Assembly (NCBI GenBank): GCA_021405325.1
Contig: QWII01000037.1
Coordinates: 1 to 64,000 of the forward strand
Direction: 5' to 3'
DNA length: 64,000 nucleotides
Origin: Caldilinea sp. CFX5
GTDB taxonomy: Bacteria; Chloroflexota; Anaerolineae; Caldilineales; Caldilineaceae
Part shown: positions 1 to 64,000 of the stretch, piece by piece
Layout of the letters: every line of letters begins with the position of its first letter
How positions within the stretch are numbered: position 1 is the stretch's first letter
Made by a program: the position numbers and the translations under genes
The notes under the pieces: generated by a model
The model's input: the letters and a program-made list of their open reading frames with translations, nothing else
Told to the model about the DNA's origin: nothing
The model's database searches: none

Positions 1-100
1 ACCGCTATCCCTTTCAGATCATTCAGCGGCTTTGGCCACGCTTTGACCTTGACCCGGAAGTCGAAAACCTCCGGTTTTCACCCTGATTTCAGTATAGCAA

Positions 101-748
101 TCAATCGCGAACGCCAAAGCTTCGGCCCCTCGGCAGACCGTCAAAGAAATCAACAATGCCCGTTTCCAACGAATATTCGGCGCCCACCACCAGCAGATCA
201 TCATGCTGGATCAGTTGTTCGAGGATTTGCGAACCGTGACGTAGCTGATTTGCCGAGGCGCGAATATTGGCGCGCACGGCATGGTGGATCAACGCATTAC
301 GATCACGCCGTAGATCGGTTTCCATCAAGGTTTCCACGGCGGGCCGGATGCGGTCCACAATAGCGCGCAGGTTGGGTGAGCGCATTTCGTTGGGGCGCTC
401 TAATTCTTCCAAAGTGGCTTGCACTGCGCCACAGCGCGAGTGACCCAACACGACCACTAACCGGGTACCAAAACGTTCCGCGGCAAATTCAATGCTGCCG
501 ATTTGCGACGGCGCGACAATATTGCCGGCCACCCGGATCACAAAGAGGTCGCCCACTCCCTGGTCAAAGACCAACTCCGCCGGCACGCGCGAATCGGAGC
601 AACCGAGAATAATGGCAAAGGGGGTTTGACCGGCGACCAGATCCCCCCGCCGTAACTGACTCATCAATGTATGCACATCGCGCACGCCGGCGACAAAACG
701 CTGATTCCCCGCTTGTAGACGTGCCAATGCTTCTTGTGCTGCGACCAT
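101..748 (-). CDS. beta-class carbonic anhydrase
   Basis: Cytoplasmic zinc enzyme of 215 residues interconverting CO2 and bicarbonate. The zinc site of the beta class is complete: Cys50 with the Asp52-Arg54 dyad in CSDSR, then His103 and Cys106 in GHSRCGA. No signal peptide is seen and the length is normal for the family. No strong ribosome-binding site precedes the ATG. The gene is read leftward and ends 100 bases from the window edge; bases 1-100 hold nothing I recognise. The upstream neighbour is unrelated, so it is probably transcribed alone. Confidence 0.93.
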   Translation of the reverse strand: MVAAQEALARLQAGNQRFVAGVRDVHTLMSQLRRGDLVAGQTPFAIILGCSDSRVPAELVFDQGVGDLFVIRVAGNIVAPSQIGSIEFAAERFGTRLVVVLGHSRCGAVQATLEELERPNEMRSPNLRAIVDRIRPAVETLMETDLRRDRNALIHHAVRANIRASANQLRHGSQILEQLIQHDDLLVVGAEYSLETGIVDFFDGLPRGRSFGVRD

Positions 749-856
749 TCTCTGTGCCTGCCCCTTTACCTAGCCAGAACCGTTTGGACAAATAACTTAT
801 ATCATACCACGTTGGCGGCGGTTTCTGTAGTTTTATAAGGCAAATGAGAATTTTGT

Positions 857-1888
857 TCACTTGGACGTGAGGATTTGGCTAACTTGTTGGGTGGCAAAGG
901 CGAGAACCGTTGCTGGCTGTTTGGTCACGTGGCCATAGCTTTCCAGTCGCCCCAACGGTTCCTCAATCCAGTGGAGTTGTTTTGGGCCGGGGGTAGCGCT
1001 ATAGAGGGTCTGCACTTCGCGACAGTCGCCCCACGGGTCGGTGCGCGCTTGTAGATATAGCACCGGCAGATGCACCGCTTGTACAGCTTTCAGTAGGTAG
1101 GTTGCTGTCAACGGGTAGCCGCCGCGCCACTGGCAGAATTGGTCTACCAATGGCGGCAAGAGCCAAGCCAATGGTCTTGCAATAGAGTGCAGATACCCCC
1201 GCAGCAAGACACCCAACGAAGCCGGCTGAACAGCGACAAGAAAGCGCAATCGCTTCACACTGAGCGGTGGAATTTCAATAAAGCCGGAGCCGCCTTCGCT
1301 GTCGCCGCTAAAGACACGGATAACCTCAGCACCGCCTTTCTCACGCCCGATGGCGGCTAAGGCGGCAGCCGCGCCCAACCCGAACCCTACCACACCAACC
1401 GCCAGTGCGTTGTTTTTGGTGGCGACGCGGTTGAACACGTAATCAACCGCACCCATGACATCTTGGTCTTCGGTCAACCCACCCGCACAAAGGCTGCGCT
1501 GGCTTTCACCGTGGCTGCGAAAATCGAACATAAACACCGTGAAGCCCGCCCGGTGACAAGCCTGCGCCATTGTCAAGAGATCGACATCGGTGGCAAAGAG
1601 CCGGGGCCACCCTTGCTGTTGCACCGACAGGCCGTGGCGGTTGCCAAAGTGCGGGTGGAGCAGGACAATCACCGGTGCGTCAGCCGTGACCGCCGCCGGT
1701 AGCCACCACCCTTTCAACAGCAGACCATCCTTGCTGCGGAAGGTAACATCTTCGTAGGCCAGGCCATAGTCGGTCGGTGTCCGAGTGATGGGTTGGCGAC
1801 GACCATAGAGCAGTAGATCGGCAATCCAGTAACTCACACCAATGAGCGTCAGGAGAAAGAGGGTCAGCAAAACGAGGATTGGGATCAT
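857..1888 (-). CDS. membrane-anchored alpha/beta-hydrolase-fold protein lacking the nucleophile serine
   Basis: 343 residues. An N-terminal hydrophobic segment (residues 2-27) is followed by an alpha/beta-hydrolase domain similar to dienelactone-hydrolase/BAAT-like proteins: oxyanion-region HPHFGNRHG near 78-86, and FDFRSHGES near 121-129. At the nucleophile elbow the expected G-x-S-x-G reads GFGLG (168-172), so glycine 170 replaces the catalytic serine. A late His (GHVTK) is present. The fold is clear from the pattern; catalytic activity is doubtful. It may be a pseudo-enzyme or use another chemistry. The substrate cannot be told. Confidence 0.8.
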   Translation of the reverse strand: MIPILVLLTLFLLTLIGVSYWIADLLLYGRRQPITRTPTDYGLAYEDVTFRSKDGLLLKGWWLPAAVTADAPVIVLLHPHFGNRHGLSVQQQGWPRLFATDVDLLTMAQACHRAGFTVFMFDFRSHGESQRSLCAGGLTEDQDVMGAVDYVFNRVATKNNALAVGVVGFGLGAAAALAAIGREKGGAEVIRVFSGDSEGGSGFIEIPPLSVKRLRFLVAVQPASLGVLLRGYLHSIARPLAWLLPPLVDQFCQWRGGYPLTATYLLKAVQAVHLPVLYLQARTDPWGDCREVQTLYSATPGPKQLHWIEEPLGRLESYGHVTKQPATVLAFATQQVSQILTSK

Positions 1889-1896
1889 AGATCGGG

Positions 1897-2050
1897 CTAC
1901 GCTCCTTGCGCTTCGATCTGCATTAACGCAGGGATAAAGGGGACAACCATCCCGGAGATGGCATGTTCGCTCCCGGCCAGCACAAACCAGATGGCGGCGC
2001 CATAGCGATCCGCCACCTGGCCGGCGACATAGAGACCCAGCGGTGATAAC
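1897..2050 (-). pseudogene. remnant of the C-terminus of an MFS transporter
   Basis: The reading frame upstream of the stop encodes about 50 residues of the type GLYVAGQVADRYGAAIWF...GMVVPFIPALMQIE. This resembles the last two helices and terminal tail of major facilitator superfamily transporters (G-x-x-x-G-x-x-aDR-G motif followed by a hydrophobic helix). The rest of the transporter is absent, because upstream sequence belongs to the sigma-factor gene, whose 3' end abuts or overlaps it. I infer a deletion remnant. A short free-standing membrane peptide is the alternative. Confidence 0.45.
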
Positions 2051-2059
2051 TGTAAAGAC

Positions 2060-2938
2060 TCACGCCCGCAACAATTCGGCGATCTGGTGCTGATTACCTT
2101 CAACAGCTAGTTGTAGCGCCGTTTTGCCATTCCGATCTTTCAAGGTGGGATCGGCTTTGTGTTGCAGCAGTAATTCAACTACATCGTATTGTCCCTGTTG
2201 CGCCGCCCAATGCAGCAGGGTTTGCCCTTTGTGTCCAGGTGCATTCACATCCAGACCATCAAGTAAAAGCAACTCCAGGGTCGCTAGCTGGCCTTCCAGC
2301 GCCGCCGTTTCCAGCAACGTGGCGAGTTGTAGTTTCTGGACAAAGGTTTGATTGCTTGAGGGACGTTGTTGATGAAGCGTCTGTTTCATTTGCTCGATTA
2401 TCCTTGCGCGCAGTTGTTTTCGTGCGCGTTCCAACCGCTTTTTCACCGTTTCGACAGAAACATTGAGAAAAGCGGCCACCTCTTGTTGGGAATAGCCGTC
2501 GATGTAAACGAGAATCGTCGTCAGCCGTTGCGTTGCCGAAAGCGTCTCAATGGCGCGCCATAACTCGTCGTGCAGTTCGTACCCTTCGACCAGGGTTGCC
2601 AGGCTCGGCTCCGGGCTGGGCAACTGACCAATACTTTCTAGCGGCTGGGTGGACAAGTGATTGTCCCGCGTGATGCGATTGCACTGGGTCACCACCACCC
2701 GGCGCAACCAACCAGGGAAGGCCAATGGCTGCCGCACTTGTTCAATGTGGCGGTAGGCAGTCAAAAAGGTCTCCTGGGCGACATCCTGGGCCAGGTGATG
2801 ATCGCCCAACGTCGCCAACGCATAACCATAAACCATATCTTGAAAGCGACGGACCAGTTCACTAAAGGCCGCTTGCCGCGTTACCAGGTTCCCATCGGAG
2901 CCTTGCGCGGCCAATACTAAAGTTTCGATCTCTTGCAT
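2060..2938 (-). CDS. ECF-type sigma factor with C-terminal ankyrin repeats
   Basis: 292 residues from the ATG at 2938; a TTG at 2971 would add 11 residues. Sigma region 2 spans about 24-91 (FSELVRRFQDMVYGYA, DVAQETFLTAYRHI) and region 4 about 125-178 (helix-turn-helix GYSQQEVAAFLNVSVETVKKRL). A linker is followed by two to three ankyrin repeats (about 203-292; GQTLLHWAAQQGQYDVVELL, GKTALQLAVEGNQ). The sigma domain should direct RNA polymerase. The ankyrin tail is a protein-binding module in place of the usual anti-sigma partner; no anti-sigma gene is adjacent. Target promoters are unknown. Confidence 0.88.
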   Translation of the reverse strand: MQEIETLVLAAQGSDGNLVTRQAAFSELVRRFQDMVYGYALATLGDHHLAQDVAQETFLTAYRHIEQVRQPLAFPGWLRRVVVTQCNRITRDNHLSTQPLESIGQLPSPEPSLATLVEGYELHDELWRAIETLSATQRLTTILVYIDGYSQQEVAAFLNVSVETVKKRLERARKQLRARIIEQMKQTLHQQRPSSNQTFVQKLQLATLLETAALEGQLATLELLLLDGLDVNAPGHKGQTLLHWAAQQGQYDVVELLLQHKADPTLKDRNGKTALQLAVEGNQHQIAELLRA

Positions 2939-3140
2939 AGGAATCAGTAGAAAGGGATGGTTGGTTGGCAAAACAAAGAAAAGTTCGTGTTACCCACGAC
3001 TATGATCAAGAGCCAACTTGGCGCTACTTCGTGACATATTGATCCCGACGAAAAGAATGATTGCGGCAAGAGGAGACAGAGCGGCGTTTGAGGATGGGTG
3101 GCTGACAGTTGGGCAGAGGCAACGGTGGCTTGTCAAGCGC

Positions 3141-4700
3141 CTATGATGGCTTAATCCGTTCGACTTTCCACCCGGTAATCGATCGCTGTTGCAGCGAAAA
3201 GTTGACGCCAACCAAATGCAGCGTCTTGCCTTGATGGCGATAGGGATCAGCGTAGCCCATGGTTTTGATCTGCTCCAACGCTTGATCTTCTGTGCCATCC
3301 AGTTTAAATTCAAAAATGTACACATCACCCGGCAACTCGATTACTGTATCAATCCGGCCACGGTTCGTATATTTTTCGGCTTCCAGGCGCAAACCAAGCA
3401 AGGTGAAGATCAAATAGAAGATGCTCTGGTAATAATGTTCATCTTTGATCTGGATGTTATACGGGATCTGGGCAAAGAAAATCTGTAGCACTTTGAAAAA
3501 AGTGGCAAGATCATTGGCGCGCAAAGCATCGATCAACCGCCAGAGATGGCTTTCATGGAGCGTGTGGTCGGCATAGCTGAAAGCGCCTAAGAGCCAGGTA
3601 GAGAAGGCGTCTTCCACTTCGTAGTTTGGGTAATAGAGATCGTACAACCGGCGCGCTGGATCATAGCCCTTGATGGTCAGATAACCGGTTTGAAATAAAA
3701 GGGGCAAAAGCTGAAGCTGATCAATTTCGTAACTGCTGAAAGCCAATTCACTCACTTGCAATTGATTCAGTTGGCGTAAGTCGAAATTGCGTTCTTTGAT
3801 AAGCTTAATGAGGAACGTTGGCGTCCCGCTTTCAAACCAGTAGTTGCGAAAATCCTGCATATCCAGCAGTAGCAACAGCGAAAAGGGATTGTAGACCGCT
3901 TCGCCTTCTTTGGAGAAGCGAAAGCCATTGTACCAAACTTTGATGTCATGTAAGAGGTCCTGTTGCGTCACCCCTTTGCGCTGGGCAAAGCGATTAATAT
4001 ACTCTGGGAAATAGGCTTCCAATTCTGCTTGGGTAATGCCGGGCAGACTGGCGAAGCGGTCGTCAATGGTAATATCTTTCAGGTTGTTCAACCCGGAGAA
4101 AATGCCAACGCGACTGAATTTGCTGACGCCGGTGAGAAAGATGAAGCGCAGGTAGCGATCCATACCTTTCATGACGGTATAGAAACCTTTGAGTACCTCG
4201 CGAATTTCTATCGCAACTTTGGTATCACCCATATTATCGATAATCGGGTAGTCGTATTCGTCGATCAAGACAACAACTTTGCGCTCTTGCCCTAATTGTT
4301 CAATCAGCCCACGGAATTTCCGTTGGTAGCTGCCCTTCACCAACTTTACACCATATTTTGCCGCAATTTCCTTTAGATAGGTGCTGATAATTTCCCGCAT
4401 CTCATCGGCTGAACGCGCTTTTTCCAAGCTAAAATCAAACCGGATCACCGGGTGTGACTCCCACTGATAGTCACTCGTATAAAGCCACAACCCCTGGAAT
4501 AATTCCTTGTTGCCCAGAAAAATTTCTTCCAACGTGGAAATGAGCAGACTCTTGCCAAAGCGACGTGGGCGCGAGAGAAAATAGACGCCGCTGGGATAGC
4601 GGATCATCTCATAGATCAGCGGAGTCTTATCGACATAGAGATAGCCATTTTCGATCAATTTGCGAAAGGTCTGTTCGCCGATGGGCAATGGTTTTGGCAT
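3141..4700 (-). CDS. AAA-ATPase-like / PD-(D/E)XK nuclease-like protein
   Basis: 519 residues from the ATG at 4700, which has AGGAA six bases upstream; a GTG at 4724 is also open. The N-terminal domain matches the AAA-ATPase-like family: FRKLIENGYLYVDKT, Walker A region RPRRFGKSLL, Walker B VVLIDEYDYP. The C-terminal half carries a PD-(D/E)XK-like core, GDVYIFEFKLDG. Such proteins are abundant in Bacteroidetes and Chloroflexi and their role is not established; defence or mobile-element functions have been suggested. A second member lies at 10185-11987. No partner gene is evident here. Confidence 0.85.
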   Translation of the reverse strand: MPKPLPIGEQTFRKLIENGYLYVDKTPLIYEMIRYPSGVYFLSRPRRFGKSLLISTLEEIFLGNKELFQGLWLYTSDYQWESHPVIRFDFSLEKARSADEMREIISTYLKEIAAKYGVKLVKGSYQRKFRGLIEQLGQERKVVVLIDEYDYPIIDNMGDTKVAIEIREVLKGFYTVMKGMDRYLRFIFLTGVSKFSRVGIFSGLNNLKDITIDDRFASLPGITQAELEAYFPEYINRFAQRKGVTQQDLLHDIKVWYNGFRFSKEGEAVYNPFSLLLLLDMQDFRNYWFESGTPTFLIKLIKERNFDLRQLNQLQVSELAFSSYEIDQLQLLPLLFQTGYLTIKGYDPARRLYDLYYPNYEVEDAFSTWLLGAFSYADHTLHESHLWRLIDALRANDLATFFKVLQIFFAQIPYNIQIKDEHYYQSIFYLIFTLLGLRLEAEKYTNRGRIDTVIELPGDVYIFEFKLDGTEDQALEQIKTMGYADPYRHQGKTLHLVGVNFSLQQRSITGWKVERIKPS

Positions 4701-4784
4701 TGACGGTTCCTGTACATTCGACACGCCGTTTCTCGCTCAATGCCCGCCATTATACCACAACCAAGCAGATTTGCCGTAACGGCT

Positions 4785-5642
4785 CTACAATTTAACAGCC
4801 CCCGCCGTAATACCGCGAATGTAGTAGCGCTGTAAGAGGAGAAAGACCACAATCACCGGAATCACCATGATCAGCGAGGCGGCCATACGCACATTCCATT
4901 GGATCACAATCTGCAAATCCAGGTCTTTCAGTTTGAGGGGCAGGGTAAACCAGTCGGGGTTGTTGAGGACGATAGAGGGCCAGATAAAGGCGTTCCAGAC
5001 GCCGATAAAGTTGAGAATGCCTACCGTGGCGATCACGGGGGTGGATAACGGGAAGAAGATGCGGCTGTAGACCGTCCATTGGTTAGCGCCATCGACCCGC
5101 GCCGCGTCGTGGAGTTCGCTGGGCAGTGCGGCAAAGTAGTTACGAAAGAGCAGGATCGAAAAAGGCCCGGCGCCGTTGATCATGGGCATGATCAGCCCCG
5201 CATAGGTAGCGATCTGGTTGGCGCCACGCCCAATCAACCCCAATCCCTTGAGTAATTGCACCAACGGGATCAACACCGTGACGCCCGGCACAAACAACAT
5301 CGCCAGAAAGCCGATAAAGAGCAGGCGGCTACCGACAAACTTGGTGCGCGCAAAGCCAAAGCCCGCCATTGAGTAGATCACAATGATGCCGACCACCACC
5401 AACAGGGAAATGATGGCGCTGTTGACGAAATAGCGGAAAAAGTCCAACTGCTGCCAGGTGTTGACAATGACATCAAAATGCACTTCTTGCGGAATCAGCG
5501 AGCGGCTGCCCAGCACCTCCTGGTTCGACTTTAACGCCGACGAGATCATCCAGAGAAACGGGTAAATACTGAGCAGCGTATAGAACGTCAGCACAAGATA
5601 AGAGAGGGCAGTTGTTAGTCGGCTACGGAGTCGATCCATCAT
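4785..5642 (-). CDS. carbohydrate ABC transporter permease, MalG/UgpE type
   Basis: Inner-membrane permease of a CUT1-type sugar importer with six predicted helices. The cytoplasmic EAA loop that docks the ATPase reads LHDAARVDGAN. The C-terminus (RYYIRGITAGAVKL) is typical of the MalG class. Two adjacent ATGs (5642, 5639) follow a GGAGG, and the upstream permease gene stops at 5650, so the longer open frame to 5702 is not the start. Third gene of the operon binding protein - MalF - MalG. No ATPase gene is present, so a shared ATPase elsewhere must energise it. Confidence 0.92.
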   Translation of the reverse strand: MMDRLRSRLTTALSYLVLTFYTLLSIYPFLWMISSALKSNQEVLGSRSLIPQEVHFDVIVNTWQQLDFFRYFVNSAIISLLVVVGIIVIYSMAGFGFARTKFVGSRLLFIGFLAMLFVPGVTVLIPLVQLLKGLGLIGRGANQIATYAGLIMPMINGAGPFSILLFRNYFAALPSELHDAARVDGANQWTVYSRIFFPLSTPVIATVGILNFIGVWNAFIWPSIVLNNPDWFTLPLKLKDLDLQIVIQWNVRMAASLIMVIPVIVVFLLLQRYYIRGITAGAVKL

Positions 5643-5649
5643 GCCTCCT

Positions 5650-6642
5650 TTACGGCTCGTTGTGGGTGCGGAGCAACCGCAGATTGACCAGGGCCACGAC
5701 AAAGACCAACAGGAACATCACCCAGGACATGGCGCTCGCCATACCCAACTGCCGTTGGTCGCCAAAGGCATACTTGAAGATCTGCAACCCCACCACTTCG
5801 GTGTGTCCCGCCGGCCCGCCATAGGTCATCAGATAGACCATCTCATACCCTTGTAGCACGCCATTGACGCTGGTGATGATAATGACCATCGTCACCGGCA
5901 AGAGCAGCGGCCAGGTGATCCGCCACAGTTGTTGCCAGTCCGTGGCGCCGTCGATCACGGCGGCCTCATAGAGTTCCTTCTCAATTGTTTGCAGCCCGGC
6001 CAAATAGAGAATCACCGCACTCGGCACGGCTGCCCAGATCATGACAATCATCAGCGCCGGCAGGGCGCGATCGACTTGACCGAGCCACCCCTGTTTCGCC
6101 TGGAGGAAGTCAAGGCCCAGGTTGCCCAGAGCGCTGTTGAGCAGCCCGTCCGGCTCATAGATAAACATCCAGGTGTAATAGACCGCAATCCCCGCTGTCA
6201 CCATCGGCAGCATGATCAGCAACCGGTAGACCGTCTGACCCCGTTTGGCCCGGTTCAGCGCAATCGCCAGCGGCAAGGCAATCAGGATCGTGCCGCCGGT
6301 CACAAAGAGCGCCATCGCCAGATTGTGTTGCAATGCTTGCCAGAAGAAACCCGACATGGTCGGTTCGCGGTAGAGGAAATAGGTGAAGTTTTCCCAGCCG
6401 GCAAATTGGCAGGCGGGTGGTTCACAGGCAAAGGGCAGGAGGGAAAAGACGCCAAAGCCATTCCAGCGAAAGAAGCTAAGGACGACCGAATAGATGACGG
6501 TGTACAGCCCGAAGATCAAAAAGATCAGCAGCGCGGGCAGCACAAAGAGGAACCCGCTATTGGCCCGAAGCCACTGCCCAAGCGATTTGTTGCGCTTTGT
6601 GCTGAGCGCGACCGTTGTGGAATGACGCAATGCGTGTGCCAT
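5650..6642 (-). CDS. carbohydrate ABC transporter permease, MalF/UgpA type
   Basis: 330-residue inner-membrane permease. A first helix near 29-52, a periplasmic loop and five more helices carry the EAA loop LYEAAVIDGATDW. The first periplasmic loop holds a small Cys pair (FACEPPACQF) not usual for the family; it might form a disulfide. It pairs with the MalG-type protein at 4785-5642, with a gap of only seven bases between them. The binding-protein gene lies upstream beyond an inverted repeat. Confidence 0.92.
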   Translation of the reverse strand: MAHALRHSTTVALSTKRNKSLGQWLRANSGFLFVLPALLIFLIFGLYTVIYSVVLSFFRWNGFGVFSLLPFACEPPACQFAGWENFTYFLYREPTMSGFFWQALQHNLAMALFVTGGTILIALPLAIALNRAKRGQTVYRLLIMLPMVTAGIAVYYTWMFIYEPDGLLNSALGNLGLDFLQAKQGWLGQVDRALPALMIVMIWAAVPSAVILYLAGLQTIEKELYEAAVIDGATDWQQLWRITWPLLLPVTMVIIITSVNGVLQGYEMVYLMTYGGPAGHTEVVGLQIFKYAFGDQRQLGMASAMSWVMFLLVFVVALVNLRLLRTHNEP

Positions 6643-6671
6643 CGATCAATTTCTCACAGAGTGATTTGTGA

Positions 6672-6737
6672 TCGTAGGTGCGGTTTGTAACCGCACGGCT
6701 CCACCGAAGCCCGTGCGGTTTGTAACCGCACCTACGA
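6672..6737. repeat. REP-like inverted repeat between binding-protein and permease genes
   Basis: 27-base arms (6672-6698 and 6711-6737) around a 12-base loop. Each arm contains its own smaller palindrome, TGCGGTTTGTAACCGCA, giving a nested cloverleaf potential. It fills the gap between the binding-protein gene and the MalF-type gene. No T-tract follows in the transcribed direction. Position and form recall the REP sequences between malE and malF of enteric bacteria. Confidence 0.85.
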
Positions 6738-6754
6738 CACCCGAACCATGCCAC

Positions 6755-8146
6755 TTACTTGGAACCGCCACGTTCAGCCCACGCCGCGGTGTTGGCTTCG
6801 TCCAGCTTTGCCACCAGATCTTCCGGCGTTGTTTCCTTGGTGATAAATTGTTGCAAGCCGATCTTCAACACCTTGCCGGGCGCTTCCAGGATTTGGGCTT
6901 TGCTGTCATTAAAGGGCGATTTATCGCCAAAGGCGGCCAACAACCCCGGCATTACGTTACCCACCTTGGCCGGATCCGAAGGCACCTTGACCGCGGGGAA
7001 GTCGCCGGCGGTTTTGGCAAAGAGCGCCATGGCGTCAGGGCTGGTCAAATAGTGTAAGAATTCCAACGCAGCTTCCTGGTGTTGGCTGTCCTTGGTGACC
7101 ATCGCATCGATCAGCGGAAAGGCGCTCATTTCCAGCGCTTCATAAGCGCCACCCGAAAGCGACGGCAACGCAAACGACAAAATATCCTCGGCCTTCATCC
7201 CTTGGGAAAGCAAGAAGCCCAGCGTATAGGTGCCGCCAATGTCAAAGGCAGCTTTCCCTTGTGCAAAGGCCACATCCGCCGGATCGATATTGGTTTGCAG
7301 AATATCGGGCGTCCACAGATCATTCTCTGCCACTTCGTTGATCCAGTTCAACACATTCACAACACAGGCGTGAGTAAAGCTCTCTTTGCCGTTGTAAATA
7401 TCATCATATAGCTCGACGCCGCAACTGGTCATCATCATGGGGTTGAAGAGCCAGTAGTGCAAGACATCCGGGTTTTGCACGCCCGTCACCAGGGCGGGTT
7501 TGCCGGTCTTTTCCTTAACTGTCTTCATCATAGCCAGCCACTCTTCGGCATTGGCGGGCGCCTGGTTGACATCCAACCCGGCTTCGGCCAAGATCTGCTT
7601 GTTGGCAAAGATAAACCAGGCTTGACCGGCCAAATAGGGCACGCTAAACGATTGGCCGACCTTAATATTTTTGTAGGTGCATTGGGGGTCGCTCTGACAG
7701 GCATCAAAGCGATCTTGCGACATGATCGACACTTTGTCATAGGTGCCGGGCAGGAAATTCTGTGACCAGGCGCCATCCACCTCGTCGGTCAGTTCCACCA
7801 GCAGATCCGTAGCGGCCATCTCCCACTGGGCGCCGGACCAGTAGCTCAAAATATCGGGCAGATCGCCGGTCTGGGCCGAAGTGGTGATTTTGGTGCGGTA
7901 GACTTCATCCGGGTTAAAGGCGCTGATCGCCACCTTGATGCCGGTCTCGGCTTCAAAATTCTTGGCAATCGCTTCCAGGGCTGGGACATGGAAAATTTTC
8001 CAGGTCCACATGGTCAAATCCGGCTTGGCTTCGGCGTCGGCAGCCGCTGGGGCAGCGGGGCCGGCGGCAGGCGCACAGGCAAAGGCAAACAACAGCACAA
8101 ATACAAACATGGCAAATGACCAAATTCGACGTTGCCCGTTCATCAT
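6755..8146 (-). CDS. extracellular sugar-binding lipoprotein of an ABC importer
   Basis: 463 residues, solute-binding family 1. The signal peptide ends in a lipobox (FAFAC, Cys24), followed by an Ala/Pro-rich spacer. The mature part carries the MalE-like order: KPDLTMWTWK near the start, FEAETGIKVAISAF, GKAAFDIGGTYTLGFL, and a C-terminal FLHYLTSPDAMALF. AGGAG lies upstream of the ATG pair. First gene of the operon running to 4785. It is anchored outside the membrane to deliver sugar to the permease pair. The sugar cannot be predicted. Confidence 0.92.
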   Translation of the reverse strand: MMNGQRRIWSFAMFVFVLLFAFACAPAAGPAAPAAADAEAKPDLTMWTWKIFHVPALEAIAKNFEAETGIKVAISAFNPDEVYRTKITTSAQTGDLPDILSYWSGAQWEMAATDLLVELTDEVDGAWSQNFLPGTYDKVSIMSQDRFDACQSDPQCTYKNIKVGQSFSVPYLAGQAWFIFANKQILAEAGLDVNQAPANAEEWLAMMKTVKEKTGKPALVTGVQNPDVLHYWLFNPMMMTSCGVELYDDIYNGKESFTHACVVNVLNWINEVAENDLWTPDILQTNIDPADVAFAQGKAAFDIGGTYTLGFLLSQGMKAEDILSFALPSLSGGAYEALEMSAFPLIDAMVTKDSQHQEAALEFLHYLTSPDAMALFAKTAGDFPAVKVPSDPAKVGNVMPGLLAAFGDKSPFNDSKAQILEAPGKVLKIGLQQFITKETTPEDLVAKLDEANTAAWAERGGSK

Positions 8147-8245
8147 GGTAGTTCTCCTGTTCGAATATGGGAAGGGATAGAATGTTGAGTTTGCTGGATG
8201 AATTATACTACCGGCAACAATTGATGCACAAGTGGCAAAAAAGAG

Positions 8246-10198
8246 TCAGGGTAGCGGCCCACGGCAGAAAGCGCCGCCCAATAACAGTGCGTAAGCCGTT
8301 GACTTGTCAGCAGTCGAGGAAGCGAGGGCCAGAGCAACCATCCGCTCATCACCAAACTCATGAGCGACGGTCCAGCGATCCACCCCGGTCGCTTGATAGA
8401 TCCGCTCTGCTGTACAAACAAAGAGCGGAGAATCCCCGCCGGCATGGCTACCGACCAGGTGTAAGATCTTGTTGCCATCCGCAGTCGTAAAATACAAGGT
8501 GGCGTCAGCCGAGCCGCCAATTGCCCAAACTTGATCATCGACGCTGGCGTACCAGGCTTGATCCGGCTGGTCTGCGGGCGGCTGCCAAAGGCTTGCGATT
8601 GGCCTAGCGCTTGCCGGCTGGGTGAGTAGGCGCTGCCAGTGACCACCCTGTCCTTGCCAGATGCTCACCCTGGCGCTGGTTGGGTCAAAGATCGCAACAC
8701 ACAAGCGAGCATCATCGCTCACGGTGAGCACTAACACGTTGCCTGGTTCTCCCCACGCCGACGGTAGCGTTCGCCACGGCCCAGCCACCGTATCGGCGAC
8801 CTGAATTTCACCAGCAGTTGACGCCACCGCCACCAGATTGCCGCTGGACGAGAAAGTAACGTGGGTAAGTGGTGTTGTCATCAAGGACGCCCAGTGATCG
8901 CCAGCGTCCGCGCTGTAGAGGAGACCGTCGCTAGAGGCCGCCAATAGGGTACGGTCTTGGTGGAAATGGGGTGAAAGCGCCACCGCCTGGATTGCCAGGT
9001 CCGGCAGGCGCGCGTTGAGGCAGGACCAGGAATGACCGCCATCAGTCGTCCGCCAGATCCCTTCTTGTGCGCTATAGAGGAAGGCAACTGGATCGATGTC
9101 GAAGTGGGGGGCAAGCGCCATGCCGGTCAACAAGCGGGCTGGTAGGGTGAAGCAGGGTTGCCAGTGGGTTTGGTCGTGCGTTAGCCACGCACCTTGATTG
9201 ACCAAACTGGCGAGCAGGACGTCGTTGGCTTCAGCAAGCGCGAAGGCATCAGGCTGAGCCAGCAGACAGCGCCAATGTTCCCCGGGCAATCTTCCGGGAA
9301 GGTCGGTTCGGTCAACGCCGTCGTCCCCCCCAACCTTCCCGGAAGATGGTGGCTGAAGATCCTGCGGTTCGGCTGAATCATGCCCAAAGCTGTAGAGTCC
9401 GGTGTTTGTCGCGGCGAACAGTCCCCTGTCCGTCGTGACCAGCATATTGATGCTGGTTGCCGGCAGATCTACCCGCTCCCAGCTTTGCCCCTGATCGACT
9501 GACTGGTAGAGACCCTGCTGTTCTGTCCCGGCATACAAGGTCTGATCTTGGGCGAAGTGCGGTGACACCGCCAGGCTGAGGATCGGCGCCGCTTCTTCAG
9601 GAAAATCGAGTTGTTTCCAGGCGCGCCCGCCATTATAGCTGTAATAGAGCGCGGTTTCGGTACCGGCAAAGATCGTCTCATCACGCGCAAAGTCCGGCGA
9701 GAAAGCCAGCGTGTATACGGTGCCATCCAGTAAACCAAAGCCGCGGTACGACCAACGTTCGCCCCGATTGTCGCTATAGTAAATGCCATCTTCCAGCGTA
9801 CCGGCCAGGATGAGCCCATCAGTCTTGTAGTTGGGAGAGAACGCAAGGCAAAGGACGACAGGGGCAGGCATAGGCGTCGCCATTCTTTGCCACTTCTCCC
9901 CCCGATCGCGCGCGAAAAAAAGGCCCTGTCCGGTGCCTGCCAGCATGGTCGAATCGGTGTCGTAGGACGGGGAGACAGCCAAGGCAATGATCTCAACCGG
10001 GGCGTTCGGCATTCTTCGCCAATGCGGCTGTGTATCTTGGTTGAGGTCTTTGGTTTGGTATAGCCCAACGCGTGTACCGGCGAAGAGTGTAACGCTTTCC
10101 CTCAAACCAACTGCTAACGCCGTTACTGTGCCAGGTGAAGGGCTACCGATGACCGTCCAATCATGACGTTGGCTTTTGTCAAGATCAAGGTTGCCCAT
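8246..10198 (-). CDS. BNR/Asp-box beta-propeller protein
   Basis: About 650 residues built from at least ten repeats of the form S-x-x-Y-x-x-D-x-T-x-x-AGT-x-x-G-L-Y-x-S-x-D-x-G-x-x-W (Asp-box, as in sortilin/YCF48-like propellers), for example FAGTETALYYSYNGGRAWKQ. No signal peptide or membrane helix is seen, which is unusual since many such propellers are secreted. The ATG at 10198 overlaps the end of the upstream AAA/nuclease gene by 14 bases (a GTG at 10204 is also open), implying translational coupling. The ligand is unknown. A Pro/Gly/Asp-rich loop interrupts the repeats near residues 280-310. Confidence 0.82.
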   Translation of the reverse strand: MGNLDLDKSQRHDWTVIGSPSPGTVTALAVGLRESVTLFAGTRVGLYQTKDLNQDTQPHWRRMPNAPVEIIALAVSPSYDTDSTMLAGTGQGLFFARDRGEKWQRMATPMPAPVVLCLAFSPNYKTDGLILAGTLEDGIYYSDNRGERWSYRGFGLLDGTVYTLAFSPDFARDETIFAGTETALYYSYNGGRAWKQLDFPEEAAPILSLAVSPHFAQDQTLYAGTEQQGLYQSVDQGQSWERVDLPATSINMLVTTDRGLFAATNTGLYSFGHDSAEPQDLQPPSSGKVGGDDGVDRTDLPGRLPGEHWRCLLAQPDAFALAEANDVLLASLVNQGAWLTHDQTHWQPCFTLPARLLTGMALAPHFDIDPVAFLYSAQEGIWRTTDGGHSWSCLNARLPDLAIQAVALSPHFHQDRTLLAASSDGLLYSADAGDHWASLMTTPLTHVTFSSSGNLVAVASTAGEIQVADTVAGPWRTLPSAWGEPGNVLVLTVSDDARLCVAIFDPTSARVSIWQGQGGHWQRLLTQPASARPIASLWQPPADQPDQAWYASVDDQVWAIGGSADATLYFTTADGNKILHLVGSHAGGDSPLFVCTAERIYQATGVDRWTVAHEFGDERMVALALASSTADKSTAYALLLGGAFCRGPLP

Positions 10199-11987
10199 CT
10201 GCACCTGTTACTTCTTGCCAAAGGAGTCGTTCAAAGCCCAGCGAGACAACGGCGTAGACGCGCAGCTTGAGGATGCCGCCATATTTGGCGACCAGGGTTT
10301 GTCGATATGCTTGTAGTGCCGTGCGTGCTGTTGTAAAAGCCTTTTTGATTTCATCCAAAGCGGCTAATTCGGCTGTGCTTTTGGCCCGCACTTGCTCTGC
10401 TGTCAACCCAACTTGGGTTAATTCGACATATTTAAATTCGACCAGTAGATCCAACAGTTGATAAATACGTTGTTCTGGGCGTAACAGCATGAGCAAATCG
10501 GCATAGCGCCGTTCCAACTCCGGTTCAGAATCAACAATATAGGCGATATCGTTATAGAGGAGCGACAGGAAGAGCGCCTTTACCGTTAATTCGTTGGCAT
10601 GGCGATAGTCGCGATTGCTAAAAGCGCGATAGACATGCTCTTGGATAAAGTCGTACAAAGGTTGTATGGTACCTGCGCTATAAAATAGCTTGGCCAGCGC
10701 ACGCCCCTCATCCTGATCAAATTCATCCGGCAGCAACAATTCTCGTAGCTGCTCGAAATAAAGCCCGCGCGTTACCAAATTGGGAATCCGTAACAGCGGT
10801 TGTCCTTGCGGATCGCGACCATCCAGGGTGGTCATGCCAAAATAAAAGAGCAACGACGCTAAACTATCATGGCTCAACTTGGGTTTTACCAAATCTTTCA
10901 GGCTAAAGCGGTTGAGGATGCGCTGAACCCCTAAATTGGGTTGATCTTCAAGCAATCGCTGAATTAATTGCTCACCGCCTGGACGGCTGGCAATATATTC
11001 CAGTTTGTTTTTATCCATGGACAGATTGACATCTAATATTTCTTCTGGCGGCGCGCACTCGCGTTGCAATGCGTCAAGAAAATAGAGCGAAAGGGTTGGA
11101 TTATACAGTGCTTCCTCAGCATCGGGCCGAAAATGATACCCATTATAAAAAGTGCGCATTAACTGCTTGTGGGCCGCGATCTGCTCAGGGGAAAAACCAC
11201 AAGCGCCACCGACCTGATCCGCCAAAATGGCTATCTCCGCTTCGGTAAAACCGCATAATTCATGCATTGGTCGTTCAAGCGAAATGTCGCTGGCTGTATT
11301 AAAACCGCTGGTCAAATCACTCAGCAGCATTGGCGAGACGCCGGTGACAAAGACGCGATCCATGCGCCCTTCGCCCATTGCCGCTTTGATATTTTTGAAA
11401 ACCGTTTTCAGAGCGCCGTCCCCCGTCACCATCTTGGCGTAGCGTTCGTCGTCGCTGCGGGTGCTGCCCATTGCAATTTCATTCGCAAAGTTGTCATACT
11501 CGTCAATCAACAAGTAAAGTTTGTATGGCTGTCCAGCAATGGCCGACAGGAGCGACTCGAATGAATAGATGGCATCAGTTGGATGGATCTCGATTGGCTG
11601 TTGGATCCAGTTGGCGTAACGCACGCCAAAATCCTGAATTCTAGCATTGATGTGATTGTATAAGTTCTGGGTGATCTCTTCAACAGCCCCAAAGACGGCT
11701 ATCTTAGAAAAATCCCAGCGTAAAATGAAATGCTGATTGTGCAAGGGCGTTGGCTCCTGCCCAATCGCCAGGTCGCCAAATAGTAGCGCAAATTCGTCAG
11801 CCAGCGCGACATCATAGTAGTAGGCTAAGATACTTAACCACAAGCTCTTGCCAAAACGACGCGGGCGCAGAAAAACTAATTGTTTTCCCCGCTCTTCGAC
11901 AATACGGATATAGTGAGTACGGTCTTGGTAAAAATAGCCTTCACGCCGAATGGAAGCGAAATCGGCCAGACCATAAGGAAACTTCAT
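10185..11987 (-). CDS. AAA-ATPase-like / PD-(D/E)XK nuclease-like protein
   Basis: 600 residues from the ATG at 11987, preceded by AAGGAG at a five-base spacing; the open frame to 12032 is upstream read-through. The N-terminal part has FASIRREGYFYQDRT, phosphate-binding region RPRRFGKSLWL, and Walker B YLLIDEYDNFAN. The C-terminal region has a nuclease-like core ending LLVEFKYVELT. Paralogue of the gene at 3141-4700 but longer and clearly diverged. It overlaps the propeller gene downstream, so the two are likely co-expressed. Function unknown. Confidence 0.85.
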   Translation of the reverse strand: MKFPYGLADFASIRREGYFYQDRTHYIRIVEERGKQLVFLRPRRFGKSLWLSILAYYYDVALADEFALLFGDLAIGQEPTPLHNQHFILRWDFSKIAVFGAVEEITQNLYNHINARIQDFGVRYANWIQQPIEIHPTDAIYSFESLLSAIAGQPYKLYLLIDEYDNFANEIAMGSTRSDDERYAKMVTGDGALKTVFKNIKAAMGEGRMDRVFVTGVSPMLLSDLTSGFNTASDISLERPMHELCGFTEAEIAILADQVGGACGFSPEQIAAHKQLMRTFYNGYHFRPDAEEALYNPTLSLYFLDALQRECAPPEEILDVNLSMDKNKLEYIASRPGGEQLIQRLLEDQPNLGVQRILNRFSLKDLVKPKLSHDSLASLLFYFGMTTLDGRDPQGQPLLRIPNLVTRGLYFEQLRELLLPDEFDQDEGRALAKLFYSAGTIQPLYDFIQEHVYRAFSNRDYRHANELTVKALFLSLLYNDIAYIVDSEPELERRYADLLMLLRPEQRIYQLLDLLVEFKYVELTQVGLTAEQVRAKSTAELAALDEIKKAFTTARTALQAYRQTLVAKYGGILKLRVYAVVSLGFERLLWQEVTGADGQP

Positions 11988-12085
11988 CAACACTCCTTGG
12001 TTCATTGCCGTCAGTGCGACATCAACACACAACTGTGAGCGCGCAGGCGCTTCCCTTATTGTACCACAACGGGAGCAGCGGATCC

Positions 12086-13786
12086 TTATGGTTCAATACA
12101 TTCTGGCGGTTTGCGGTGATGGACAATCGCATCGGTCGTCAATGCTTGCGCTGCGCCGCTGACAGCGATGGTCAACGCTTTTTGCAGGATGAAGAGGGCA
12201 TCCTGAATGCCGCTTTGCGGTATATTGACAAGCTGTCCACTGCGAGCGTCAAAAACGCAGCCAGCAGGCGCACGTTGAACCTGTTCGGTGACAATCGTGG
12301 GATGATAGCCGGCATTGTGGGCAATGGTGCGCAGTGGTTCTTCCAAAGCGCGACCCAATATGTTGTAAGCGATGGCTTCCTCAGCGCTGGCGGCCGGCAG
12401 TCGCGACAACACTTGTTGGGCTTGGAGCAGCGCTGTGCCGCCACCAGCCACCACGCCACCAGTGAGCGCATGACGCAAGGTCGTCACGGCCCGTAAGGCT
12501 AGTGTCTTGAGCGCCGCGCTGCTGGTGTCGGTGGCATCGGCCACGCGTAAGATGGCGGTCCCGCCGGTCATGCGGCCAAGTCGTTCGCGCAGCATTTGTT
12601 GTTCATGGTCGCCTACCGCACTTTTCAACTGGCCGCGCAACTGGCGGATATGGTGGCGTAACTGGCGCGGGTCGCCTTTGCCGCCAAAGAGGCCAAACAA
12701 ACTTTGGGTGGCCCAGGCGCGACGGGCATACCCTAGGTCGGCGATCTGGAAATCCTGAAAATCGGCAGTAGCCGCCGCATAAAAGACACGCCCGCCGGTC
12801 AAAGCCGCAATATCTTCCATCGCCGCCACCTGATCGGCCTCTTGTACCCGTGGCGTGCGCACCACTAGCGTGCTGACCGTTTTGGCCTGGTTGTTCTGTA
12901 CCAGCAAACCGACAGCGCGATCCGCGATAGATTTGGCAGTAATCACCAACCTGCGCACACCGGCCTTGGCGCACTGCTCCAGCACCGGAATGAGTTGCTC
13001 AGGCTCTTCAATGGCAAGGTCGCTGATCAAGAGCGCGGCGTCTTCAAAGGTGGTCTGTTGGCGGGTGGTATCGGTGACAAAGTGGCGCGAAACCCAGCCG
13101 CTGAGATGCCAGTACGTTCCTTCGATGTATTCCCGTTCCAGCCCCAGGCGATTGCCTTTCTCCACCACGACCAGCCCGTCCGCGCCGACAATGTCGAAAA
13201 TTTCGCCCAACAGCTCGGCCAGCGCGCAGTTTCCCTGTACCAGCCCACAGGCAAAACGGGCAATGGCCGCTTTGCCAACCAGTGGGCGAGCCATATGTTG
13301 CAAACTTTCCTGTACTGCCTGCAAGCCTTTTTCCAGACCGGCGCGCAACAACATGGCGTTGCAACCGCCTTGGGTGATCACCCGCACGCCTTCGTTCAAA
13401 AGCGCCTGGTAGATCACCGCCATTGTCGTCGCCCCGTCGCCAACCTCCTGGTGCATCCGCCATAAGGCATGACGCAGCAGCATCGCCCCCACATCCGCGC
13501 CGCGCGGCGTGATCTGGATAATGCGGCGGGCGATGAGCGCGCCATCATCCAGAATTTCAGGCGCTTCGTTGCCTTTACTGCGGGCCAGGGCCACCAGGCG
13601 CGGCGAAGGGCCTAAGGTGGGTCGGATGGCAGCCATGATGGCGTCAACACCCTGTTGCAGATCCTGGTAGACCTGCGGTTGAGTGACAATGGCGGCTCTG
13701 GGCGACGATCGTTGCGCTGTTTTTGGGGTGCGGAAGCCGGGCAGATTCTGTTTGCCTGTGCTAGAAGGGCTACGGAGATTCGTCAT
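12086..13786 (-). CDS. divergent GroEL/HSP60-family chaperonin paralogue
   Basis: 566 residues with the group I chaperonin layout: equatorial ATP site VGDGATTM (115-122, usual form GDGTTTA, Asp117 kept), an apical domain about 200-380, GGVVAGGGTALLQA late in the protein, and TTDAIV near the end. Departures from housekeeping GroEL: a 35-residue N-terminal extension rich in Ser/Arg, LGPSPR where LGPKGR is usual, and a C-terminus ending in HHRKPPECIEP without a GGM tail. No groES gene is adjacent. It is probably a specialised paralogue, with a housekeeping copy elsewhere. Ring assembly and activity are uncertain. Confidence 0.85.
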   Translation of the reverse strand: MTNLRSPSSTGKQNLPGFRTPKTAQRSSPRAAIVTQPQVYQDLQQGVDAIMAAIRPTLGPSPRLVALARSKGNEAPEILDDGALIARRIIQITPRGADVGAMLLRHALWRMHQEVGDGATTMAVIYQALLNEGVRVITQGGCNAMLLRAGLEKGLQAVQESLQHMARPLVGKAAIARFACGLVQGNCALAELLGEIFDIVGADGLVVVEKGNRLGLEREYIEGTYWHLSGWVSRHFVTDTTRQQTTFEDAALLISDLAIEEPEQLIPVLEQCAKAGVRRLVITAKSIADRAVGLLVQNNQAKTVSTLVVRTPRVQEADQVAAMEDIAALTGGRVFYAAATADFQDFQIADLGYARRAWATQSLFGLFGGKGDPRQLRHHIRQLRGQLKSAVGDHEQQMLRERLGRMTGGTAILRVADATDTSSAALKTLALRAVTTLRHALTGGVVAGGGTALLQAQQVLSRLPAASAEEAIAYNILGRALEEPLRTIAHNAGYHPTIVTEQVQRAPAGCVFDARSGQLVNIPQSGIQDALFILQKALTIAVSGAAQALTTDAIVHHRKPPECIEP

Positions 13787-13826
13787 GCCTCATTCACTCC
13801 TGGAAAAGACGCCCTGATGAATGTGA

Positions 13827-14054
13827 TTATTTTCCAGTTTCAAAAACGGAGCGCGGCAAGCCAGACTGTTTGATGATCCCTAACAAGGTGCCTCTCTTCA
13901 ATTCATTGTAATCTGGCACAGGTACGGTAATTGTTGTCTGACCTGTTTTTTTCTGCATAAAGATGTGGCTGCCTTTCTGCCGAACCTTCGCAAAACCATG
14001 GTCGGCCAAAATTTTGCACACCTCCTGACCGGAAAGCACCCGTAACTTAGGCAC
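13827..14054 (-). CDS. hicA: HicA-family mRNA interferase toxin
   Basis: 75 residues of the HicA/YcfA dsRBD-like fold: LSGQEVCKILADHGF, then catalytic His30 in QKGSHIFM, then TITVPVPDYNELKRGTLLGIIKQ. It would cleave mRNA when free of its antitoxin. The frame starts at a GTG that overlaps the last codons of the HicB gene (stop at 14047-14049), so translation is coupled to the antitoxin. Confidence 0.88.
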   Translation of the reverse strand: MPKLRVLSGQEVCKILADHGFAKVRQKGSHIFMQKKTGQTTITVPVPDYNELKRGTLLGIIKQSGLPRSVFETGK

Positions 14055-14322
14055 TCTGCACCTTAGCTCTTTGTTTGAATGGTGTTGTCGATACAGTCGG
14101 CATGATCGGCATGACGTAGGTTTCTTTCTTTAAACGCCGCTGAATCTCTGAGGGCGAGGCAACTTCAAAAAAGCCCTCAACCGCCTCTAACAGATGTAAG
14201 CGCGCGATTTCAACAGTGTCCCCCTCGCTTACAATGTCTAGCTCCGGGCAGGTTGCTACATAACCATCATCTTCTCGTTCAATCACGGCAGTTAATTGTA
14301 ACACACGCGCTGTCCTTTTCAT
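14047..14322 (-). CDS. hicB: HicB-family antitoxin
   Basis: 91 residues from the ATG at 14322; an adjacent ATG at 14325 is equally possible, both behind AGAGGAA. The HicB partial RNase H-like fold is visible: TAVIEREDDGYVATCPELDIVSEG, then EIARLHLLEAVEGFF. The open frame to 14427 runs through the promoter and is not coding. It neutralises HicA encoded directly downstream. Here the antitoxin gene comes first. A strong promoter lies at 14398-14427. Confidence 0.85.
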   Translation of the reverse strand: MKRTARVLQLTAVIEREDDGYVATCPELDIVSEGDTVEIARLHLLEAVEGFFEVASPSEIQRRLKKETYVMPIMPTVSTTPFKQRAKVQSA

Positions 14323-14397
14323 CATTTCCTCTATCTTCCCCTTTACAGAGCAGCCATCGCCAGGCGCACACAGTTTGGTCGCAACCATGCCCGATTC

Positions 14398-14427
14398 AGT
14401 ATAATCTGGGCCTACTAGCGGTGTCAA
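14398..14427 (-). promoter_or_regulatory. sigma-70-type promoter of hicBA
   Basis: On the minus strand: -35 TTGACA (14422-14427), 18-base spacer, -10 TATACT (14398-14403). It sits 75 bases before the hicB start codon. Confidence 0.65.
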
Positions 14428-14494
14428 TCCGAATACAGGTCAGCATGACAAGCGCCGTTTCGAGAATATGCGGTTTTGGATTTAGCCGGCGAGT

Positions 14495-15379
14495 TCACCC
14501 CTTCAACCCACTGGCCACCAATCCCTGGACAAAATTGCGTTGCAACAAGAAATAGACCGCGGCCGGCGGCCAAGTCGCCAGAAAGGTGCGCACCATCACC
14601 GCTGGATAGTCCGTGGTGCCGACGGGCGACCAATCGGAGAGAATGACGGTTTGTACACGGTAGGCAATCGGGTAATATTCAGAACGTCCGGCGATGGTCA
14701 TGCTGGGCCAGAGATAATCGTTCCAGACGCCCAGAAAGGTGACAATCACCAGGGCGACAATTGGCGGTTTGAGCAACGGCGCATAGAGACGGAAGATGAT
14801 GGTCAACATGCCGGCGCCATCGACCTTGGCGGCGTCCTCATATTCTCTGGGCAGCATGTCATAGCTCTGCTTAAAGAGGAAGATAGCAAAGGGCGGCACC
14901 CAGCCATAGATAAAGAGCACCGGCCATTCGCCAATCAACCCGTGGCCGCCCCGCCCCCAGATGTCATTACCCCCCACCAGCGGAAACCAGGCCATCTGCA
15001 AATACATCGGCACCAGCATCAAAATGCCGGGCATCACCATGCCGGAGAGAAAGAGCAGAAAGACCTGATTCTTCCCCGGAAAGCGCAGCTTGGAAAAGAT
15101 ATAGCCGCCAAAGAGACCGACCAGCAGCGTTACAGCGATGTAGAAAGCGCAACGGTAGAGGGTAAAAAGATACGAATCCCAGACGCCGGCGGCCAGCGCA
15201 CGCCCAAATAACTCAATATTAAGCGTGTTGGGAATCGGCAGGATGGTCGCTTCCAGAAAGCGGTCGTTCGTCGTAAACGACCCCAGCGCCATAAAGAGAA
15301 CGGGGTAAATCATGATGAAACTGGAAACGCTCAGGAAGAGGTAACTCAGCGTCCTGGTGAGCAGATAACGTCTACGCAT
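14495..15379 (-). CDS. carbohydrate ABC transporter permease, MalG/UgpE type
   Basis: 294-residue inner-membrane permease of CUT1 type. Start at the ATG 15379 behind GGA; the longer frame begins with a TTG at 15403. Six helices; EAA loop YEDAAKVDGAGML; C-terminus FLLQRNFVQGLVASGLKG as usual for the family. It lies downstream of a MalF-type gene, separated by a gap holding an inverted repeat. No binding-protein gene directly precedes the pair; the nearest same-strand one is at 19843-21285. Confidence 0.9.
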   Translation of the reverse strand: MRRRYLLTRTLSYLFLSVSSFIMIYPVLFMALGSFTTNDRFLEATILPIPNTLNIELFGRALAAGVWDSYLFTLYRCAFYIAVTLLVGLFGGYIFSKLRFPGKNQVFLLFLSGMVMPGILMLVPMYLQMAWFPLVGGNDIWGRGGHGLIGEWPVLFIYGWVPPFAIFLFKQSYDMLPREYEDAAKVDGAGMLTIIFRLYAPLLKPPIVALVIVTFLGVWNDYLWPSMTIAGRSEYYPIAYRVQTVILSDWSPVGTTDYPAVMVRTFLATWPPAAVYFLLQRNFVQGLVASGLKG

Positions 15380-15413
15380 TGGCTTCGATCCTAACCTGGA
15401 CAAACCGCATCCA

Positions 15414-15481
15414 TAGGCTCACACGGATAGGAAAAAGCACTGTCGAAAATATCTGTGCTTCTTCCTATCCGTGTGAGCCTA
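15414..15481. repeat. inverted repeat between two permease genes
   Basis: 20-base perfect arms (15414-15433 TAGGCTCACACGGATAGGAA, and 15462-15481) with a 28-base loop that adds a short AAAGCAC/GTGCTT stem. It lies in the 139-base gap between the MalF- and MalG-type genes. No T-tract follows. Confidence 0.85.
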
Positions 15482-15518
15482 AAAGCTTGTCTACTCTTCA
15501 AAAATTGTTCGGTAGTGA

Positions 15519-16478
15519 CTAAACTCCATACTGCTTGCGATACTCGTTGAGTTGCCAGCCAATGAAGACCAGCAGCATGATGAACAACACAAACGACTGC
15601 GCCGTCCCCAAGCCCATCTCTAGCGCACCAAAGGAGTCGTTATGGATGCTGTAGATCAGCGTATAGGTCAGGTTATCCGGCCCGCCGGCGGTGATAATCT
15701 TTGGCACCTCCCACATTTGCATGGAGCCGATCATGCCGGTGACAGAGATAAAGAGCAAGACCGGGAGCATCTGCGGAATGGTGATATACCAAAGCAGTTG
15801 GCGGCCATTCGCACCGTCGATCTTGGCGGCGTCATAGAGATTTTCGTCGATGCCCTGGAGGCCGGCCAGGAAGAAGATCACGGTAAAGCCAATGCCCTGC
15901 CAGACGGCAAAGAGGACGGTGATGATCGGAATCCAGAAGGTGCTGCGATACCAATCGACCGGTTCGATGCCAAACTTGAACAAGAGCATATTCAAGACAC
16001 CCTGTGTCGAGGGAGCCAGATAGATCTTGAGCAACAACGCCACCACCGCGCCGGAGAAGACCGCCGGTAGATACCACATGGTGCGGAAGATGCCCTTGCC
16101 GATCAGGTTCTGGTTCATCACCAGTGCGGTGAAGAAGCCGCCGACAATATTGAGGGTGAGAATGGCAATGGCATAGAGAATCGTGCGGCCAATCACCTTC
16201 AGGTAGAACCAGTTCTGAAAGTCAGAGAAAATGAAGGTAAAGTTTTGCAACCCCACCCACTGCGGCGGCGTGATGATATTCCACTGGGTGAAACTGATCC
16301 CGATGAGGAAGCCCAGCGGCACATAGGTCATCACCACAAAATAGACCAACATGGGGATGAGAAACGACCAGGCAATGATCGCTTCCCGATGGCGGCGATA
16401 CCAGCGGAGCAAACGTTGTGGTGTGGTGAGTTGCGCTTTCTGCAAATGTAGATCGCGTATCATAGGCTGGATATTCAT
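15519..16478 (-). CDS. carbohydrate ABC transporter permease, MalF/UgpA type
   Basis: 319-residue inner-membrane permease. Start at the ATG 16478 behind AAGGTG; the open frame reaches 16535 but without a ribosome site. First helix about residues 37-57 (IIAWSFLIPMLVYFVVM); EAA loop NLYDAAKIDGANGR. It pairs with the MalG-type gene at 14495. Upstream is a YhcG-like nuclease gene on the other strand rather than a sugar-binding protein, which suggests the transporter locus has been split. Confidence 0.9.
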   Translation of the reverse strand: MNIQPMIRDLHLQKAQLTTPQRLLRWYRRHREAIIAWSFLIPMLVYFVVMTYVPLGFLIGISFTQWNIITPPQWVGLQNFTFIFSDFQNWFYLKVIGRTILYAIAILTLNIVGGFFTALVMNQNLIGKGIFRTMWYLPAVFSGAVVALLLKIYLAPSTQGVLNMLLFKFGIEPVDWYRSTFWIPIITVLFAVWQGIGFTVIFFLAGLQGIDENLYDAAKIDGANGRQLLWYITIPQMLPVLLFISVTGMIGSMQMWEVPKIITAGGPDNLTYTLIYSIHNDSFGALEMGLGTAQSFVLFIMLLVFIGWQLNEYRKQYGV

Positions 16479-16632
16479 AATACACCTTAGAAATGAACTT
16501 TGTTGCAATCTATCATGCTCTCTTTGCCTTGTCAATCACCAATTTGCACCTCAACTTGCAGAAAAAAACAGGTAAGCGTATCATAAACATGTCTGCAATC
16601 TTAAGCCTTTGAATATCGGTAAAGGTAAATCA

Positions 16633-17706
16633 ATGAACCAGATTCAGCCACCTGAAACTGCTCTCCTGTTGCAAGATGTTCGCCGGATGATTGAGGAAAC
16701 ACGTAACGCAGTTGCCCTTACTGTTAATGTTGCGATGACCAAACTTTATTGGCAGATCGGCCATCGTATCAATATCGAAATTTTAGAAGGCGAACGCGCG
16801 CTTTATGGGGGACAAATTATCGCAAATCTGGCGCATCAACTAATCATAGAGTATGGGTCAGGATTTTCAGAGAAAAACTTGCGCCACATGATCAGTTTTG
16901 CGCAAGCATTTCCGGATGAACAAATTGTCTCTACACTGTCGAGACAATTGAGTTGGTCTCATTTTAAGGAAATTGTTTACCTCAATAAACCCTTCCAACG
17001 CGAGTTTTATGCTGAAATGTGCCGGAGCGAACGGTGGAGTGTTCGCACACTTCGCCGTCAGATCACCTCCATGTTGTATGAACGAACTGCCCTATCACGG
17101 CAACCAGAAGAGTTGATTCGCCAAGAATTAGCAACCCTACGAAACGAAAATCGAATGTCTCTGGATTTAATCTTTCGCGATCCTTATGTATTGGATTTTC
17201 TCAACTTGAAAGATACCTATAGTGAACAAGATCTGGAAACAGCCATTATCCGGGAAATGGAACTCTTCTTGTTGGAGTTGGGTAGCGGTTTTACCTTTGT
17301 TGCCCGGCAGAAACGTATGGTCATTGACAATGAAGATCATAACCTGGATCTATTATTTTATCATCGCAAATTGAAGCGATTGGTTGCTGTTGAACTTAAA
17401 CTCGACCGCTTTCGGGGTGCGTATAAAGGACAAATGGAACTCTATTTACGTTGGTTAGAAAAATATGAAATGGAACCGGGGGAAGAATTACCATTAGGCT
17501 TAATTCTTTGTACAGAAGGTTCATCAGAAACGATCGAATTGTTACGGCTAGATGCTTCTGGCATTCGCGTTGCCGAATATCTAACCGAATTGCCTTCTAA
17601 AGAGGTTTTGGCACGTAAACTCCATATTGCAATTCAACATGCGCATGAACGTCTAGGTAACTTTAGAACGCAAAAAGATCAAGAAGTATCGGATGATGAA
17701 AACTGA
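16633..17706 (+). CDS. YhcG/DUF1016-family PD-(D/E)XK nuclease-like protein
   Basis: 357 residues; the ATG at 16633 follows AAAGG. The N-terminal half has the family pattern LYWQIGHRI, YGSGFSEKNLRHMISFAQAF, LSWSHFKEIV. The C-terminal half has the nuclease core NLDLLFYHRKLKRLVAVELK (Asp ... Glu-x-Lys), then FRGAYKGQMELYLRWLEKYE. Family members are common in mobile and defence-rich regions; their function is unproven. It is the only rightward gene in a 4.7-21.3 kb leftward stretch and sits between the ABC permeases and metabolic genes, consistent with insertion. Confidence 0.9.
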   Translation: MNQIQPPETALLLQDVRRMIEETRNAVALTVNVAMTKLYWQIGHRINIEILEGERALYGGQIIANLAHQLIIEYGSGFSEKNLRHMISFAQAFPDEQIVSTLSRQLSWSHFKEIVYLNKPFQREFYAEMCRSERWSVRTLRRQITSMLYERTALSRQPEELIRQELATLRNENRMSLDLIFRDPYVLDFLNLKDTYSEQDLETAIIREMELFLLELGSGFTFVARQKRMVIDNEDHNLDLLFYHRKLKRLVAVELKLDRFRGAYKGQMELYLRWLEKYEMEPGEELPLGLILCTEGSSETIELLRLDASGIRVAEYLTELPSKEVLARKLHIAIQHAHERLGNFRTQKDQEVSDDEN

Positions 17707-17737
17707 ATAACATAGTCACAATCCAGGCATCATTTTA

Positions 17738-18394
17738 TCAAAATACGAGCGTCAGTAACTGTGATAACTCGTCTACCGCAAAGTCGGGTGTGAATGGCAA
17801 CTGATCAGGCCAGACGACATCGCCCTTCCGCCAGACGGTTTTCATCCCAACCTGCTGCGCGCCGCCAATATCCGCTTGTGGATTGTCGCCAACGAAAACG
17901 CATTCGGCAGGGGCGACCTTGAGTTTTTCAGCGGCGCGCAGAAAGATGGCGGCTTCCGGCTTCTTGACCTTTTCCTCTTCCGAAACCAAAATCACATCAA
18001 AGTAGGCGACGAGATCTGTGGCATGGAGTTTGCCCCGCTGTGCTTCGCTGGAACCATTGGTAATCAAGCCCAATGGGTAGCCGCGTGACCGTAACGCTTT
18101 AAGAACCGCATAGGCATCAGGAAAAGGCTGACTGTGCTGCCAGACATGGCGGCGAAAGTCTGCCAGTAATTCCTCCGCGGAGAGCGGCAGAGCAAATTCG
18201 GCGGCCAGCGTTTGAAACACTTGGTAGCGATCCGCATAGCCATGTTGATCAAGCGCTTTGAACCGGGCATGGTACACGGCGTAGGTTGGCGTCTGCAACG
18301 CAAGCCGGGCATATTGCCCTACCAGGAAGCGTTCGATCATGATTTCGCGATCCAGCAGCGTCTCGTCTAAATCAAACAGAATGGCTTTGATCAA
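17738..18394 (-). CDS. HAD-superfamily phosphatase-like hydrolase
   Basis: 218 residues. All four HAD motifs are visible: DLDET with Asp8/Asp10, LITNGSS, a Lys in EEKVKKPEAA, and FVGDNPQAD. A cap region lies between motifs I and II. Subgroup I HAD hydrolases of this form act on small phosphorylated metabolites (2-haloacid dehalogenase/phosphoglycolate-phosphatase-like). Substrate unknown. Cytoplasmic. Confidence 0.88.
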   Translation of the reverse strand: MIKAILFDLDETLLDREIMIERFLVGQYARLALQTPTYAVYHARFKALDQHGYADRYQVFQTLAAEFALPLSAEELLADFRRHVWQHSQPFPDAYAVLKALRSRGYPLGLITNGSSEAQRGKLHATDLVAYFDVILVSEEEKVKKPEAAIFLRAAEKLKVAPAECVFVGDNPQADIGGAQQVGMKTVWRKGDVVWPDQLPFTPDFAVDELSQLLTLVF

Positions 18395-18419
18395 AAGCTT
18401 ATCCTTCCAACCATTTCGT

Positions 18420-18881
18420 TTAGTTCGCCGTATTGGGCTTCTCCGTTAACCACTTTGCCATCATAATCATCTTCGCACTAACATAAAACCCTTGCTTCTC
18501 ATAGAAGATTTGCGCAACAGTCTCGCGCGCCGTATACAGGTAGATTTTTTCTACACCTTTACGCTTCAGCATCTCTTCCAGTTCATGCAATAATGCCGTG
18601 CCTGTACCGTGCCTTTGCCACTTTGGGGTGACACACATTTCTTTTAGATAGAAGTGCTTGCTTCTATCCCACTGTTCAACATACCCTAACGCAAACCCAA
18701 TGGGTTTACCGCCAATCTTACCAATAACACCGTCGAAGCCAGGTGTATGGTAACAAGCCTCCAGGCGTTGCGTGGCAGTGGCGATCTCCCAGTGTTCGTT
18801 CCAAGGTGGGCTATTGAACACATCAATGAACAAATCAATACATTCGGCTAAATTAGTATACTCTGCTGGGTGGAAGTCCAT
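18420..18881 (-). CDS. GNAT-family N-acetyltransferase
   Basis: 153 residues with the GNAT core: FYLKEMCVTPKWQRHGTGTA forms beta-4 and the acetyl-CoA pyrophosphate loop (QRHGTG), and IFYEKQGFYVSAKMIMMAKW the C-terminal strand pair. Acceptor substrate unknown. It lies 25 bases from the HAD gene in the same direction and may share its transcript. Confidence 0.87.
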   Translation of the reverse strand: MDFHPAEYTNLAECIDLFIDVFNSPPWNEHWEIATATQRLEACYHTPGFDGVIGKIGGKPIGFALGYVEQWDRSKHFYLKEMCVTPKWQRHGTGTALLHELEEMLKRKGVEKIYLYTARETVAQIFYEKQGFYVSAKMIMMAKWLTEKPNTAN

Positions 18882-18965
18882 AAATCATTTCGTTCGCTTC
18901 TGCGGTAGGCCGTGCGAAGTTTGTGCAATCATCTTGATTGATTGCAATTTAACACCGTAACACCT

Positions 18966-19766
18966 TTACAGAACAAACTGCTCAATCGCCCACCCAACAC
19001 CGTCATTATCATGATCTGGGGCAATTGCGGTGGCATGGCTTTTGAGCGTAGCCGTGCCATTGCCCATCGCCACGCGCACACCGGCCTGGGAAAACAGGGC
19101 GACGTCATTGTCATTATCCCCAATCGCCAGTACGGCATCGGGAGTGATGTTCAGTTTGTCCAGCACTAAGGCCAGCGCGCTCCCTTTGTCAGCGCCGGCA
19201 GGAAAGATGCCTAGCGAGTGAACTTCGCCGTTCGGTTCGGAATAGGTTTCTACATAACAATCCTGTCCTAACGCTGTACGACAAAATGCGCGGAAAAATT
19301 CTATTGCGGCTGGATGCCAGAGGAGAATACGCATCGGCGCGCCAACAATACCGTCTACATTCGTCTTGACAATCATGGTGTTGGCTGAAAACGGCCCCAA
19401 CACCTGGTAGGGGCGCTGGCGCAGATATTTCATTGCACCGATAGTGCTGTAGATCTCCCAATCATGGTCATCGGCAAGTTGGGCAATCGTGAGGGCAACG
19501 TCGGTCGGGATGGTGGCATTGCGCCAAACTTCGCCCAAAGGCGCGCTCAGGATATGCGCGCCATTGGCGCAGATGATCGGATCGGTGATCGCTAACTGCC
19601 CACAAAGCTCTTGCACAAAATCCACGGTGCGAGTGGTTGCGATCACCACCCACACCCCTTGTCGGTTGGCTTGTTGCAGCAAACGCCTGGTTTTGGCCGA
19701 TACCTTTTTGTTGCTATTCAGCAAGGTTCCGTCGAGATCGGTCGCAATCAATGCGATCTTCGCCAT
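18966..19766 (-). CDS. Cof-type HAD-IIB sugar-phosphate phosphatase
   Basis: 266 residues from the ATG at 19766 (MAKIALIATDLDGTLL). The longer frame to 19979 is antisense read-through of the adjacent binding-protein gene's tail. Motif I Asp10/Asp12, motif II near VVIATTR, motif IV AIGDNDNDVALFSQAG, with an internal C2B cap. The Cof subfamily dephosphorylates sugar phosphates and cofactors. Its placement just after a sugar-binding-protein gene fits a sugar-metabolism role, but the substrate is not determined. Confidence 0.88.
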   Translation of the reverse strand: MAKIALIATDLDGTLLNSNKKVSAKTRRLLQQANRQGVWVVIATTRTVDFVQELCGQLAITDPIICANGAHILSAPLGEVWRNATIPTDVALTIAQLADDHDWEIYSTIGAMKYLRQRPYQVLGPFSANTMIVKTNVDGIVGAPMRILLWHPAAIEFFRAFCRTALGQDCYVETYSEPNGEVHSLGIFPAGADKGSALALVLDKLNITPDAVLAIGDNDNDVALFSQAGVRVAMGNGTATLKSHATAIAPDHDNDGVGWAIEQFVL

Positions 19767-19842
19767 CGCACTATCCTGTTGGAAATAGTTTCTACTGCCA
19801 ATCACGACGTAACCAGCACGCTTCCCGTGGACAACCCACCGC

Positions 19843-21285
19843 CTACCCCGTCTTGCGCACCAACCCTTCAATCGACGTTTGCAGGGCATCCAACTCCGTC
19901 TTGATCGCATCGGCGGCCAGCTTGCCTTTCCAGATGCGCTGGTAGCTGTTGTTCCATTCCGACCAGATGCGCGAGCCATTCTTCGGCCACCCCGGCAGCG
20001 GACCGGCTCCGCCGTCGAGCAGGGTTTTCATGGTGACACGCACCATCTCTTTGGCGCGATCAGTCTTGTAGCCGCCCAGCTTGTCATAAGTCTCGTGCTG
20101 TTCCAGCAGCGACTTGAGGGCCGGAATCCAGATACCGGCGTTGTCGGCCAGCCAGGCTTGAGTGTCGGCGTTGGTGAGCGTCTCTTCGACAAAGGTGACG
20201 GCCAGATCGGGGTTCTTGCCATTCTTGAGCGGCGAGTTGATCTGGTTGCCGATCACAATCGTCGCCGGTGTACCGCCGGGGGGCAGTGGGAACTGGATGG
20301 CGACGGCGTCAATATCCCCTTCACCGACCGAGGTGGCATCGTTGTTCCAGCCCGGCTTGACCGCAATCACGCCATCGTTAAAGAGCTTGCCGGAGCCGGC
20401 CTCGCTCTCGGCCTGGGTGATGAGCGCTTCAGTGGAACTCCAGAGCAATTCATTGTGGAAGAGCCAGGTATCAACCGCTTTCTCGGCGTTGGCGCTGGGG
20501 ACGCCCAGGTCGCTGCCCAATGGCGCACCGTTCTGATTGAACCAGTGGAGAATGCGCATGGCCGTGCCATAGGTGTTGGGGTCGGGGCCATAGGTGAAGT
20601 AACAGTTGTTGCCCCACTTGGCATCGCTGTTGACCTTGTTGATAGCCTGACAGGCGGCGACTAGCTCTTCCCAGGTGGTCGGCAGCTTGGTGCGATCCAG
20701 CCCGGCCTTCTCCCAGGTGGTCAGATTGATAAAGAGGACATCCGCGCCAGAGGACATGGGCAGGCCATAGACTTTGCCATCGACGGTTGCGCCGGCGACG
20801 GTGCCGGACGGGAATTGTTGCGCCGCTTCGTCAGAGACGGTGTTATAGATCCCCAACTGGACAAACTCATTGACATACGCCTCGCCATAGGTGACATCCG
20901 GCACGATGCCGGCGGCGAGCGACATGAGTTGATTCTGGCGCAGATCCCAGTCCCAACTGTGGGAGGTGATCTTGACCGAGACGCCGGGATGCTTCTCCAA
21001 GAAAGGTGGGAAGAGTTGGCGCGCCAGACCGCCCCAGTACCAGGTCTTCTTAAACTCTTCGTTGTCAGGGTTGGCCTCCCAGGTGGTCGTCAGATCGGGA
21101 ATATCGGCATTCCACCAGACATCCAGTTCCATCGCTTCCGGGGATTGGCTCGGTTGCTGGCCGGCTTGTTGTCCGGCTCCTTGTTGCGCCACCGGGGCCA
21201 CGCAAGCGCTGAGAACAGCCGCGCCGGCGCCGGTCGCCACCAACTGCACAAATTCACGACGAGTAAAGCCTTGTTTGGGAGACAT
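19843..21285 (-). CDS. extracellular sugar-binding lipoprotein of an ABC importer
   Basis: 480 residues; the ATG at 21285 has AGGAGG seven bases upstream. The N-terminus looks like a Tat-type signal (TRREFVQLVATGAG) ending in lipobox LSAC (Cys28). The mature domain is solute-binding family 1 (ELDVWWNADIPD, WGGLARQLFPPFLEKHPGVSV, WEKAGLDRTKLPTTWEELV). It probably belongs to the permease pair at 14495-16478, which lacks its own binding protein, although four genes intervene. It is divergent from a second binding-protein gene at 21727. Confidence 0.9.
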   Translation of the reverse strand: MSPKQGFTRREFVQLVATGAGAAVLSACVAPVAQQGAGQQAGQQPSQSPEAMELDVWWNADIPDLTTTWEANPDNEEFKKTWYWGGLARQLFPPFLEKHPGVSVKITSHSWDWDLRQNQLMSLAAGIVPDVTYGEAYVNEFVQLGIYNTVSDEAAQQFPSGTVAGATVDGKVYGLPMSSGADVLFINLTTWEKAGLDRTKLPTTWEELVAACQAINKVNSDAKWGNNCYFTYGPDPNTYGTAMRILHWFNQNGAPLGSDLGVPSANAEKAVDTWLFHNELLWSSTEALITQAESEAGSGKLFNDGVIAVKPGWNNDATSVGEGDIDAVAIQFPLPPGGTPATIVIGNQINSPLKNGKNPDLAVTFVEETLTNADTQAWLADNAGIWIPALKSLLEQHETYDKLGGYKTDRAKEMVRVTMKTLLDGGAGPLPGWPKNGSRIWSEWNNSYQRIWKGKLAADAIKTELDALQTSIEGLVRKTG

Positions 21286-21726
21286 CCAGTTCCTCCTTGT
21301 CCAATTCAATTTTGCTTCTTTATAGAAATCGAGGCATGGTTTGAACAATTTACAAGTGTTTGTTCGGGTGATGAGGCCAGAAGCGCCACAGGATGGAATG
21401 ACACATAAACGTACATACGCGCAGAGACGGCTTGCATTGTAGCACTGATGTTTTTCGCTGTCAACTAGGTTGCGCCGCCCCTACCGCTGGCCTTTTGTCT
21501 GTGACTCCGGCGCCCGAACAATAGCACTACCGCCGCCTAGATTGGTGAATGCTGTCGGCAAAGATTTACCCTGTAAAAACGGCAGAAAAACCCCAGTTGA
21601 CATTTACAAAGAAGTCTTATAAAATTTACTTGTGTTTAATTATTTGTTCGACAATTTCTTGTAGAATTTCGATGACATTTTGACACTTGCACCGCACTTC
21701 TTTCACCATTTCACAGGGGGAATCTC
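21286..21726. other. divergent intergenic region between two sugar-binding-protein genes
   Basis: 441 bases without a gene. It contains a strong rightward promoter (21597-21625), then A/T-rich sequence with a near-palindrome TTGTTCGACAA at about 21644-21654 downstream of the -10. Near the leftward gene lies GAACAA ... TTGTTC at about 21343-21366. Both resemble half-sites for a sugar-responsive regulator such as the LacI protein at 26011; that link is inference. Confidence 0.45.
21597..21625 (+). promoter_or_regulatory. sigma-70-type promoter of the glycoconjugate-use locus
   Basis: -35 TTGACA (21597-21602), 17-base spacer, -10 TAAAAT (21620-21625). About 100 bases before the binding-protein start at 21727. 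Confidence 0.65.
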
Positions 21727-23103
21727 ATGGCAAAGAGCAATATGGATGTTCACAATTTGAGCCGTCGCCAATTCTTGAAAATGTCGGGCCTTGCTGCAAC
21801 CGGATTAACGTTGGCCGCATGTACGCCCATGGGACAAGCGCCCACCCAGGGCAGCGCTGCCCCTGCGGGCGAGGAAGTTGAGGTAATCTTCCTCACCACC
21901 GAGGGGACTGACTCCAGCTCGCAACTTTTTAAGCCAGTCTATGACAAATTTCGCGAACAGCACTCGAACATCAAGGTCACTTTTGTCGGTATTACGACGG
22001 AAGGAGGATGGGGCGCCTACTTCGACAAGCTCAGCGTGCAAATTGCCGGCGGACAAGCGATGGATCTTGGCAAAATTCCGACTGAAGGCGGGCGCTTGGC
22101 GGTGGCGCGTGGTCTGATCCAACCCATTGATGATTTTATTGCCGCGACGCCGGAAATGGAAACCTACTTCAATGATGTCAGCCCCAAGTTAGCCACCGTC
22201 TTCAAATATGTCGGCAAAACCTATTCGCTGCCCTATGATTACAACAACATGATGATTTGGTTTAACACCAAACGACTGGCCGAAGAGGGGTTAGAGATGC
22301 CCAAAGCGGATTGGACCTTCGCCGATTTCCGTGAGTATGCCAACAAACTGACAAAACGTGATGGTGACAATATCACGCACTATGGTTTCAGCTTTTGGAC
22401 AGCGCCCTTTGGTCTCTGCCCCTGGCTCTTCAACAACGGGCTAGACGGCATGATGGGTGGCGATGACATGTCGGCGCCACTACAAACCGACCCTGCCTAT
22501 GTCGAGGTAGTGCAATTCCTCTATGATCTCATGTATGTAGACAAAGTGGTGCCGCGCCCCGACGCCCAGAATCCGGGCAGCTTTGAAGCTGGCACAATTG
22601 CTATGCAGATGGCCGGCCGCTGGCCGATGAGCGGTTATCTCCAAAATGGCTTCACTGATTTTGACATTCAGTATTGGCCCAAAGGTGCGCGCCAAGTGAC
22701 GGAAGTCGGTTGCGGCTCCTGGCCGATCTTCACCGCCGCCAAACATCCGCAAGAAGCCTGGACCTTTGAAGCCTTCTGCCTGCGGGCCGAATCGATTGAC
22801 CACTTTGTCTCGCAAGGCGCCAACATCCCGGCCTTGCGCAGCATTGGCACGTCCGATAAATTTGTCAACTTACAGGCCAAGAGCGGCAATCTCTGGTATG
22901 AATCGATTGATCGGGATGACATTCCGGTCATTTCAGTCACGGCTCCGCCCGACTTTAGCGAGATGGAGCAGATCAGTAATCGCTACCTGAGCCAGGTCTT
23001 TGCCAATGAACTGAAGGTCGAAGAGGCCATGACGGCGACCGCCGAGGAGTTGCAGGGGATGGTTGGCAAGCGACCCAAAGAATGGGCTGCGCTCTTCTCC
23101 TAG
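21727..23103 (+). CDS. extracellular sugar-binding lipoprotein of an ABC importer
   Basis: 458 residues; GGGGG lies eight bases before the ATG. Tat-like signal (SRRQFLKMSGLAATG) ending in lipobox LAAC (Cys32), then an Ala/Pro/Gln spacer and a family 1 solute-binding domain (EVEVIFLTTEGTDSSS, PYDYNNMMIWFNTKRLAEEG, FEAGTIAMQMAGRWPM). First gene of a rightward cluster with two permeases, a membrane protein, a LacI regulator, a GH116 glycosidase and a ceramidase-family protein, which points to glycoside or glycolipid sugars as ligand. Confidence 0.92.
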   Translation: MAKSNMDVHNLSRRQFLKMSGLAATGLTLAACTPMGQAPTQGSAAPAGEEVEVIFLTTEGTDSSSQLFKPVYDKFREQHSNIKVTFVGITTEGGWGAYFDKLSVQIAGGQAMDLGKIPTEGGRLAVARGLIQPIDDFIAATPEMETYFNDVSPKLATVFKYVGKTYSLPYDYNNMMIWFNTKRLAEEGLEMPKADWTFADFREYANKLTKRDGDNITHYGFSFWTAPFGLCPWLFNNGLDGMMGGDDMSAPLQTDPAYVEVVQFLYDLMYVDKVVPRPDAQNPGSFEAGTIAMQMAGRWPMSGYLQNGFTDFDIQYWPKGARQVTEVGCGSWPIFTAAKHPQEAWTFEAFCLRAESIDHFVSQGANIPALRSIGTSDKFVNLQAKSGNLWYESIDRDDIPVISVTAPPDFSEMEQISNRYLSQVFANELKVEEAMTATAEELQGMVGKRPKEWAALFS

Positions 23104-23124
23104 TGCTTCTATCAGGCCAGCACG

Positions 23125-23172
23125 GGCCAGGAAGTAACTCTTTTGGCAGCAGTCGTCGGTTACTTCCTGGCC
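23125..23172. repeat. inverted repeat between binding-protein and permease genes
   Basis: 14-base perfect arms GGCCAGGAAGTAAC (23125-23138) and its complement (23159-23172), loop 20 bases. It begins 22 bases after the binding-protein stop. It occupies the same place as the repeats at 6672 and 39248 in the other two operons. Confidence 0.8.
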
Positions 23173-23256
23173 TGCTCGTCACGATCAGTAGTTCTGTTAT
23201 CGTGGTTCTCCTGCTTTTGTGGGCAGTAACAGCTTTCACAACGAGTGAGGATAGGT

Positions 23257-24207
23257 ATGAGCCAACTCGATACGGTCAATACGCAAGTGCGGATAGCGGC
23301 CAAAAGCGGGCGGCTGCCAAAGACGAGTATACACCGTCGCCAGGAAATCTTCTGGGCGTGGCTCTTTATTCTGCCGACGTTATTGGGATTCTTGATTTTT
23401 CTGGCGGGACCGCTGTTGGCCGGGCTAGGCTTGGCCTTCACGCGCTACGATCTTTTCACCCCCCCTACTTTTGCCGGGCTGGATAATTTTCGCGCTATCA
23501 TGGCGGACGAGCGTATCCTGCAAATCTTCGGCAATACGGTCTACTATGTGGTCGGCATGGTTATTTTTGATCTGCTCTGGGCGTTGGCCCTGGCCTTGGC
23601 GATCAATAGCCAGATACCAGCATTCTTGAAGATCTTTTTTCGCGCCGTCTTCTTTTTTCCCATTCTGGTTTCCGCTGCCGTCATTGCGGTTGTCTGGCAA
23701 TATCTCTTCAACGCCGACCTGGGTGTAATCAACTACTATTTGGGCTACCTGGGCATCGGCAAGATTCCCTGGCTGATTGCAAGTGCATGGGTGAAACCAA
23801 GCGTGATCATCAGTACGGTCTGGAATGGCGTTGGCTTTAATATGTTGCTGTTGCTGGCCGGGTTGCAGGGCATTCCCAAAGAGCTTTACGAAGCGGCCGC
23901 CATCGACGGCGCCGGCCGTTGGTCAAGTTTTCGGAAGATCACCTTACCCTTGTTGTCGCCGGTGATCTTCTTTATCCTAGTCAAAGGCATTATTGGCGTC
24001 TTTCAGCTTTTCGACAGTCCATTTGTGCTGACGGCGGGCGGTCCCGGCGATGCCAGCCGTTCGGTGTTGATGTACATGTACGAAAAGGCCTTTAAGGTCT
24101 TCGAGTTGGGTTATGCGTCGGCATTGGGGTTGGTCTTGTTCCTGATCATCTTGCTCATTACGATCATCCAATTTGCCGGCAGCAAACGCTGGGTCTTTTA
24201 CCGCTAG
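23257..24207 (+). CDS. carbohydrate ABC transporter permease, MalF/UgpA type
   Basis: 316 residues; the ATG at 23257 follows GAGG, and the frame is open from 23245. Inner-membrane, first helix FWAWLFILPTLLGFLIFLAG, EAA loop ELYEAAAIDGAGRWSSF, C-terminus FAGSKRWVFYR. It pairs with the MalG-type gene at 24267 and the binding protein at 21727. No ATPase gene lies in the cluster. Confidence 0.92.
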   Translation: MSQLDTVNTQVRIAAKSGRLPKTSIHRRQEIFWAWLFILPTLLGFLIFLAGPLLAGLGLAFTRYDLFTPPTFAGLDNFRAIMADERILQIFGNTVYYVVGMVIFDLLWALALALAINSQIPAFLKIFFRAVFFFPILVSAAVIAVVWQYLFNADLGVINYYLGYLGIGKIPWLIASAWVKPSVIISTVWNGVGFNMLLLLAGLQGIPKELYEAAAIDGAGRWSSFRKITLPLLSPVIFFILVKGIIGVFQLFDSPFVLTAGGPGDASRSVLMYMYEKAFKVFELGYASALGLVLFLIILLITIIQFAGSKRWVFYR

Positions 24208-24266
24208 TGCATGACAGCATAAAAGAAATCAGCTTCATCAAGACGAGAGAGGGGAATGGCAATAGT

Positions 24267-25139
24267 ATGGCAACAGGTAAACTATCCGCTCATCGCCGGC
24301 TTGGGCGTAGATTGGGGAATCCGCTAACGATCTTGACGGTGCTTGCCCTCGGTTTCTTGAGTCTGTTAATGGTCTTTCCTTTCATTTGGATGATCAGCGC
24401 CTCGCTCAAGGTGCCGGCCACGGCGTTCAAAGTGCCGCCGGAGTTATGGCCGTACGAGTGGCGTTTTGAAAACTACGCTTATGTACTCAATCATCCGCTG
24501 GTGCCACTGCCGCGCTTCTTCTTGAATAGCTTAAAAATTGCCACCCTGATCACACTGGGTCAGTTGATCACCTGTTCTCTGGCCGCCTACGCCTTTGCGC
24601 GCCTGCGCTTTCCCGGTCGTGAGTTGATCTTCCTAATTCTGCTCACGGCGCTGATGGTGCCGTCACAGATCACGATCATTCCGATCTTTATCGAGATGCG
24701 CACCTTGAAGTTGATCGACAGCCACGCCGCCTTGATCCTGCCCGCGCTCACCAGCATTTTCGGCGTTTTCATGTTGCGCCAATATTTTCTCACTATCCCC
24801 GATGAGTTGGAAGACGCGGCGCGCATCGACGGCGCCGGGCCGGTGCGCATCTGGTGGCAGATCATGCTGCCCTTGATCGGCCCGGCCCTTTCGACCCTGG
24901 CGATCATCACCTTTACCAGCAGTTGGAATGCTTTCTTTGGCCCGTTGATCTTTCTCAATTCGTGGCAAAAATTCACCTGGCCTTTGGGGGTGTCGATGTT
25001 GCGCGGGCAATATGGCCAGGGCAGCGTATCGGTGATCATGGCCGGGATCACCCTGGGCGTGATTCCGGTCTTTGTCGTTTTTCTCTTGCTGCAACGCCGC
25101 ATGATCGAGAGTATCGGTTTTACCGGCGGGATCAAATAA
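24267..25139 (+). CDS. carbohydrate ABC transporter permease, MalG/UgpE type
   Basis: 290 residues from the ATG at 24267; the frame is open from 24207, and the preferred start has only a distant GAGGGG. Six helices, EAA loop ELEDAARIDGAGPVRIW, C-terminus QRRMIESIGFTGGIK typical of the family. It completes the importer with the two preceding genes. Confidence 0.9.
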   Translation: MATGKLSAHRRLGRRLGNPLTILTVLALGFLSLLMVFPFIWMISASLKVPATAFKVPPELWPYEWRFENYAYVLNHPLVPLPRFFLNSLKIATLITLGQLITCSLAAYAFARLRFPGRELIFLILLTALMVPSQITIIPIFIEMRTLKLIDSHAALILPALTSIFGVFMLRQYFLTIPDELEDAARIDGAGPVRIWWQIMLPLIGPALSTLAIITFTSSWNAFFGPLIFLNSWQKFTWPLGVSMLRGQYGQGSVSVIMAGITLGVIPVFVVFLLLQRRMIESIGFTGGIK

Positions 25140-25151
25140 CGAGGACGGCTG

Positions 25152-25880
25152 ATGACTATACACCCGATCACGCCGCTGCGCACGGCGGAAATTTCTATCG
25201 ACGACGCGACCTATGTGGGCGCCACGCTTGCCCAATTGTGGGAAGAAATGCCGTTGCTGCTACTCGGCTCGCTGCTTGTTGCCGGCAGTATAGCGCCAGG
25301 CTGGTGGCTTGTTGTTACCGGGGGCGTGGTGGCGCCGGCCTGCATAGGGGGGATTTTTGTCTGCGCCCCCTTGTGGACGGCCTACTGCTATCTGGTGGGG
25401 CGCCATGCCGTGGGCTATAAAGCGCACTTGCGCGATCTGGGGCGAGCGTTTGTTCATTATTACCGGCGCGCGCTGGTGATTGCCATCCCGGTTGCCATCT
25501 TGGCGATTCTTGTACACATTGCTTTGCCCGTGGCCGTGCAAGCCGGATCCGTGCTGGTGGTGGCCGGCGTCACGGTTCAGGTGATCGCATTATGTGGCGT
25601 GATATTGCTCACACTCCATGCGCTGCCGCTCCTGGCGCTCTTTGATCTGCCCTTGCGCCAGGTGTGGGCGGTCAGCTTGGCGCTGGTCGTGCGTTGGCCG
25701 TTGGTGGCGCTTGGGTTGGCGGCCATGGCTTTTCTGGGCGGCAGCCTGGCGCGCCTGCTTGGGCTGGGGGTCTGGCTGATTCTACCGCTGATCCTGACGC
25801 CCTTTGTCGTGAATGCGACCTTACTGCTGACGCGGCAGTTGGTGGATGTGACGAAAGCCGATGTAGAATTAGAAGGATGA
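25152..25880 (+). CDS. polytopic membrane protein, possibly YesL-like
   Basis: 242 residues with about five to six hydrophobic segments (residues 35-60, 65-88, 108-132, 134-160, 175-200, 205-225). Twelve bases after the MalG-type gene, in the same operon. Genes of the YesL/DUF624 membrane family often sit at this position in sugar ABC operons of Gram-positives, and the hydrophobic pattern with the WPLVALGLAAMAF region is compatible. I cannot confirm the family from the sequence. Function unknown. Confidence 0.7.
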   Translation: MTIHPITPLRTAEISIDDATYVGATLAQLWEEMPLLLLGSLLVAGSIAPGWWLVVTGGVVAPACIGGIFVCAPLWTAYCYLVGRHAVGYKAHLRDLGRAFVHYYRRALVIAIPVAILAILVHIALPVAVQAGSVLVVAGVTVQVIALCGVILLTLHALPLLALFDLPLRQVWAVSLALVVRWPLVALGLAAMAFLGGSLARLLGLGVWLILPLILTPFVVNATLLLTRQLVDVTKADVELEG

Positions 25881-26010
25881 GCGTGTTGACGCTATACTTG
25901 GCAAAAATAGTTTACGTTTTCGCCGATTTGCGAAGGAGCCTGGAACGCTCGTTGTCGTAGGCTGAACAGGCGCCGGTTTTTTACGCAGCCACAATTTAGA
26001 TGTCGCACTT

Positions 26011-27039
26011 ATGACCGTCAATTCAAAATTTCGTTCTGTTACCATTCGCGATGTTGCCGAGGAAGCCAACGTTTCGATTTCGACTGTATCGCTCTATATT
26101 CAAGGCAAGCAACGGGTCAGCGCGGAAACTGGCAATCGCATTGCGGCCGCCATTGAAAAGCTCAACTATGTACGGCGGCCACGCGCTACGCAAGATGCGC
26201 CGCCATTCTTTGGCCTACTGATCGAAGATCTGCCACTGTTGGCCTCGTCCGATATTATTTACAATCATATTCTCCATGCCATCGAAGCCCAAGCCAAAGC
26301 GCATCACTATGGTATGTTATTTTCGATCATTGAGGAAGGCAAAATCCCCCGCATGGTTACAGAAAACCAGGTGCGGGGCGTGATCGTAGTAGGCGGCTCG
26401 CCGGTCAACGACGCGCTGATCAGTCGCCTGGTCTTGCAGAATCTACCGATGGTATTGGTCGATAATTATGTCATGGGCGTCGCCGTGGATGCCATTGTCC
26501 CCGACAATGAAGGCGGCGGCTATGCTGCTTTCAAACATCTGCTCGATCTGGGGCACAAGCGGATTGCTATTATCGAAGGGCCGCGTAAATACAAGACGCT
26601 GACCGACCGCTTGCTGGGCGCTTTGCGTGCTGCCGAAGATTACGGCCACACAATTCCGTCTGCGTATCGCCAGCAACCTGTTTCCAGCGGAAAACCCAAC
26701 AAAGGCTATCGGGAGATGCAGCAGTTGCTCGCATTGCCACAGCCACCCACGGCAGTCTATGCCGTCAGTGACAAGACCGCCTTTGGCGCGCTGGCTGCGA
26801 TCAAGGATGCCGGGCTGAACGTTCCCAATGACATCTCGATTGTTGGCTTTGACGATGTCGCCGAGAGCGAACACACCATTCCCCCCTTAACCACGGTGCG
26901 TGTATCCAAGAGCGAAATGGGCGTGCTGGCGATGGAACGGCTACTCGATCTGGTGAATGGCAAGCTGCCTTTGCCGGTCAAAACCGCGGTCTACACCAGT
27001 CTGGTTGTTCGTCAATCAACCAGAGCAATGACAGAATAA
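26011..27039 (+). CDS. LacI-family transcriptional regulator
   Basis: 342 residues. The N-terminal helix-turn-helix (VTIRDVAEEANVSISTVSLY, about 9-28) and hinge helix NRIAAAIEKLNYV are followed by a periplasmic-binding-protein-like sensor domain (VRGVIVVGGSPVNDALI, GHKRIAIIEGP, DISIVGFDDVAESEHTIPPL). It should bind an operator as a dimer and respond to a sugar. The natural targets are the transporter genes upstream and the GH116/ceramidase genes directly downstream. Confidence 0.93.
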   Translation: MTVNSKFRSVTIRDVAEEANVSISTVSLYIQGKQRVSAETGNRIAAAIEKLNYVRRPRATQDAPPFFGLLIEDLPLLASSDIIYNHILHAIEAQAKAHHYGMLFSIIEEGKIPRMVTENQVRGVIVVGGSPVNDALISRLVLQNLPMVLVDNYVMGVAVDAIVPDNEGGGYAAFKHLLDLGHKRIAIIEGPRKYKTLTDRLLGALRAAEDYGHTIPSAYRQQPVSSGKPNKGYREMQQLLALPQPPTAVYAVSDKTAFGALAAIKDAGLNVPNDISIVGFDDVAESEHTIPPLTTVRVSKSEMGVLAMERLLDLVNGKLPLPVKTAVYTSLVVRQSTRAMTE

Positions 27040-27126
27040 CAAGATGACAGGATGAAGTTACCTGATCATCCTGTCACCAGCAGGCAAACAAATGATATAA
27101 ACGCTACTGATGATCTTGAGGTAATC

Positions 27127-29775
27127 ATGAACCATTTTCTCTATACAGGTGCGAAAACCAACCAGATCAGTTTTCCGCTAGGCGGCCTTGGGACAGGCTG
27201 TATTGGCCTGGCCGGCAATGGGCGCTTGCTCGATTGGGAGATTTTTAACCGGCCCAACAAAGGCAGCGTCAATGGCTTTTCCCACTTTGCTATCAAAGCC
27301 GAACGGCAAGGGGCAGCGGCGCCGGGGGCGGTGATCGACGCCCGCGTCCTGCATGGCGATCTACAAGCGCCTTACAATGGGGACTTGCATCTAGGCCGCT
27401 TTGCCGGCTACGGCTTTGGGCCACGCCGCGAATATCTCACCGGTATGCCCCACTTTCAGGCGGTCGATTTTCGGGGCGAATTTCCACTGGCGGAACTCAC
27501 CTTCCGCGATGAAAGCTTCCCCGGCCAGGTGACGTTGACCGCTTTCAATCCCTTTATCCCGCTCAATGACAAAGATTCCGGCATCCCCGCTGCCTTTTTC
27601 GCGTTTTCTGTCAAGAATACGACCGCGGAGACCATCACCTATACCCTGGCCGGCGTTCTGGCTAACCCCTTGCCCAAGCACAACCGTAACACGATTGAAC
27701 AGGTGGATAATCTTCATCTGCTCCATCTGCGCAGCGATGGGGTCGCCGCCGACGCGGTCACCTATGGCGATCTCACGCTGGCGACCGATGCCGACGCGGT
27801 CAGTTGGCAGCAATATTGGTTTCGCGGCGCCTGGTTTGACAGTCTGGAAGTCTACTGGCGCGAGTTCACCACGCCCGGCAAGTTGCCGAATCGCACCTAC
27901 GCACCCCAACAGAGCGGCGAGCGCAACGAAGGCATGTTGGCTGCCCATGTCACCATTGCTCCTGGTCAGAGCGCCCAAGTGCGCTTTGTCATCAGTTGGC
28001 ACTTTCCCAATTGCGAGAACTATTGGAATGCACAAGCGCGCACCGCGGCGGAAAAGGCCGGCATGGCGCCGACCTGGAAAAATTACTATGCCACGCTCTG
28101 GCCGGATTCGCAAGCCAGCGCCCGCTATGCCCTGGGTAACTGGGATCGCCTCTACCAGGAGACGCGCCGCTTTAAGGATGCGCTGTTTGCCTCCAGCCTG
28201 CCTGTGGTTGCGCTCGAAGCCATTTCAGCCAACCTCTCCACCCTGAAGACGCCGACGGTGTTGCGGCTGGCGGATGGCGCCTTTTATGGCTTTGAAGGCT
28301 GTCACCCCAACGAAGGCTGTTGTGAAGGCTCCTGCACCCATGTTTGGAATTACGCCCAAACGCTGCCCTTCCTCTTCCCGGCGTTGGAACGTTCTATGCG
28401 CGCGGCTGACTATCAGTACAATCTACGCCCCGATGGCGGCATGCCCTTCCGCTTGCTGCTGCCGCTGGGCGTTCCACCGGAAGGGGCGCGCATGAATCGC
28501 CCTTGCGCCGATGGTCAATTCGGTGGGGTGATGAAGGTCTACCGCGATTGGAAGATCTGCGGTGATGATGAATGGCTTAAGCGCCTTTGGCCGGCCGTCA
28601 AGCAATCGATTGAATTCGCCTGGCATCCCGATAACGAAGACCGCTGGGACCCTGACAAGACCGGCGTACTCTGGGGGCGCCAACACCACACGCTGGACAT
28701 GGAGTTGTTCGGCCCGAATGCCTGGCTCACCGGCTTCTACTTGGGCGCGCTCAAGGCGGGGGCGGCGATGGCCGAACACCTGGGCGAAACCGAGACCGCC
28801 GCCGCTTACCGCGCCCTCTTCCGCCAAGGCAAAGCGTGGACGGATCAACATCTGTTTAACGGCGAGTATTACCACCAACAGATCGATTTGAAGGATCAAA
28901 CGCTGATCGCACGCTTCGACACCGGCGCCAATGCGCTGGTCGGCGGGTCGGCTATGGCGGCCTATTGGAACGAGGAACACCAGGAGATCAAATACCAGAT
29001 CGGCGAAGGTTGCGAGATCGATCAGGTGTTGGCGCAATGGCATGCCAATCTCTATGGCCTGGGCGAAATCTTCGACCCGCAGCAGCTAAAAATCACTCAT
29101 CGGTCGCTCTTCCGCTACAACTACAAAGCGAACAGCCGCCACGACTACAACCCTTGCCGTGTCTACACCCTCAACGACGAAGGGGGCTTGATCATCGCGG
29201 TCTGGCCCGAGGGCAAGTACAAGCCGATTATCCCGCTGCCTTATGCGCAGGAGACACAAAATGGCTACGAATACGCCGCCGCCATTCAGATGATCCAAAC
29301 CGGTATGATCGACGAAGGCATGGCTGCCATCCAGGCGATCCGCCACCGCTACGATGGCGAAAAGCGCAACCCCTGGAATGAGATCGAGTGTGGCAGCAAC
29401 TATGCCCGTTCGATGGCTGCCTACGCGCTGCTCCTCACCTTTGCCGGCTTCGAGTTCGACATGGTGCACCGTAGCATTGGCTTTCACCCGATTCGCTTTA
29501 CCGATGATCACTTCCGTTGCTTTTGGTCATTGGATAGCGGCTGGGGCGAATTCGCGTTGACCCCAAAGCAGGCGGTGGTGCGTGTCCTCTATGGGCAATT
29601 GCCGCTGAATGCCTTGCGGTTGCCGTTTCTTACGCAACCGGTCGCGGTGACACTGGGTGAGCAACCGGTCGCCTTTCGGCAGAACGATGGCGTAATTTCC
29701 TTTGCCGAGACAAGCACCATCAACGCCGGACAAGCGCTACAGGTGGACTACGCTGAATCGGTTACGCTTACATAA
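27127..29775 (+). CDS. GH116-family glycosidase (bile-acid beta-glucosidase / glucosylceramidase type)
   Basis: 882 residues; the ATG at 27127 follows GAGG at five bases, and the open frame from 27052 is longer only by read-through. The N-terminal beta-sandwich begins [17 protein letters not shown], a GH116 hallmark. The (alpha/alpha)6 catalytic domain has [19 protein letters not shown] (about 400-418) and [19 protein letters not shown] (about 521-539). By comparison from memory with the archaeal enzymes, Glu400 and Asp524 sit where nucleophile and acid/base are expected; this assignment is tentative. No signal peptide, so it acts on imported beta-glycosides or glycolipid in the cytoplasm. 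Followed by a ceramidase-family gene. Confidence 0.9.
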
Positions 29776-29797
29776 GCAAACCCAATGGAGGCATTTT

Positions 29798-31027
29798 ATG
29801 GTTCACCACCTGTCTGCCGGGTATGCCCAACATATCATTACCCCTGGGCTGGACCATCCGGTTTTCCTGGCGGGTTTTGACGCTAATCGGCGCGCCGAAT
29901 GTGTACATGATGACTTGTGGGTGCGTACCTTGGCTTTGGCCTGTGGTGAAACACGCCTAGTGTTGGCCTGTGTGGATGTGATCGGCTTGGGACGTCACCA
30001 CTGCCTCGCCATCCAACAGCAGTTGCAGCAACAGTGGCCGACAGCCGCGCTCATCGTCGCCTGCACCCATACCCACCACGGGCCGGATACGATTGGCCTT
30101 TGGGGGCCGGACCAGACACGCTCCGGCGTCGATCCCCACTATCTGAACGATCTCCAGCAAGCGGTGGTCACTTGTGCGCAGCAAGCCTTGCAGAGTGTAA
30201 CCCCCGTGACCATGCGCACCGCCACGGTTGATGTTCCCGATGTGGTCAAAAACTTTCGCGATCCCGCTATCCTTGACGCCGAATTGACCTGCATTCAGTG
30301 GGTGGATGCCGCCGACAAGGTTTTTGCGACCCTGTTAATTTATCCTTGTCACCCGGAAGCAATGTGGCGTGACAACACGGCCATCACTTCTGATTATGCC
30401 GATGCTTTGCGGCGCACCATCGAAGCGGCGACAGGCGCCCCGGCGCTCTTCGGTGTCGGCGCGCTGGGCGGGATGCTTTCGCCGGACGTGCCGGAACGGA
30501 ACTTCGCCGCCACTGAAGCGATGGGGAAGTTGCTGGGGAACGCAGCCCTTGGCGCTCTGGCCGATAAAGCGGCGCACCCGGTCACCGGATTGACCGTGGC
30601 GCAACGACAATTCACCATTCCCATGACCAATCCGCTCTTTCAGATGGCTGTGGCGAACGGTCTGTTGCCGAATACCTTCCAACCCGATGACACAGTGTTG
30701 ACTGAGGCGAACTTACTCCGTTTGCAAAGCCCCGGCGGGGATCTGCTGCTGGCAACAGTCCCTGGTGAACTGTTGCCCAAATTGGGGTTGGCCTACAAAG
30801 CCCAAATGCGCGCAACCGGCGCTGCCACCGCTGCCATCATCGGGTTAGCTAATGATGAACTGGGCTACATTTTGCCTGCGGAAGATTTTATCTACCCCGA
30901 AAACCCCCTGGAGCCGGGGGAGCATTATGAAGAAACCATGTCCGTCAGCCGCGAAGCAGGGCCATGCTTACTGGCCGCGTTGACAGAACTCCTCGCCCAG
31001 TTGTACCCGTCCCGTAGGGCCGCCTGA
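29798..31027 (+). CDS. neutral ceramidase-family (PF04734-like) amidase
   Basis: 409 residues; the ATG at 29798 has GGAGG upstream. The family signature is clear: AGYAQHIITPGLDHPVFLAG at the N-terminus and the metal-binding block ACTHTHHGPDTIGLWGPD, then CHPEAMWRDNTAITSDYADA and GALGGMLSPD. Ceramidases cleave the N-acyl bond of ceramide with one zinc. No signal peptide is visible, and the Ig-like C-terminal domain of secreted ceramidases is missing. It lies 22 bases after GH116, so the pair could remove glucose and then the acyl chain of glucosylceramide. Many family members act on other, unknown substrates. Confidence 0.85.
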   Translation: MVHHLSAGYAQHIITPGLDHPVFLAGFDANRRAECVHDDLWVRTLALACGETRLVLACVDVIGLGRHHCLAIQQQLQQQWPTAALIVACTHTHHGPDTIGLWGPDQTRSGVDPHYLNDLQQAVVTCAQQALQSVTPVTMRTATVDVPDVVKNFRDPAILDAELTCIQWVDAADKVFATLLIYPCHPEAMWRDNTAITSDYADALRRTIEAATGAPALFGVGALGGMLSPDVPERNFAATEAMGKLLGNAALGALADKAAHPVTGLTVAQRQFTIPMTNPLFQMAVANGLLPNTFQPDDTVLTEANLLRLQSPGGDLLLATVPGELLPKLGLAYKAQMRATGAATAAIIGLANDELGYILPAEDFIYPENPLEPGEHYEETMSVSREAGPCLLAALTELLAQLYPSRRAA

Positions 31028-31112
31028 GTTTAGAGAACGGCCAGCCCTTTGGGAAAACTCTTTTATTGTTTTGCGACGTGGGAACGGTTTTTTAGGCGCC
31101 GCGGCTTTGGTG

Positions 31113-31118
31113 TATACT
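31113..31118 (+). promoter_or_regulatory. possible -10 element (TATACT) before the sulfite-oxidase-like gene
   Basis: TATACT lies 133 bases before the start at 31251 in a 223-base gap; no convincing -35 is seen at the right spacing. The rest of the gap shows nothing recognisable. Confidence 0.3.
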
Positions 31119-31250
31119 AACGGGTGACTTATTTTCAGGAAAGCGTTAACCACGACCCAACAACCTAGCGCGTAGTTGGTTATAACCCATCGGCACACAT
31201 TCATCGAACGATAAATACTGCTCTTTTTGTATTTACCAATGGAGGTAACT

Positions 31251-32423
31251 ATGACTGAGAAGGCTGACTGTACCCAGGCCTGGTTTAAGGACAAGACGCC
31301 GTTCATCGAACATGAGGGAAAGATCTTGGAAACCAGGCTGGAGCTAATGCAAGGCTTTATTACACCGATTCCACACTTTTTTGTCCGCAATGCCTCGCAA
31401 AGCGTCGCCGTCGAAGCCGACGACTGGCGGCTGGTGATTGAAGGCGATGGGGTTGTCCAGCCCATTGCGCTCACCTATCAAGCGATCCTCGCCCTGCCCA
31501 TGCACACCTATTTTGCCTATTTGGAATGCGCCGGCAACCACCGCACCATGTTTGAAGTGGTGCAAGGCAAACCGGCCAAAGGCAACCCATGGAAGACCGG
31601 CGGCGTCAGCAATGGCGAGTGGACCGGCGTCGCCCTGCGCGATGTGTTGCGGCTGGCGGGCATTCAACCGGACGCCAAAGATGTCCTCTTGGTTGGCTTA
31701 GATGAAAAGTCACCGGAAGATGGGTTCCGCCGGTCGATGCCGCTGGAACAGGCGTTGCATCCTGATACGCTGCTGGCCTACGCGCTCAACGGCGAGGTGC
31801 TACCGCGCGATCATGGCTTTCCGTTGCGCGCTGTCGTACCGGGCTGGGTAGGAAGCAGTTGGATCAAGTGGCTGGGACGCATTGTGGTTTCCAAAGAGCG
31901 TTTCTGGGGCCGCAACAACACGACCCAATACGTATTGGTCGGTGATGACTATACACCGGAAGGCGAGGCGCGTGGTCAAGTGGTGACGATACAGACGATC
32001 AAGAGTGCGTTGGCCCTGCCCTGGCCGGCCTCCTTTACACCAGGCCAGCAACGCATTCATGGTTATGCCCATTCGCCCCACGGCAAGATCGCCAAGGTCG
32101 AGTGGAGCGCGGATCGCGGCCAAAACTGGCAACTCGCCACCATTCTAGAGCCACAACTGCAATACTCGTGGGCGCGCTTTGTTTTTCATTGGGAAGCGAC
32201 CCTGGGCGACCATACCTTGATGGTACGCGCCACCGATGTCGCCGGCAACAGCCAACCCGACGAAGTGCCATATAATACCGAGGGCTATCTCTTCAACCAA
32301 CCGTTGCCCCACCCTGTTACCGTCCTCACCGAACTGCCAACGCCCAACCTGGCGCCAACTTTCCCACCCCGTCCGGAAATGCAGGAACCGCTGCCGGAAC
32401 CCGTGTGGGGGTGGCAAATTTGA
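31251..32423 (+). CDS. sulfite-oxidase-family molybdopterin enzyme
   Basis: 390 residues; the ATG at 31251 has GGAGG five bases upstream. A molybdopterin-binding domain covers about 35-245, with the molybdenum-ligating Cys93 in AYLECAGNHR and GGVSNGEWTGVALRDVL, and HGFPLRAVVPGWVGSSWIKW. A Mo-co dimerisation domain covers about 260-360. There is no heme b5 domain and no Tat signal, unlike periplasmic bacterial sulfite dehydrogenases, so it is cytoplasmic or exported by another route. The physiological substrate and electron acceptor are unknown. Confidence 0.9.
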   Translation: MTEKADCTQAWFKDKTPFIEHEGKILETRLELMQGFITPIPHFFVRNASQSVAVEADDWRLVIEGDGVVQPIALTYQAILALPMHTYFAYLECAGNHRTMFEVVQGKPAKGNPWKTGGVSNGEWTGVALRDVLRLAGIQPDAKDVLLVGLDEKSPEDGFRRSMPLEQALHPDTLLAYALNGEVLPRDHGFPLRAVVPGWVGSSWIKWLGRIVVSKERFWGRNNTTQYVLVGDDYTPEGEARGQVVTIQTIKSALALPWPASFTPGQQRIHGYAHSPHGKIAKVEWSADRGQNWQLATILEPQLQYSWARFVFHWEATLGDHTLMVRATDVAGNSQPDEVPYNTEGYLFNQPLPHPVTVLTELPTPNLAPTFPPRPEMQEPLPEPVWGWQI

Positions 32424-32451
32424 TGACAGACAACAGGATTGAAATCCTGCC

Positions 32452-32523
32452 CTAACAGCGAGAAGCCGCCTCAGCGGCTGGTTCAAGGTTATACCAGCCG
32501 CTGAGGCGGCTTCTCGCTGTTAG
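32452..32523. repeat. 30-base perfect inverted repeat between convergent genes
   Basis: Arms 32452-32481 and 32494-32523, 12-base loop, stem beginning CTAACAGCGAGAAGCCGCCT. Flanking GGATTGAAATCC and GGTTTTAACC could extend the structure. It lies between the convergent sulfite-oxidase-like gene and the ribose-type binding protein, so it could terminate transcription from both sides; no T-tract is present. Confidence 0.88.
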
Positions 32524-32571
32524 CAGGGGGTTTTAACCCCTCTGGCTGGCTTACCGCACTTACCGCACTTC

Positions 32572-33570
32572 TTACTGCACTTCGCTAATCCGTTCGGCTT
32601 CGTTGATGTTCTCGGCGGTGATCATCTTGGGGGTGATGAAGATCACGTCATTCTCCGGCGTTGTGCCGTTGTTGATGAAGTCCAGCAGGGTGCGTAGGGA
32701 GGTGCGGGTCTGTTCGCCAGGGAACTGTTCGACCGAACCATAGAGCGAACCATCCTGCACGGCCTTGATCGCTTCGGGCAGGGCGTCATAGCCGATGATC
32801 GGAATGTCCAACCCGGCCGCTTTGACTGCTTCGGCGGCGCCCAACGCCATGTCATCATTGGCGGCGACAATAGCATCCGGGTTCGGCGTGGCGCCTAGGC
32901 AGCTTTCGGTCACTTTCAGGCCGTCGGCGCGGTTGAAGTTGCCCGTCTGCTGGCAGGGAATGGTGAAGTTGCCCGCTGGGTCGATGATGTTGTGCAAGCC
33001 CTGACCGCGATCAATGGCGGGTGACGCGCCTGGTGTGCCTTGTAGTTCAAAGATCACGCCGCCGTCGGGGAAGAGTTCGAGCAACGCCTGCCCTTGCGCC
33101 TCACCGCCCAAGACATTTTCGGCGCCGACGTGGGCCAACAAGCCAGTGACCCCTTCCGCGCGGCGATCCACCGTCACCACCGGGATACCGGCATCCACCA
33201 CCGCTTGAATCACCTCAACCAAGCCTTCGGTCGTGCGCGGGCTGACGATCAAGCCGTCCAACTTCTGGGCAATGACCGATTCGAGGTCAGCGGCCTGCTT
33301 TTCGGTGTTGTCCTGGCCGTCGAGGGTGATGATCTCGACGTTGCCCAACTTGGCCGCCTCATCGCGCACCTGCTTTTCCATGTGGACAAAGAAGGGGAAG
33401 GCCAGGCCGGGGATCGAGAAGCCGATCTTGTAGACTTTGGCTTCGGCGGCGGCCGGTTCCGCCGGCGCGGCTTCCTCGCTTGCCGGGGCCGATCCGCCCG
33501 GACAAGCTGCCAACACCATCGCCAAGACGACGAGGATGCTGAAGAGGGTGAATATGCGTGTTTTTCTCAT
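32572..33570 (-). CDS. ribose-type sugar-binding lipoprotein (RbsB-like)
   Basis: 332 residues of the periplasmic-binding protein type I fold. Signal peptide with lipobox LAAC (Cys23); mature domain starts KVYKIGFSIPGLAFPFFVHM, with DGLIVSPRTTEGLVEVIQA, VDAGIPVVTVDRRAEG, DAIVAANDDMALGA and IIGYDALPEAI, all landmarks of the RbsB group. Last gene of the leftward operon ATPase - permease - NUDIX - binding protein. It captures a monosaccharide, probably an aldose, for the permease at 34362. Confidence 0.92.
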   Translation of the reverse strand: MRKTRIFTLFSILVVLAMVLAACPGGSAPASEEAAPAEPAAAEAKVYKIGFSIPGLAFPFFVHMEKQVRDEAAKLGNVEIITLDGQDNTEKQAADLESVIAQKLDGLIVSPRTTEGLVEVIQAVVDAGIPVVTVDRRAEGVTGLLAHVGAENVLGGEAQGQALLELFPDGGVIFELQGTPGASPAIDRGQGLHNIIDPAGNFTIPCQQTGNFNRADGLKVTESCLGATPNPDAIVAANDDMALGAAEAVKAAGLDIPIIGYDALPEAIKAVQDGSLYGSVEQFPGEQTRTSLRTLLDFINNGTTPENDVIFITPKMITAENINEAERISEVQ

Positions 33571-33610
33571 AGAAATGGTCTCCTTTGGTGAGAAATTGAG
33601 CCTGTTATGA

Positions 33611-33761
33611 AGGAGACGCTGTCAGCCGATTTGGGGAACGAATTGAACGGATTCCCTTTGCCGCAATCCGTTCTAGAGCAGCCTTTAGAACGGATTGTGG
33701 GCGTACTATTTTGTTCAATCGCGCCCAAAGGGTCCCGCCGAGTCCGTTGGCAGCGTCTCCT
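33611..33761. repeat. nested inverted repeats before the RbsB-like gene
   Basis: Outer arms AGGAGACGCTG (33611-33621) and its complement (33751-33761) enclose an inner hairpin with 12-base arms CAATCCGTTCTA (33664-33675) and its complement (33686-33697). It fills most of the gap between NUDIX and binding-protein genes. The outer left arm AGGAGA lies upstream of the start in the opposite sense and is not the ribosome site. Confidence 0.75.
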
Positions 33762-33783
33762 GCGTAACATGAATTACTGAATC

Positions 33784-34308
33784 TTATCTTCCGCGTAACC
33801 GATTGCGTAGGTTACGGATTGGCACGCCAAGCAAGAAGCCGATGGCTTGCCACTTGGCTAGCAACTGCGTCCGTTTCACCGGCAACTCAGTGGCAAAACG
33901 GGTGTCGTCGATGATCGCGCGTGCAAACGACAAAGTGCGCTTGGGCAACTGATCGACGGCGAACCATTCCACCGCCACGGCTTCCCAACTATGTTCCTTG
34001 CTATCACCACTGACCACATAGCCGACATAGGCGTAGACCAAAGCCCCCCCATTCGGCAATTGTGGCCGCCAGTATTCCCCCAGATATTGGTCTATGGCGA
34101 CGGTGAAACCGGTCTCTTCCAACGCTTCCCGTTGGGCTGCCGCCTCTGCTGTTTCGTCGGCTTCTATGCGCCCGCCAGGGACAGTCCACACGCGGATATC
34201 CTCCCGCTTGATCAGTAGCGTTTGGCTGCAATCAGGGTTAAAGATGACAACCTGCGCACCACGCGTCGGCATTGGCGATTGCGTCCTTTCGGCGTTATGG
34301 GTAGTCAT
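33784..34308 (-). CDS. NUDIX hydrolase
   Basis: 174 residues with a complete Nudix box (GRIEADETAEAAAQREALEE with TG following: G-x5-E-x7-REUxEExGU). It hydrolyses a nucleoside diphosphate linked to another moiety with Mg2+; substrate unknown. It is embedded within the ribose-type ABC operon between permease and binding-protein genes, an unusual place, and could act on ADP-ribose, but that is a guess. No clear ribosome-binding site; an inverted repeat immediately precedes the start. Confidence 0.88.
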   Translation of the reverse strand: MTTHNAERTQSPMPTRGAQVVIFNPDCSQTLLIKREDIRVWTVPGGRIEADETAEAAAQREALEETGFTVAIDQYLGEYWRPQLPNGGALVYAYVGYVVSGDSKEHSWEAVAVEWFAVDQLPKRTLSFARAIIDDTRFATELPVKRTQLLAKWQAIGFLLGVPIRNLRNRLRGR

Positions 34309-34312
34309 ATCC

Positions 34313-34366
34313 GGTAGTAAAGAGTTCAGTCTTTGGGGGCGATGGAAGACTAAAGTCTTTACTACC
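34313..34366. repeat. inverted repeat containing the stop codon of the permease gene
   Basis: 21-base arms (34313-34333 GGTAGTAAAGAGTTCAGTCTT, and 34346-34366) with three mismatches, loop 12 bases. The TAG stop of the RbsC-like gene (34362-34364, minus strand) lies in the right arm, and the NUDIX start is five bases beyond the left arm. Confidence 0.82.
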
Positions 34367-35387
34367 GTCGGCGTCGCTTGATCATTTGGTCGAAGTAAAC
34401 CGCAAAGACGATGATCAACCCGACAACGATCTGCTGGTAATAGGGATTAACATTGAGCAGCGTCAACCCATTCGACAGCACCCCGATCAGCAGAACGCCT
34501 ACGATGGTACCAAAAATGCCCCCCTCGCCGCCGAAGAGGCTGGTGCCGCCGATGACCACGCCGGCGATCACCGTTAATTCATAACCGACGCCCGCCACCT
34601 GTTCCGCCGAGTTGAGGCGCGATGAGAGCAGAAAGCCCGAAAAGCCGGCAAAGAAGCCGCTGATGATGTAGACACTCATCAACAAACTGCCGGTTTTCAA
34701 CCCCGACAGCCGCGCTGCTTCCAGGTTGCCGCCAATGGCGTAGATGTGGCGGCCATAGCGGCTATAGCGCAGCACAATAAACCCCAGCACCGCACAGGTC
34801 AAAAAGATAATCACCGGGATCGGCACCGGTCCGATAAAGCCCTGGCCCAAGACCTTATACTCATCGCGAAACGCACTAATGGGCTGGCCGCCCGACCAGA
34901 GCAGCGCCGCCCCGCGAAAGGCCGACATCCCTCCCAGCGTCACAATAAACGGCGGCACCTTGAGCTTGCTAATCGTCACCCCTTGCAACCACCCGGCCAG
35001 CACCCCCACCGCAATCGCCGCTGCAATCGCCGCCGGAACGCCATAGCCCGCCGACTCCCCCGCCGCGCCGACGCTCAACAGGCCGCGCCCGCCTTTCTCC
35101 ACCGACGCCGCCACCAGCCCCGCAAGGGCCAGCACCGAGCCAATCGACAGATCGATGCCGCCGGTCAGAATGACAAAGGTCATGCCCACCGCCAACAAGC
35201 CATAGATCGAGACCTGGCGCAACACATTAAAGATATTGCGCTGTGACAAAAAGGCCGGCTCCAGCCAGGCAAAGATAATACAGATCAAGATCAAGACCAA
35301 CAGCGCGCCAAATTGCCCATAGAAGGCCACCCAGTCGCGCGATTGCGGTTTCGTCGTCCCTTGTACAATTGCATGTTTGGTGGTCAC
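34362..35387 (-). CDS. ribose-type sugar ABC permease (RbsC-like)
   Basis: 341 residues with about ten hydrophobic segments. Family landmarks: FLSQRNIFNVLRQVSIYGLL, GMTFVILTGGIDLSIGSVLA, TLGGMSAFRGAALLWSGG, YAIGGNLEAARLSG, and ViGGTSLFGGEGGIFGTIVG. Inner-membrane partner of the double ATPase at 35475 and the binding protein at 32572. Its last codons fall in a hairpin that continues into the intergenic space. Confidence 0.93.
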   Translation of the reverse strand: MTTKHAIVQGTTKPQSRDWVAFYGQFGALLVLILICIIFAWLEPAFLSQRNIFNVLRQVSIYGLLAVGMTFVILTGGIDLSIGSVLALAGLVAASVEKGGRGLLSVGAAGESAGYGVPAAIAAAIAVGVLAGWLQGVTISKLKVPPFIVTLGGMSAFRGAALLWSGGQPISAFRDEYKVLGQGFIGPVPIPVIIFLTCAVLGFIVLRYSRYGRHIYAIGGNLEAARLSGLKTGSLLMSVYIISGFFAGFSGFLLSSRLNSAEQVAGVGYELTVIAGVVIGGTSLFGGEGGIFGTIVGVLLIGVLSNGLTLLNVNPYYQQIVVGLIIVFAVYFDQMIKRRRR

Positions 35388-35415
35388 AGTAAATTCCTAT
35401 ATCGTTAATGGCGAA

Positions 35416-35492
35416 ACACAACAACGGATTTAGGAAGCAACGGATTTGCGGTAGGGTAAAAAATCCGTTGCTTCCTAAATCCGTTGTTGTGT
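35416..35492. repeat. 32-base perfect inverted repeat overlapping the ATPase stop codon
   Basis: Arms 35416-35447 and 35461-35492 pair without mismatch around a 13-base loop. Each arm holds the word CGGATTTAGG twice over in variant form (ACGGATTTAGGAAG, ACGGATTT). The TAG stop of the RbsA-like gene (35475-35477) lies inside the right arm, so its last residues GTQQRI are encoded by the repeat. It lies between ATPase and permease genes. Confidence 0.9.
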
Positions 35493-37082
35493 CCCCGCGT
35501 TCTCGATCACCGCCGCCGGCCGTTGCGTGCAATAGTGCATCAAGCTTTCCAGCGACGCCGCGGCCCGATCCAGCACCCCTGTCACCCGGCCCTCGCAGAT
35601 GCAGACCATGCGGTCACACATCGCCAGCAGTTCGGGAAATTCGGAAGAGATCATGATGATGCTGACGCCGCTGGTCGCCAGTTGTTGCATGAGATCATAG
35701 ATTTCGGACTTGGCGCCTACATCGATGCCGCGGGTGGGTTCGTCAAGGATCAGAATCTTGGGTTGCAACATGAGCCATTTGGCGATGACGACCTTCTGCT
35801 GGTTGCCGCCGCTCAGGTTGACCACCTGGCGCTCAATGCCGGGCGTGCGAATTTGGAAGCGCTGCACATACTCTGTCACCTGTCGCGCCTCGGCGGCCAA
35901 GCGGACAAAGCCCAGGTTGGTAAAGCTCGCCAGATTCGCCAACGTCATATTGTGGCGCACGGCCAGCCCTAGGATTAACCCCTGCCCCTTGCGATCCTCC
36001 GGCACCAGACCAATGCCCAGGCGGATGGCATCCAGCGGCGAATGAATCTGCACCGGTTGCCCTTCGATCAAAATTTCGCCGCTGTCGCGTGGATCGGCGC
36101 CAAAGATGGTGCGCACCAACTCCGTCCGCCCTGCGCCCACCAGCCCTGCCAAGCCCAAAATTTCGCCGCGGCGCAGTTCAAAGCTCACATTACGCAATAC
36201 TTCAGCGTTGGGGTTTTGGGCATTCCCGTGGCGGGAAAGGTTGCGTACTGCCAACACCATGTCCCGCTGGTCTGCGGTCGGCGTTGTCGTCGGCGTGGCC
36301 GCTTTGTGAAAGAAAGTTTCCAGCGACCGGCCAACCATCATACGGATCAGGTCATCTTTGCTGGTATTTTCGACCGCGACATCGCCCACATGCTTGCCAT
36401 CGCGCAGCACCGTGACCCGGTCACAGATTTGCAGCACCTCTTCCAGGCGGTGCGAAATAAAGATGATGCCGATGCCGTTCTGCTTCATCTCGTCGATCAA
36501 CTGGAAGAGCGTCGCCACCTCGGCTTCACTCAGCGATGAGGTCGGCTCGTCCATGATGATCACCTTGACCTGGCGCGAAATGGTCTTGGCGATCTCCACC
36601 ATCTGCTGCTCGGCTACCGAGAGATTGCGCACAATGGCCGTGGGCGAGAGATTTAACTTGAGATGATCGAGGAGTTCTTGTGTCTGCTGTTGCAAGCGGC
36701 GGCGGCTGAAGAAGAAGCGCGGCCCCGGTTCGCGCCCGATAAAAATATTCTCCATCACCGTCAGGTTCAGCATCAGGTTGAGTTCTTGATAGATGATGGC
36801 AATGCCAAGTTCCTGGGCGTGGTGTGGATTCTGGATCTGAATCGGGCGTCCTTCAAAGTAGATTTCGCCCTGGTCGATGCTATAGACGCCGGAGAGGATC
36901 TTCATCAAGGTCGATTTACCGGCGCCATTCTGGCCGATCAACCCTAGCACTTCGCCGGGGCGGACCTGTAAGCTGACGTTATCCAGCGCCTGCACGCCCG
37001 GAAAGGATTTGTGGACTTGTTTCATCCACAACAGCGCACGTTGTGCCGATCGCGGTTCGCCAGTTTGCCCATTGCTCTGCAT
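35475..37082 (-). CDS. ribose-type sugar ABC double ATPase (RbsA-like)
   Basis: 535 residues, two fused nucleotide-binding domains. Domain 1: Walker A GQNGAGKST (50-58), signature LSVAEQQMVEIAK, Walker B VIIMDEPTSSL. Domain 2: degenerate Walker A GLVGAGRTE, signature LSGGNQQKVVIAKWL, Walker B ILILDEPTRGIDVG. The degenerate second Walker A is normal for this family. First gene of the operon; energises the RbsC-like permease. The C-terminus is slightly extended into the hairpin at 35416-35492. Confidence 0.94.
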   Translation of the reverse strand: MQSNGQTGEPRSAQRALLWMKQVHKSFPGVQALDNVSLQVRPGEVLGLIGQNGAGKSTLMKILSGVYSIDQGEIYFEGRPIQIQNPHHAQELGIAIIYQELNLMLNLTVMENIFIGREPGPRFFFSRRRLQQQTQELLDHLKLNLSPTAIVRNLSVAEQQMVEIAKTISRQVKVIIMDEPTSSLSEAEVATLFQLIDEMKQNGIGIIFISHRLEEVLQICDRVTVLRDGKHVGDVAVENTSKDDLIRMMVGRSLETFFHKAATPTTTPTADQRDMVLAVRNLSRHGNAQNPNAEVLRNVSFELRRGEILGLAGLVGAGRTELVRTIFGADPRDSGEILIEGQPVQIHSPLDAIRLGIGLVPEDRKGQGLILGLAVRHNMTLANLASFTNLGFVRLAAEARQVTEYVQRFQIRTPGIERQVVNLSGGNQQKVVIAKWLMLQPKILILDEPTRGIDVGAKSEIYDLMQQLATSGVSIIMISSEFPELLAMCDRMVCICEGRVTGVLDRAAASLESLMHYCTQRPAAVIENAGTQQRI

Positions 37083-37196
37083 CAGGATCGCCCAGTTTCA
37101 CTCGTTGCTTGTGATTGAAAGGAGTAGTATTGCTGAAGTTATGGCAAGTATAACGCTGTTGGTGTTGTTTGTCAAAGCCGGCGGGGATGTGGGGGC

Positions 37197-37276
37197 GGGG
37201 GTACAGACACGGATTTAGGGAACGTGGATTCGGCGTAGTATTGATCCGTTCTCCCTAAATCCGCGTCTGTTACCCC
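37197..37276. repeat. imperfect inverted repeat at the end of the CUT1 operon
   Basis: Arms of about 27-31 bases (37197-37223 and 37246-37276) with a few mismatches. Both hold CGGATTTAGGG or its complement, a word shared with the repeat at 35416. The right arm covers the TAA stop of the MalG-type gene (37270-37272). It lies between this operon's last gene and the RbsA-like gene downstream. Confidence 0.78.
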
Positions 37277-38157
37277 TTCAACCCCGTCATCACCACGCCG
37301 CGAATCATCAACCGTTGGGCGAGAAAGAAGGCGACTAAGGTCGGAATGACCATCAAGAAGGACATGGCCATCATCAGCGGGATCTGCGTGTTATAGAGTT
37401 CACGGAAAAAGCTAATCCCCAGCGCCACCGTATATTTTTCCGGGTTGGTCAGGAAGATCAACGGGCCGTAAAAGTCATTCCAAACACCCTGGAAGGTAAA
37501 GACGGCCACCGTTGCCAGCGCCGGTTTACAAAGCGGCATCATGATCTGCCACCAGATGCGAAAGCGGTTGGCGCCGTCGAGAATGGCGGCTTCTTCCAAC
37601 TCAATCGGGATGGTCATGAAAAACTGGCGCAACAAAAAGATGTTAAAGGCGCCGCCGCCAAAGAAAGCCGGCACCGTCAGCGGATAGAAGGTATCGAGCC
37701 AGCCGATCTTGTTGTACATAATGTAGAGCGGGATCAACGTGACCGCGCCCGGCAACATGATCGAGGCCAGCACCAGCATAAACCAGAGGTCACGCCCCGG
37801 AAATTTGATGCGGGCAAAACCATAGGCGCAGAGCGAAGATGCGGCGATGGCGGCAAACGTAACCGTCCCGGTGATAAAGACCGTATTCCAGAGCCAGCGC
37901 GGAAAGTTCATCCCTTCATAAAACCAGCCATCGGGGAAATTTTGCCAGCGAAAGGTGCGGGGGATAAAGGTGGGCGGGAAGACATAGACCTCGGCATTTT
38001 CTTTGAGCGCTGTCGTAACCAGCCAGAAGAGCGGCAACAAAAAGACCAGCGCGCCGACCACCAAGAGCGCATAGATCACGAGAATGTAAAGCGTTTGCAA
38101 CGGACGGTCGAACCGAATGTCGCCCAGCCCTAGATAGCTTTCCTTACCTTCAACCAT
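37270..38157 (-). CDS. carbohydrate ABC transporter permease, MalG/UgpE type
   Basis: 295-residue inner-membrane permease: six helices, EAA loop ELEEAAILDGANRFRIW, C-terminus AQRLMIRGVVMTGLKG. Third gene of the operon with the MalF-type protein at 38265 and the binding protein at 39329. No ATPase gene is present. Confidence 0.92.
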   Translation of the reverse strand: MVEGKESYLGLGDIRFDRPLQTLYILVIYALLVVGALVFLLPLFWLVTTALKENAEVYVFPPTFIPRTFRWQNFPDGWFYEGMNFPRWLWNTVFITGTVTFAAIAASSLCAYGFARIKFPGRDLWFMLVLASIMLPGAVTLIPLYIMYNKIGWLDTFYPLTVPAFFGGGAFNIFLLRQFFMTIPIELEEAAILDGANRFRIWWQIMMPLCKPALATVAVFTFQGVWNDFYGPLIFLTNPEKYTVALGISFFRELYNTQIPLMMAMSFLMVIPTLVAFFLAQRLMIRGVVMTGLKG

Positions 38158-38238
38158 AAAGCGTATACCAATTCAATTATTTCAGCGATTATCCGCAATC
38201 ACTAGGACGATAGTGTTTCAGTTGAAAGACTGTAGAAA

Positions 38239-38259
38239 CCAACGACTTTTAGTCGTTGG
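38239..38259. repeat. short hairpin between two permease genes
   Basis: Nine-base perfect arms CCAACGACT (38239-38247) and AGTCGTTGG (38251-38259) with a three-base loop, in the 107-base gap between MalF- and MalG-type genes. No T-tract in the transcribed direction. Confidence 0.7.
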
Positions 38260-38264
38260 AGTCG

Positions 38265-39221
38265 TCACTTGACCTCAGTTTCATAGAAAACCCAGAGGGC
38301 GGAACTGCGGAAGACCAACAACGTCAGCAGCAGCACAACGGCCAACAAAAACCAGGCCATCGCCGCCGCCATGCCCATTTGGGTGAAACGGAAGGCCCGT
38401 TCATAGACCATCAAGCTGTAGAAATAGGTGGAAAAGAGCGGCCCGCCCTGCGTCAGGACAAAGGCTTCGGTGAAGTATTGGAAAGCGCCGATCAAGCCCA
38501 TGACCAGATTGAAGAAGATCGTCGGCGTCATCAACGGCAGGGTGATAAAGCGGAACAGTTGCCCGCCGTTGGCGCCGTCAATCTTGGCCGCTTCGTAAAA
38601 CGATTCGGGAATCCCCTGCAAGCCGGCCAGATAGACCACCATCCCGCCGCCGACGCCCCAGAGACTCATCAAGACCAGCGAGGCCAACGCTGATTCGGGT
38701 TCACCCAAGAAACGTGAGGTGGGCAGACCGACGCTCTTCAACATGGCGTTGATCAAGCCATAATCTGGGTTCAAGAGCCAGCCCCACAGCACCGCACTCG
38801 CCACCGCCGGCACAATGGTCGGCACGTAAAACGTCGTGCGGAAGAAGTTCATCCCGCGCACCCGCTGATTCAACAGCAGCGCCAACAGAAAACCGCCCAA
38901 GATCCCCAGCGGCACAGCCGTGATGGCATAGGTGAAAGTCACCTGACACGCCTGCCAGAAATTCGGCTCCTTGGTGAACATATTGACATAATTGCGCACG
39001 CCAATCCACTCCGGCGCGCGCAGAATCGGATATTTGGTAAAGCTAAAATACAACGAGGCCAACATCGGGCCAATCGTAAAGATCAACAGCCCCAAGACCA
39101 CCGGCATGATAAAGAGATAACCCTCAATCGTATCGCGCCGGCGCTTGGTGCCACCCAGACGCTGCCAGACAGACTTTTCACTTTTCACAGGGCGGGGGGA
39201 TGCGTTGGTTGCAACGGCCAT
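38265..39221 (-). CDS. carbohydrate ABC transporter permease, MalF/UgpA type
   Basis: 318 residues: a cytoplasmic N-terminal tail (KRRRDTIEGYLF), first helix IMPVVLGLLIFTIGPMLASL, EAA loop SFYEAAKIDGANGG, C-terminus FRSSALWVFYETEVK. Inner-membrane partner of the gene at 37270. Separated from the binding-protein gene by a gap full of short repeats. Confidence 0.92.
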   Translation of the reverse strand: MAVATNASPRPVKSEKSVWQRLGGTKRRRDTIEGYLFIMPVVLGLLIFTIGPMLASLYFSFTKYPILRAPEWIGVRNYVNMFTKEPNFWQACQVTFTYAITAVPLGILGGFLLALLLNQRVRGMNFFRTTFYVPTIVPAVASAVLWGWLLNPDYGLINAMLKSVGLPTSRFLGEPESALASLVLMSLWGVGGGMVVYLAGLQGIPESFYEAAKIDGANGGQLFRFITLPLMTPTIFFNLVMGLIGAFQYFTEAFVLTQGGPLFSTYFYSLMVYERAFRFTQMGMAAAMAWFLLAVVLLLTLLVFRSSALWVFYETEVK

Positions 39222-39247
39222 ACGGCCAACCTCCAGAGCAGTAGGTC

Positions 39248-39326
39248 AGTAAGACAGTAAGACAGTAGGATGGTTAGCCAGTTAATGTCGTACTGACTTA
39301 CTGACCCACTGTCTTACTGTCTTACT
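39248..39326. repeat. inverted repeat between binding-protein and permease genes
   Basis: 19-base perfect arms AGTAAGACAGTAAGACAGT (39248-39266) and its complement (39308-39326), with an alternative stem GGTCAGTAAG (39244-39253) / CTTACTGACC (39297-39306). It ends three bases from the binding-protein stop codon (39329-39331). Confidence 0.85.
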
Positions 39327-39328
39327 AT

Positions 39329-40681
39329 TTAAGCATTCTCATCCAGGCAGTTCTGAATGGTAGTGTCGGCTTCGACAAAGGCTTCTTCGGCGCCTTTTTC
39401 GCCGCGGATGACGGCTTCGAGAGCGGCGGAGTAGGCTTGGTTGACCACGCCGACATAAAAGCTGCCGCAGTCCGCCGGGTGATCCATCACCGGGAGGATG
39501 GCGTCATCGGCGCCGTTGACAAAGGCCATGAAGTTTTGCGGCGGGGTCTTTAGCCCTTGCGTCCATTCGCCCTTTTCGGCGATGGAACGGAGCAGCGGCA
39601 CGATGATTTCGGCCTGGGTCATCTTGGTCTGCACATCGGGGGTGATGATGTTCTTGACATATTGATAGGCCAGTTCCGGTTGCTTACCGCCGGAGTAGAC
39701 CGACATGCCCCAGGTGCCCATGCCAGTGCGGTGTTTGCCATCGGGCATGAGCGGCATCAGTTGCACATCCCACTCAAACTTGTCGCCCACATTGTCGCGG
39801 ATCGGGGTGCGCAGCGCTTGAATGTGGGTGTAGATCGCGGCGCGGCCCAGTTGGAAGGAGTCGCCGCCGACATCCAGGCCCAGCGGTTGGGCAATGTTGT
39901 GTTCCGTCCAGAGGTTGGCATAGGCTTGCAGCCCTTCGATGGTCTTGGGATCCGACCAGGTCGATTTGCCGTCGGCGAGAATCTGGCCGCCATAGCCCAC
40001 CACCCAGGGGTAGATGGTCGCCCACCAGCTCCAGGTGGCATTGGAGAGACCCCAGTACATGGGATTGCCATTGGCGTCCTTCTCCAGCGCGGTGATCTTC
40101 TGGCAATTAGTGACCAGATCTTCCCACGTCCAGGTGTCGGTCGGCAAGTCGGCGCCGGCCTGCTCGAAGAGCGTCTTGTTGTAATACATGGTGACAACAT
40201 CGAGGCCGGAGGGCAGGAAGTGGACTTCGTTATCGACCGTGCCCAGGCCAAGCATGGCCGGGAAGACATCGTTCAGGTCAACATCGGCATCGCCTTCGGT
40301 CAACGGCTTCAGGTCGAGCGAGACATCATTTTTGGCAAAGGGTACGGCAAAGAGGTCGGCGCTAAAGAAGACATCGGCCAGGGTGCCGGCCGCGGCCTGG
40401 GCATAGACCAGTTCGGCCAGATCGCCGCTGATGTATTCAAACTTGGTGGTGACTTCGGGGTATTTTTCCTTAGTGGCTTCGGTCAAGAACTCGTTGACCG
40501 GCTCCACTGGCGGTCCCTTTGCGATCATCACGCGTAATTCACCGGCCATCTTCGCCGGCGCACCTTCAGACGCTTCCTGCGACGGGGCGGCGGCTGGCGC
40601 CACACAAGCGGCCAACATGACACTGGCGCCGGCCACACCGGACACCTTCAGGAAAGCACGACGCGACAATTGGTTACTCAT
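39329..40681 (-). CDS. extracellular sugar-binding lipoprotein of an ABC importer
   Basis: 450 residues from the ATG at 40681, GGAGG nine bases upstream; the frame is open to 40723. Tat-like signal SRRAFLKVSGVAGASV with lipobox LAAC (Cys26), then an Ala/Pro/Ser spacer and a family 1 binding domain (LRVMIAKGPPVEPVNEF, VVTMYYNKTLFEQAGADLPT, FQLGRAAIYTHIQAL). First gene of the operon to 37270. Ligand unknown. Confidence 0.92.
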   Translation of the reverse strand: MSNQLSRRAFLKVSGVAGASVMLAACVAPAAAPSQEASEGAPAKMAGELRVMIAKGPPVEPVNEFLTEATKEKYPEVTTKFEYISGDLAELVYAQAAAGTLADVFFSADLFAVPFAKNDVSLDLKPLTEGDADVDLNDVFPAMLGLGTVDNEVHFLPSGLDVVTMYYNKTLFEQAGADLPTDTWTWEDLVTNCQKITALEKDANGNPMYWGLSNATWSWWATIYPWVVGYGGQILADGKSTWSDPKTIEGLQAYANLWTEHNIAQPLGLDVGGDSFQLGRAAIYTHIQALRTPIRDNVGDKFEWDVQLMPLMPDGKHRTGMGTWGMSVYSGGKQPELAYQYVKNIITPDVQTKMTQAEIIVPLLRSIAEKGEWTQGLKTPPQNFMAFVNGADDAILPVMDHPADCGSFYVGVVNQAYSAALEAVIRGEKGAEEAFVEADTTIQNCLDENA

Positions 40682-41020
40682 TGTTTGATTCCTCCACGGT
40701 TTTGTGATTTGTGAATTCGACATGCGTTGGCTACAAGAATCGTTTGCAACACGGTAACGACCAATCTCGCGCCAAAGCAGTTAGCGACCAACTTGGCGCG
40801 TGGTAGTTACACAAAAATTGTATATACAGCAAAATCGACACTTACGACAGGGGCGTCGTGGTAGATAGGTAAGATGGGAAGATTTTGCTACATTGCCCAG
40901 ATTTGCCATTCACTCTTTCTACGAATAGACTTAGTATAAACACTTTCGGCAGGAGTGTCAAACAACAACAATATCTTCATCTCCTCATGCGCTTTAGGCT
41001 CGTTACGAAAGGAATTCGTC
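40682..41020. other. divergent intergenic region with an inverted repeat
   Basis: 339 bases between the binding-protein gene (left) and a PhyH gene (right). It contains an inverted repeat CGCGCCAA (40768-40775) / TTGGCGCG (40793-40800), and an imperfect direct repeat TAACGACCAA / TAGCGACCAA; the word TTAGCGACCA recurs in the hairpin at 56830. AT-rich sequence at 40809-40835 could hold a leftward promoter, but I could not settle on -35/-10 boxes. Confidence 0.45.
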
Positions 41021-41800
41021 ATGCCACAAACAACGCCAGTCGTGCGTCCACTGACTTTGACCGAGAATGAATGCTATTTTTACCGTGAATATGGCTATCT
41101 GCTGCTGCCCAACTTTCTTGACGATACGGTGGTCGCCCCACTACGCGAACAGGTGTTGGATGTCCTCGAAGCCAACGGCATCAGCCGGGCGCAACTGGAT
41201 CACGCCAGCGACACCGCCGATAAGCTGCGCCAGAACCCCCAATATCTCGCCGGTTCACTGCTGGATGCGTTGATCAATGGGCCGCAGACAATGGCAATCG
41301 CCTCACAGTTGATCGGCGGGCAGGCCGTGCGTTATCTCCCCTTTACCGCCGTGAAAGCGGGTGGCGGCGGCGGCCAGTTTCACTTTCACCAGGACAACAA
41401 CTATACCCAACACGACCCGGCGCTGGGGTCGATCAACATCTGGGTGGCGCTGGTCGATATGACGCCGGAGAACGGTTGTCTTCAGATGGTTCCCGCCTCG
41501 CACAAAGCCGGCGTCCTCGATTGGGAAAATGCCGGCGACGGCGACGCCCACCGCAAAGTTAAGCTGGATCCCCAGACCTTTTTACCTATCCGTATGCGGG
41601 CCGGCGACGCCGTCGCCTTTACCCGCCTCACCGTCCACGGCAGCGGACCAAATCATACCAGTCAAGCCCGCGTTGCCTATGGTCTACAGTATCACCGGGA
41701 AGATGTCAGCTATTTTGATGCGCGCGACAACCAGTGGAAACTGCTTGTCGAAAACCGCCGCTTCCAGACCGAACCGGTGGCGAAATTGGGGCCGCAGTAG
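41021..41800 (+). CDS. phytanoyl-CoA dioxygenase (PhyH)-family protein
   Basis: 259 residues; the ATG at 41021 has AAAGGAA six bases upstream, and the open frame from 40955 is not needed. A double-stranded beta-helix Fe(II)/2-oxoglutarate oxygenase: N-terminal FYREYGYLLLPNFLDD, iron ligands His and Asp in FHFHQDNNY, distal His in LTVHGSGPNHTSQARVAY (with the Arg that binds 2-oxoglutarate). Substrate unknown. First of a PhyH cluster (41854, 48861 and the broken 49803). Confidence 0.87.
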   Translation: MPQTTPVVRPLTLTENECYFYREYGYLLLPNFLDDTVVAPLREQVLDVLEANGISRAQLDHASDTADKLRQNPQYLAGSLLDALINGPQTMAIASQLIGGQAVRYLPFTAVKAGGGGGQFHFHQDNNYTQHDPALGSINIWVALVDMTPENGCLQMVPASHKAGVLDWENAGDGDAHRKVKLDPQTFLPIRMRAGDAVAFTRLTVHGSGPNHTSQARVAYGLQYHREDVSYFDARDNQWKLLVENRRFQTEPVAKLGPQ

Positions 41801-41853
41801 GCAGAAACAAATTCTCACCGCAAAGACGCAAAGTTCGCAGAGGAAGGTACGCT

Positions 41854-42819
41854 ATGCAACTTACCCATCAAGAGATCGATCAATTTCACCAACTCGGTTA
41901 TGTCGTCAAACCTGCCATCTTCAGTCAGGCGGCCATGCAGCCGATCAAAGAGGCCATCGACGAGATGGTGGATCGCAAGGCGCGCCAGTTGCACGCCGAT
42001 GGGAAACTGGCCGACATCTGTGCTGACGCCCCCTTTGAAACCCGACTGGCCGAGATTCAAACCGTGGACAAGGCGGCGGCCCAGGCCATTGTCGGGTACA
42101 TCTGGGGCAAGGGGGGTGGCGGCTACAGCGGGCCGGCCATGCTGGCGATGTTGCGCCACGAACCGCTGCTCGGCTGTATTATGTCGTTGATCGGCGCGGA
42201 CATTGTCGGCTCATCGGTCTATCGCATCCGCCCCAAGATGCCGCACTGGGAGCGGGGTGAAGTGCCGTGGCATCAAGATTCGGGCTACTTCCTGCCCCAC
42301 TGCGACACCCATCTGATTGTCACCTGTTGGGTGCCGCTGGTCGATGCCACGCTGGAAAATGGCTGTCTTTGGGTGCTGCCCCGGTCGCACCAGACCGGCA
42401 TTCTCACCCACTATCGGGGCGGGCATGGCGGCTATCTGGAGATCATCGACCCCGATCTGCCGCCGGTCGAGCCGATCCCCGTGCCGATGCGCGCCGGCAG
42501 CGTCCTCTTTATGACCAATCTGACGCCCCACGCCTCTTTTGAAAATCAGACCAACCAGGTGCGCTGGAGCCTCGATCTCCGCTACCAGAGTATGAGCGCC
42601 CCCAACAACCTCGACGAAGCCCCCACCGACGTTACCCCCGAACGCGACCCGGTGACAATGGCCTGCTATCCCCCCGAAGCCGATTTTGTCATCCGCGATT
42701 CCCACCACCCCGAACGCGAAATCCGCTCGCCGGACGCGTTCAACCAGTTGCGGGAACGCTTCAATTCCGCCAAGGTCTACTCGCCGGGGCGGGGGTGGAA
42801 GTCGCTTCAAGAAGGGTAA
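41854..42819 (+). CDS. phytanoyl-CoA dioxygenase (PhyH)-family protein
   Basis: 321 residues from the ATG at 41854 behind GAGGAAGG; the frame is open from 41734 but overlaps the upstream gene. Non-haem iron site: His-x-Asp in VPWHQDSGYF, distal His in LTPHASFENQTNQVRWSLDL. It differs from the 41021 protein in having an extra C-terminal 60 residues (FVIRDSHHPEREI...). Probably co-transcribed with it, 53 bases downstream. Substrate unknown. Confidence 0.87.
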   Translation: MQLTHQEIDQFHQLGYVVKPAIFSQAAMQPIKEAIDEMVDRKARQLHADGKLADICADAPFETRLAEIQTVDKAAAQAIVGYIWGKGGGGYSGPAMLAMLRHEPLLGCIMSLIGADIVGSSVYRIRPKMPHWERGEVPWHQDSGYFLPHCDTHLIVTCWVPLVDATLENGCLWVLPRSHQTGILTHYRGGHGGYLEIIDPDLPPVEPIPVPMRAGSVLFMTNLTPHASFENQTNQVRWSLDLRYQSMSAPNNLDEAPTDVTPERDPVTMACYPPEADFVIRDSHHPEREIRSPDAFNQLRERFNSAKVYSPGRGWKSLQEG

Positions 42820-42824
42820 AGGTA

Positions 42825-42978
42825 GCGTGCGTGGCACTGACCAAGACCGCTTGCTTGACAAGACCAACCGGTGGTCAGTGCCACGCACGCGGGTAGACCG
42901 CGACACCAAGCCGCGTGCGTGGCACTGACCAGAAGTCAGCAAGGTATTGTCAGCGGTCTTGGTCAGTGCCACGCACGC
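42825..42978. repeat. 154-base double-hairpin element, left copy
   Basis: Two successive hairpins whose arms are GCGTGCGTGGCACTGACCA and its complement: 42825-42843/42872-42890 and 42913-42931/42960-42978. A second copy of the same length and orientation lies at 46443-46596. Arms are nearly identical between copies, loops diverged. It begins five bases after the PhyH stop codon. It looks like a small non-autonomous mobile (MITE/REP-like) element. No gene inside. Confidence 0.88.
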
Positions 42979-42997
42979 TCCTATCGGTATGCGACGT

Positions 42998-43026
42998 TTG
43001 CGTAAGTCCCTTCCTTTTCGTATAAT
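42998..43026 (+). promoter_or_regulatory. sigma-70-type promoter of the NACHT-FGE gene
   Basis: -35 TTGCGT (42998-43003), 17-base spacer, -10 TATAAT (43021-43026). It lies between the left 154-base element and the gene at 43207, giving a leader of about 175 bases that contains the hairpin at 43108-43178. Confidence 0.65.
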
Positions 43027-43107
43027 GGATGGTGGGTTATCACCGATGCCGCCCGTGGCCCAACCCGTCACTTGACCCACGATAATGCTGTTATGTTGCC
43101 TGAAACC

Positions 43108-43178
43108 TATCACCGCGAATCCTGAGATTAGCGAATCTTTCTGCGGTAAATTCGCGAATCCTGGGATTCGCGGTGATA
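43108..43178. repeat. inverted repeat in the leader of the NACHT-FGE gene
   Basis: 29-base arms (43108-43136 and 43150-43178) around 13 bases, a few mismatches; both arms contain GCGAATCC-type words. It ends 28 bases before the start codon, so it could affect translation or leader stability. Confidence 0.8.
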
Positions 43179-43206
43179 TTCCAGCGATCTACCCGTGAGG
43201 ATAAGT

Positions 43207-45861
43207 ATGACTCCCGATCCGCAAACAACACCAACAAGTAGCGAACCAACCATTGCACCCTCCCACGCCACTGCACCAGCAAGTACGAGCATTGGCGGCA
43301 ACGTCACCACCAATGGCGGTGCTGTGGTGGGGCGCGACCAATACAACTACATCTTTCAACTCGGCCAACTTTACCGCCAGCCCACCGACCCGCTCGACGC
43401 TACCCAGCTGGCGGCGCAGATCACTGAATACCTGACCTGGCTGGAAGAGAGCACGCGCACCATTGAACTGCGTGGCATTTCGGCGCGCGACACACGGGTC
43501 TCGCTGCCGTTGGCTGAGATCTTTGTTCCGCTGCGGGCTGAAGTGACGGATCAACGTCGCCACGGCGAAGAACGGCAAATTGACTTGGATCAAGTGCTGA
43601 CTGTAGGCGAACGGCTGGCGGTCATTGGCGGCCCGGGGTCGGGCAAAAGCACCGTCTTGCAATACATTGCCTGGGTTCTGGCAACCGCTTTGCTTGACAA
43701 CGATGGTTCTTGGGCGGAACAAAAGTTGGGGTTGAGGCTCGCCGCCGACAACCCGCTGCCGCCGCTCCCTCTCTATCTGCCCTTGAGCGCCTATGCCCGC
43801 CTGCGCTTTCGCCCCAGCCAGGAGAACGACGCGCTCACCTTCCCTGACTTTATTCAGCGCTATTTGCGCCAGAGCCATTGCAACATTGGGGGGCTGCCAC
43901 CAGACTTCTTTGCGCGTCTCCTCCAGAGCGGACGGAGCATCATTCTCCTCCTCGACGGTCTGGACGAGGTGGCAGATGAAAAACAGCGCGAGATTGTCAC
44001 CCAAACCATTGAGCGGCTGGTCGCCGGTCGCAAACAGATTCGGACTGTCGTCACCTGCCGTTCGGTTGCCTACAAGGGGCAGGCGATGTTGACCCGCGAT
44101 TTCCGCCAGGTCACCGTCCAACCGCTGGATCGGGCGCATGTCAAACGGCTGGTGCAACAAGCCTACGGCGCCGTTTACAGCGCCAACCAGGCCGAACAGG
44201 CAGCGCGCACAACCGAATTGCTGGCCGGCATCGACCGCTTGGAAGGCGAACATGCCCGCCGCCAGCGCGACCGCAAATCGCACTTGATCAACAGCCCGTT
44301 GCTGGTGCGTATGTTGCTGATCGTCCATCTCAACGACCGCAAGTTACCCCAACACCGCGCTGATCTTTACCGCCGCTTTGTCGAGACCATTCTCAATTCC
44401 GAACATGTGTGGGACCGGGAAGTGGCGCACGAGTTGAGCGGCCTGCGTGGCAACAACCTCGCCTTGATGAGCCATCTGGCCTTTGCCATGCACCGCAAAG
44501 GCGAAGCGCAAGGGCGTGAGGTTGAACTGGAAACGCTGCGGGCGTTGTTGGCGCCCGATTACGTGGCGGAGACGCCGGCCTTTTTACAGTTGATCCATCT
44601 GCGTGGCACATTGGTTGAAGAACGCGACGGTTTTTACCGTTTTCTCCACCTCGCCTTCCAGGAATATCTGGCCGCCCGCTATCTGGCGGTGGAGTATTGG
44701 CGCAATACAGATATGATACAAACCGTTGACTTCGTAGCCCAGCAGGCGCCAAACAGTTGGTGGCGTGAGGTGGCGACCTTGTTGCCCGGCTATCTGCGCG
44801 AAGAGTCGCCGCTCAATGCCAAACGAGTGATCAGCGCCCTAGCGGCGCTGCCGGAATGGCAAGCGGTGGTCGCTACCTGGTCGCCCAATGTGCAACTGGC
44901 TGCTGCAGAAATCGCCGCTACCGCAACGCTGGAATGGGTTCATGACGATGAAGCTTTACGCCAGGCGTTGGTGGAGCGGTTGATGCATTTTTTTAAGACC
45001 CCGTCCCTGCTCAACCAAACCCAACCCCGGCTGCGGGCGTTGGCCGGTCGCGCCTTGGCCGCGTTGGGCGATCCCCGTTTCCGCGCCGATGCTTGGTTTC
45101 TACCCGATGACTCCATGTTAGGCTTTGTCGAAATGTCCGCTGGAACATTTGTTATGGGGGAAGATGAAGAAGCGCATAAAGTCACCCTGCCCACTTTCTA
45201 CATCGCCCGCTACCCTGTGACGGTCGCCCAGTTTCGCGCCTTTGTAGAAGCAACGGGTGAGCAACCCAGGTGGGCCGACCTAACTGAGCCAGACAACCAC
45301 CCGGTGCGCAATGTCACCTGGTTTGAGGCGACGCGCTATTGCCAATGGTTGACCGGGCGGTTGCGCGCTTGGGCCAAAACACCGGCGCCACTGGCTGAAA
45401 AGTTGGCGCAGGGCTGGCAGGTCATGTTGCCCAGCGAGGCAGAATGGGAGAGAGCCACACGCGGCAGCAAGGGGCGACATTATCCGTGGGGCGATGAGAA
45501 AGTCGACCCCAACCGGGCTAACTACAAAGAAACCGGCACCGGAACGACCAGCGCCGTAGGCTGTTTCCCCGCCGGTGCCACGCCCGAAGGGGTCGAAGAC
45601 CTTAGCGGCAATGTGTGGGAATGGACAAGAAGCCGTTACATGGCGTATCCTTATCCCAGCGATGAGCAAGAGCGCAGCAAACGGGAGTGGGTTCAGGTCG
45701 AGGGGGTCAAGACCAGCAACAAGTTTGTACTACGCGGCGGATCATTTTACGATAATGTAAGTAATATGCGTGCGCCGCGGCGTGACCTCGGCCTCGCTGA
45801 CGGCATCAGCGTCAGCTACGGTATTCGATTGGTGGTGGGCGGTGCTGCCCCTGTCAGTTGA
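43207..45861 (+). CDS. NACHT-type NTPase with C-terminal FGE/C-type-lectin-like domain; putative DGR target
   Basis: 884 residues; the ATG at 43207 follows GAGG. Order: a low-complexity N-terminus; a GGNVTTNGGAVVGRDQ motif (30-45) common in bacterial STAND/conflict proteins; NACHT NTPase with Walker A GGPGSGKST (141-149) and Walker B IILLLDGLDEV (about 245-255); helical region to about 630; formylglycine-generating-enzyme-like fold (636-880: GTFVMGEDEEAHKVTLPTFY, WFEATRYCQWL, LPSEAEWERATRG, LSGNVWEW, LRGGSF). The catalytic Cys pair of true FGEs is absent, so it is a binding domain. Its last part (855-882) matches the downstream A-rich repeat and would vary at residues 861-863, 866 and 868-870. 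Likely an NLR-like sensor in defence or self-recognition; that role is inference. Confidence 0.88.
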   Translation: MTPDPQTTPTSSEPTIAPSHATAPASTSIGGNVTTNGGAVVGRDQYNYIFQLGQLYRQPTDPLDATQLAAQITEYLTWLEESTRTIELRGISARDTRVSLPLAEIFVPLRAEVTDQRRHGEERQIDLDQVLTVGERLAVIGGPGSGKSTVLQYIAWVLATALLDNDGSWAEQKLGLRLAADNPLPPLPLYLPLSAYARLRFRPSQENDALTFPDFIQRYLRQSHCNIGGLPPDFFARLLQSGRSIILLLDGLDEVADEKQREIVTQTIERLVAGRKQIRTVVTCRSVAYKGQAMLTRDFRQVTVQPLDRAHVKRLVQQAYGAVYSANQAEQAARTTELLAGIDRLEGEHARRQRDRKSHLINSPLLVRMLLIVHLNDRKLPQHRADLYRRFVETILNSEHVWDREVAHELSGLRGNNLALMSHLAFAMHRKGEAQGREVELETLRALLAPDYVAETPAFLQLIHLRGTLVEERDGFYRFLHLAFQEYLAARYLAVEYWRNTDMIQTVDFVAQQAPNSWWREVATLLPGYLREESPLNAKRVISALAALPEWQAVVATWSPNVQLAAAEIAATATLEWVHDDEALRQALVERLMHFFKTPSLLNQTQPRLRALAGRALAALGDPRFRADAWFLPDDSMLGFVEMSAGTFVMGEDEEAHKVTLPTFYIARYPVTVAQFRAFVEATGEQPRWADLTEPDNHPVRNVTWFEATRYCQWLTGRLRAWAKTPAPLAEKLAQGWQVMLPSEAEWERATRGSKGRHYPWGDEKVDPNRANYKETGTGTTSAVGCFPAGATPEGVEDLSGNVWEWTRSRYMAYPYPSDEQERSKREWVQVEGVKTSNKFVLRGGSFYDNVSNMRAPRRDLGLADGISVSYGIRLVVGGAAPVS
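45768..45851 (+). repeat. putative DGR variable repeat (VR)
   Basis: 84 bases at the 3' end of the NACHT-FGE gene aligning without gaps to 46132-46215 (offset 364). There are 13 differences: ten at bases that are A in the downstream copy (A to G seven times, A to T three times), and three non-A differences grouped at 45817, 45823 and 45828. The last 23 bases are identical and G/C/T only. It encodes the C-type-lectin-like ligand-binding edge. Confidence 0.85.
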
Positions 45862-46007
45862 ACCTCTGAATCTCTGGCGCATCTGAACTATGAGCTGGCT
45901 CTGTTACTCTGTCTCTCTGGTTTTCAACCTAACCACAAAGTGGCGGTCAAGGCGTGATCTGCCCAATACCGCCGAGGGCGGTCGAATTTTTGGAAAATCA
46001 TCCCCTT

Positions 46008-46066
46008 CGCTCGGAGCCGGTCCGTGACCGGCGACCCGACCGCCGGTCACGGACCGGCTCCGAGCG
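46008..46066. repeat. 26-base perfect hairpin between VR and TR
   Basis: Arms 46008-46033 and 46041-46066, loop ACCCGAC. Core GCCGGTCCGTGACCGGCG. The hairpin at 58615-58680 has the same core with two compensating changes (GCCAGTCCGTGACTGGCG). Confidence 0.88.
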
Positions 46067-46131
46067 GGGAACTTACTCCTTTGGCAATCCCGGTTGTCCT
46101 GGGCAGCCGTTATTGCAGGGGCTGGTTGATA

Positions 46132-46215
46132 GCGTGCGCCGCGGCGTGACCACAACCACGCTGACAACATCAACAACAACGACGGTTTTCGGTTGGTGGT
46201 GGGCGGTGCTGCCCC
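46132..46215 (+). repeat. putative DGR template repeat (TR)
   Basis: Non-coding copy of the target gene's 3' segment, rich in AAC/CAC codons (reading D-H-N-H-A-D-N-I-N-N-N-D-G-F-R-L). Sixteen adenines, of which ten are changed in the variable repeat, against three changes in 68 other bases. From 46184 to 46215 there is no adenine, as expected for the region where mutagenic homing initiates. Same strand and orientation as the variable repeat, 280 bases after it. No reverse transcriptase gene follows. Confidence 0.82.
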
Positions 46216-46294
46216 ACGGCGTTCACCCCATGCGGTCTCTGCATCGCTTGGGCCAGAAATCTACGTCGGCTACGGCTTGCGCAGCGCGGATTGA
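46216..46294 (+). pseudogene. possible remnant of another FGE/C-type-lectin tail
   Basis: The frame that reads through the template repeat stays open to a TGA at 46292-46294 and ends SLGPEIYVGYGLRSAD. This parallels the target's DLGLADGISVSYGIRL: atc-tac-gtc-ggc-tac-ggc against atc-agc-gtc-agc-tac-ggt. It could be a fragment of a second diversified gene. Short length keeps this tentative. Confidence 0.4.
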
Positions 46295-46442
46295 TCGCCG
46301 GCGCAACCGGTTCCTGGCCGCCCCCTCCCAACCTCCCCCAGACTAGGGGAGGAGCAGATGGCGGTGGGCAAAGATAGAACGGGGCGCCACCCTACCCGTA
46401 TCCGGTCTACGGCCGGGCTGGTGGCGCTCCACCCGCTTGCCC

Positions 46443-46596
46443 GCGTGCGTGGCACTGACCAAGATCGTTCTGTTGACAGAGCCAACTGGTGGTCAGTGCC
46501 GCGCACGCGGTTGCGTCCTAAGTCCTACCCGCGTGCGCGGCACTGACCAGTGAACGACAGGTTATTGCAAACGGTCTTGGTCAGTGCCACGCACGC
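46443..46596. repeat. 154-base double-hairpin element, right copy
   Basis: Hairpin arms at 46443-46461/46490-46508 and 46531-46549/46578-46596, the same words as the left copy at 42825-42978 with single A/G changes (GTGCCGCGCACGC) and diverged loops. Same orientation as the left copy; together they bracket the NACHT-FGE gene and template repeat. Confidence 0.88.
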
Positions 46597-46769
46597 TACG
46601 CCCCATCCGCTGCGCCTAAAGCCGCTGTAACCTTTCGGGGTAATGCAATCGACTGTAATACCTGTTCGCCGCTTTTCAAACCTTTGCCTGGTTATGGTAT
46701 CCTACGCTGTATATTTCTTTGGTTACAATGGTCGCTGGTGCTTTCAAGTTCGCGCACAGAGGTATAAAG

Positions 46770-47087
46770 ATGTCGGTACTGGTTGAAATCAAACTAGCGT
46801 TGGCGGAAGAGATTCTCCGTCAATTGCATGAACATTCTCTCCGCCGGGGAGTCAGCGAGGACATCGTGGTTGAACAAGCATTGGGATTGCTTTTTGCCCA
46901 GGATGAACCATCGCCGCAAAGCGACTACTGGTTCGCGGCCTCAGCCATGCGCGCGGATTGGGACGCGATGCCCGAAGATGAAGCGGAGTTTTCAACTTCT
47001 GCAATCAAGTGCGGCAAGTTCGGCTTTACAAAAGAAATCCCTGGCGCGGGGATGCGGTTGTGTTTTATATCAGGCGGCACATGTTGA
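46770..47087 (+). CDS. ribbon-helix-helix antitoxin-like protein with a replaced C-terminus
   Basis: 105 residues from the ATG at 46770, behind AGAGG. The first 60 residues resemble small antitoxin/DNA-binding proteins (MSVLVEIKLALAEEILRQL, RGVSEDIVVEQALGLLFAQ, then a YWFAASAMRADWDAMPED tail). Beyond about residue 72 the frame runs antisense through the TumE-like gene, so the natural 3' end appears to have been lost by a rearrangement near 46980. Likely a partial gene; no cognate toxin is adjacent on this strand. Confidence 0.6.
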   Translation: MSVLVEIKLALAEEILRQLHEHSLRRGVSEDIVVEQALGLLFAQDEPSPQSDYWFAASAMRADWDAMPEDEAEFSTSAIKCGKFGFTKEIPGAGMRLCFISGGTC

Positions 47088-47392
47088 TGGTGGGGATGAG
47101 TGCTTTGCAAGGCCGGAATATGGGGATGGGGCATGGGGTCATACCACCACAACTGCTGGTCGTGGAGATACACTTCATAGGAATACTTGAGAATACGCTG
47201 TTGGAGAAAATCAATCTGCTCAAAGACACGCAAGGTATGGCCGGAATGAAACTTGATCTCGCCCCGCACCATGCCAACGGTTTGACCAAGGGTGTAGACT
47301 GACAGCGTATGCGTCTCAACGGTTGGCCGCACAGTCAGTAAATCATAAATGAACTGCGAATAAGCCAAATGCGAGTCAAGTGGTGACGCCAT
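46925..47392 (-). CDS. TumE-family toxin-like protein
   Basis: 155 residues. Matches the TumE/DUF6516-type toxin pattern: RPTVETHTLSVYTLGQTVGMV, GEIKFHSGHTLRVFEQIDF, YSYEVYLHDQQLWWYDPMPH, then STHPHHQHVPPDIK. Homologues end soon after PNLPHLIAEVE, so the last 25-30 residues here are probably read-through across the junction with the convergent gene. Encoded 28 bases after its antitoxin gene. Confidence 0.78.
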   Translation of the reverse strand: MASPLDSHLAYSQFIYDLLTVRPTVETHTLSVYTLGQTVGMVRGEIKFHSGHTLRVFEQIDFLQQRILKYSYEVYLHDQQLWWYDPMPHPHIPALQSTHPHHQHVPPDIKHNRIPAPGISFVKPNLPHLIAEVENSASSSGIASQSARMAEAANQ

Positions 47393-47420
47393 AACTTCTC
47401 AACGGGCAGGAGCAGCAAGA

Positions 47421-47726
47421 TTAAGCAGGAACTGGTAATTGATCGACATGTAAATCCGCCAGTGACGCTGGACCAGCAATTGTCTGTAGACGGTCAGCAA
47501 TCACCTGCATATAGCGTTGCCGCCGATATTGATACACCTCCCACCAGCCGGACCATTCCAGGTAGGTCTGGATTTCTGCCGGATCTTCATCCCGCAATTG
47601 CCCCTGCTCGTAAAGCTGATAGAAAGTCTCAGAGAGCAGACCATATTTTTGTTCAAACCAGCGCAATTCCGTCTCTGCCAGGTAGATTTCCCGCAGTAGT
47701 AGTTCGGCCGTAAGGGTTGTTTTCAT
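47421..47726 (-). CDS. TumA-like antitoxin
   Basis: 101 residues from the ATG at 47726 (MKTTLTAELLLREIYLAETE); the frame is open to 47837 but the promoter lies inside that part. A helical protein, ELRWFEQKYGLLSETFYQL, ending in DPAEIQTYLEWSGWWEVYQY, a form seen in antitoxins partnered with TumE-like toxins. First gene of the pair. The pairing is by position and pattern. Confidence 0.72.
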   Translation of the reverse strand: MKTTLTAELLLREIYLAETELRWFEQKYGLLSETFYQLYEQGQLRDEDPAEIQTYLEWSGWWEVYQYRRQRYMQVIADRLQTIAGPASLADLHVDQLPVPA

Positions 47727-47769
47727 CGGTTGCACCTTCTGACTATATCGCATCGCCATCACTAGCGAT

Positions 47770-47798
47770 AGTATACTGGAAACGGCAACTTTGGACAA
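47770..47798 (-). promoter_or_regulatory. sigma-70-type promoter of the TumA/TumE-like pair
   Basis: Minus strand: -35 TTGTCC (47793-47798), 17-base spacer, -10 TATACT (47770-47775). It lies 44 bases before the antitoxin start. Confidence 0.65.
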
Positions 47799-47959
47799 CT
47801 CCCCTGTCACCAAAACCCTGTTTGTCAAAATCACCACTCAAGTCTATACTACCCATTAACCGGCAACCAACCTTGCAGTTGCCGGCTCGCCCAGCTTCTT
47901 GGCCCCAGGGGTAGCAACGTGGAAATCATCGAGTTCACCAGAAAGACAGGCAAAGCAAC

Positions 47960-48748
47960 ATGAGCAGTGCAGAAACAAAGCAGCTACAGGGCCGCACGGC
48001 GATTGTGACCGGCGGCGCGACGGGGATCGGCTGGGCAACGACGGTGGCCCTGGCGCAGGCAGGGGCCAATGTGGCGGTCGGCTCGCGCACGGCCAGCCCC
48101 AACGTCTTTAGCGACGTGACCGGCCCCGACCTGGGCCGGATCGCCACCTTCCATCTCGACGTGCGGTCGGCGGCGTCGGTGGCGGCCTTTTATGCGGCGG
48201 CGCGCAACGAATTCGGCCAGGTGGACATCCTTGTCAACTCGGCGGGGATTATGCCCGATCATCTGGTGGTTGATCACCCGGATGAGATTTGGGAGGAGAC
48301 CATCGCCATTAACCTGACGGGCGTCTACCGAATGATCAAGACGGTGCTGCCCGACCTGATCGCCCAGCGCTGGGGGCGTATCATTTCGATTGCCTCGACA
48401 GCGGCGTCGGTCAGCGCACCGGGTTTTGGCGCGTATAGCGCGTCCAAAGCGGGCGTGGTCGGCTTGACCAAGTCGGTGGCGCTGGAGGGCGCGCCGCATG
48501 GCGTCACCTGCAATGCCATCAGCCCCGGCTGGGTGGAGACGGCGATGGCGCTGGCCGCCATCAAGCGCTATGCCCAGGCCGAAGGCCGCGACTTCGACGA
48601 ATACCTGACCAGCATCAAACAGAGCAACCCCCAAAAGCGGATGCTCCAACCCGACGAGGTCGCCGCCGTAGTTCTCTACCTCTGTCAGGAGAACGCCATC
48701 GGCATGACCATGCAGGATCTAGTTTTTTCCGCCGGTTCTTTGTGGTAG
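47960..48748 (+). CDS. short-chain dehydrogenase/reductase
   Basis: 262 residues, classical SDR fold. NAD(P)-binding TGGATGIG (17-24), NSAG (93-96), catalytic Tyr159 and Lys163 in YSASK, with Ser in the IISIAS strand. Cytoplasmic oxidoreductase of the FabG-like group; substrate unknown. Followed by a PhyH gene 113 bases downstream, which suggests a shared catabolic role. Confidence 0.92.
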   Translation: MSSAETKQLQGRTAIVTGGATGIGWATTVALAQAGANVAVGSRTASPNVFSDVTGPDLGRIATFHLDVRSAASVAAFYAAARNEFGQVDILVNSAGIMPDHLVVDHPDEIWEETIAINLTGVYRMIKTVLPDLIAQRWGRIISIASTAASVSAPGFGAYSASKAGVVGLTKSVALEGAPHGVTCNAISPGWVETAMALAAIKRYAQAEGRDFDEYLTSIKQSNPQKRMLQPDEVAAVVLYLCQENAIGMTMQDLVFSAGSLW

Positions 48749-48860
48749 GAGTGTGCTGCGTGCGACGTGATTCGTGCTTTGTGAACTAGATCGGCCGGCC
48801 CACGTACACCTCACGCCCCACGCATCACGCATCACGTTTCATAATCTCAAGGAGGATGCA

Positions 48861-49709
48861 ATGAACACCGATTGCCTACAGTATGCCCTTACCGAAGAGG
48901 AGCGCCAGCGTTTTGAAGCGGATGGCTATTTTGTCATCGAAGATGTGTTGCCGGAGGAAATGATCCAGCGCCTGACCGCGGCCACCGACCGCCTGGACGC
49001 CGCCGAACGCGCGATCAAGGGGCGCGACCCCTATGTCTCGCAAAACATCTTTGACTTTGTCGGCAAGGATGACGCCTACATGGCGTTGATCGACTGGCCG
49101 AAAACCTTACCCAAAGTCTGGGGCATTCTGGGCTGGAACATCCAACTCTACCACTCGCATCTGATCGTCACGCCACCCTTGCCCAACGGCCAGACGCCCC
49201 CCAAGAAACGGCTGGGCTGGCACCAGGACAGCGACCGCTTGAACAAAGATATGGAAGTCACGCCGCAACCGCGTATCTCGCTCAAGGTCGCCTTCTTTCT
49301 CACCGACACCAGCCAGGTCGGTTGCGCCAATATGTATGTGATCCCTGGCAGCCAGGTCAAAAACAAGATCGACTTCCCCGCCGACCCGTTGGCCGACCCC
49401 GCCGAGGGCATTGCCGTACGGGCGCCACGCGGTTCCGCCGTACTCTTTGACCGGCGCATCTGGCACGCCTCCAGCCCCAACTATCTCGACTTTCCGCGCA
49501 AAGTGCTCTTCTATGGCTACAGCTACCGCTGGATCCGCCCGCGCGACAACATGACGGTCGATCACTACGCCTATCGCAGTGACCCGATCCGCCAGCAGTT
49601 GCTAGGCGTCAGCCACACCGGCAATCATGGCTATTCTTCGCCGCAGGAGATTGACGTGCCGTTGCGCGCTTGGTTGCGCACCAACGTTGGTGAAGCGGCA
49701 GCAGCATAA
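48861..49709 (+). CDS. phytanoyl-CoA dioxygenase (PhyH)-family protein
   Basis: 282 residues from the ATG at 48861 with AAGGAGG five bases upstream. N-terminal FEADGYFVIEDVLPEEMI; iron ligands in LGWHQDSDR; distal His in DRRIWHASSPNYLDFPRKVL with the 2-oxoglutarate Arg. A non-haem iron oxygenase of unknown substrate, next to an SDR and upstream of a broken relative. Confidence 0.88.
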   Translation: MNTDCLQYALTEEERQRFEADGYFVIEDVLPEEMIQRLTAATDRLDAAERAIKGRDPYVSQNIFDFVGKDDAYMALIDWPKTLPKVWGILGWNIQLYHSHLIVTPPLPNGQTPPKKRLGWHQDSDRLNKDMEVTPQPRISLKVAFFLTDTSQVGCANMYVIPGSQVKNKIDFPADPLADPAEGIAVRAPRGSAVLFDRRIWHASSPNYLDFPRKVLFYGYSYRWIRPRDNMTVDHYAYRSDPIRQQLLGVSHTGNHGYSSPQEIDVPLRAWLRTNVGEAAAA

Positions 49710-49720
49710 AAGTCCCATAA

Positions 49721-49780
49721 CCGAGGAGTTCGCACGCCCACGTGCGAATCGGTTCGCACGTGGGCGTGCGAACTCCTCGG
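49721..49780. repeat. 28-base perfect hairpin after the PhyH gene
   Basis: Arms 49721-49748 and 49753-49780, four-base loop TCGG, beginning 11 bases after the PhyH stop. It ends 22 bases before the start of the broken PhyH gene. No T-tract. Confidence 0.9.
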
Positions 49781-49802
49781 CGGCATTAGGAGGAATCCAG
49801 CC

Positions 49803-50401
49803 ATGAACAAGCTACAACTAACACCCCAACAGATCGCCTTTATGGACACCTTTGGCTATCTGGTCTTTCCAGGGTTGCTGAGCGACAAGATCGACCGCAT
49901 TATTGCCGAATTTGAAGATGTTTTTGCGACCCACGGCGGCGGTCACAACGGCAAGCCGCACGATGGCACGGCGCGCTCGTGCATTGTGCCCTTTATGGCG
50001 ATGAGTTTGCCGAGGCGCTACAGGCCACCCTACGCATGGCACCTGACAAGTTAGGCATCAGCGGCGCTCAAGTCCCAGCCATTGCGCTGGCAAGCAACCC
50101 CGGCGACGTGGTAGTTTTCAACCAAAATACCAAACACAGCGCTTGGGGTGGCGACAACCGGCGGCGCATGTTCACCATCAACTGTACGGCCCGCTATAGT
50201 GAGGAGGAACTACCGCTCCTCCGCAACGAGATCGGCGCTTTTGCTCGCTTCTGGATCGATTCGGTTTATGGGGAAGCCATGCTCCACACGGCAACAAAAG
50301 AACGGATGGTACACCTACAACAACCCCTCTCCCAACAGAGCCACTTGGTCGAAGAGGTGCGCAAGGCGAAGTTGACGATGAAGGAACCGTCGCGAGGGTA
50401 G
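49803..50401 (+). pseudogene. internally deleted, frameshifted phytanoyl-CoA dioxygenase gene
   Basis: Residues from the ATG at 49803 (LTPQQIAFMDTFGYLVFPGL ... GTARSCIVPF) are a PhyH N-terminus. Near 49990 the frame changes and the other frame continues YGDEFAEALQ ... AIALASNPGDVVVFNQNTKH ... RMFTINCTARY, the C-terminal half including the distal His and Arg, to a TAG at 50399-50401. The middle, with the His-x-Asp iron ligands, is missing. An internal deletion with frameshift is the simplest reading. The gene cannot make an active enzyme. Confidence 0.85.
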
Positions 50402-50407
50402 GTAGAC

Positions 50408-50477
50408 AGGTAGATAGGTAGACAGGTAGATAGGTAGACAGGTACATAGGTCTTATTACCTGTCTACCTATCTACCT
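50408..50477. repeat. GGTAGATAGGTAGACA tandem/inverted repeat (copy 1)
   Basis: The 16-base unit is tandemly repeated from 50401, then a 20-base perfect arm pair AGGTAGATAGGTAGACAGGT (50424-50443, also 50408-50427) with 50458-50477. The TAG of the broken PhyH gene forms the first bases, and the ATPase stop lies four bases beyond the right arm. A related repeat is at 61132-61188. Confidence 0.82.
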
Positions 50478-50480
50478 TAC

Positions 50481-51251
50481 TTACGCCAGCACCTCCACTG
50501 CCTCGTCAATAACCGCGTTCTGCTGTTCCCGCTCCAGGCGAGCGGCTTCGGGGATTTCGATGCGGTGGATCTGGCCGTCTTGCAGGTGGAGGATCTGATC
50601 GACATAGTCATCGACCAGGCTGTCGTGGGTCGCCATGAGCATGGTCATGTTGCGTTCACGGATGATGCGTTTGAAGAGGGACAAAACCTCGCGCGCGGTT
50701 TTGCTGTCCAACTCGCCGGTCGGCTCGTCGGCGATGAGGAGTTTGGGGTGGTTGGCCAAGGCGCGCGCGATGGCGACGCGCTGTTGCTGACCACCGGACA
50801 TTTCGTAGGGCCGGTGATCAGCCCACTTGCCGATACCGACCAGTTCCAGACACTCGGTGGTGATCTGGTGGCGCTCCTTGGGCTTGCGCTTGTTCATGCG
50901 CAAAATCAGCTCGACATTTTCATAGGCCGACAGCGCCGGCAGCAAACCCAGCGACTGAAAGATAAAGCCGACCTGTTCGCGGCGCCAGGCGGTTAACTTA
51001 CGTTCATTCCAACCGCCGATCTCTTCGCCAAAGATGCGAATGGTGCCGCCGGTCGGCTGGTCCAAGCCGCTCAAGCAGTTGAGCAAGGTCGTCTTACCGC
51101 TACCGGAGCGCCCCTTGAGCGCCACAAACTGCCCCGGCGCAATCTGTAAATTGATGCCCCGCAACGCATGAACTTCCTGGTCGCCTAATTTATAAATGCG
51201 CTTCAAATCCGCGGTTTCGATTGCGTACCCCTGATAATTCGTGCCTGACAT
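50481..51251 (-). CDS. MacB/LolD-type ABC transporter ATPase
   Basis: 256 residues from the ATG at 51251 behind AAGGGAA. Walker A GRSGSGKTT, signature MSGGQQQRVAIARAL, Walker B LLIADEPTGELD, H-loop MATHD. The type-3 exporter class that works with FtsX-like permeases and an adaptor. Last gene of the operon 56645 to 50481. Two different ATPases serve one permease here, perhaps as a heterodimer. Confidence 0.92.
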   Translation of the reverse strand: MSGTNYQGYAIETADLKRIYKLGDQEVHALRGINLQIAPGQFVALKGRSGSGKTTLLNCLSGLDQPTGGTIRIFGEEIGGWNERKLTAWRREQVGFIFQSLGLLPALSAYENVELILRMNKRKPKERHQITTECLELVGIGKWADHRPYEMSGGQQQRVAIARALANHPKLLIADEPTGELDSKTAREVLSLFKRIIRERNMTMLMATHDSLVDDYVDQILHLQDGQIHRIEIPEAARLEREQQNAVIDEAVEVLA

Positions 51252-51276
51252 GATTTCCCTTACTGTACTTATACAC

Positions 51277-51348
51277 AGTCCAGAGTCCGTAGTCCACAGT
51301 CCGTAGTCCACAGTCATCAGTCCGACGCAGGACTACGGACTCTGGACT
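51277..51348. repeat. 19-base perfect inverted repeat between the two ABC ATPase genes
   Basis: Arms AGTCCAGAGTCCGTAGTCC (51277-51295) and its complement (51330-51348); the loop repeats the CCGTAGTCCACAGT word. The right arm ends four bases from the stop codon of the upstream ATPase gene. Confidence 0.85.
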
Positions 51349-51352
51349 AGCA

Positions 51353-52381
51353 TCAACTGCTCTTCTGGCGGCGCAAACTGAGCCGGCCCAGCAGGTTGCC
51401 AATGCCCTGACCTTCGGTCTGTTGTTGCTTGCGTGCGGCCTGCACCTCGACGCGATCTTGCGACGTGGGCCGGATCAGAATGCCATTTTCGGTGATCTCC
51501 ACCGTGGCGCGGCCCTTGATGTTGAGTTGTTCGAGATATTCTTGCGGAATATGCACCCGCCCCGCCCGGTCGATCACCACCAGTTCTTCGAGATGGACAT
51601 GGGTTTCGGTGGTCTCTTCGCTCTTCTCGACGCCATCCTCTGGATTGCCATCCACCTTTTCGGTGGTAGTGGTCGTTGTGCGGAATTGACGCAGCGTCTC
51701 ACTCGCCAACATGCCATCGCGAATACCGACCACCCGCTGCACCTGGCGGGCAATCCCCGGATCGTGGCTGACAATCAGGGTGGTGATGCCCATCTCGGTG
51801 GTGAGGGTGTGGAAGGTGTTATAGATGGTCTGTGCGGTGGCCGAATCGACTTCACCCGTCGGCTCGTCGGCCAGCAGCAGCGTGGGATTATTCGCCAAGC
51901 CCACAGCAATCGCCACGCGCTGCTGTTCACCACCGGAAAGCTCCGGCAGATGGTGCTTCTTGCGCTCGGCCAGCCCGACCAGATCGAGCAACTCTTCGGC
52001 GCGCTTGCGTTTCCCCTTACCGGTAATGCCGGCCAGCGTCATCGGCAACATGACATTGTCGATAGCGTTGAGATAGGGCACCAGGTTACGGGCGCTCTGC
52101 TGCCAGACAAAGCCGACCTTTTCACGGCGGTAGCGATTCATATCGCGGTCGCTCATGCGCAGCAGATCATGCCCATCGACAATCACCCGCCCCGCCGAGG
52201 GCCGGTCCAGCCCGCCGAGAATGTTCATCAGCGTCGTCTTGCCGCTACCGCTGGAGCCGATGATCCCGACCAGTTCGCCCTTCTCCACGGTAAAGTTAAG
52301 CTCGCGCAACGCCACCATCTCCAACTCGGCGACCTTGTAAATTTTGACTAACCCATCACACAAAATAAATGGTTCACTCAT
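51353..52381 (-). CDS. MacB/LolD-type ABC ATPase fused to an AbrB-like domain
   Basis: 342 residues. ATPase part 1-230: Walker [10 protein letters not shown] (42-50), signature [15 protein letters not shown], Walker [18 protein letters not shown] switch. A Thr/Glu-rich linker (231-262) leads to a segment (266-306) of SpoVT/AbrB type: [32 protein letters not shown]. AbrB domains normally bind DNA as dimers. Here it could dimerise the ATPase or link transporter state to transcription; both are inference. A basic tail follows. Partner of the FtsX-like permease at 52505. Confidence 0.85.
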
Positions 52382-52401
52382 CCGTTGTCCCTTGTTAATT
52401 C

Positions 52402-52502
52402 TGACAAGGTGACAAGGTGAAGGGGTGACAAGGCAAAAGGCGCAGGATGACCGGTTTTGTCACCCTGTCACCCTGTCACCCTGTCACCCTGTCACCCTGT
52501 CA
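52402..52502. repeat. tandem GTCACCCT repeat and imperfect inverted repeat
   Basis: Five perfect copies of GTCACCCT (52459-52498) pair imperfectly with TGACAAGGTGACAAGGTGA-type sequence at 52402-52431. It sits between the permease stop (52505-52507) and the ATPase start. Confidence 0.75.
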
Positions 52503-52504
52503 TC

Positions 52505-55438
52505 TTACACCGTTTCACCCAACTTAATCGCCTGGAAGATCTTCATGCGCAGGAGCAGCCCGGCCAGGACGCTGAGGGCGACCAGGAAGAGGGCGATAAA
52601 AAGCCCATAGATGCGGAAGATCGCCGGCCAGGCAATTTCAACCGTGAAGGGGGGCGTCTTGGCCGTCACATCGGCGCCGACTTGCAGGTAGGGGATAAAG
52701 GTATAGCTGATCAGCGCGCCGACCACGGTGCCGGCGACCAGGCCCAAGACGATCAAAAAGGCCAATTCCCAAGCCAGGAAGGTTGTCATCTGCATGGGCG
52801 ACAACCCCATCGCCCGTAACGTACCCAGTTCGATAAAACGGCGGCGGAAGGAGAAGAGGGCATAGAGCAGGAAGCCCAAGACCGTCAACAAGGCCGCAGC
52901 CAGGAAGCCGACGGAGAGGACGCCGAACAACCCTTGCCGTTCGGGGCGGCGCTGTTCATTGGCAATGCGCATAATCGATGACTGCCAGTCCAGCACGACA
53001 AAGTCCAGTTTGCGCAGATCAGCCACAATCTTTTCGTAGTCGGGATTGGGCACAGTCTTCACCCAGACATCATAGGGCATCTCGCCGCCGACTTGTTCAA
53101 AGAGAAAGTCAAGATTGCCCACCAGCAGCGGCGGTTCATCTTCATACCAGGTGGGGAAGTAATCATACTCGCCGGCCACCTTCATGGTCATATCGGCGCG
53201 CTGACCGTAATTGCTTACCCGCACCTGAATCGCATCGCCAACGCGGATCGAGTTTTGACGCATAAAATCCCGCCGCATCAAGACGCCATCGGGTGAGACG
53301 GCCAGGGCGTTCATGAGCGCCCCCAGGCTGGCCGGCGCAAAGTCGCGGCGCCAGTAGGTCGCTTTCGGGAAATCAATGCGGTCGATGCCGATGAACATGC
53401 TCTCCGTCCAGGTGCCTTGCACTTGCACCGAAGCGCCAAACTCGCCGATACGGGCTGCGCCCAGAATCTCCGGCACCTTGAGATGCTCGGAGACCGGGAT
53501 AAAGACCCAGTTAGGGCCAGTATCCTCGGCGGCGGCGCCAGAACTGCCGGTTGCCGGCGCCGCGCTACCTTCGCCACCGGCTGCCCCACCAGCGCCCCCT
53601 TCGGCTGGCGCATCACTGCGGCCCAACTCAACCAGCCGCATATCGGCGCCGGTGCGGTAGTAGCTCTGGTCATAAAGATGATTGTCGAGCGTTTGGGCCA
53701 GTGACGCGGTAAAGGCTGAGAGACTCAAGGTGAGAATCAGCAGGATCAATGGCGTCGTATAGAAAGCCGGGTCGCGCGAGAGATAGCGCGTCGCCAGCAG
53801 GAAGCCGACACTGCTCATCTTGGAGGCAATCCAGGCGATGATGCGCATGATAACCGGCAGGATGCGTAACACAAAGAGCGTCAAGGCAAAAGCGCCCAGC
53901 GCCGGCACCAGGAAGAGCAGGGGATTCTCAAAGGGCGACCCGGTAGAATTACTCCCCGTACCCATCATAGAAATACTGCCCTGCTGCTGCAGCAAGTAGG
54001 CGCCATAGGCAGCCGGAATCATCAGCAAGACATCGAGCCAGGCCCGTTGCCACCAGGGCGGTTTGATCGTGCGCGACTGTTCCTGTTTGTAGGAGACAAT
54101 GGTATAGCGCGCCGCGCCCAACGAAGGCAGCACCTGGGCAAAGAGCGTGACCGCCAGTGCCGCCAGCCCAAAGCGAAAGGTCGCCAGGGTCATCGCCACG
54201 CGCAAATCTGATTCAACGCTAAAGTTGAGAAAGCTGCGGGTGGCGCCGATGAGCCGTGAAATGCCTTCGCTCACGGGAATGCCGGCGGCCAACGCCATCG
54301 CGCCCAACAGCGACGCTTCCAGGACGGCAATGCCCAGAATTTGGACAGCCGTCGCGCCGCGGCTGCGCAAGACGGCGATTTCGTTGCGCTGGCGATTGAC
54401 GGCCAAGCCAACAACCAACCCGATAAAGGCCAGAAGCAGACCGACAATCGGAATGCTAAAGGCGTAGAGCAAGATGTTGAGGAAGCGGGTGGAGACGCGG
54501 TAACGGTTGAGCGCATCATAGGGCGAGACTTCCAGCCGCGTGTTGGTCAGCAAGGTCGCCGCCCGTTGTTGCACCTGTTCAATGCGCGCCGTTAACCAGC
54601 CCACATCGCCGGCATGAATGGCGGAGCCATCCAGGATGATATACCAGAGCGCCTGGGCCACCTCATCGTTGAGCAAGGAGGAGATGCGCCCCTGAAAGGT
54701 CGCTTCCGGCACAAAGAGTTGATTGTCAAAAACGCTCTGGCGGTAGAACCAGAACTCGTCCGCCGGGTTGGTCGCCCGCCAGACGCCGGTGATGATAATG
54801 GGAATCTGGACAACGCGCGAGCCATTTTCCAACTCGACGCGGCGGAAGGTCATAAATTGTTCACCAACCTGGAGACCAAGCTCTTCAGCCATGGCGTCGT
54901 TGATGGCAACTTCGACCGGATCTTCAGGGTTGGCGCTGGCCGGTGTCGGGTAGGCGCCCTCGACCAGCGTGGTATAGTTCTCAAATTCACTGACAAAGGC
55001 ATAGTTGACCCAGGCCAGCGGATCTTTTACATCGGCATAGGCAATGTCAGCGGTGGGGAAGAGCCGGAAATTGTCGGTCTTGGCATAGCGGACCGTCATC
55101 TTGTGGGGCAGGGCCAGCGCCGCCACCCCCTGCTGCGTCAGATATTCATCGACCTGCGTAATGTCATCCCACTCCTTCATGCCATAGAGCGAGCCGACAT
55201 AGCGGAACATAAAGGCAAAGGGCGGGCGACTGAGCGCTGCCGTATCATCCTGGCCGGCGCTGCTTAGCTCTTCTTGCAGGATGCGATAGTAGACGGCATC
55301 GGTATAGAGGGGAACGCTCATGACCAGCGCGATCGATGCCACCAGACCAACCGCCGTTGCCAGCGCCAGCCCGCGTTGCGAGAGCAGGCGGCGCGTCGCT
55401 ACGGCAAAAATTGCAAAACTACGGGATAGAAATTTCAT
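52505..55438 (-). CDS. FtsX-like ABC permease (MacB family, large)
   Basis: 977 residues. An N-terminal helix (about 18-40) is followed by a periplasmic region (40-330) and a first FtsX domain with three helices (about 330-460, GLLLAFIGLVVGLAVNRQRNEIAVLRSRGA). Further helices lie near 485 and 525-560; a second large extracytoplasmic region contains a Gly/Ala-rich segment near 605-640; a C-terminal FtsX domain covers about 850-970 (FSFRRRFIELGTLRAMGLSP). Such permeases expel lipophilic compounds, peptides or lipoproteins by mechanotransmission. Seven bases separate it from the adaptor gene. Confidence 0.9.
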   Translation of the reverse strand: MKFLSRSFAIFAVATRRLLSQRGLALATAVGLVASIALVMSVPLYTDAVYYRILQEELSSAGQDDTAALSRPPFAFMFRYVGSLYGMKEWDDITQVDEYLTQQGVAALALPHKMTVRYAKTDNFRLFPTADIAYADVKDPLAWVNYAFVSEFENYTTLVEGAYPTPASANPEDPVEVAINDAMAEELGLQVGEQFMTFRRVELENGSRVVQIPIIITGVWRATNPADEFWFYRQSVFDNQLFVPEATFQGRISSLLNDEVAQALWYIILDGSAIHAGDVGWLTARIEQVQQRAATLLTNTRLEVSPYDALNRYRVSTRFLNILLYAFSIPIVGLLLAFIGLVVGLAVNRQRNEIAVLRSRGATAVQILGIAVLEASLLGAMALAAGIPVSEGISRLIGATRSFLNFSVESDLRVAMTLATFRFGLAALAVTLFAQVLPSLGAARYTIVSYKQEQSRTIKPPWWQRAWLDVLLMIPAAYGAYLLQQQGSISMMGTGSNSTGSPFENPLLFLVPALGAFALTLFVLRILPVIMRIIAWIASKMSSVGFLLATRYLSRDPAFYTTPLILLILTLSLSAFTASLAQTLDNHLYDQSYYRTGADMRLVELGRSDAPAEGGAGGAAGGEGSAAPATGSSGAAAEDTGPNWVFIPVSEHLKVPEILGAARIGEFGASVQVQGTWTESMFIGIDRIDFPKATYWRRDFAPASLGALMNALAVSPDGVLMRRDFMRQNSIRVGDAIQVRVSNYGQRADMTMKVAGEYDYFPTWYEDEPPLLVGNLDFLFEQVGGEMPYDVWVKTVPNPDYEKIVADLRKLDFVVLDWQSSIMRIANEQRRPERQGLFGVLSVGFLAAALLTVLGFLLYALFSFRRRFIELGTLRAMGLSPMQMTTFLAWELAFLIVLGLVAGTVVGALISYTFIPYLQVGADVTAKTPPFTVEIAWPAIFRIYGLFIALFLVALSVLAGLLLRMKIFQAIKLGETV

Positions 55439-55445
55439 GACTCCG

Positions 55446-56645
55446 TTACGGTCCCTCGACGACCTGGCCTTCTTCTAAGCCTTCTTCGATCTCAATCCGG
55501 TCCTGCGTCTCAATGCCTACTTTGACATCGACGCGGCGCCGTGTTTCGCCGTCGATCAATACGGCGAAACGGCGACCATCGAAGACACGCACGGCCTGGG
55601 GCGGCACCCACAGAATATTGTCCTTGCGTTCCAACTCAGCGGTCACCCGCACTAGATCGCCCATAGCAAAGCCGGCCTCTGCCGCCGATTGTTCGAGGGT
55701 GAAGCGCGTTGATTTGTCCTGATCCTCCACCGTGGTGGCGGTGCCGCCGCCACTGCCGTAGGGATAGGGCAACTGGCGAATCTTACCAGTCAAAATTTCA
55801 CCGGGGCGGCTGACCAGCACCACCGAAACGGCCATGTCTTCGGCCAGTTCCTGCATCTGGTCGCTCAGAAGTTCAGCGCTCACTTCCAGCGCCGTGACAT
55901 CGGCAATGGTCGTGACCGGGCGGAACGCTTCCACCGCCTGTCCCGGCGTCAGCGAGACCGAGAGCAACTGGCCGTCAAAGGGAGCGACAATCTGCGCTTC
56001 GGCAATTTCGGCCTTGAGTTTGGTCACATCATAGCTGGCGCGCTCAACATCATTCTTGAGCAGAGGATTGACCCCTTCCGCTACCAGGCTGTCGAGCGCA
56101 ATCTGCGCAATCTCCACATCTTTTTGTTGCAAGGCGACGGCTTGGGCGTCGGGGGAGCTTTGGCCCTGCATGGCATCCAGCCGGATCTGCGCCTTTTCCA
56201 GTTCGATCTGCGCCAGGCGGACCCGCGTGTCAAAGTCGCGTTGGGCCGAGGCCAACTCCACTTCGGCGCGTTCCAGAGTTAGCTGGGCGCTATTCAGTTC
56301 GCGTTCCAACCCGTCGATTTCCAGTTCGGCAATGACCTGATCCTTCTTGACCATCTCGTTGCGCTTGGCAAAGACGGCGCGCACGCGGCCACTGGCGCGG
56401 AAGAACAGCTCTTCTTCCACCACCGGCGAAATGCGCCCGCTAAAGGTCAACTCATCGACAATCTCGCCCCGTTGCACCTTGTAAGTCGGCTTGACCGGCA
56501 CAACGGGCGTGGGAATGGGGGTCGGGGTGGCGGCTTCATCGGCCGCCTGTTGGCTGCGGCTGGCCGGCAATAACGAGCAACTGCTAAACACTACTACCGT
56601 CGCCAGCAGCGTGAGCAACTTAACCATCTTCTCTCTCATCAGCAC
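55446..56645 (-). CDS. HlyD/MacA-type membrane-fusion lipoprotein
   Basis: 399 residues; signal peptide with lipobox FSSC (Cys23). Periplasmic-adaptor layout: a beta-barrel/lipoyl half (TYKVQRGEIVDELTFSGRI), an alpha-hairpin of about 95-210 rich in Glu/Gln/Leu (NSAQLTLERAEVELASAQRD), then the lipoyl return IVAPFDGQLLSVSLTPGQAV and a C-terminal barrel. First gene of the operon with an FtsX-like permease and two ATPases, forming a MacAB-like exporter. A Chloroflexota cell probably lacks a typical outer membrane, so the adaptor may act at the single membrane. Confidence 0.88.
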   Translation of the reverse strand: MLMREKMVKLLTLLATVVVFSSCSLLPASRSQQAADEAATPTPIPTPVVPVKPTYKVQRGEIVDELTFSGRISPVVEEELFFRASGRVRAVFAKRNEMVKKDQVIAELEIDGLERELNSAQLTLERAEVELASAQRDFDTRVRLAQIELEKAQIRLDAMQGQSSPDAQAVALQQKDVEIAQIALDSLVAEGVNPLLKNDVERASYDVTKLKAEIAEAQIVAPFDGQLLSVSLTPGQAVEAFRPVTTIADVTALEVSAELLSDQMQELAEDMAVSVVLVSRPGEILTGKIRQLPYPYGSGGGTATTVEDQDKSTRFTLEQSAAEAGFAMGDLVRVTAELERKDNILWVPPQAVRVFDGRRFAVLIDGETRRRVDVKVGIETQDRIEIEEGLEEGQVVEGP

Positions 56646-56829
56646 GGAAACTCCTTACCCGATCTATTCTAAACTTATGTCGTTACAGTATGAGGGTGGA
56701 CATGAGAATTCGTTGAATGGATTGTAAGTCCGGTAACGCTTTAATAATAGCCTTTTTTGTTATCTACTGTCAAACACTCTCACTGTTTGGCTCTATTTCA
56801 ATTTGGGGGCAAGTTTTAGCAGAACTGGG

Positions 56830-56863
56830 AGCGTTAGCGACCAGTCGGCTGGTCGCTAACGCT
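56830..56863. repeat. 15-base perfect hairpin after the D-aminoacylase gene
   Basis: Arms AGCGTTAGCGACCAG (56830-56844) and complement (56849-56863), loop TCGG. It lies 12 bases past the aminoacylase stop. TTAGCGACCA recurs at about 40781. Confidence 0.85.
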
Positions 56864-56875
56864 CTGGAATGCACC

Positions 56876-58438
56876 CTATTGTTTAAACTTCAGCGCGCGA
56901 CCGGGCAACGGCTGGGGTAAGTCCAGCAGCGGCTGTCCATCACGAATAATCGATCGGCCATTGACCAGGACATGTTCAATGCCCTGCGACAATTGATGGG
57001 GCGCCGTGTAAACCGCACGATCCGTCACGGTCGCCGCATCAAAGATCACCACATCGGCAAATTTGCCTGCCTGCAACAGACCCCGATCTTTCAGCCCGAA
57101 GCGTTGCGCTGGATGACCGCTTAACTTGTAAACCGCTTCTTCCAGGGAGAAGAGCTTGCGGTCACGGACACAGGGGCCAAGTAGCCGCGTCGCCGAGCCA
57201 TATTGGCGCGGGTGGATGCCGCCATCTTCGTGGTAGATGCCATCGGACCCCATCATATAACAGCGGTGTTGCAGGAACGGTTCAACCAGTCGGTCATCAC
57301 CCTGGTGGAAGACCAGCAGCACAGCCAGGCCCTCTTCGGCCAACAGGTTACTGAGCGCTTCGACAGGCGGTTTGCGTGTAGCCTCGACATACTCCGCCAG
57401 CGTGCGCCCCTGGTAAACCGAATTTTCCTTACCCGGCGCCCAGGCGATATAGGTTTCATCAAGGGGGGTGAATTGGATGGCATGGGCAAAGCGCGCCCGA
57501 ATGGCGGGATCCCGCAGCCGGGCCAGAACCGCCAGCGGCCCGTCTTCCCACACCTCGTAGGGCAACAGATAGTTGAGCATGGTGGAGCCAGGCATGTACG
57601 GATAGACATCAAAGGAGAAATCGACTTCGTTGACGGCCACCGTATCGACGTAGGTCAAAAGTTCATCGATCTCTTGGGGGGACGTGCCTTTGAAGTGGGA
57701 GATATGCACCGGTACGCCGGCGCGCTTGCCGATTTCGACCGCTTCTTGGATGGCGCGCAGCGTGCCTTGTTTGTAACGCACATGGGAAACATACAACCCC
57801 TGTTGCGCCGCCATGACCCGGCTCGCTTCGACTATCTCATCTGTGGCGGCGAAACACTGAGCAATATAATCCATCCCCGTTGAGAGGCCAACCGCGCCGG
57901 CGGCCATGCCCTTTTCCATCTCGTCGAGGATCTGGCGCATCTGGTAATCATCAGGCGCGGCGCGGCCAAAGCCACAGGCCAGGGTGCGCAGGTTGGCGTA
58001 GGGAATGTGGGTGATGCTGTTCTGCACATTGGCGCCATCAAGTAGCGCCATGTAATCAGCCAGTGATTCCCAGCCGCAATATTCCTCAAAGCGCAGCGCA
58101 TTGAGCGCCCGCAAGTAGTAGATCCACTCGTGAACCGTCTGCGCATTGACCGGCGCATACGAGATGCCGTCGGCCATGATCACTTCAGTAGTAAAGCCCT
58201 GCATGGTTTTGGAGACCAAATGGGGCGTTTTGAGTAACCAGGCGTCGGAGTGGTTATGGACATCAACAAAGCCGGGCGCGACCATTTTGCCCGCAGCGTC
58301 GATCGTGCTGCGGGCGGTGGTCTCGGCTAGATTGCCAATGTGGACAATGCGGTCACCTTGAATGCCAAGGTCGGCTTGATAGCGGGGCGTCTTGATGCCA
58401 TCAAGCAAAACACCGTTGCGAATGATCAGATCCAGCAT
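56876..58438 (-). CDS. N-acyl-D-amino-acid deacylase (amidohydrolase superfamily)
   Basis: 520 residues with the D-aminoacylase/dihydroorotase-type layout: N-terminal ILFR-like LDLIIRNGVLLDGIKT, metal site VDVHNHSDAWL, GLSTGMDYIAQ, HVRYKQGT, HISHFKG, ending PGRALKF. Hydrolyses N-acyl groups from D-amino acids, using zinc, in the cytoplasm. It could recycle cell-wall or D-amino-acid derivatives. Monocistronic; bordered by hairpins on both sides. Confidence 0.88.
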   Translation of the reverse strand: MLDLIIRNGVLLDGIKTPRYQADLGIQGDRIVHIGNLAETTARSTIDAAGKMVAPGFVDVHNHSDAWLLKTPHLVSKTMQGFTTEVIMADGISYAPVNAQTVHEWIYYLRALNALRFEEYCGWESLADYMALLDGANVQNSITHIPYANLRTLACGFGRAAPDDYQMRQILDEMEKGMAAGAVGLSTGMDYIAQCFAATDEIVEASRVMAAQQGLYVSHVRYKQGTLRAIQEAVEIGKRAGVPVHISHFKGTSPQEIDELLTYVDTVAVNEVDFSFDVYPYMPGSTMLNYLLPYEVWEDGPLAVLARLRDPAIRARFAHAIQFTPLDETYIAWAPGKENSVYQGRTLAEYVEATRKPPVEALSNLLAEEGLAVLLVFHQGDDRLVEPFLQHRCYMMGSDGIYHEDGGIHPRQYGSATRLLGPCVRDRKLFSLEEAVYKLSGHPAQRFGLKDRGLLQAGKFADVVIFDAATVTDRAVYTAPHQLSQGIEHVLVNGRSIIRDGQPLLDLPQPLPGRALKFKQ

Positions 58439-58614
58439 CTGAACTGCCTCTCTAGCGGAATGACCGTCGAGTTATTGGGGTATTTCTGGTAGTCGATGAT
58501 TTCACACGCGCAGGGCATAGCCCCGCGCTGCCAGCAGGTTTGTGATCATATCTATTATCAGAGAAAGTAGGATTCCTGTCAAAGTGTATCAATCGTGAAA
58601 AATTTCATTTTTAT

Positions 58615-58680
58615 CTATAGCTCCTAGCCAGTCCGTGACTGGCGTGCGGTCGCCAGTCACGGACTGGCTAGGAGCTATAG
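58615..58680. repeat. 30-base perfect hairpin
   Basis: Arms 58615-58644 and 58651-58680, loop TGCGGT. Core GCCAGTCCGTGACTGGCG, matching the hairpin at 46008 except for two compensating changes. It lies between divergent genes, so it cannot be an ordinary terminator. Confidence 0.9.
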
Positions 58681-58728
58681 GCTTGGTAGCTGCGCCGGCC
58701 CTGAAGCGTTATTTCGTCGCAGCTATCA

Positions 58729-58757
58729 TTGACGAAAGGAAAAGAGAACTGTATACT
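58729..58757 (+). promoter_or_regulatory. sigma-70-type promoter of the RNase/barstar pair
   Basis: -35 TTGACG (58729-58734), 17-base spacer, -10 TATACT (58752-58757), about 130 bases before the RNase start. Confidence 0.65.
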
Positions 58758-58888
58758 TTTTGCCTGACAATCAACATCAGTAGCCCGCAACCACGGTCGA
58801 GTTCAACCGATAAACGCCGGACTATGCGACCAAGCGACTGCGGACTACAACAACGACAAGATCTTTTTTACAGAACACAATCCAGCTT

Positions 58889-59635
58889 ATGGCGAAATCC
58901 AATCGTTCTTCAACCAAAACTTCCCCAAAAACTCCTCCCCAAACTTCCCTTGTGGCCGGTCCGCCGAAGTCGCCCAAGCGGCGGGGCGGCCGTCAATATG
59001 GCGTGGGCGGCACGGTTGTCACCCTGTTGCTCGCCCTGCTCTACTGGTGGTTGAATGGCGGTTCACCAAGCGCCCCGTCCACCGATCGCGCCGATGTGAA
59101 CCCACCAGGCGTCGTCGCAACGGCCACTGAAACAGTCGCTGCTGTTGCTGTCGCCGAGGCCGCCACCGTCGAGTCGACGGCAACTCCGCCGGCTGAACCC
59201 GCCGCCACCGCGACCGCCGAACCGGCTGCCGCTGCGCCCACGCCAACCGTCAATACGCCGGCGCCGACCGTCACATCGCAACCGGCGCCAACGGCGACGA
59301 AACCGCCCAAAGCCAAACCGTCGCCCACGCCGCCGGCCCGCGCCGGGCCACCGGGGATGCCGGTGATTACCCTGGATGAGTTGCCGCCCGAAGCGCTCGA
59401 TACCCTGGATTTAATCGAGTCCGATGGCCCCTTCCCCTTTGAGCGCGATGGCATTACTTTCCAAAACCGGGAACGGTTGCTGCCGCAGAAAGCGCGCGGC
59501 TACTACCGGGAGTATACCGTCATCACACCATGGGAAAATGACCGCGGCGCCCGCCGCATCGTTGCCGGGGCGAACGGCGAACTTTATTATACTGATGATC
59601 ATTATGAATCATTCTACTGGATTGTGACCCAATGA
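58889..59635 (+). CDS. membrane-anchored/secreted guanyl-type ribonuclease (barnase/RNase Sa fold)
   Basis: 248 residues. A basic N-terminus, one transmembrane helix (about 40-55, VVTLLLALLYWWL), a long Ala/Pro/Thr linker (56-150), and a C-terminal ribonuclease domain (about 178-248). Catalytic residues of the barnase/RNase Sa family are all in place: Glu208 in REYTVITP, Arg222/Arg223 in RGARRIV, His238 in TDDHYESF. It would be displayed outside the cell and cleave RNA at G. The barstar-like inhibitor follows, with an ATGA overlap. Role could be nutrient RNA use or antagonism. Confidence 0.9.
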   Translation: MAKSNRSSTKTSPKTPPQTSLVAGPPKSPKRRGGRQYGVGGTVVTLLLALLYWWLNGGSPSAPSTDRADVNPPGVVATATETVAAVAVAEAATVESTATPPAEPAATATAEPAAAAPTPTVNTPAPTVTSQPAPTATKPPKAKPSPTPPARAGPPGMPVITLDELPPEALDTLDLIESDGPFPFERDGITFQNRERLLPQKARGYYREYTVITPWENDRGARRIVAGANGELYYTDDHYESFYWIVTQ

Positions 59636-60072
59636 ACCCAACTGAGTTGATATTGAGCGGCGCTCGTCCACCGGGCGTTTATCGGCTGGCAAGCAACTGG
59701 AATGCCGATTTTGTAGTGGAGCCCTTGACGCGCCAGGGCTGGCGTGGTTTTTATGTCGATGGGCAGGTAGTCAAGGACAAAGCGTCCTTTCTGCGGGTGG
59801 CCGGCCTGGCGATGGACTTTCCCAACTATGTCGGCCAAAATTGGGATGCCTTTGAAGAAGCGATCCGCGATCTATCGTGGGCGCCGGCGCAAGGCTATGT
59901 GCTCTTTTATGACGGCGTCTGGCATCTGCCCTGGAACGATGGCGAAGCTTGGCAGACGGCCCGTTCGATCCTGAACGATACCGTCGCCTTCTGGCGCACC
60001 CAAGAGACACCCTTCTATGTGCTGCTCAGCCGGACTTGGTGGTATGCGCGGGATGTGGCAAAATTGGAATAG
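59632..60072 (+). CDS. barstar-family ribonuclease inhibitor
   Basis: 146 residues with the barstar fold hallmarks: GFYVDGQVVKDKASFLRVAG, then FPNYVGQNWDAFEEAIRDLS. Cytoplasmic immunity protein blocking the RNase before export. The ATG overlaps the RNase stop (ATGA), so expression is coupled. An N-terminal 30-residue extension and a C-terminal tail (LLSRTWWYARDVAKLE) lengthen it over classical barstar (about 90 residues). Confidence 0.9.
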   Translation: MNPTELILSGARPPGVYRLASNWNADFVVEPLTRQGWRGFYVDGQVVKDKASFLRVAGLAMDFPNYVGQNWDAFEEAIRDLSWAPAQGYVLFYDGVWHLPWNDGEAWQTARSILNDTVAFWRTQETPFYVLLSRTWWYARDVAKLE

Positions 60073-60091
60073 AAACTAGTTGTGAAAAGCT

Positions 60092-60140
60092 GGATAAAAA
60101 TAAAGAGGCGACAGTCGCCAACTTGCGCACTGTCGCCTCT
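60092..60140 (-). terminator. Rho-independent terminator
   Basis: Hairpin arms AGAGGCGACAGT (60104-60115) and complement (60129-60140); on the minus strand it is followed by a T-rich run (complement of AAAAATAAA at 60096-60104). It ends the SIMPL transcript and may stop read-through from the barstar side. It is the only intergenic hairpin here with a clear T-tract. Confidence 0.78.
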
Positions 60141-60193
60141 AGTGGATTTGTTACGTTGCGCCCCTTGTCAAGTGACGAGGGGCTGGGGTGAGG

Positions 60194-60970
60194 TTACTCG
60201 CCGATGGCGTAGACCACCTGCAATTGCAGGGTCAGATTCAGTTCGCCGGGGGTGACCGGGGTGCCGCCACCGCCGCCCATGCCCCGATCCAATTGATTGA
60301 AGTTGGAGGCGTTGTAATAGCCGCCATTGCCGCCGATGACCTCGCTCACGCTGACCACCATGCCGACGGTGACGCCATTCAATTCAGCCAGTTCTTCCGC
60401 TTTGGCCCGTGCATTGGTGACGGCTTCCTTGCGCGCTTCCGCTTGCGCAGCCTCGGTGTTGTCCAGGCCAAATTCGATGCCGTAGATGTTATTGGCGCCC
60501 GCTTCAATGGCGGCATCCAGAATCGCACCCACCTTCTCCAGGTCACGGATGACGACGGAGACGTTGTTGCTCACGCGGTAGTTGGTCTGATCCTCAGGCA
60601 ATGGGCCTTCCGGGCCAAAGCGTTCGGCATAGATGCTAAAGCCGGAGGTCTGAATGTCCTTTTCCGCAATGCCATTCTGCTTCAAGGCTTCAAGAACGGA
60701 TTCGAGAGCCGCCTTGTTGACGTCGCTGGCTTCTTTAACGCTCTTGCGCATCACTTCCACACCGATGTTGGCGCGGGCAATATCCGGCTTGATCGTGACT
60801 TTCCCTTCACCGACAACGGTAATAGTGCGGGGTAGGCCGGCGGCGCTTTCACTGCTCTGCGCGTGAGCAACCTGCATTGCGCTCAAATCAAAGGCCCGAA
60901 AGGCGCCGGTGAACAAGGCGATCAGCAGAACCAGTGCGCTGACCCAAGTGAGTGATTTTCGTTGAAACAT
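60194..60970 (-). CDS. SIMPL-domain (DUF541) secreted protein
   Basis: 258 residues from the ATG at 60970 behind AAAGGA. Signal-type N-terminus (WVSALVLLIALFTGAF), then a SIMPL domain: RTITVVGEGKVTIKPDIARA, SGFSIYAERFGPEG, YRVSNNVSVVIRDLEKVGAI, EFGLDNTEAAQAEARKEAVT, AKAEELAELNGVTVG. Family members (for example YggE) form periplasmic or surface rings; their biochemical role is unsettled. Confidence 0.9.
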   Translation of the reverse strand: MFQRKSLTWVSALVLLIALFTGAFRAFDLSAMQVAHAQSSESAAGLPRTITVVGEGKVTIKPDIARANIGVEVMRKSVKEASDVNKAALESVLEALKQNGIAEKDIQTSGFSIYAERFGPEGPLPEDQTNYRVSNNVSVVIRDLEKVGAILDAAIEAGANNIYGIEFGLDNTEAAQAEARKEAVTNARAKAEELAELNGVTVGMVVSVSEVIGGNGGYYNASNFNQLDRGMGGGGGTPVTPGELNLTLQLQVVYAIGE

Positions 60971-61131
60971 GATCTTGTATCCTTTACATCGTTTCATTCT
61001 GTTGCAATTGATTGACCGTTATTGAACCAACCAGCCTGGCAAGGGGCCCGCTTGCCGGCTGCGTGTTGCTTCGGGAATGAGACGAAAGGAGAAATTGGAA
61101 TGTTCCAACGAGATTTGGGGGAATGGGTAGA

Positions 61132-61188
61132 TAGGTAGACAGGTAGATACGTCCTATTTCCCTGTGTACCTGTCTACCTGTCTACCTA
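61132..61188. repeat. GGTAGATAGGTAGACA inverted repeat (copy 2) containing a stop codon
   Basis: 14-base perfect arms TAGGTAGACAGGTA (61132-61145) and complement (61175-61188), with weaker pairing beyond. Same words as at 50408-50477. The TAG stop of the Memo-family gene (61186-61188) lies in the right arm. Confidence 0.8.
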
Positions 61189-62409
61189 ATGAAAGATCAT
61201 CCCGCCCACCGTGACGACCGAAGTTCCATACTCATCGGCGGGGCAGGTGGCGTAGCCGGTGGGGTGGCCGCGGAGGGGAGCGTGATGGGTCGCCAGGGTG
61301 CGCATGGTGAGGTAGATCGGGGCGAGGCCGCAGACGTTGTTGGCGTCTTGCACCTGGCGGATGGCGCTGAAAAAGCCTTCGTCATCGCCGTTACGCATGT
61401 GGTGGAGGAGTTGTTCATCGGCGGCGTTGACCTGGGCGCGATCGTGGACAGTTAATGGCGCGCCGCCAAAGGCAGGGCCAACATGGGCCAGATCGCCGGA
61501 GGCAATCACCACGGTGCGGCGCCCTTTGGCGGCGCGCTGTAGCGTTGCGATGACCTTGTTGATGACGGGGTCTTGGGCCGGCGTTGCACCGTTTTTCATA
61601 TAGTGGTGGAAACCGCCACAGAGAATCGGCACAATCGCACAAGGTTGGCCGGCGCGCAGGTGATGGAGCCAGACCGCCACCAGTTCCAACGAGTGTTCGC
61701 CACGGTGGCGCAACTCGCCGGCAAAGGCCGCCTCGACACCGATGGCTTGGGCAAGCTGATTGACAATCGCTTGATCAGTCGGCAGCAGGCCATAGGGGGT
61801 GGCATAATTTTGGCGGGTAAGCGTAAAGCGATCGCCGCCATAGTGATCGGTGCCGAGGAGAATAGCTAACTCTGCTTCCTGGGCAATCCGGGTGGCGCGT
61901 TTCCAGACCTGGGCATAGACCGCGCCGCCGCGCGGATAGTCAATATGGGGACTCAATAGGCCCACCGGGCGCGACCAATCGATGGGTAATGGTTCGAGCG
62001 GATCAATCGCTTCGAGATAGTCTTGCAGCAATTGCCAGAGTTGATGCCGTTGCGCCGGGTAGGAGAGACCGGCGAGGGCAGCAGGGCGATGGGAGGCCTG
62101 GCGATAGGCTGCCAGCGTGCGTTCGTAGGCCGCAAAAAAACGCGCATTTTCGAGCATCAATGCTTCATCGAGCGCATGAACCAACTCTTCGACCCATTTG
62201 AACGGCAAGCGAAAACCGGCATAGCGCTGAAAGGCGCCGGGTAACGCTTTGATTTCATGCTCCCCATCACAAAAGGCCAGCACCGTGGCCAGCGGCTGAG
62301 GAATGAGGAGCGTATGGTCAGTAATCTGTTGCGGGTCGCGCAAAAGCAGGTAGGGATGACCATCCTGCGTGTGATGACGAATCGAAAGGGAACGCAGTTT
62401 GGGACGCAT
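61186..62409 (-). CDS. Memo-family protein (AmmeMemoRadiSam system protein B-like)
   Basis: 407 residues. An N-terminal 130-residue extension (LRSLSIRHHTQDGHPYLLLRDP ... winged-helix-like) precedes the Memo domain: GLLSPHIDYPRGGAVYAQVW, LLGTDHYGGDRFTLT, LRHRGEHSLELVAVWLHHL, VIASGDLAHVGPAFGG, YLTMRTLA. Family members resemble non-haem iron dioxygenases and cluster with a radical-SAM and an AMMECR1 gene; those partners are not in this window. Function unproven. Confidence 0.85.
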   Translation of the reverse strand: MRPKLRSLSIRHHTQDGHPYLLLRDPQQITDHTLLIPQPLATVLAFCDGEHEIKALPGAFQRYAGFRLPFKWVEELVHALDEALMLENARFFAAYERTLAAYRQASHRPAALAGLSYPAQRHQLWQLLQDYLEAIDPLEPLPIDWSRPVGLLSPHIDYPRGGAVYAQVWKRATRIAQEAELAILLGTDHYGGDRFTLTRQNYATPYGLLPTDQAIVNQLAQAIGVEAAFAGELRHRGEHSLELVAVWLHHLRAGQPCAIVPILCGGFHHYMKNGATPAQDPVINKVIATLQRAAKGRRTVVIASGDLAHVGPAFGGAPLTVHDRAQVNAADEQLLHHMRNGDDEGFFSAIRQVQDANNVCGLAPIYLTMRTLATHHAPLRGHPTGYATCPADEYGTSVVTVGGMIFH

Positions 62410-62442
62410 AAGGGAGTGAAAGTCAATGGGTAATTCAGCGGT

Positions 62443-62524
62443 GGCAGTTGGTTGGTTTGTTGGTTGAGGCTTCGGCGTGAGCTCAGCCGAACGCTTGTCG
62501 AAACCAACGAACCAACCAACTGCC
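62443..62524. repeat. inverted repeat between the Memo-family gene and the secreted-protein gene
   Basis: 23-base arms (62443-62465 and 62502-62524) with one mismatch, rich in GTTGGTT words, plus an inner stem around GGCTTCGGCG. It lies in the gap between two leftward genes, upstream of the Memo start. Confidence 0.82.
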
Positions 62525-62595
62525 TGAATCCTAGAAAAACTGATCGGTCAGTGGTAAAAGGCCGCTCGATTTTGATGAATCGGCAGCGTTCTCAG

Positions 62596-63825
62596 TTATT
62601 GCAAGGCGTCGGGCGAAATGATTTGCGCACCTTCCGGCGCCGTGATCTCAGGAGCGTTATTATGGTCGGAGGTATCGGTGGCGACCTCGAAATTGATCAC
62701 CGGCGCCACATCACCCATTATGGCGCTGAGGCCCATTTCCCCACTACTGTCCACCATACGGGCGACGGCAACCAGGGAGGAGAGATCCCAATTGAAGACA
62801 ACGTCACTGTGGTAGGTGTAGAAATCTTCCAACCCGACGGCCTGGGTGGTGTGGAAGTCCAGCCCCGTGAACAACATGGGGCCGACAAAGGTGAGCATGG
62901 TCAACATTTCGGTGACTTCCTGCTCCGTCAGATTGGTGTCAGCCGCCTCATTGATCACATCAAGCTGGCTGATGACCAGATCGCGGAAGAGCGGGCTGCC
63001 GACGAACTTGCCCACATCGATTTTGTTGGTAAAGACGGCGACATCCTGATCACCTACGGTGTCCGCGCGTTCGCGGGTAACGATGAGATACGGCTCGATC
63101 ATGGCGCGGCCTTCTTCCGAATTGAGGAAGTTACCAACGCCAAACCCGGCCATCGAGCTATCCATGGCGCCTTCTTGCATTCCTTCCTGCAAGCCCGCCT
63201 TCATCAGCGTAAGCAGGTCGAGGCCGGCCCACCCCTGAAACTGTTCGGCTTGATCCGGGGGCGCAAAGGGCGCCAGATCTTCCAGATTCAGATAGCCATA
63301 ACCATCAACCACACGAACTTGCAGGCGAATCTCTTCAGGAATGGGGGTCCCTGCTTGTGCCGACATGAGGGCGGCGATGTCTGCCGGCAGGGTCAGATTC
63401 ATCTCCCCGTCGTAAGCGAGCGTGGCATAGAGATTGAGCATGAGATCAACCATTGCTTCCATGTTCTCAGCCATCTCTTCAGCGCTCATCATCTGCATGG
63501 CGGCCAGTTCGGCCATCAACTCCGGATCGACAGCATAGCTGGCATCTTGGGTCAAGTTGAAGGAGACTTCTTCCACCGGCAAGCCAGGAATGCCGGCCAG
63601 TTGGAAGTTAATCTCAGAGTTGTAGACGCCGGAGCCAACGGTCAGCGCCGCTTCTTGGGCTGAGACGAGAATGTCGCAGTCATCCGCCGACAAGTTGCCG
63701 CAGAAGGGTTCGGGCAGATCCTGGGCAAAGGCCGGCACAGCCGAGCAGAGGAGGAGGAAAACCAGCACGACTACCATCGCACTTTTCTTCAAACTTCTTC
63801 GCATAATCATTGATCCTTTCATCAT
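62596..63825 (-). CDS. secreted protein of unknown function
   Basis: 409 residues from the ATG at 63825, AAGGA upstream; several ATGs nearby are alternatives and the frame is open to 63915. A Sec signal peptide (SAMVVVLVFLLLCSAVPAFA) is followed by FCGNLSADDCDIL, a Cys pair near the mature N-terminus. The rest is mixed alpha/beta with many acidic and Met residues (MAELAAMQMMSAEEMAENME) and a LysM-free, repeat-free profile. I recognise no family; it is likely a cell-surface or lipoprotein-like factor of Chloroflexota. It is the last gene before the right edge; 63826-64000 holds its upstream region. Confidence 0.7.
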   Translation of the reverse strand: MMKGSMIMRRSLKKSAMVVVLVFLLLCSAVPAFAQDLPEPFCGNLSADDCDILVSAQEAALTVGSGVYNSEINFQLAGIPGLPVEEVSFNLTQDASYAVDPELMAELAAMQMMSAEEMAENMEAMVDLMLNLYATLAYDGEMNLTLPADIAALMSAQAGTPIPEEIRLQVRVVDGYGYLNLEDLAPFAPPDQAEQFQGWAGLDLLTLMKAGLQEGMQEGAMDSSMAGFGVGNFLNSEEGRAMIEPYLIVTRERADTVGDQDVAVFTNKIDVGKFVGSPLFRDLVISQLDVINEAADTNLTEQEVTEMLTMLTFVGPMLFTGLDFHTTQAVGLEDFYTYHSDVVFNWDLSSLVAVARMVDSSGEMGLSAIMGDVAPVINFEVATDTSDHNNAPEITAPEGAQIISPDALQ

Positions 63826-64000
63826 TGGTCCTTTCCTTGATTTGCGCATGTTGAATGTGACAAGAAAGCGCAGACGCTGAACCTTGGATGTCCTAAACCT
63901 GACGCAATGCCACAACGATGATGGAGCGGGGAAGTAGGGTAGCGTTGCATTAGTCAGCTTAACAGGGATGCTTGCTTCTCGTCAAATTCAAGGATGCAAG

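What the first reader, a model, noticed from the sequence alone, without database searches (positions are those of the whole stretch)
45768..46215. Template/variable repeat pair of a diversity-generating retroelement
Two 84-base segments 364 bases apart align without gaps. Of 13 differences, ten fall on the 16 adenines of the downstream copy and three on its other 68 bases; a simple binomial by hand gives about 1e-5 for so many A-sites. All A-site changes are to G or T. The downstream copy has AAC-rich codons and an A-free 3' end. The three non-A changes cluster near that 3' end, as between IMH and IMH* in known DGRs. The upstream copy ends a gene with an FGE/C-type-lectin-like domain, the classic DGR target fold.
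Basis: partly seen in the sequence, partly recalled or inferred. Interest (0 to 1): 0.96.

Follow-up and report, generated by a model that had tools for sequence, protein, structure and literature searches.

The report
Hypermutation cassette lacking its enzyme
An immune-sensor-like bacterial gene lies next to its own mutation template, a genuine piece of a known hypermutation system (a diversity-generating retroelement), but the enzyme that would copy the template is not nearby and must act from elsewhere in the genome or have been lost.

Summary
VR 45768-45851 and TR 46132-46215 align without gaps; 10 of 13 differences fall on the TR's 16 adenines (Fisher 6.6e-7). It is a genuine DGR template/target pair. 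The target is an 888-aa NACHT-FGE protein. In an alignment of it with seven relatives, TR-adenine codons are 17% identical between pairs, other VR codons 70%. The template is a real TR-RNA gene: its 3' part (46212-46432) matches, at 133.7 bits and E 2.5e-31, a covariance model built without it from six RT-linked loci. A CTCTG array follows the VR, as after 40 of 45 VRs examined. The enzyme is missing: no DGR RT or Avd was found in the 64 kb. So it is an RT-less cassette, served in trans or orphaned; no genome is held to decide. Three non-A differences, and A-to-T where 32 of 32 comparator pairs have A-to-C, tilt towards orphaned. NACHT-CLec DGR targets and RT-less loci are published (PMC10907252). 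The conserved TR-RNA element and the CTCTG array were not seen in my literature searches.

The parts
43195..45861 (+). Target gene, 888 aa (884 aa from the ATG at 43207), NACHT (aa 219-322) and C-terminal FGE-sulfatase domain (aa 644-880)
   Evidence: ORF; Pfam; 631 homologues at E<=1e-3 in a candidate-capped search
45768..45851 (+). Variable repeat (VR), last coding bases of the target
   Evidence: hypervariable codons in relatives
45864..45919 (+). CTCTG-repeat array after the VR (six TCTG; densest TCTG cluster of the window)
45968..45982 (.). Weak 6-bp GC hairpin (ACCGCC-GAG-GGCGGT), possible post-VR stem-loop
   Evidence: no stem of 6 bp or more within 130 nt in the formal test
46008..46066 (.). 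Perfect inverted repeat, 26-nt arms, 7-nt loop, between VR and TR; repeat-like, role unknown
46111..46131 (+). TR leader, similar to the TR leader of L091/L135
   Evidence: 46111-46202 is 75% identical to L091
46132..46215 (+). Template repeat (TR)
46212..46432 (+). Conserved folded 3' element of the TR-RNA (Sp-like), with an 11-bp stem 46381-46391 / 46420-46430
42822..42979 (.). Palindromic repeat array upstream of the target
46441..46599 (.). Second copy of the palindromic repeat array, downstream of the TR-RNA

Best explanation
A DGR target-plus-template cassette without its own enzyme. SHOWN: the target is a NACHT-FGE protein whose last codons form a VR; 364 bp downstream lies a TR-RNA gene (leader, TR, conserved folded 3' element); the differences between the copies are adenine-specific; no RT or Avd was found in the 64 kb. 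INFERRED: an RT-Avd pair encoded elsewhere in the genome, or formerly beside the cassette, bound the folded 3' element, copied the TR with errors at adenines, and the cDNA replaced the VR, with the CTCTG array and a hairpin marking the landing site. The product would be an NLR-like intracellular sensor whose ligand-binding face is varied. Whether the cassette still fires is open; I lean slightly to orphaned or slow over currently active.
For: A-specific TR/VR differences. Hypervariable TR-adenine codons in the target family. Covariance-model match 133.7 bits, E 2.5e-31, with the window left out of the model. Covarying fold. 45 of 50 matches of the RNA model with upstream sequence have an AAC/AAT-rich template directly upstream, control 4.2%. 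CTCTG array. TR end CCCACGGC shared with RT-bearing loci. No RT or Avd in the window.
Against: Three non-A differences in the repeat; VR has T where 32 of 32 comparator pairs have C; no GC hairpin within 130 nt of the VR, as in 7 of 31 loci. No RT of this organism has been seen, so the enzymatic step rests on relatives. The covariation count includes sequences from which the structure was derived.
Confidence: 0.9

Rival explanations
1. Alive: the cassette is diversified today in trans by an RT-Avd at another locus.
For: TR-RNA fold, CTCTG array and reading frame are intact. G048 has an RT-poor template with two VRs on one contig and an intact RT on another; G081 has a decayed RT by its template and longer RTs elsewhere. 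Trans action is argued for Thiohalocapsa DGR 4 and 5 (PMC10907252, section read).
Against: Three non-A differences and T at the terminal position; in the published trans cases the VR matches the TR at all non-A sites. No RT known for this organism.
Confidence: 0.4
2. Relict or stalled: RT and Avd were lost and TR and VR now drift.
For: Three non-A differences; T at a position that is C in 32 of 32 comparator pairs; GFR changed to GIR in the VR; repeat arrays around the cassette; G264, on one 4.67-Mb contig, keeps a template/VR pair with only RT fragments in the genome.
Against: The TR-RNA element is not decayed (133.7 bits against 159.3-190.5 for the six training loci). RT-bearing L145 also has three non-A differences. 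No RT remnant was found in the window.
Confidence: 0.55
3. Ordinary decayed duplicate of the gene end.
For: The copy is non-coding and 85% identical to the gene end.
Against: A-specific asymmetry; homology to the gene stops at both TR ends, and the flanks match TR leaders and TR 3' RNAs of other DGRs.
Confidence: 0.02

Closest known systems
Clade-5 DGRs that diversify STAND/NACHT-CLec putative antigen sensors (Thiohalocapsa PB-PSB1 DGR 3 and 6; Dore et al. 2024, PMC10907252)
   Same: NACHT plus C-terminal FGE/CLec target with the VR at its end; loci without RT, MITE-like repeats near them, and trans action are described there.
   Different: The window holds a TR next to its target but no RT within 64 kb, and its VR differs from the TR at three non-A sites. 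RT clade cannot be tested without an RT.
BPP-1 DGR of Bordetella phage (avd-TR-Sp-brt; PMC12875486 and PMC3240598, passages)
   Same: TR followed by a folded RNA segment; adenine-specific VR; landing features 3' of the VR.
   Different: No brt or avd in the window; the conserved RNA has a fold compared here only within Chloroflexota and a few others; a CTCTG array stands between VR and any hairpin.
RT-poor template cassettes in related genomes (L135 in G048, L180 in G032, L182 in G264, L080 in G408)
   Same: VR and TR 265-876 bp apart, TR-RNA 3' element, no intact RT beside them.
   Different: Non-A differences are 0 in L135 (71-nt repeat), 0 in L182 and L080, 8 of 20 in L180; the window has 3 of 13. 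The L180 target ORF shows only FGE in Pfam. L135 and L182 keep RT fragments.

Membership tests
Diversity-generating retroelement (complete) | TR/VR pair differing at template adenines | tested here: met
   10 of 13 differences on 16 TR adenines, P 6.6e-7
Diversity-generating retroelement (complete) | DGR-type reverse transcriptase at the locus | tested here: not met
   No motif ORF; best tblastn E 0.064 with 15 usable RT ORFs; none with seven RTs at E<=1e-8
Diversity-generating retroelement (complete) | Avd or other accessory protein | tested here: not met
   Avd-like ORF of L141: no match in the window at E<=1; its L140 counterpart is bAvd. Other accessory families were not searched
Diversity-generating retroelement (complete) | Target with VR in a C-type-lectin-like fold at the C terminus | tested here: met
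   FGE-sulfatase aa 644-880; VR codons from aa 855
Diversity-generating retroelement (complete) | Folded RNA 3' of the TR (Sp) | tested here: met
   E 2.5e-31 to a model from six RT-linked loci; equivalence to BPP-1 Sp is by position only
Diversity-generating retroelement (complete) | IMH/IMH* distinction and post-VR stem-loop | tested here: inconclusive
   Terminal A faces T, not C as in 32 of 32 comparators; only a weak hairpin at 116 nt
Diversity-generating retroelement (complete) | Mutagenic retrohoming activity | not testable with these tools
   Needs reads or an experiment
DGR-diversified NACHT/STAND sensors (Dore et al. 2024) | NACHT or STAND NTPase fused to a VR-bearing FGE/CLec domain | tested here: met
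DGR-diversified NACHT/STAND sensors (Dore et al. 2024) | Clade 5 RT, multicellular host, defence function | not testable with these tools
   No RT in the window; host unnamed; function untested in the paper too (abstract)

The most novel reading that the evidence does not exclude
The window is one of a widespread class of RT-less DGR satellites: cassettes of a sensor gene, its landing site (CTCTG array and hairpin) and its own template RNA with a conserved RT-docking fold, diversified in trans by an RT-Avd encoded elsewhere and spread as units bracketed by palindromic repeats. Surveys that start from an RT gene do not see them. One RT would then serve several private templates, giving a cell a modular repertoire of variable immune-like receptors.
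Probability: 0.3. Interest if true: 0.78.

Novelty: new variant of a known kind. Interest (0 to 1): 0.56.

Why it matters
DGRs are a known prokaryotic route to targeted hypermutation, and NACHT-CLec targets are candidate antigen sensors (PMC10907252). If target-plus-template cassettes work without a linked RT, censuses anchored on RT genes undercount DGR targets; Roux et al. state that remote targets escape their search (PMC8144416, passages). The covariance model of the TR-RNA 3' element and the CTCTG array give two handles that do not need an RT, and a testable idea of how RT-Avd tells its template RNA and its landing site from the rest of the genome.

Tried and rejected
Ordinary gene-end duplication: rejected. 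The hairpin 46008-46066 as the BPP-1-type post-VR stem-loop: not adopted; it starts 157 nt after the VR and has 26-nt arms, while phage DGRs have 7-10 bp stems 4-34 bp from the VR (PMC3240598, passages). Rfam: nothing at gathering threshold in the window; at E<=1 in 45855-46620 there were 17 matches, 15 of them microRNA models, each below its cut-off; five comparator loci gave only a tRNA. Phage records similar to 45860-46240: none. Search for a close orthologue: best identity 46% in 396 genomes of the class, so no sister strain was available. Pattern search for the flanking repeat: 3 of 396 genomes, one match each. PADLOC on the target: only weak matches. Pairing between an Sp motif and the post-VR TCTGG repeats was looked at by eye and dropped. 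No structure prediction was run.

Rows dropped before counts. One search, the first TR/VR scan, missed the window's own pair because of a 40-base gap rule; I loosened it to 60. One search's 32 comparator pairs (29 loci) are those for which one search found a VR (at most 6 non-A mismatches over up to 78 nt); of 49 RNA matches examined there, 30 loci including the window had one and 19 had none in the slice held. L180 and L181 were not in that count; their pairs show A/C by eye. Ten further pairs were only printed: seven end A/C, three (L031, L059, L038) do not. In one search five of 45 VRs had fewer than two TCTG (L017 twice, L026, L038, L040); the 34 TR rows include three templates counted twice. 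One search took one VR per locus, 31 loci; the seven without a hairpin are the window, L182, L185, L189, L192, L135, L017. One search gave 54 matches, 52 after removing two loci held twice; six of them are the model's training sequences, and so are six of the 42. The five of 50 without a template upstream are L183, L191, L212, L138, L139; L194 and L211 had no upstream sequence. In one search, 17 RT ORFs were made, two of them one residue long and useless.

Full report
1. The observation. A scan of the window and L001-L100 tested 632 repeat pairs and flagged A-bias in 26, T in 12, G in 1, C in 0. In the VR frame the downstream copy reads RAPRRDHNHADNINNNDGFRLVVGGAAP and the gene RAPRRDLGLADGISVSYGIRLVVGGAAP.

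2. The target. The 888-aa protein carries NACHT and FGE-sulfatase domains and has 631 relatives at E<=1e-3 among the 7996 candidates scored. In an alignment of it with seven relatives (54-84% identical to it), codons that hold a TR adenine are 17% identical between pairs, other VR codons 70%, the rest of the FGE domain 68%, a NACHT stretch 66%. This is the mark of targeted diversification in the family, independent of the window's two copies. Several relatives are about 990 aa and carry an extra N-terminal stretch, which one source names XRE-family HTH; the window's match to P0002 begins at residue 102 of P0002.

3. The template is a real TR-RNA gene. Its leader and TR match L091/L135 (75% over 92 nt) and the sequence 3' of the TR matches the TR-downstream region of RT-bearing loci (87% over 70 nt in L105/L141, 72% over 181 nt in L104/L140). 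In the six loci used for the model the RT lies upstream of the TR; in L140 and L141 an ORF lies between them, bAvd in L140, and the L141 RT is RVT_1 / phrog_1423. In other loci, such as L192 and L144, the RT is downstream. An alignment of seven sequences, window included, gives 46 pairs, 16 with a change on both sides and 94.3% of cells paired; 0 of 500 shuffles reach this and sliding by 1-3 columns drops pairing to 33-48% (the structure was derived from these sequences, which favours it). The stronger test leaves the window out: a covariance model from the six RT-linked sequences finds it at 133.7 bits, E 2.5e-31. The fold pairs the TR's last bases (46217-46224) with a site about 70 nt downstream and ends in an 11-bp stem, 46381-46391 with 46420-46430.

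4. How general this RNA is. In 396 genomes of the class the model has 42 matches in 37 genomes at E<=1e-3, six of them its training sequences. In 75 fetched sources it has 54 matches, 52 distinct. Of 50 with upstream sequence, 45 have an AAC/AAT-rich template directly upstream, against 4.2% of 5000 random positions. So the element is the 3' part of a TR-RNA. In BPP-1 the spacer at this place folds, recruits bRT-Avd and supplies the priming adenine (PMC12875486, passages); that this one does the same is inference.

5. The landing site. After the VR, 40 of 45 VRs have at least two TCTG within 90 nt (mean 4.8; random stretches 0.34, 5% with two; after 34 TR rows mean 0.38 and none with two). The window has six, 45865-45919, its densest cluster on either strand. 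A GC-rich hairpin within 130 nt follows in 24 of 31 loci, 3.2 expected from block shuffles; the window is one of the seven without and has only a 6-bp hairpin at 45968-45982. The last template adenine faces C in 32 of 32 comparator pairs and T in the window.

6. The missing enzyme. No RT-motif ORF, no tblastn match better than E 0.064 with 15 usable RT ORFs, none with seven RTs at E<=1e-8, no Avd match, over 46.2 kb upstream and 17.6 kb downstream of the TR-RNA. The rest of the genome is not held. Of the 52 TR-RNA matches, 28 have an RT match of at least 280 aa within 4 kb; 8, the window among them, have none with at least 3 kb on both sides; 8 have only a fragment; 7 have short flanks; 1 is cut by a contig end. 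Many sources are draft contigs and a few matches lack a template, so the RT-less numbers are upper bounds. Of 17 genomes searched for an RT, 12 had some match at E<=1e-6. G048 has an intact RT on another contig than its RT-poor template; G081 has a decayed piece at its template and longer RTs elsewhere; G264, on one 4.67-Mb contig, has two short fragments only; G032, G250, G133, G365 and G408 had none.

7. Alive or relict. For alive: template RNA, array and reading frame are intact. For relict: three non-A differences, T at the terminal position, GFR changed to GIR, repeats around the cassette. In the repeat core, RT-bearing pairs mostly had 0 or 1 non-A differences, but L216 had 2 and both L145 pairs 3, so the count alone does not decide. 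I put relict or slow at 0.55 and active in trans at 0.4.

8. Flanking repeats. Two arrays of about 158 bp, 42822-42979 and 46441-46599, built from GCGTGCGTGGCACTGACCA-like units, lie on either side of target plus TR-RNA and were found nowhere else in the window; their outer ends are 33-nt inverted repeats, 97% complementary. Dore et al. describe MITE-like arrays that replaced RTs. A mobile, bracketed cassette is possible but untested: I saw no target-site duplication in the flanks printed, and copy number in the genome is unknown.

9. Place among known things. NACHT/STAND-CLec targets of clade 5 DGRs, RT-less loci and trans action are published (PMC10907252: abstract and outline, section 4, passages; Kaur et al. 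PMC7159879 seen in a listing only). As a complete DGR the locus fails a defining test (RT), so it is filed as an RT-less DGR cassette. For the TR-RNA family and the CTCTG array I saw no report in the listings of searches (open-licence PMC papers only) or in the passages of the five papers opened; Rfam had no match at gathering threshold. Of the three papers holding CTCTG I opened one, PMC3091744, where it is a PCR primer. Subscription papers and supplements were not seen.

10. Host. The nearest TR-RNAs come from genomes of the order of G002, reached through a locus titled Litorilinea aerophila; G004 came through one titled Caldilineaceae. A Caldilineales-like Chloroflexota host is inferred, not shown.

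Noticed in passing
window 42822-42979 and 46441-46599: Two similar arrays of palindromic repeats bracket the target and TR-RNA and occur nowhere else in the 64 kb; possibly MITE- or REP-like.
   Followed up: partly
window 45864-45919, and 3' of VRs in most related loci: Tandem CTCTG repeats directly after the VR, absent after TRs; a possible cis element of these DGR targets.
   Followed up: partly
window 43195-43213: The target lacks about 100 N-terminal residues present in close relatives of about 990 aa, named XRE-family HTH by one source; no remnant was found by tblastn.
   Followed up: partly
window 46925-47392 and 47421-47837, minus strand: TumE toxin-like ORF (Pfam 2.5e-11) with a neighbour ORF weakly matching PADLOC PDC-M44A: a likely toxin-antitoxin pair beside the cassette.
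   Followed up: no
G264:C1:368279-369233 (L182): Single 4.67-Mb contig with a TR/VR pair whose 17 compared differences are all on A, but only two short RT fragments in the genome: looks like a recent loss.
   Followed up: partly
L135 (G048:C20) 12078-13968: One template with two VRs, an RT fragment between them, and the only long RT of the genome on another contig.
   Followed up: partly
L183 4640-4890: The TR-RNA 3' element follows a sequence that reads like a mutated VR rather than a template.
   Followed up: no
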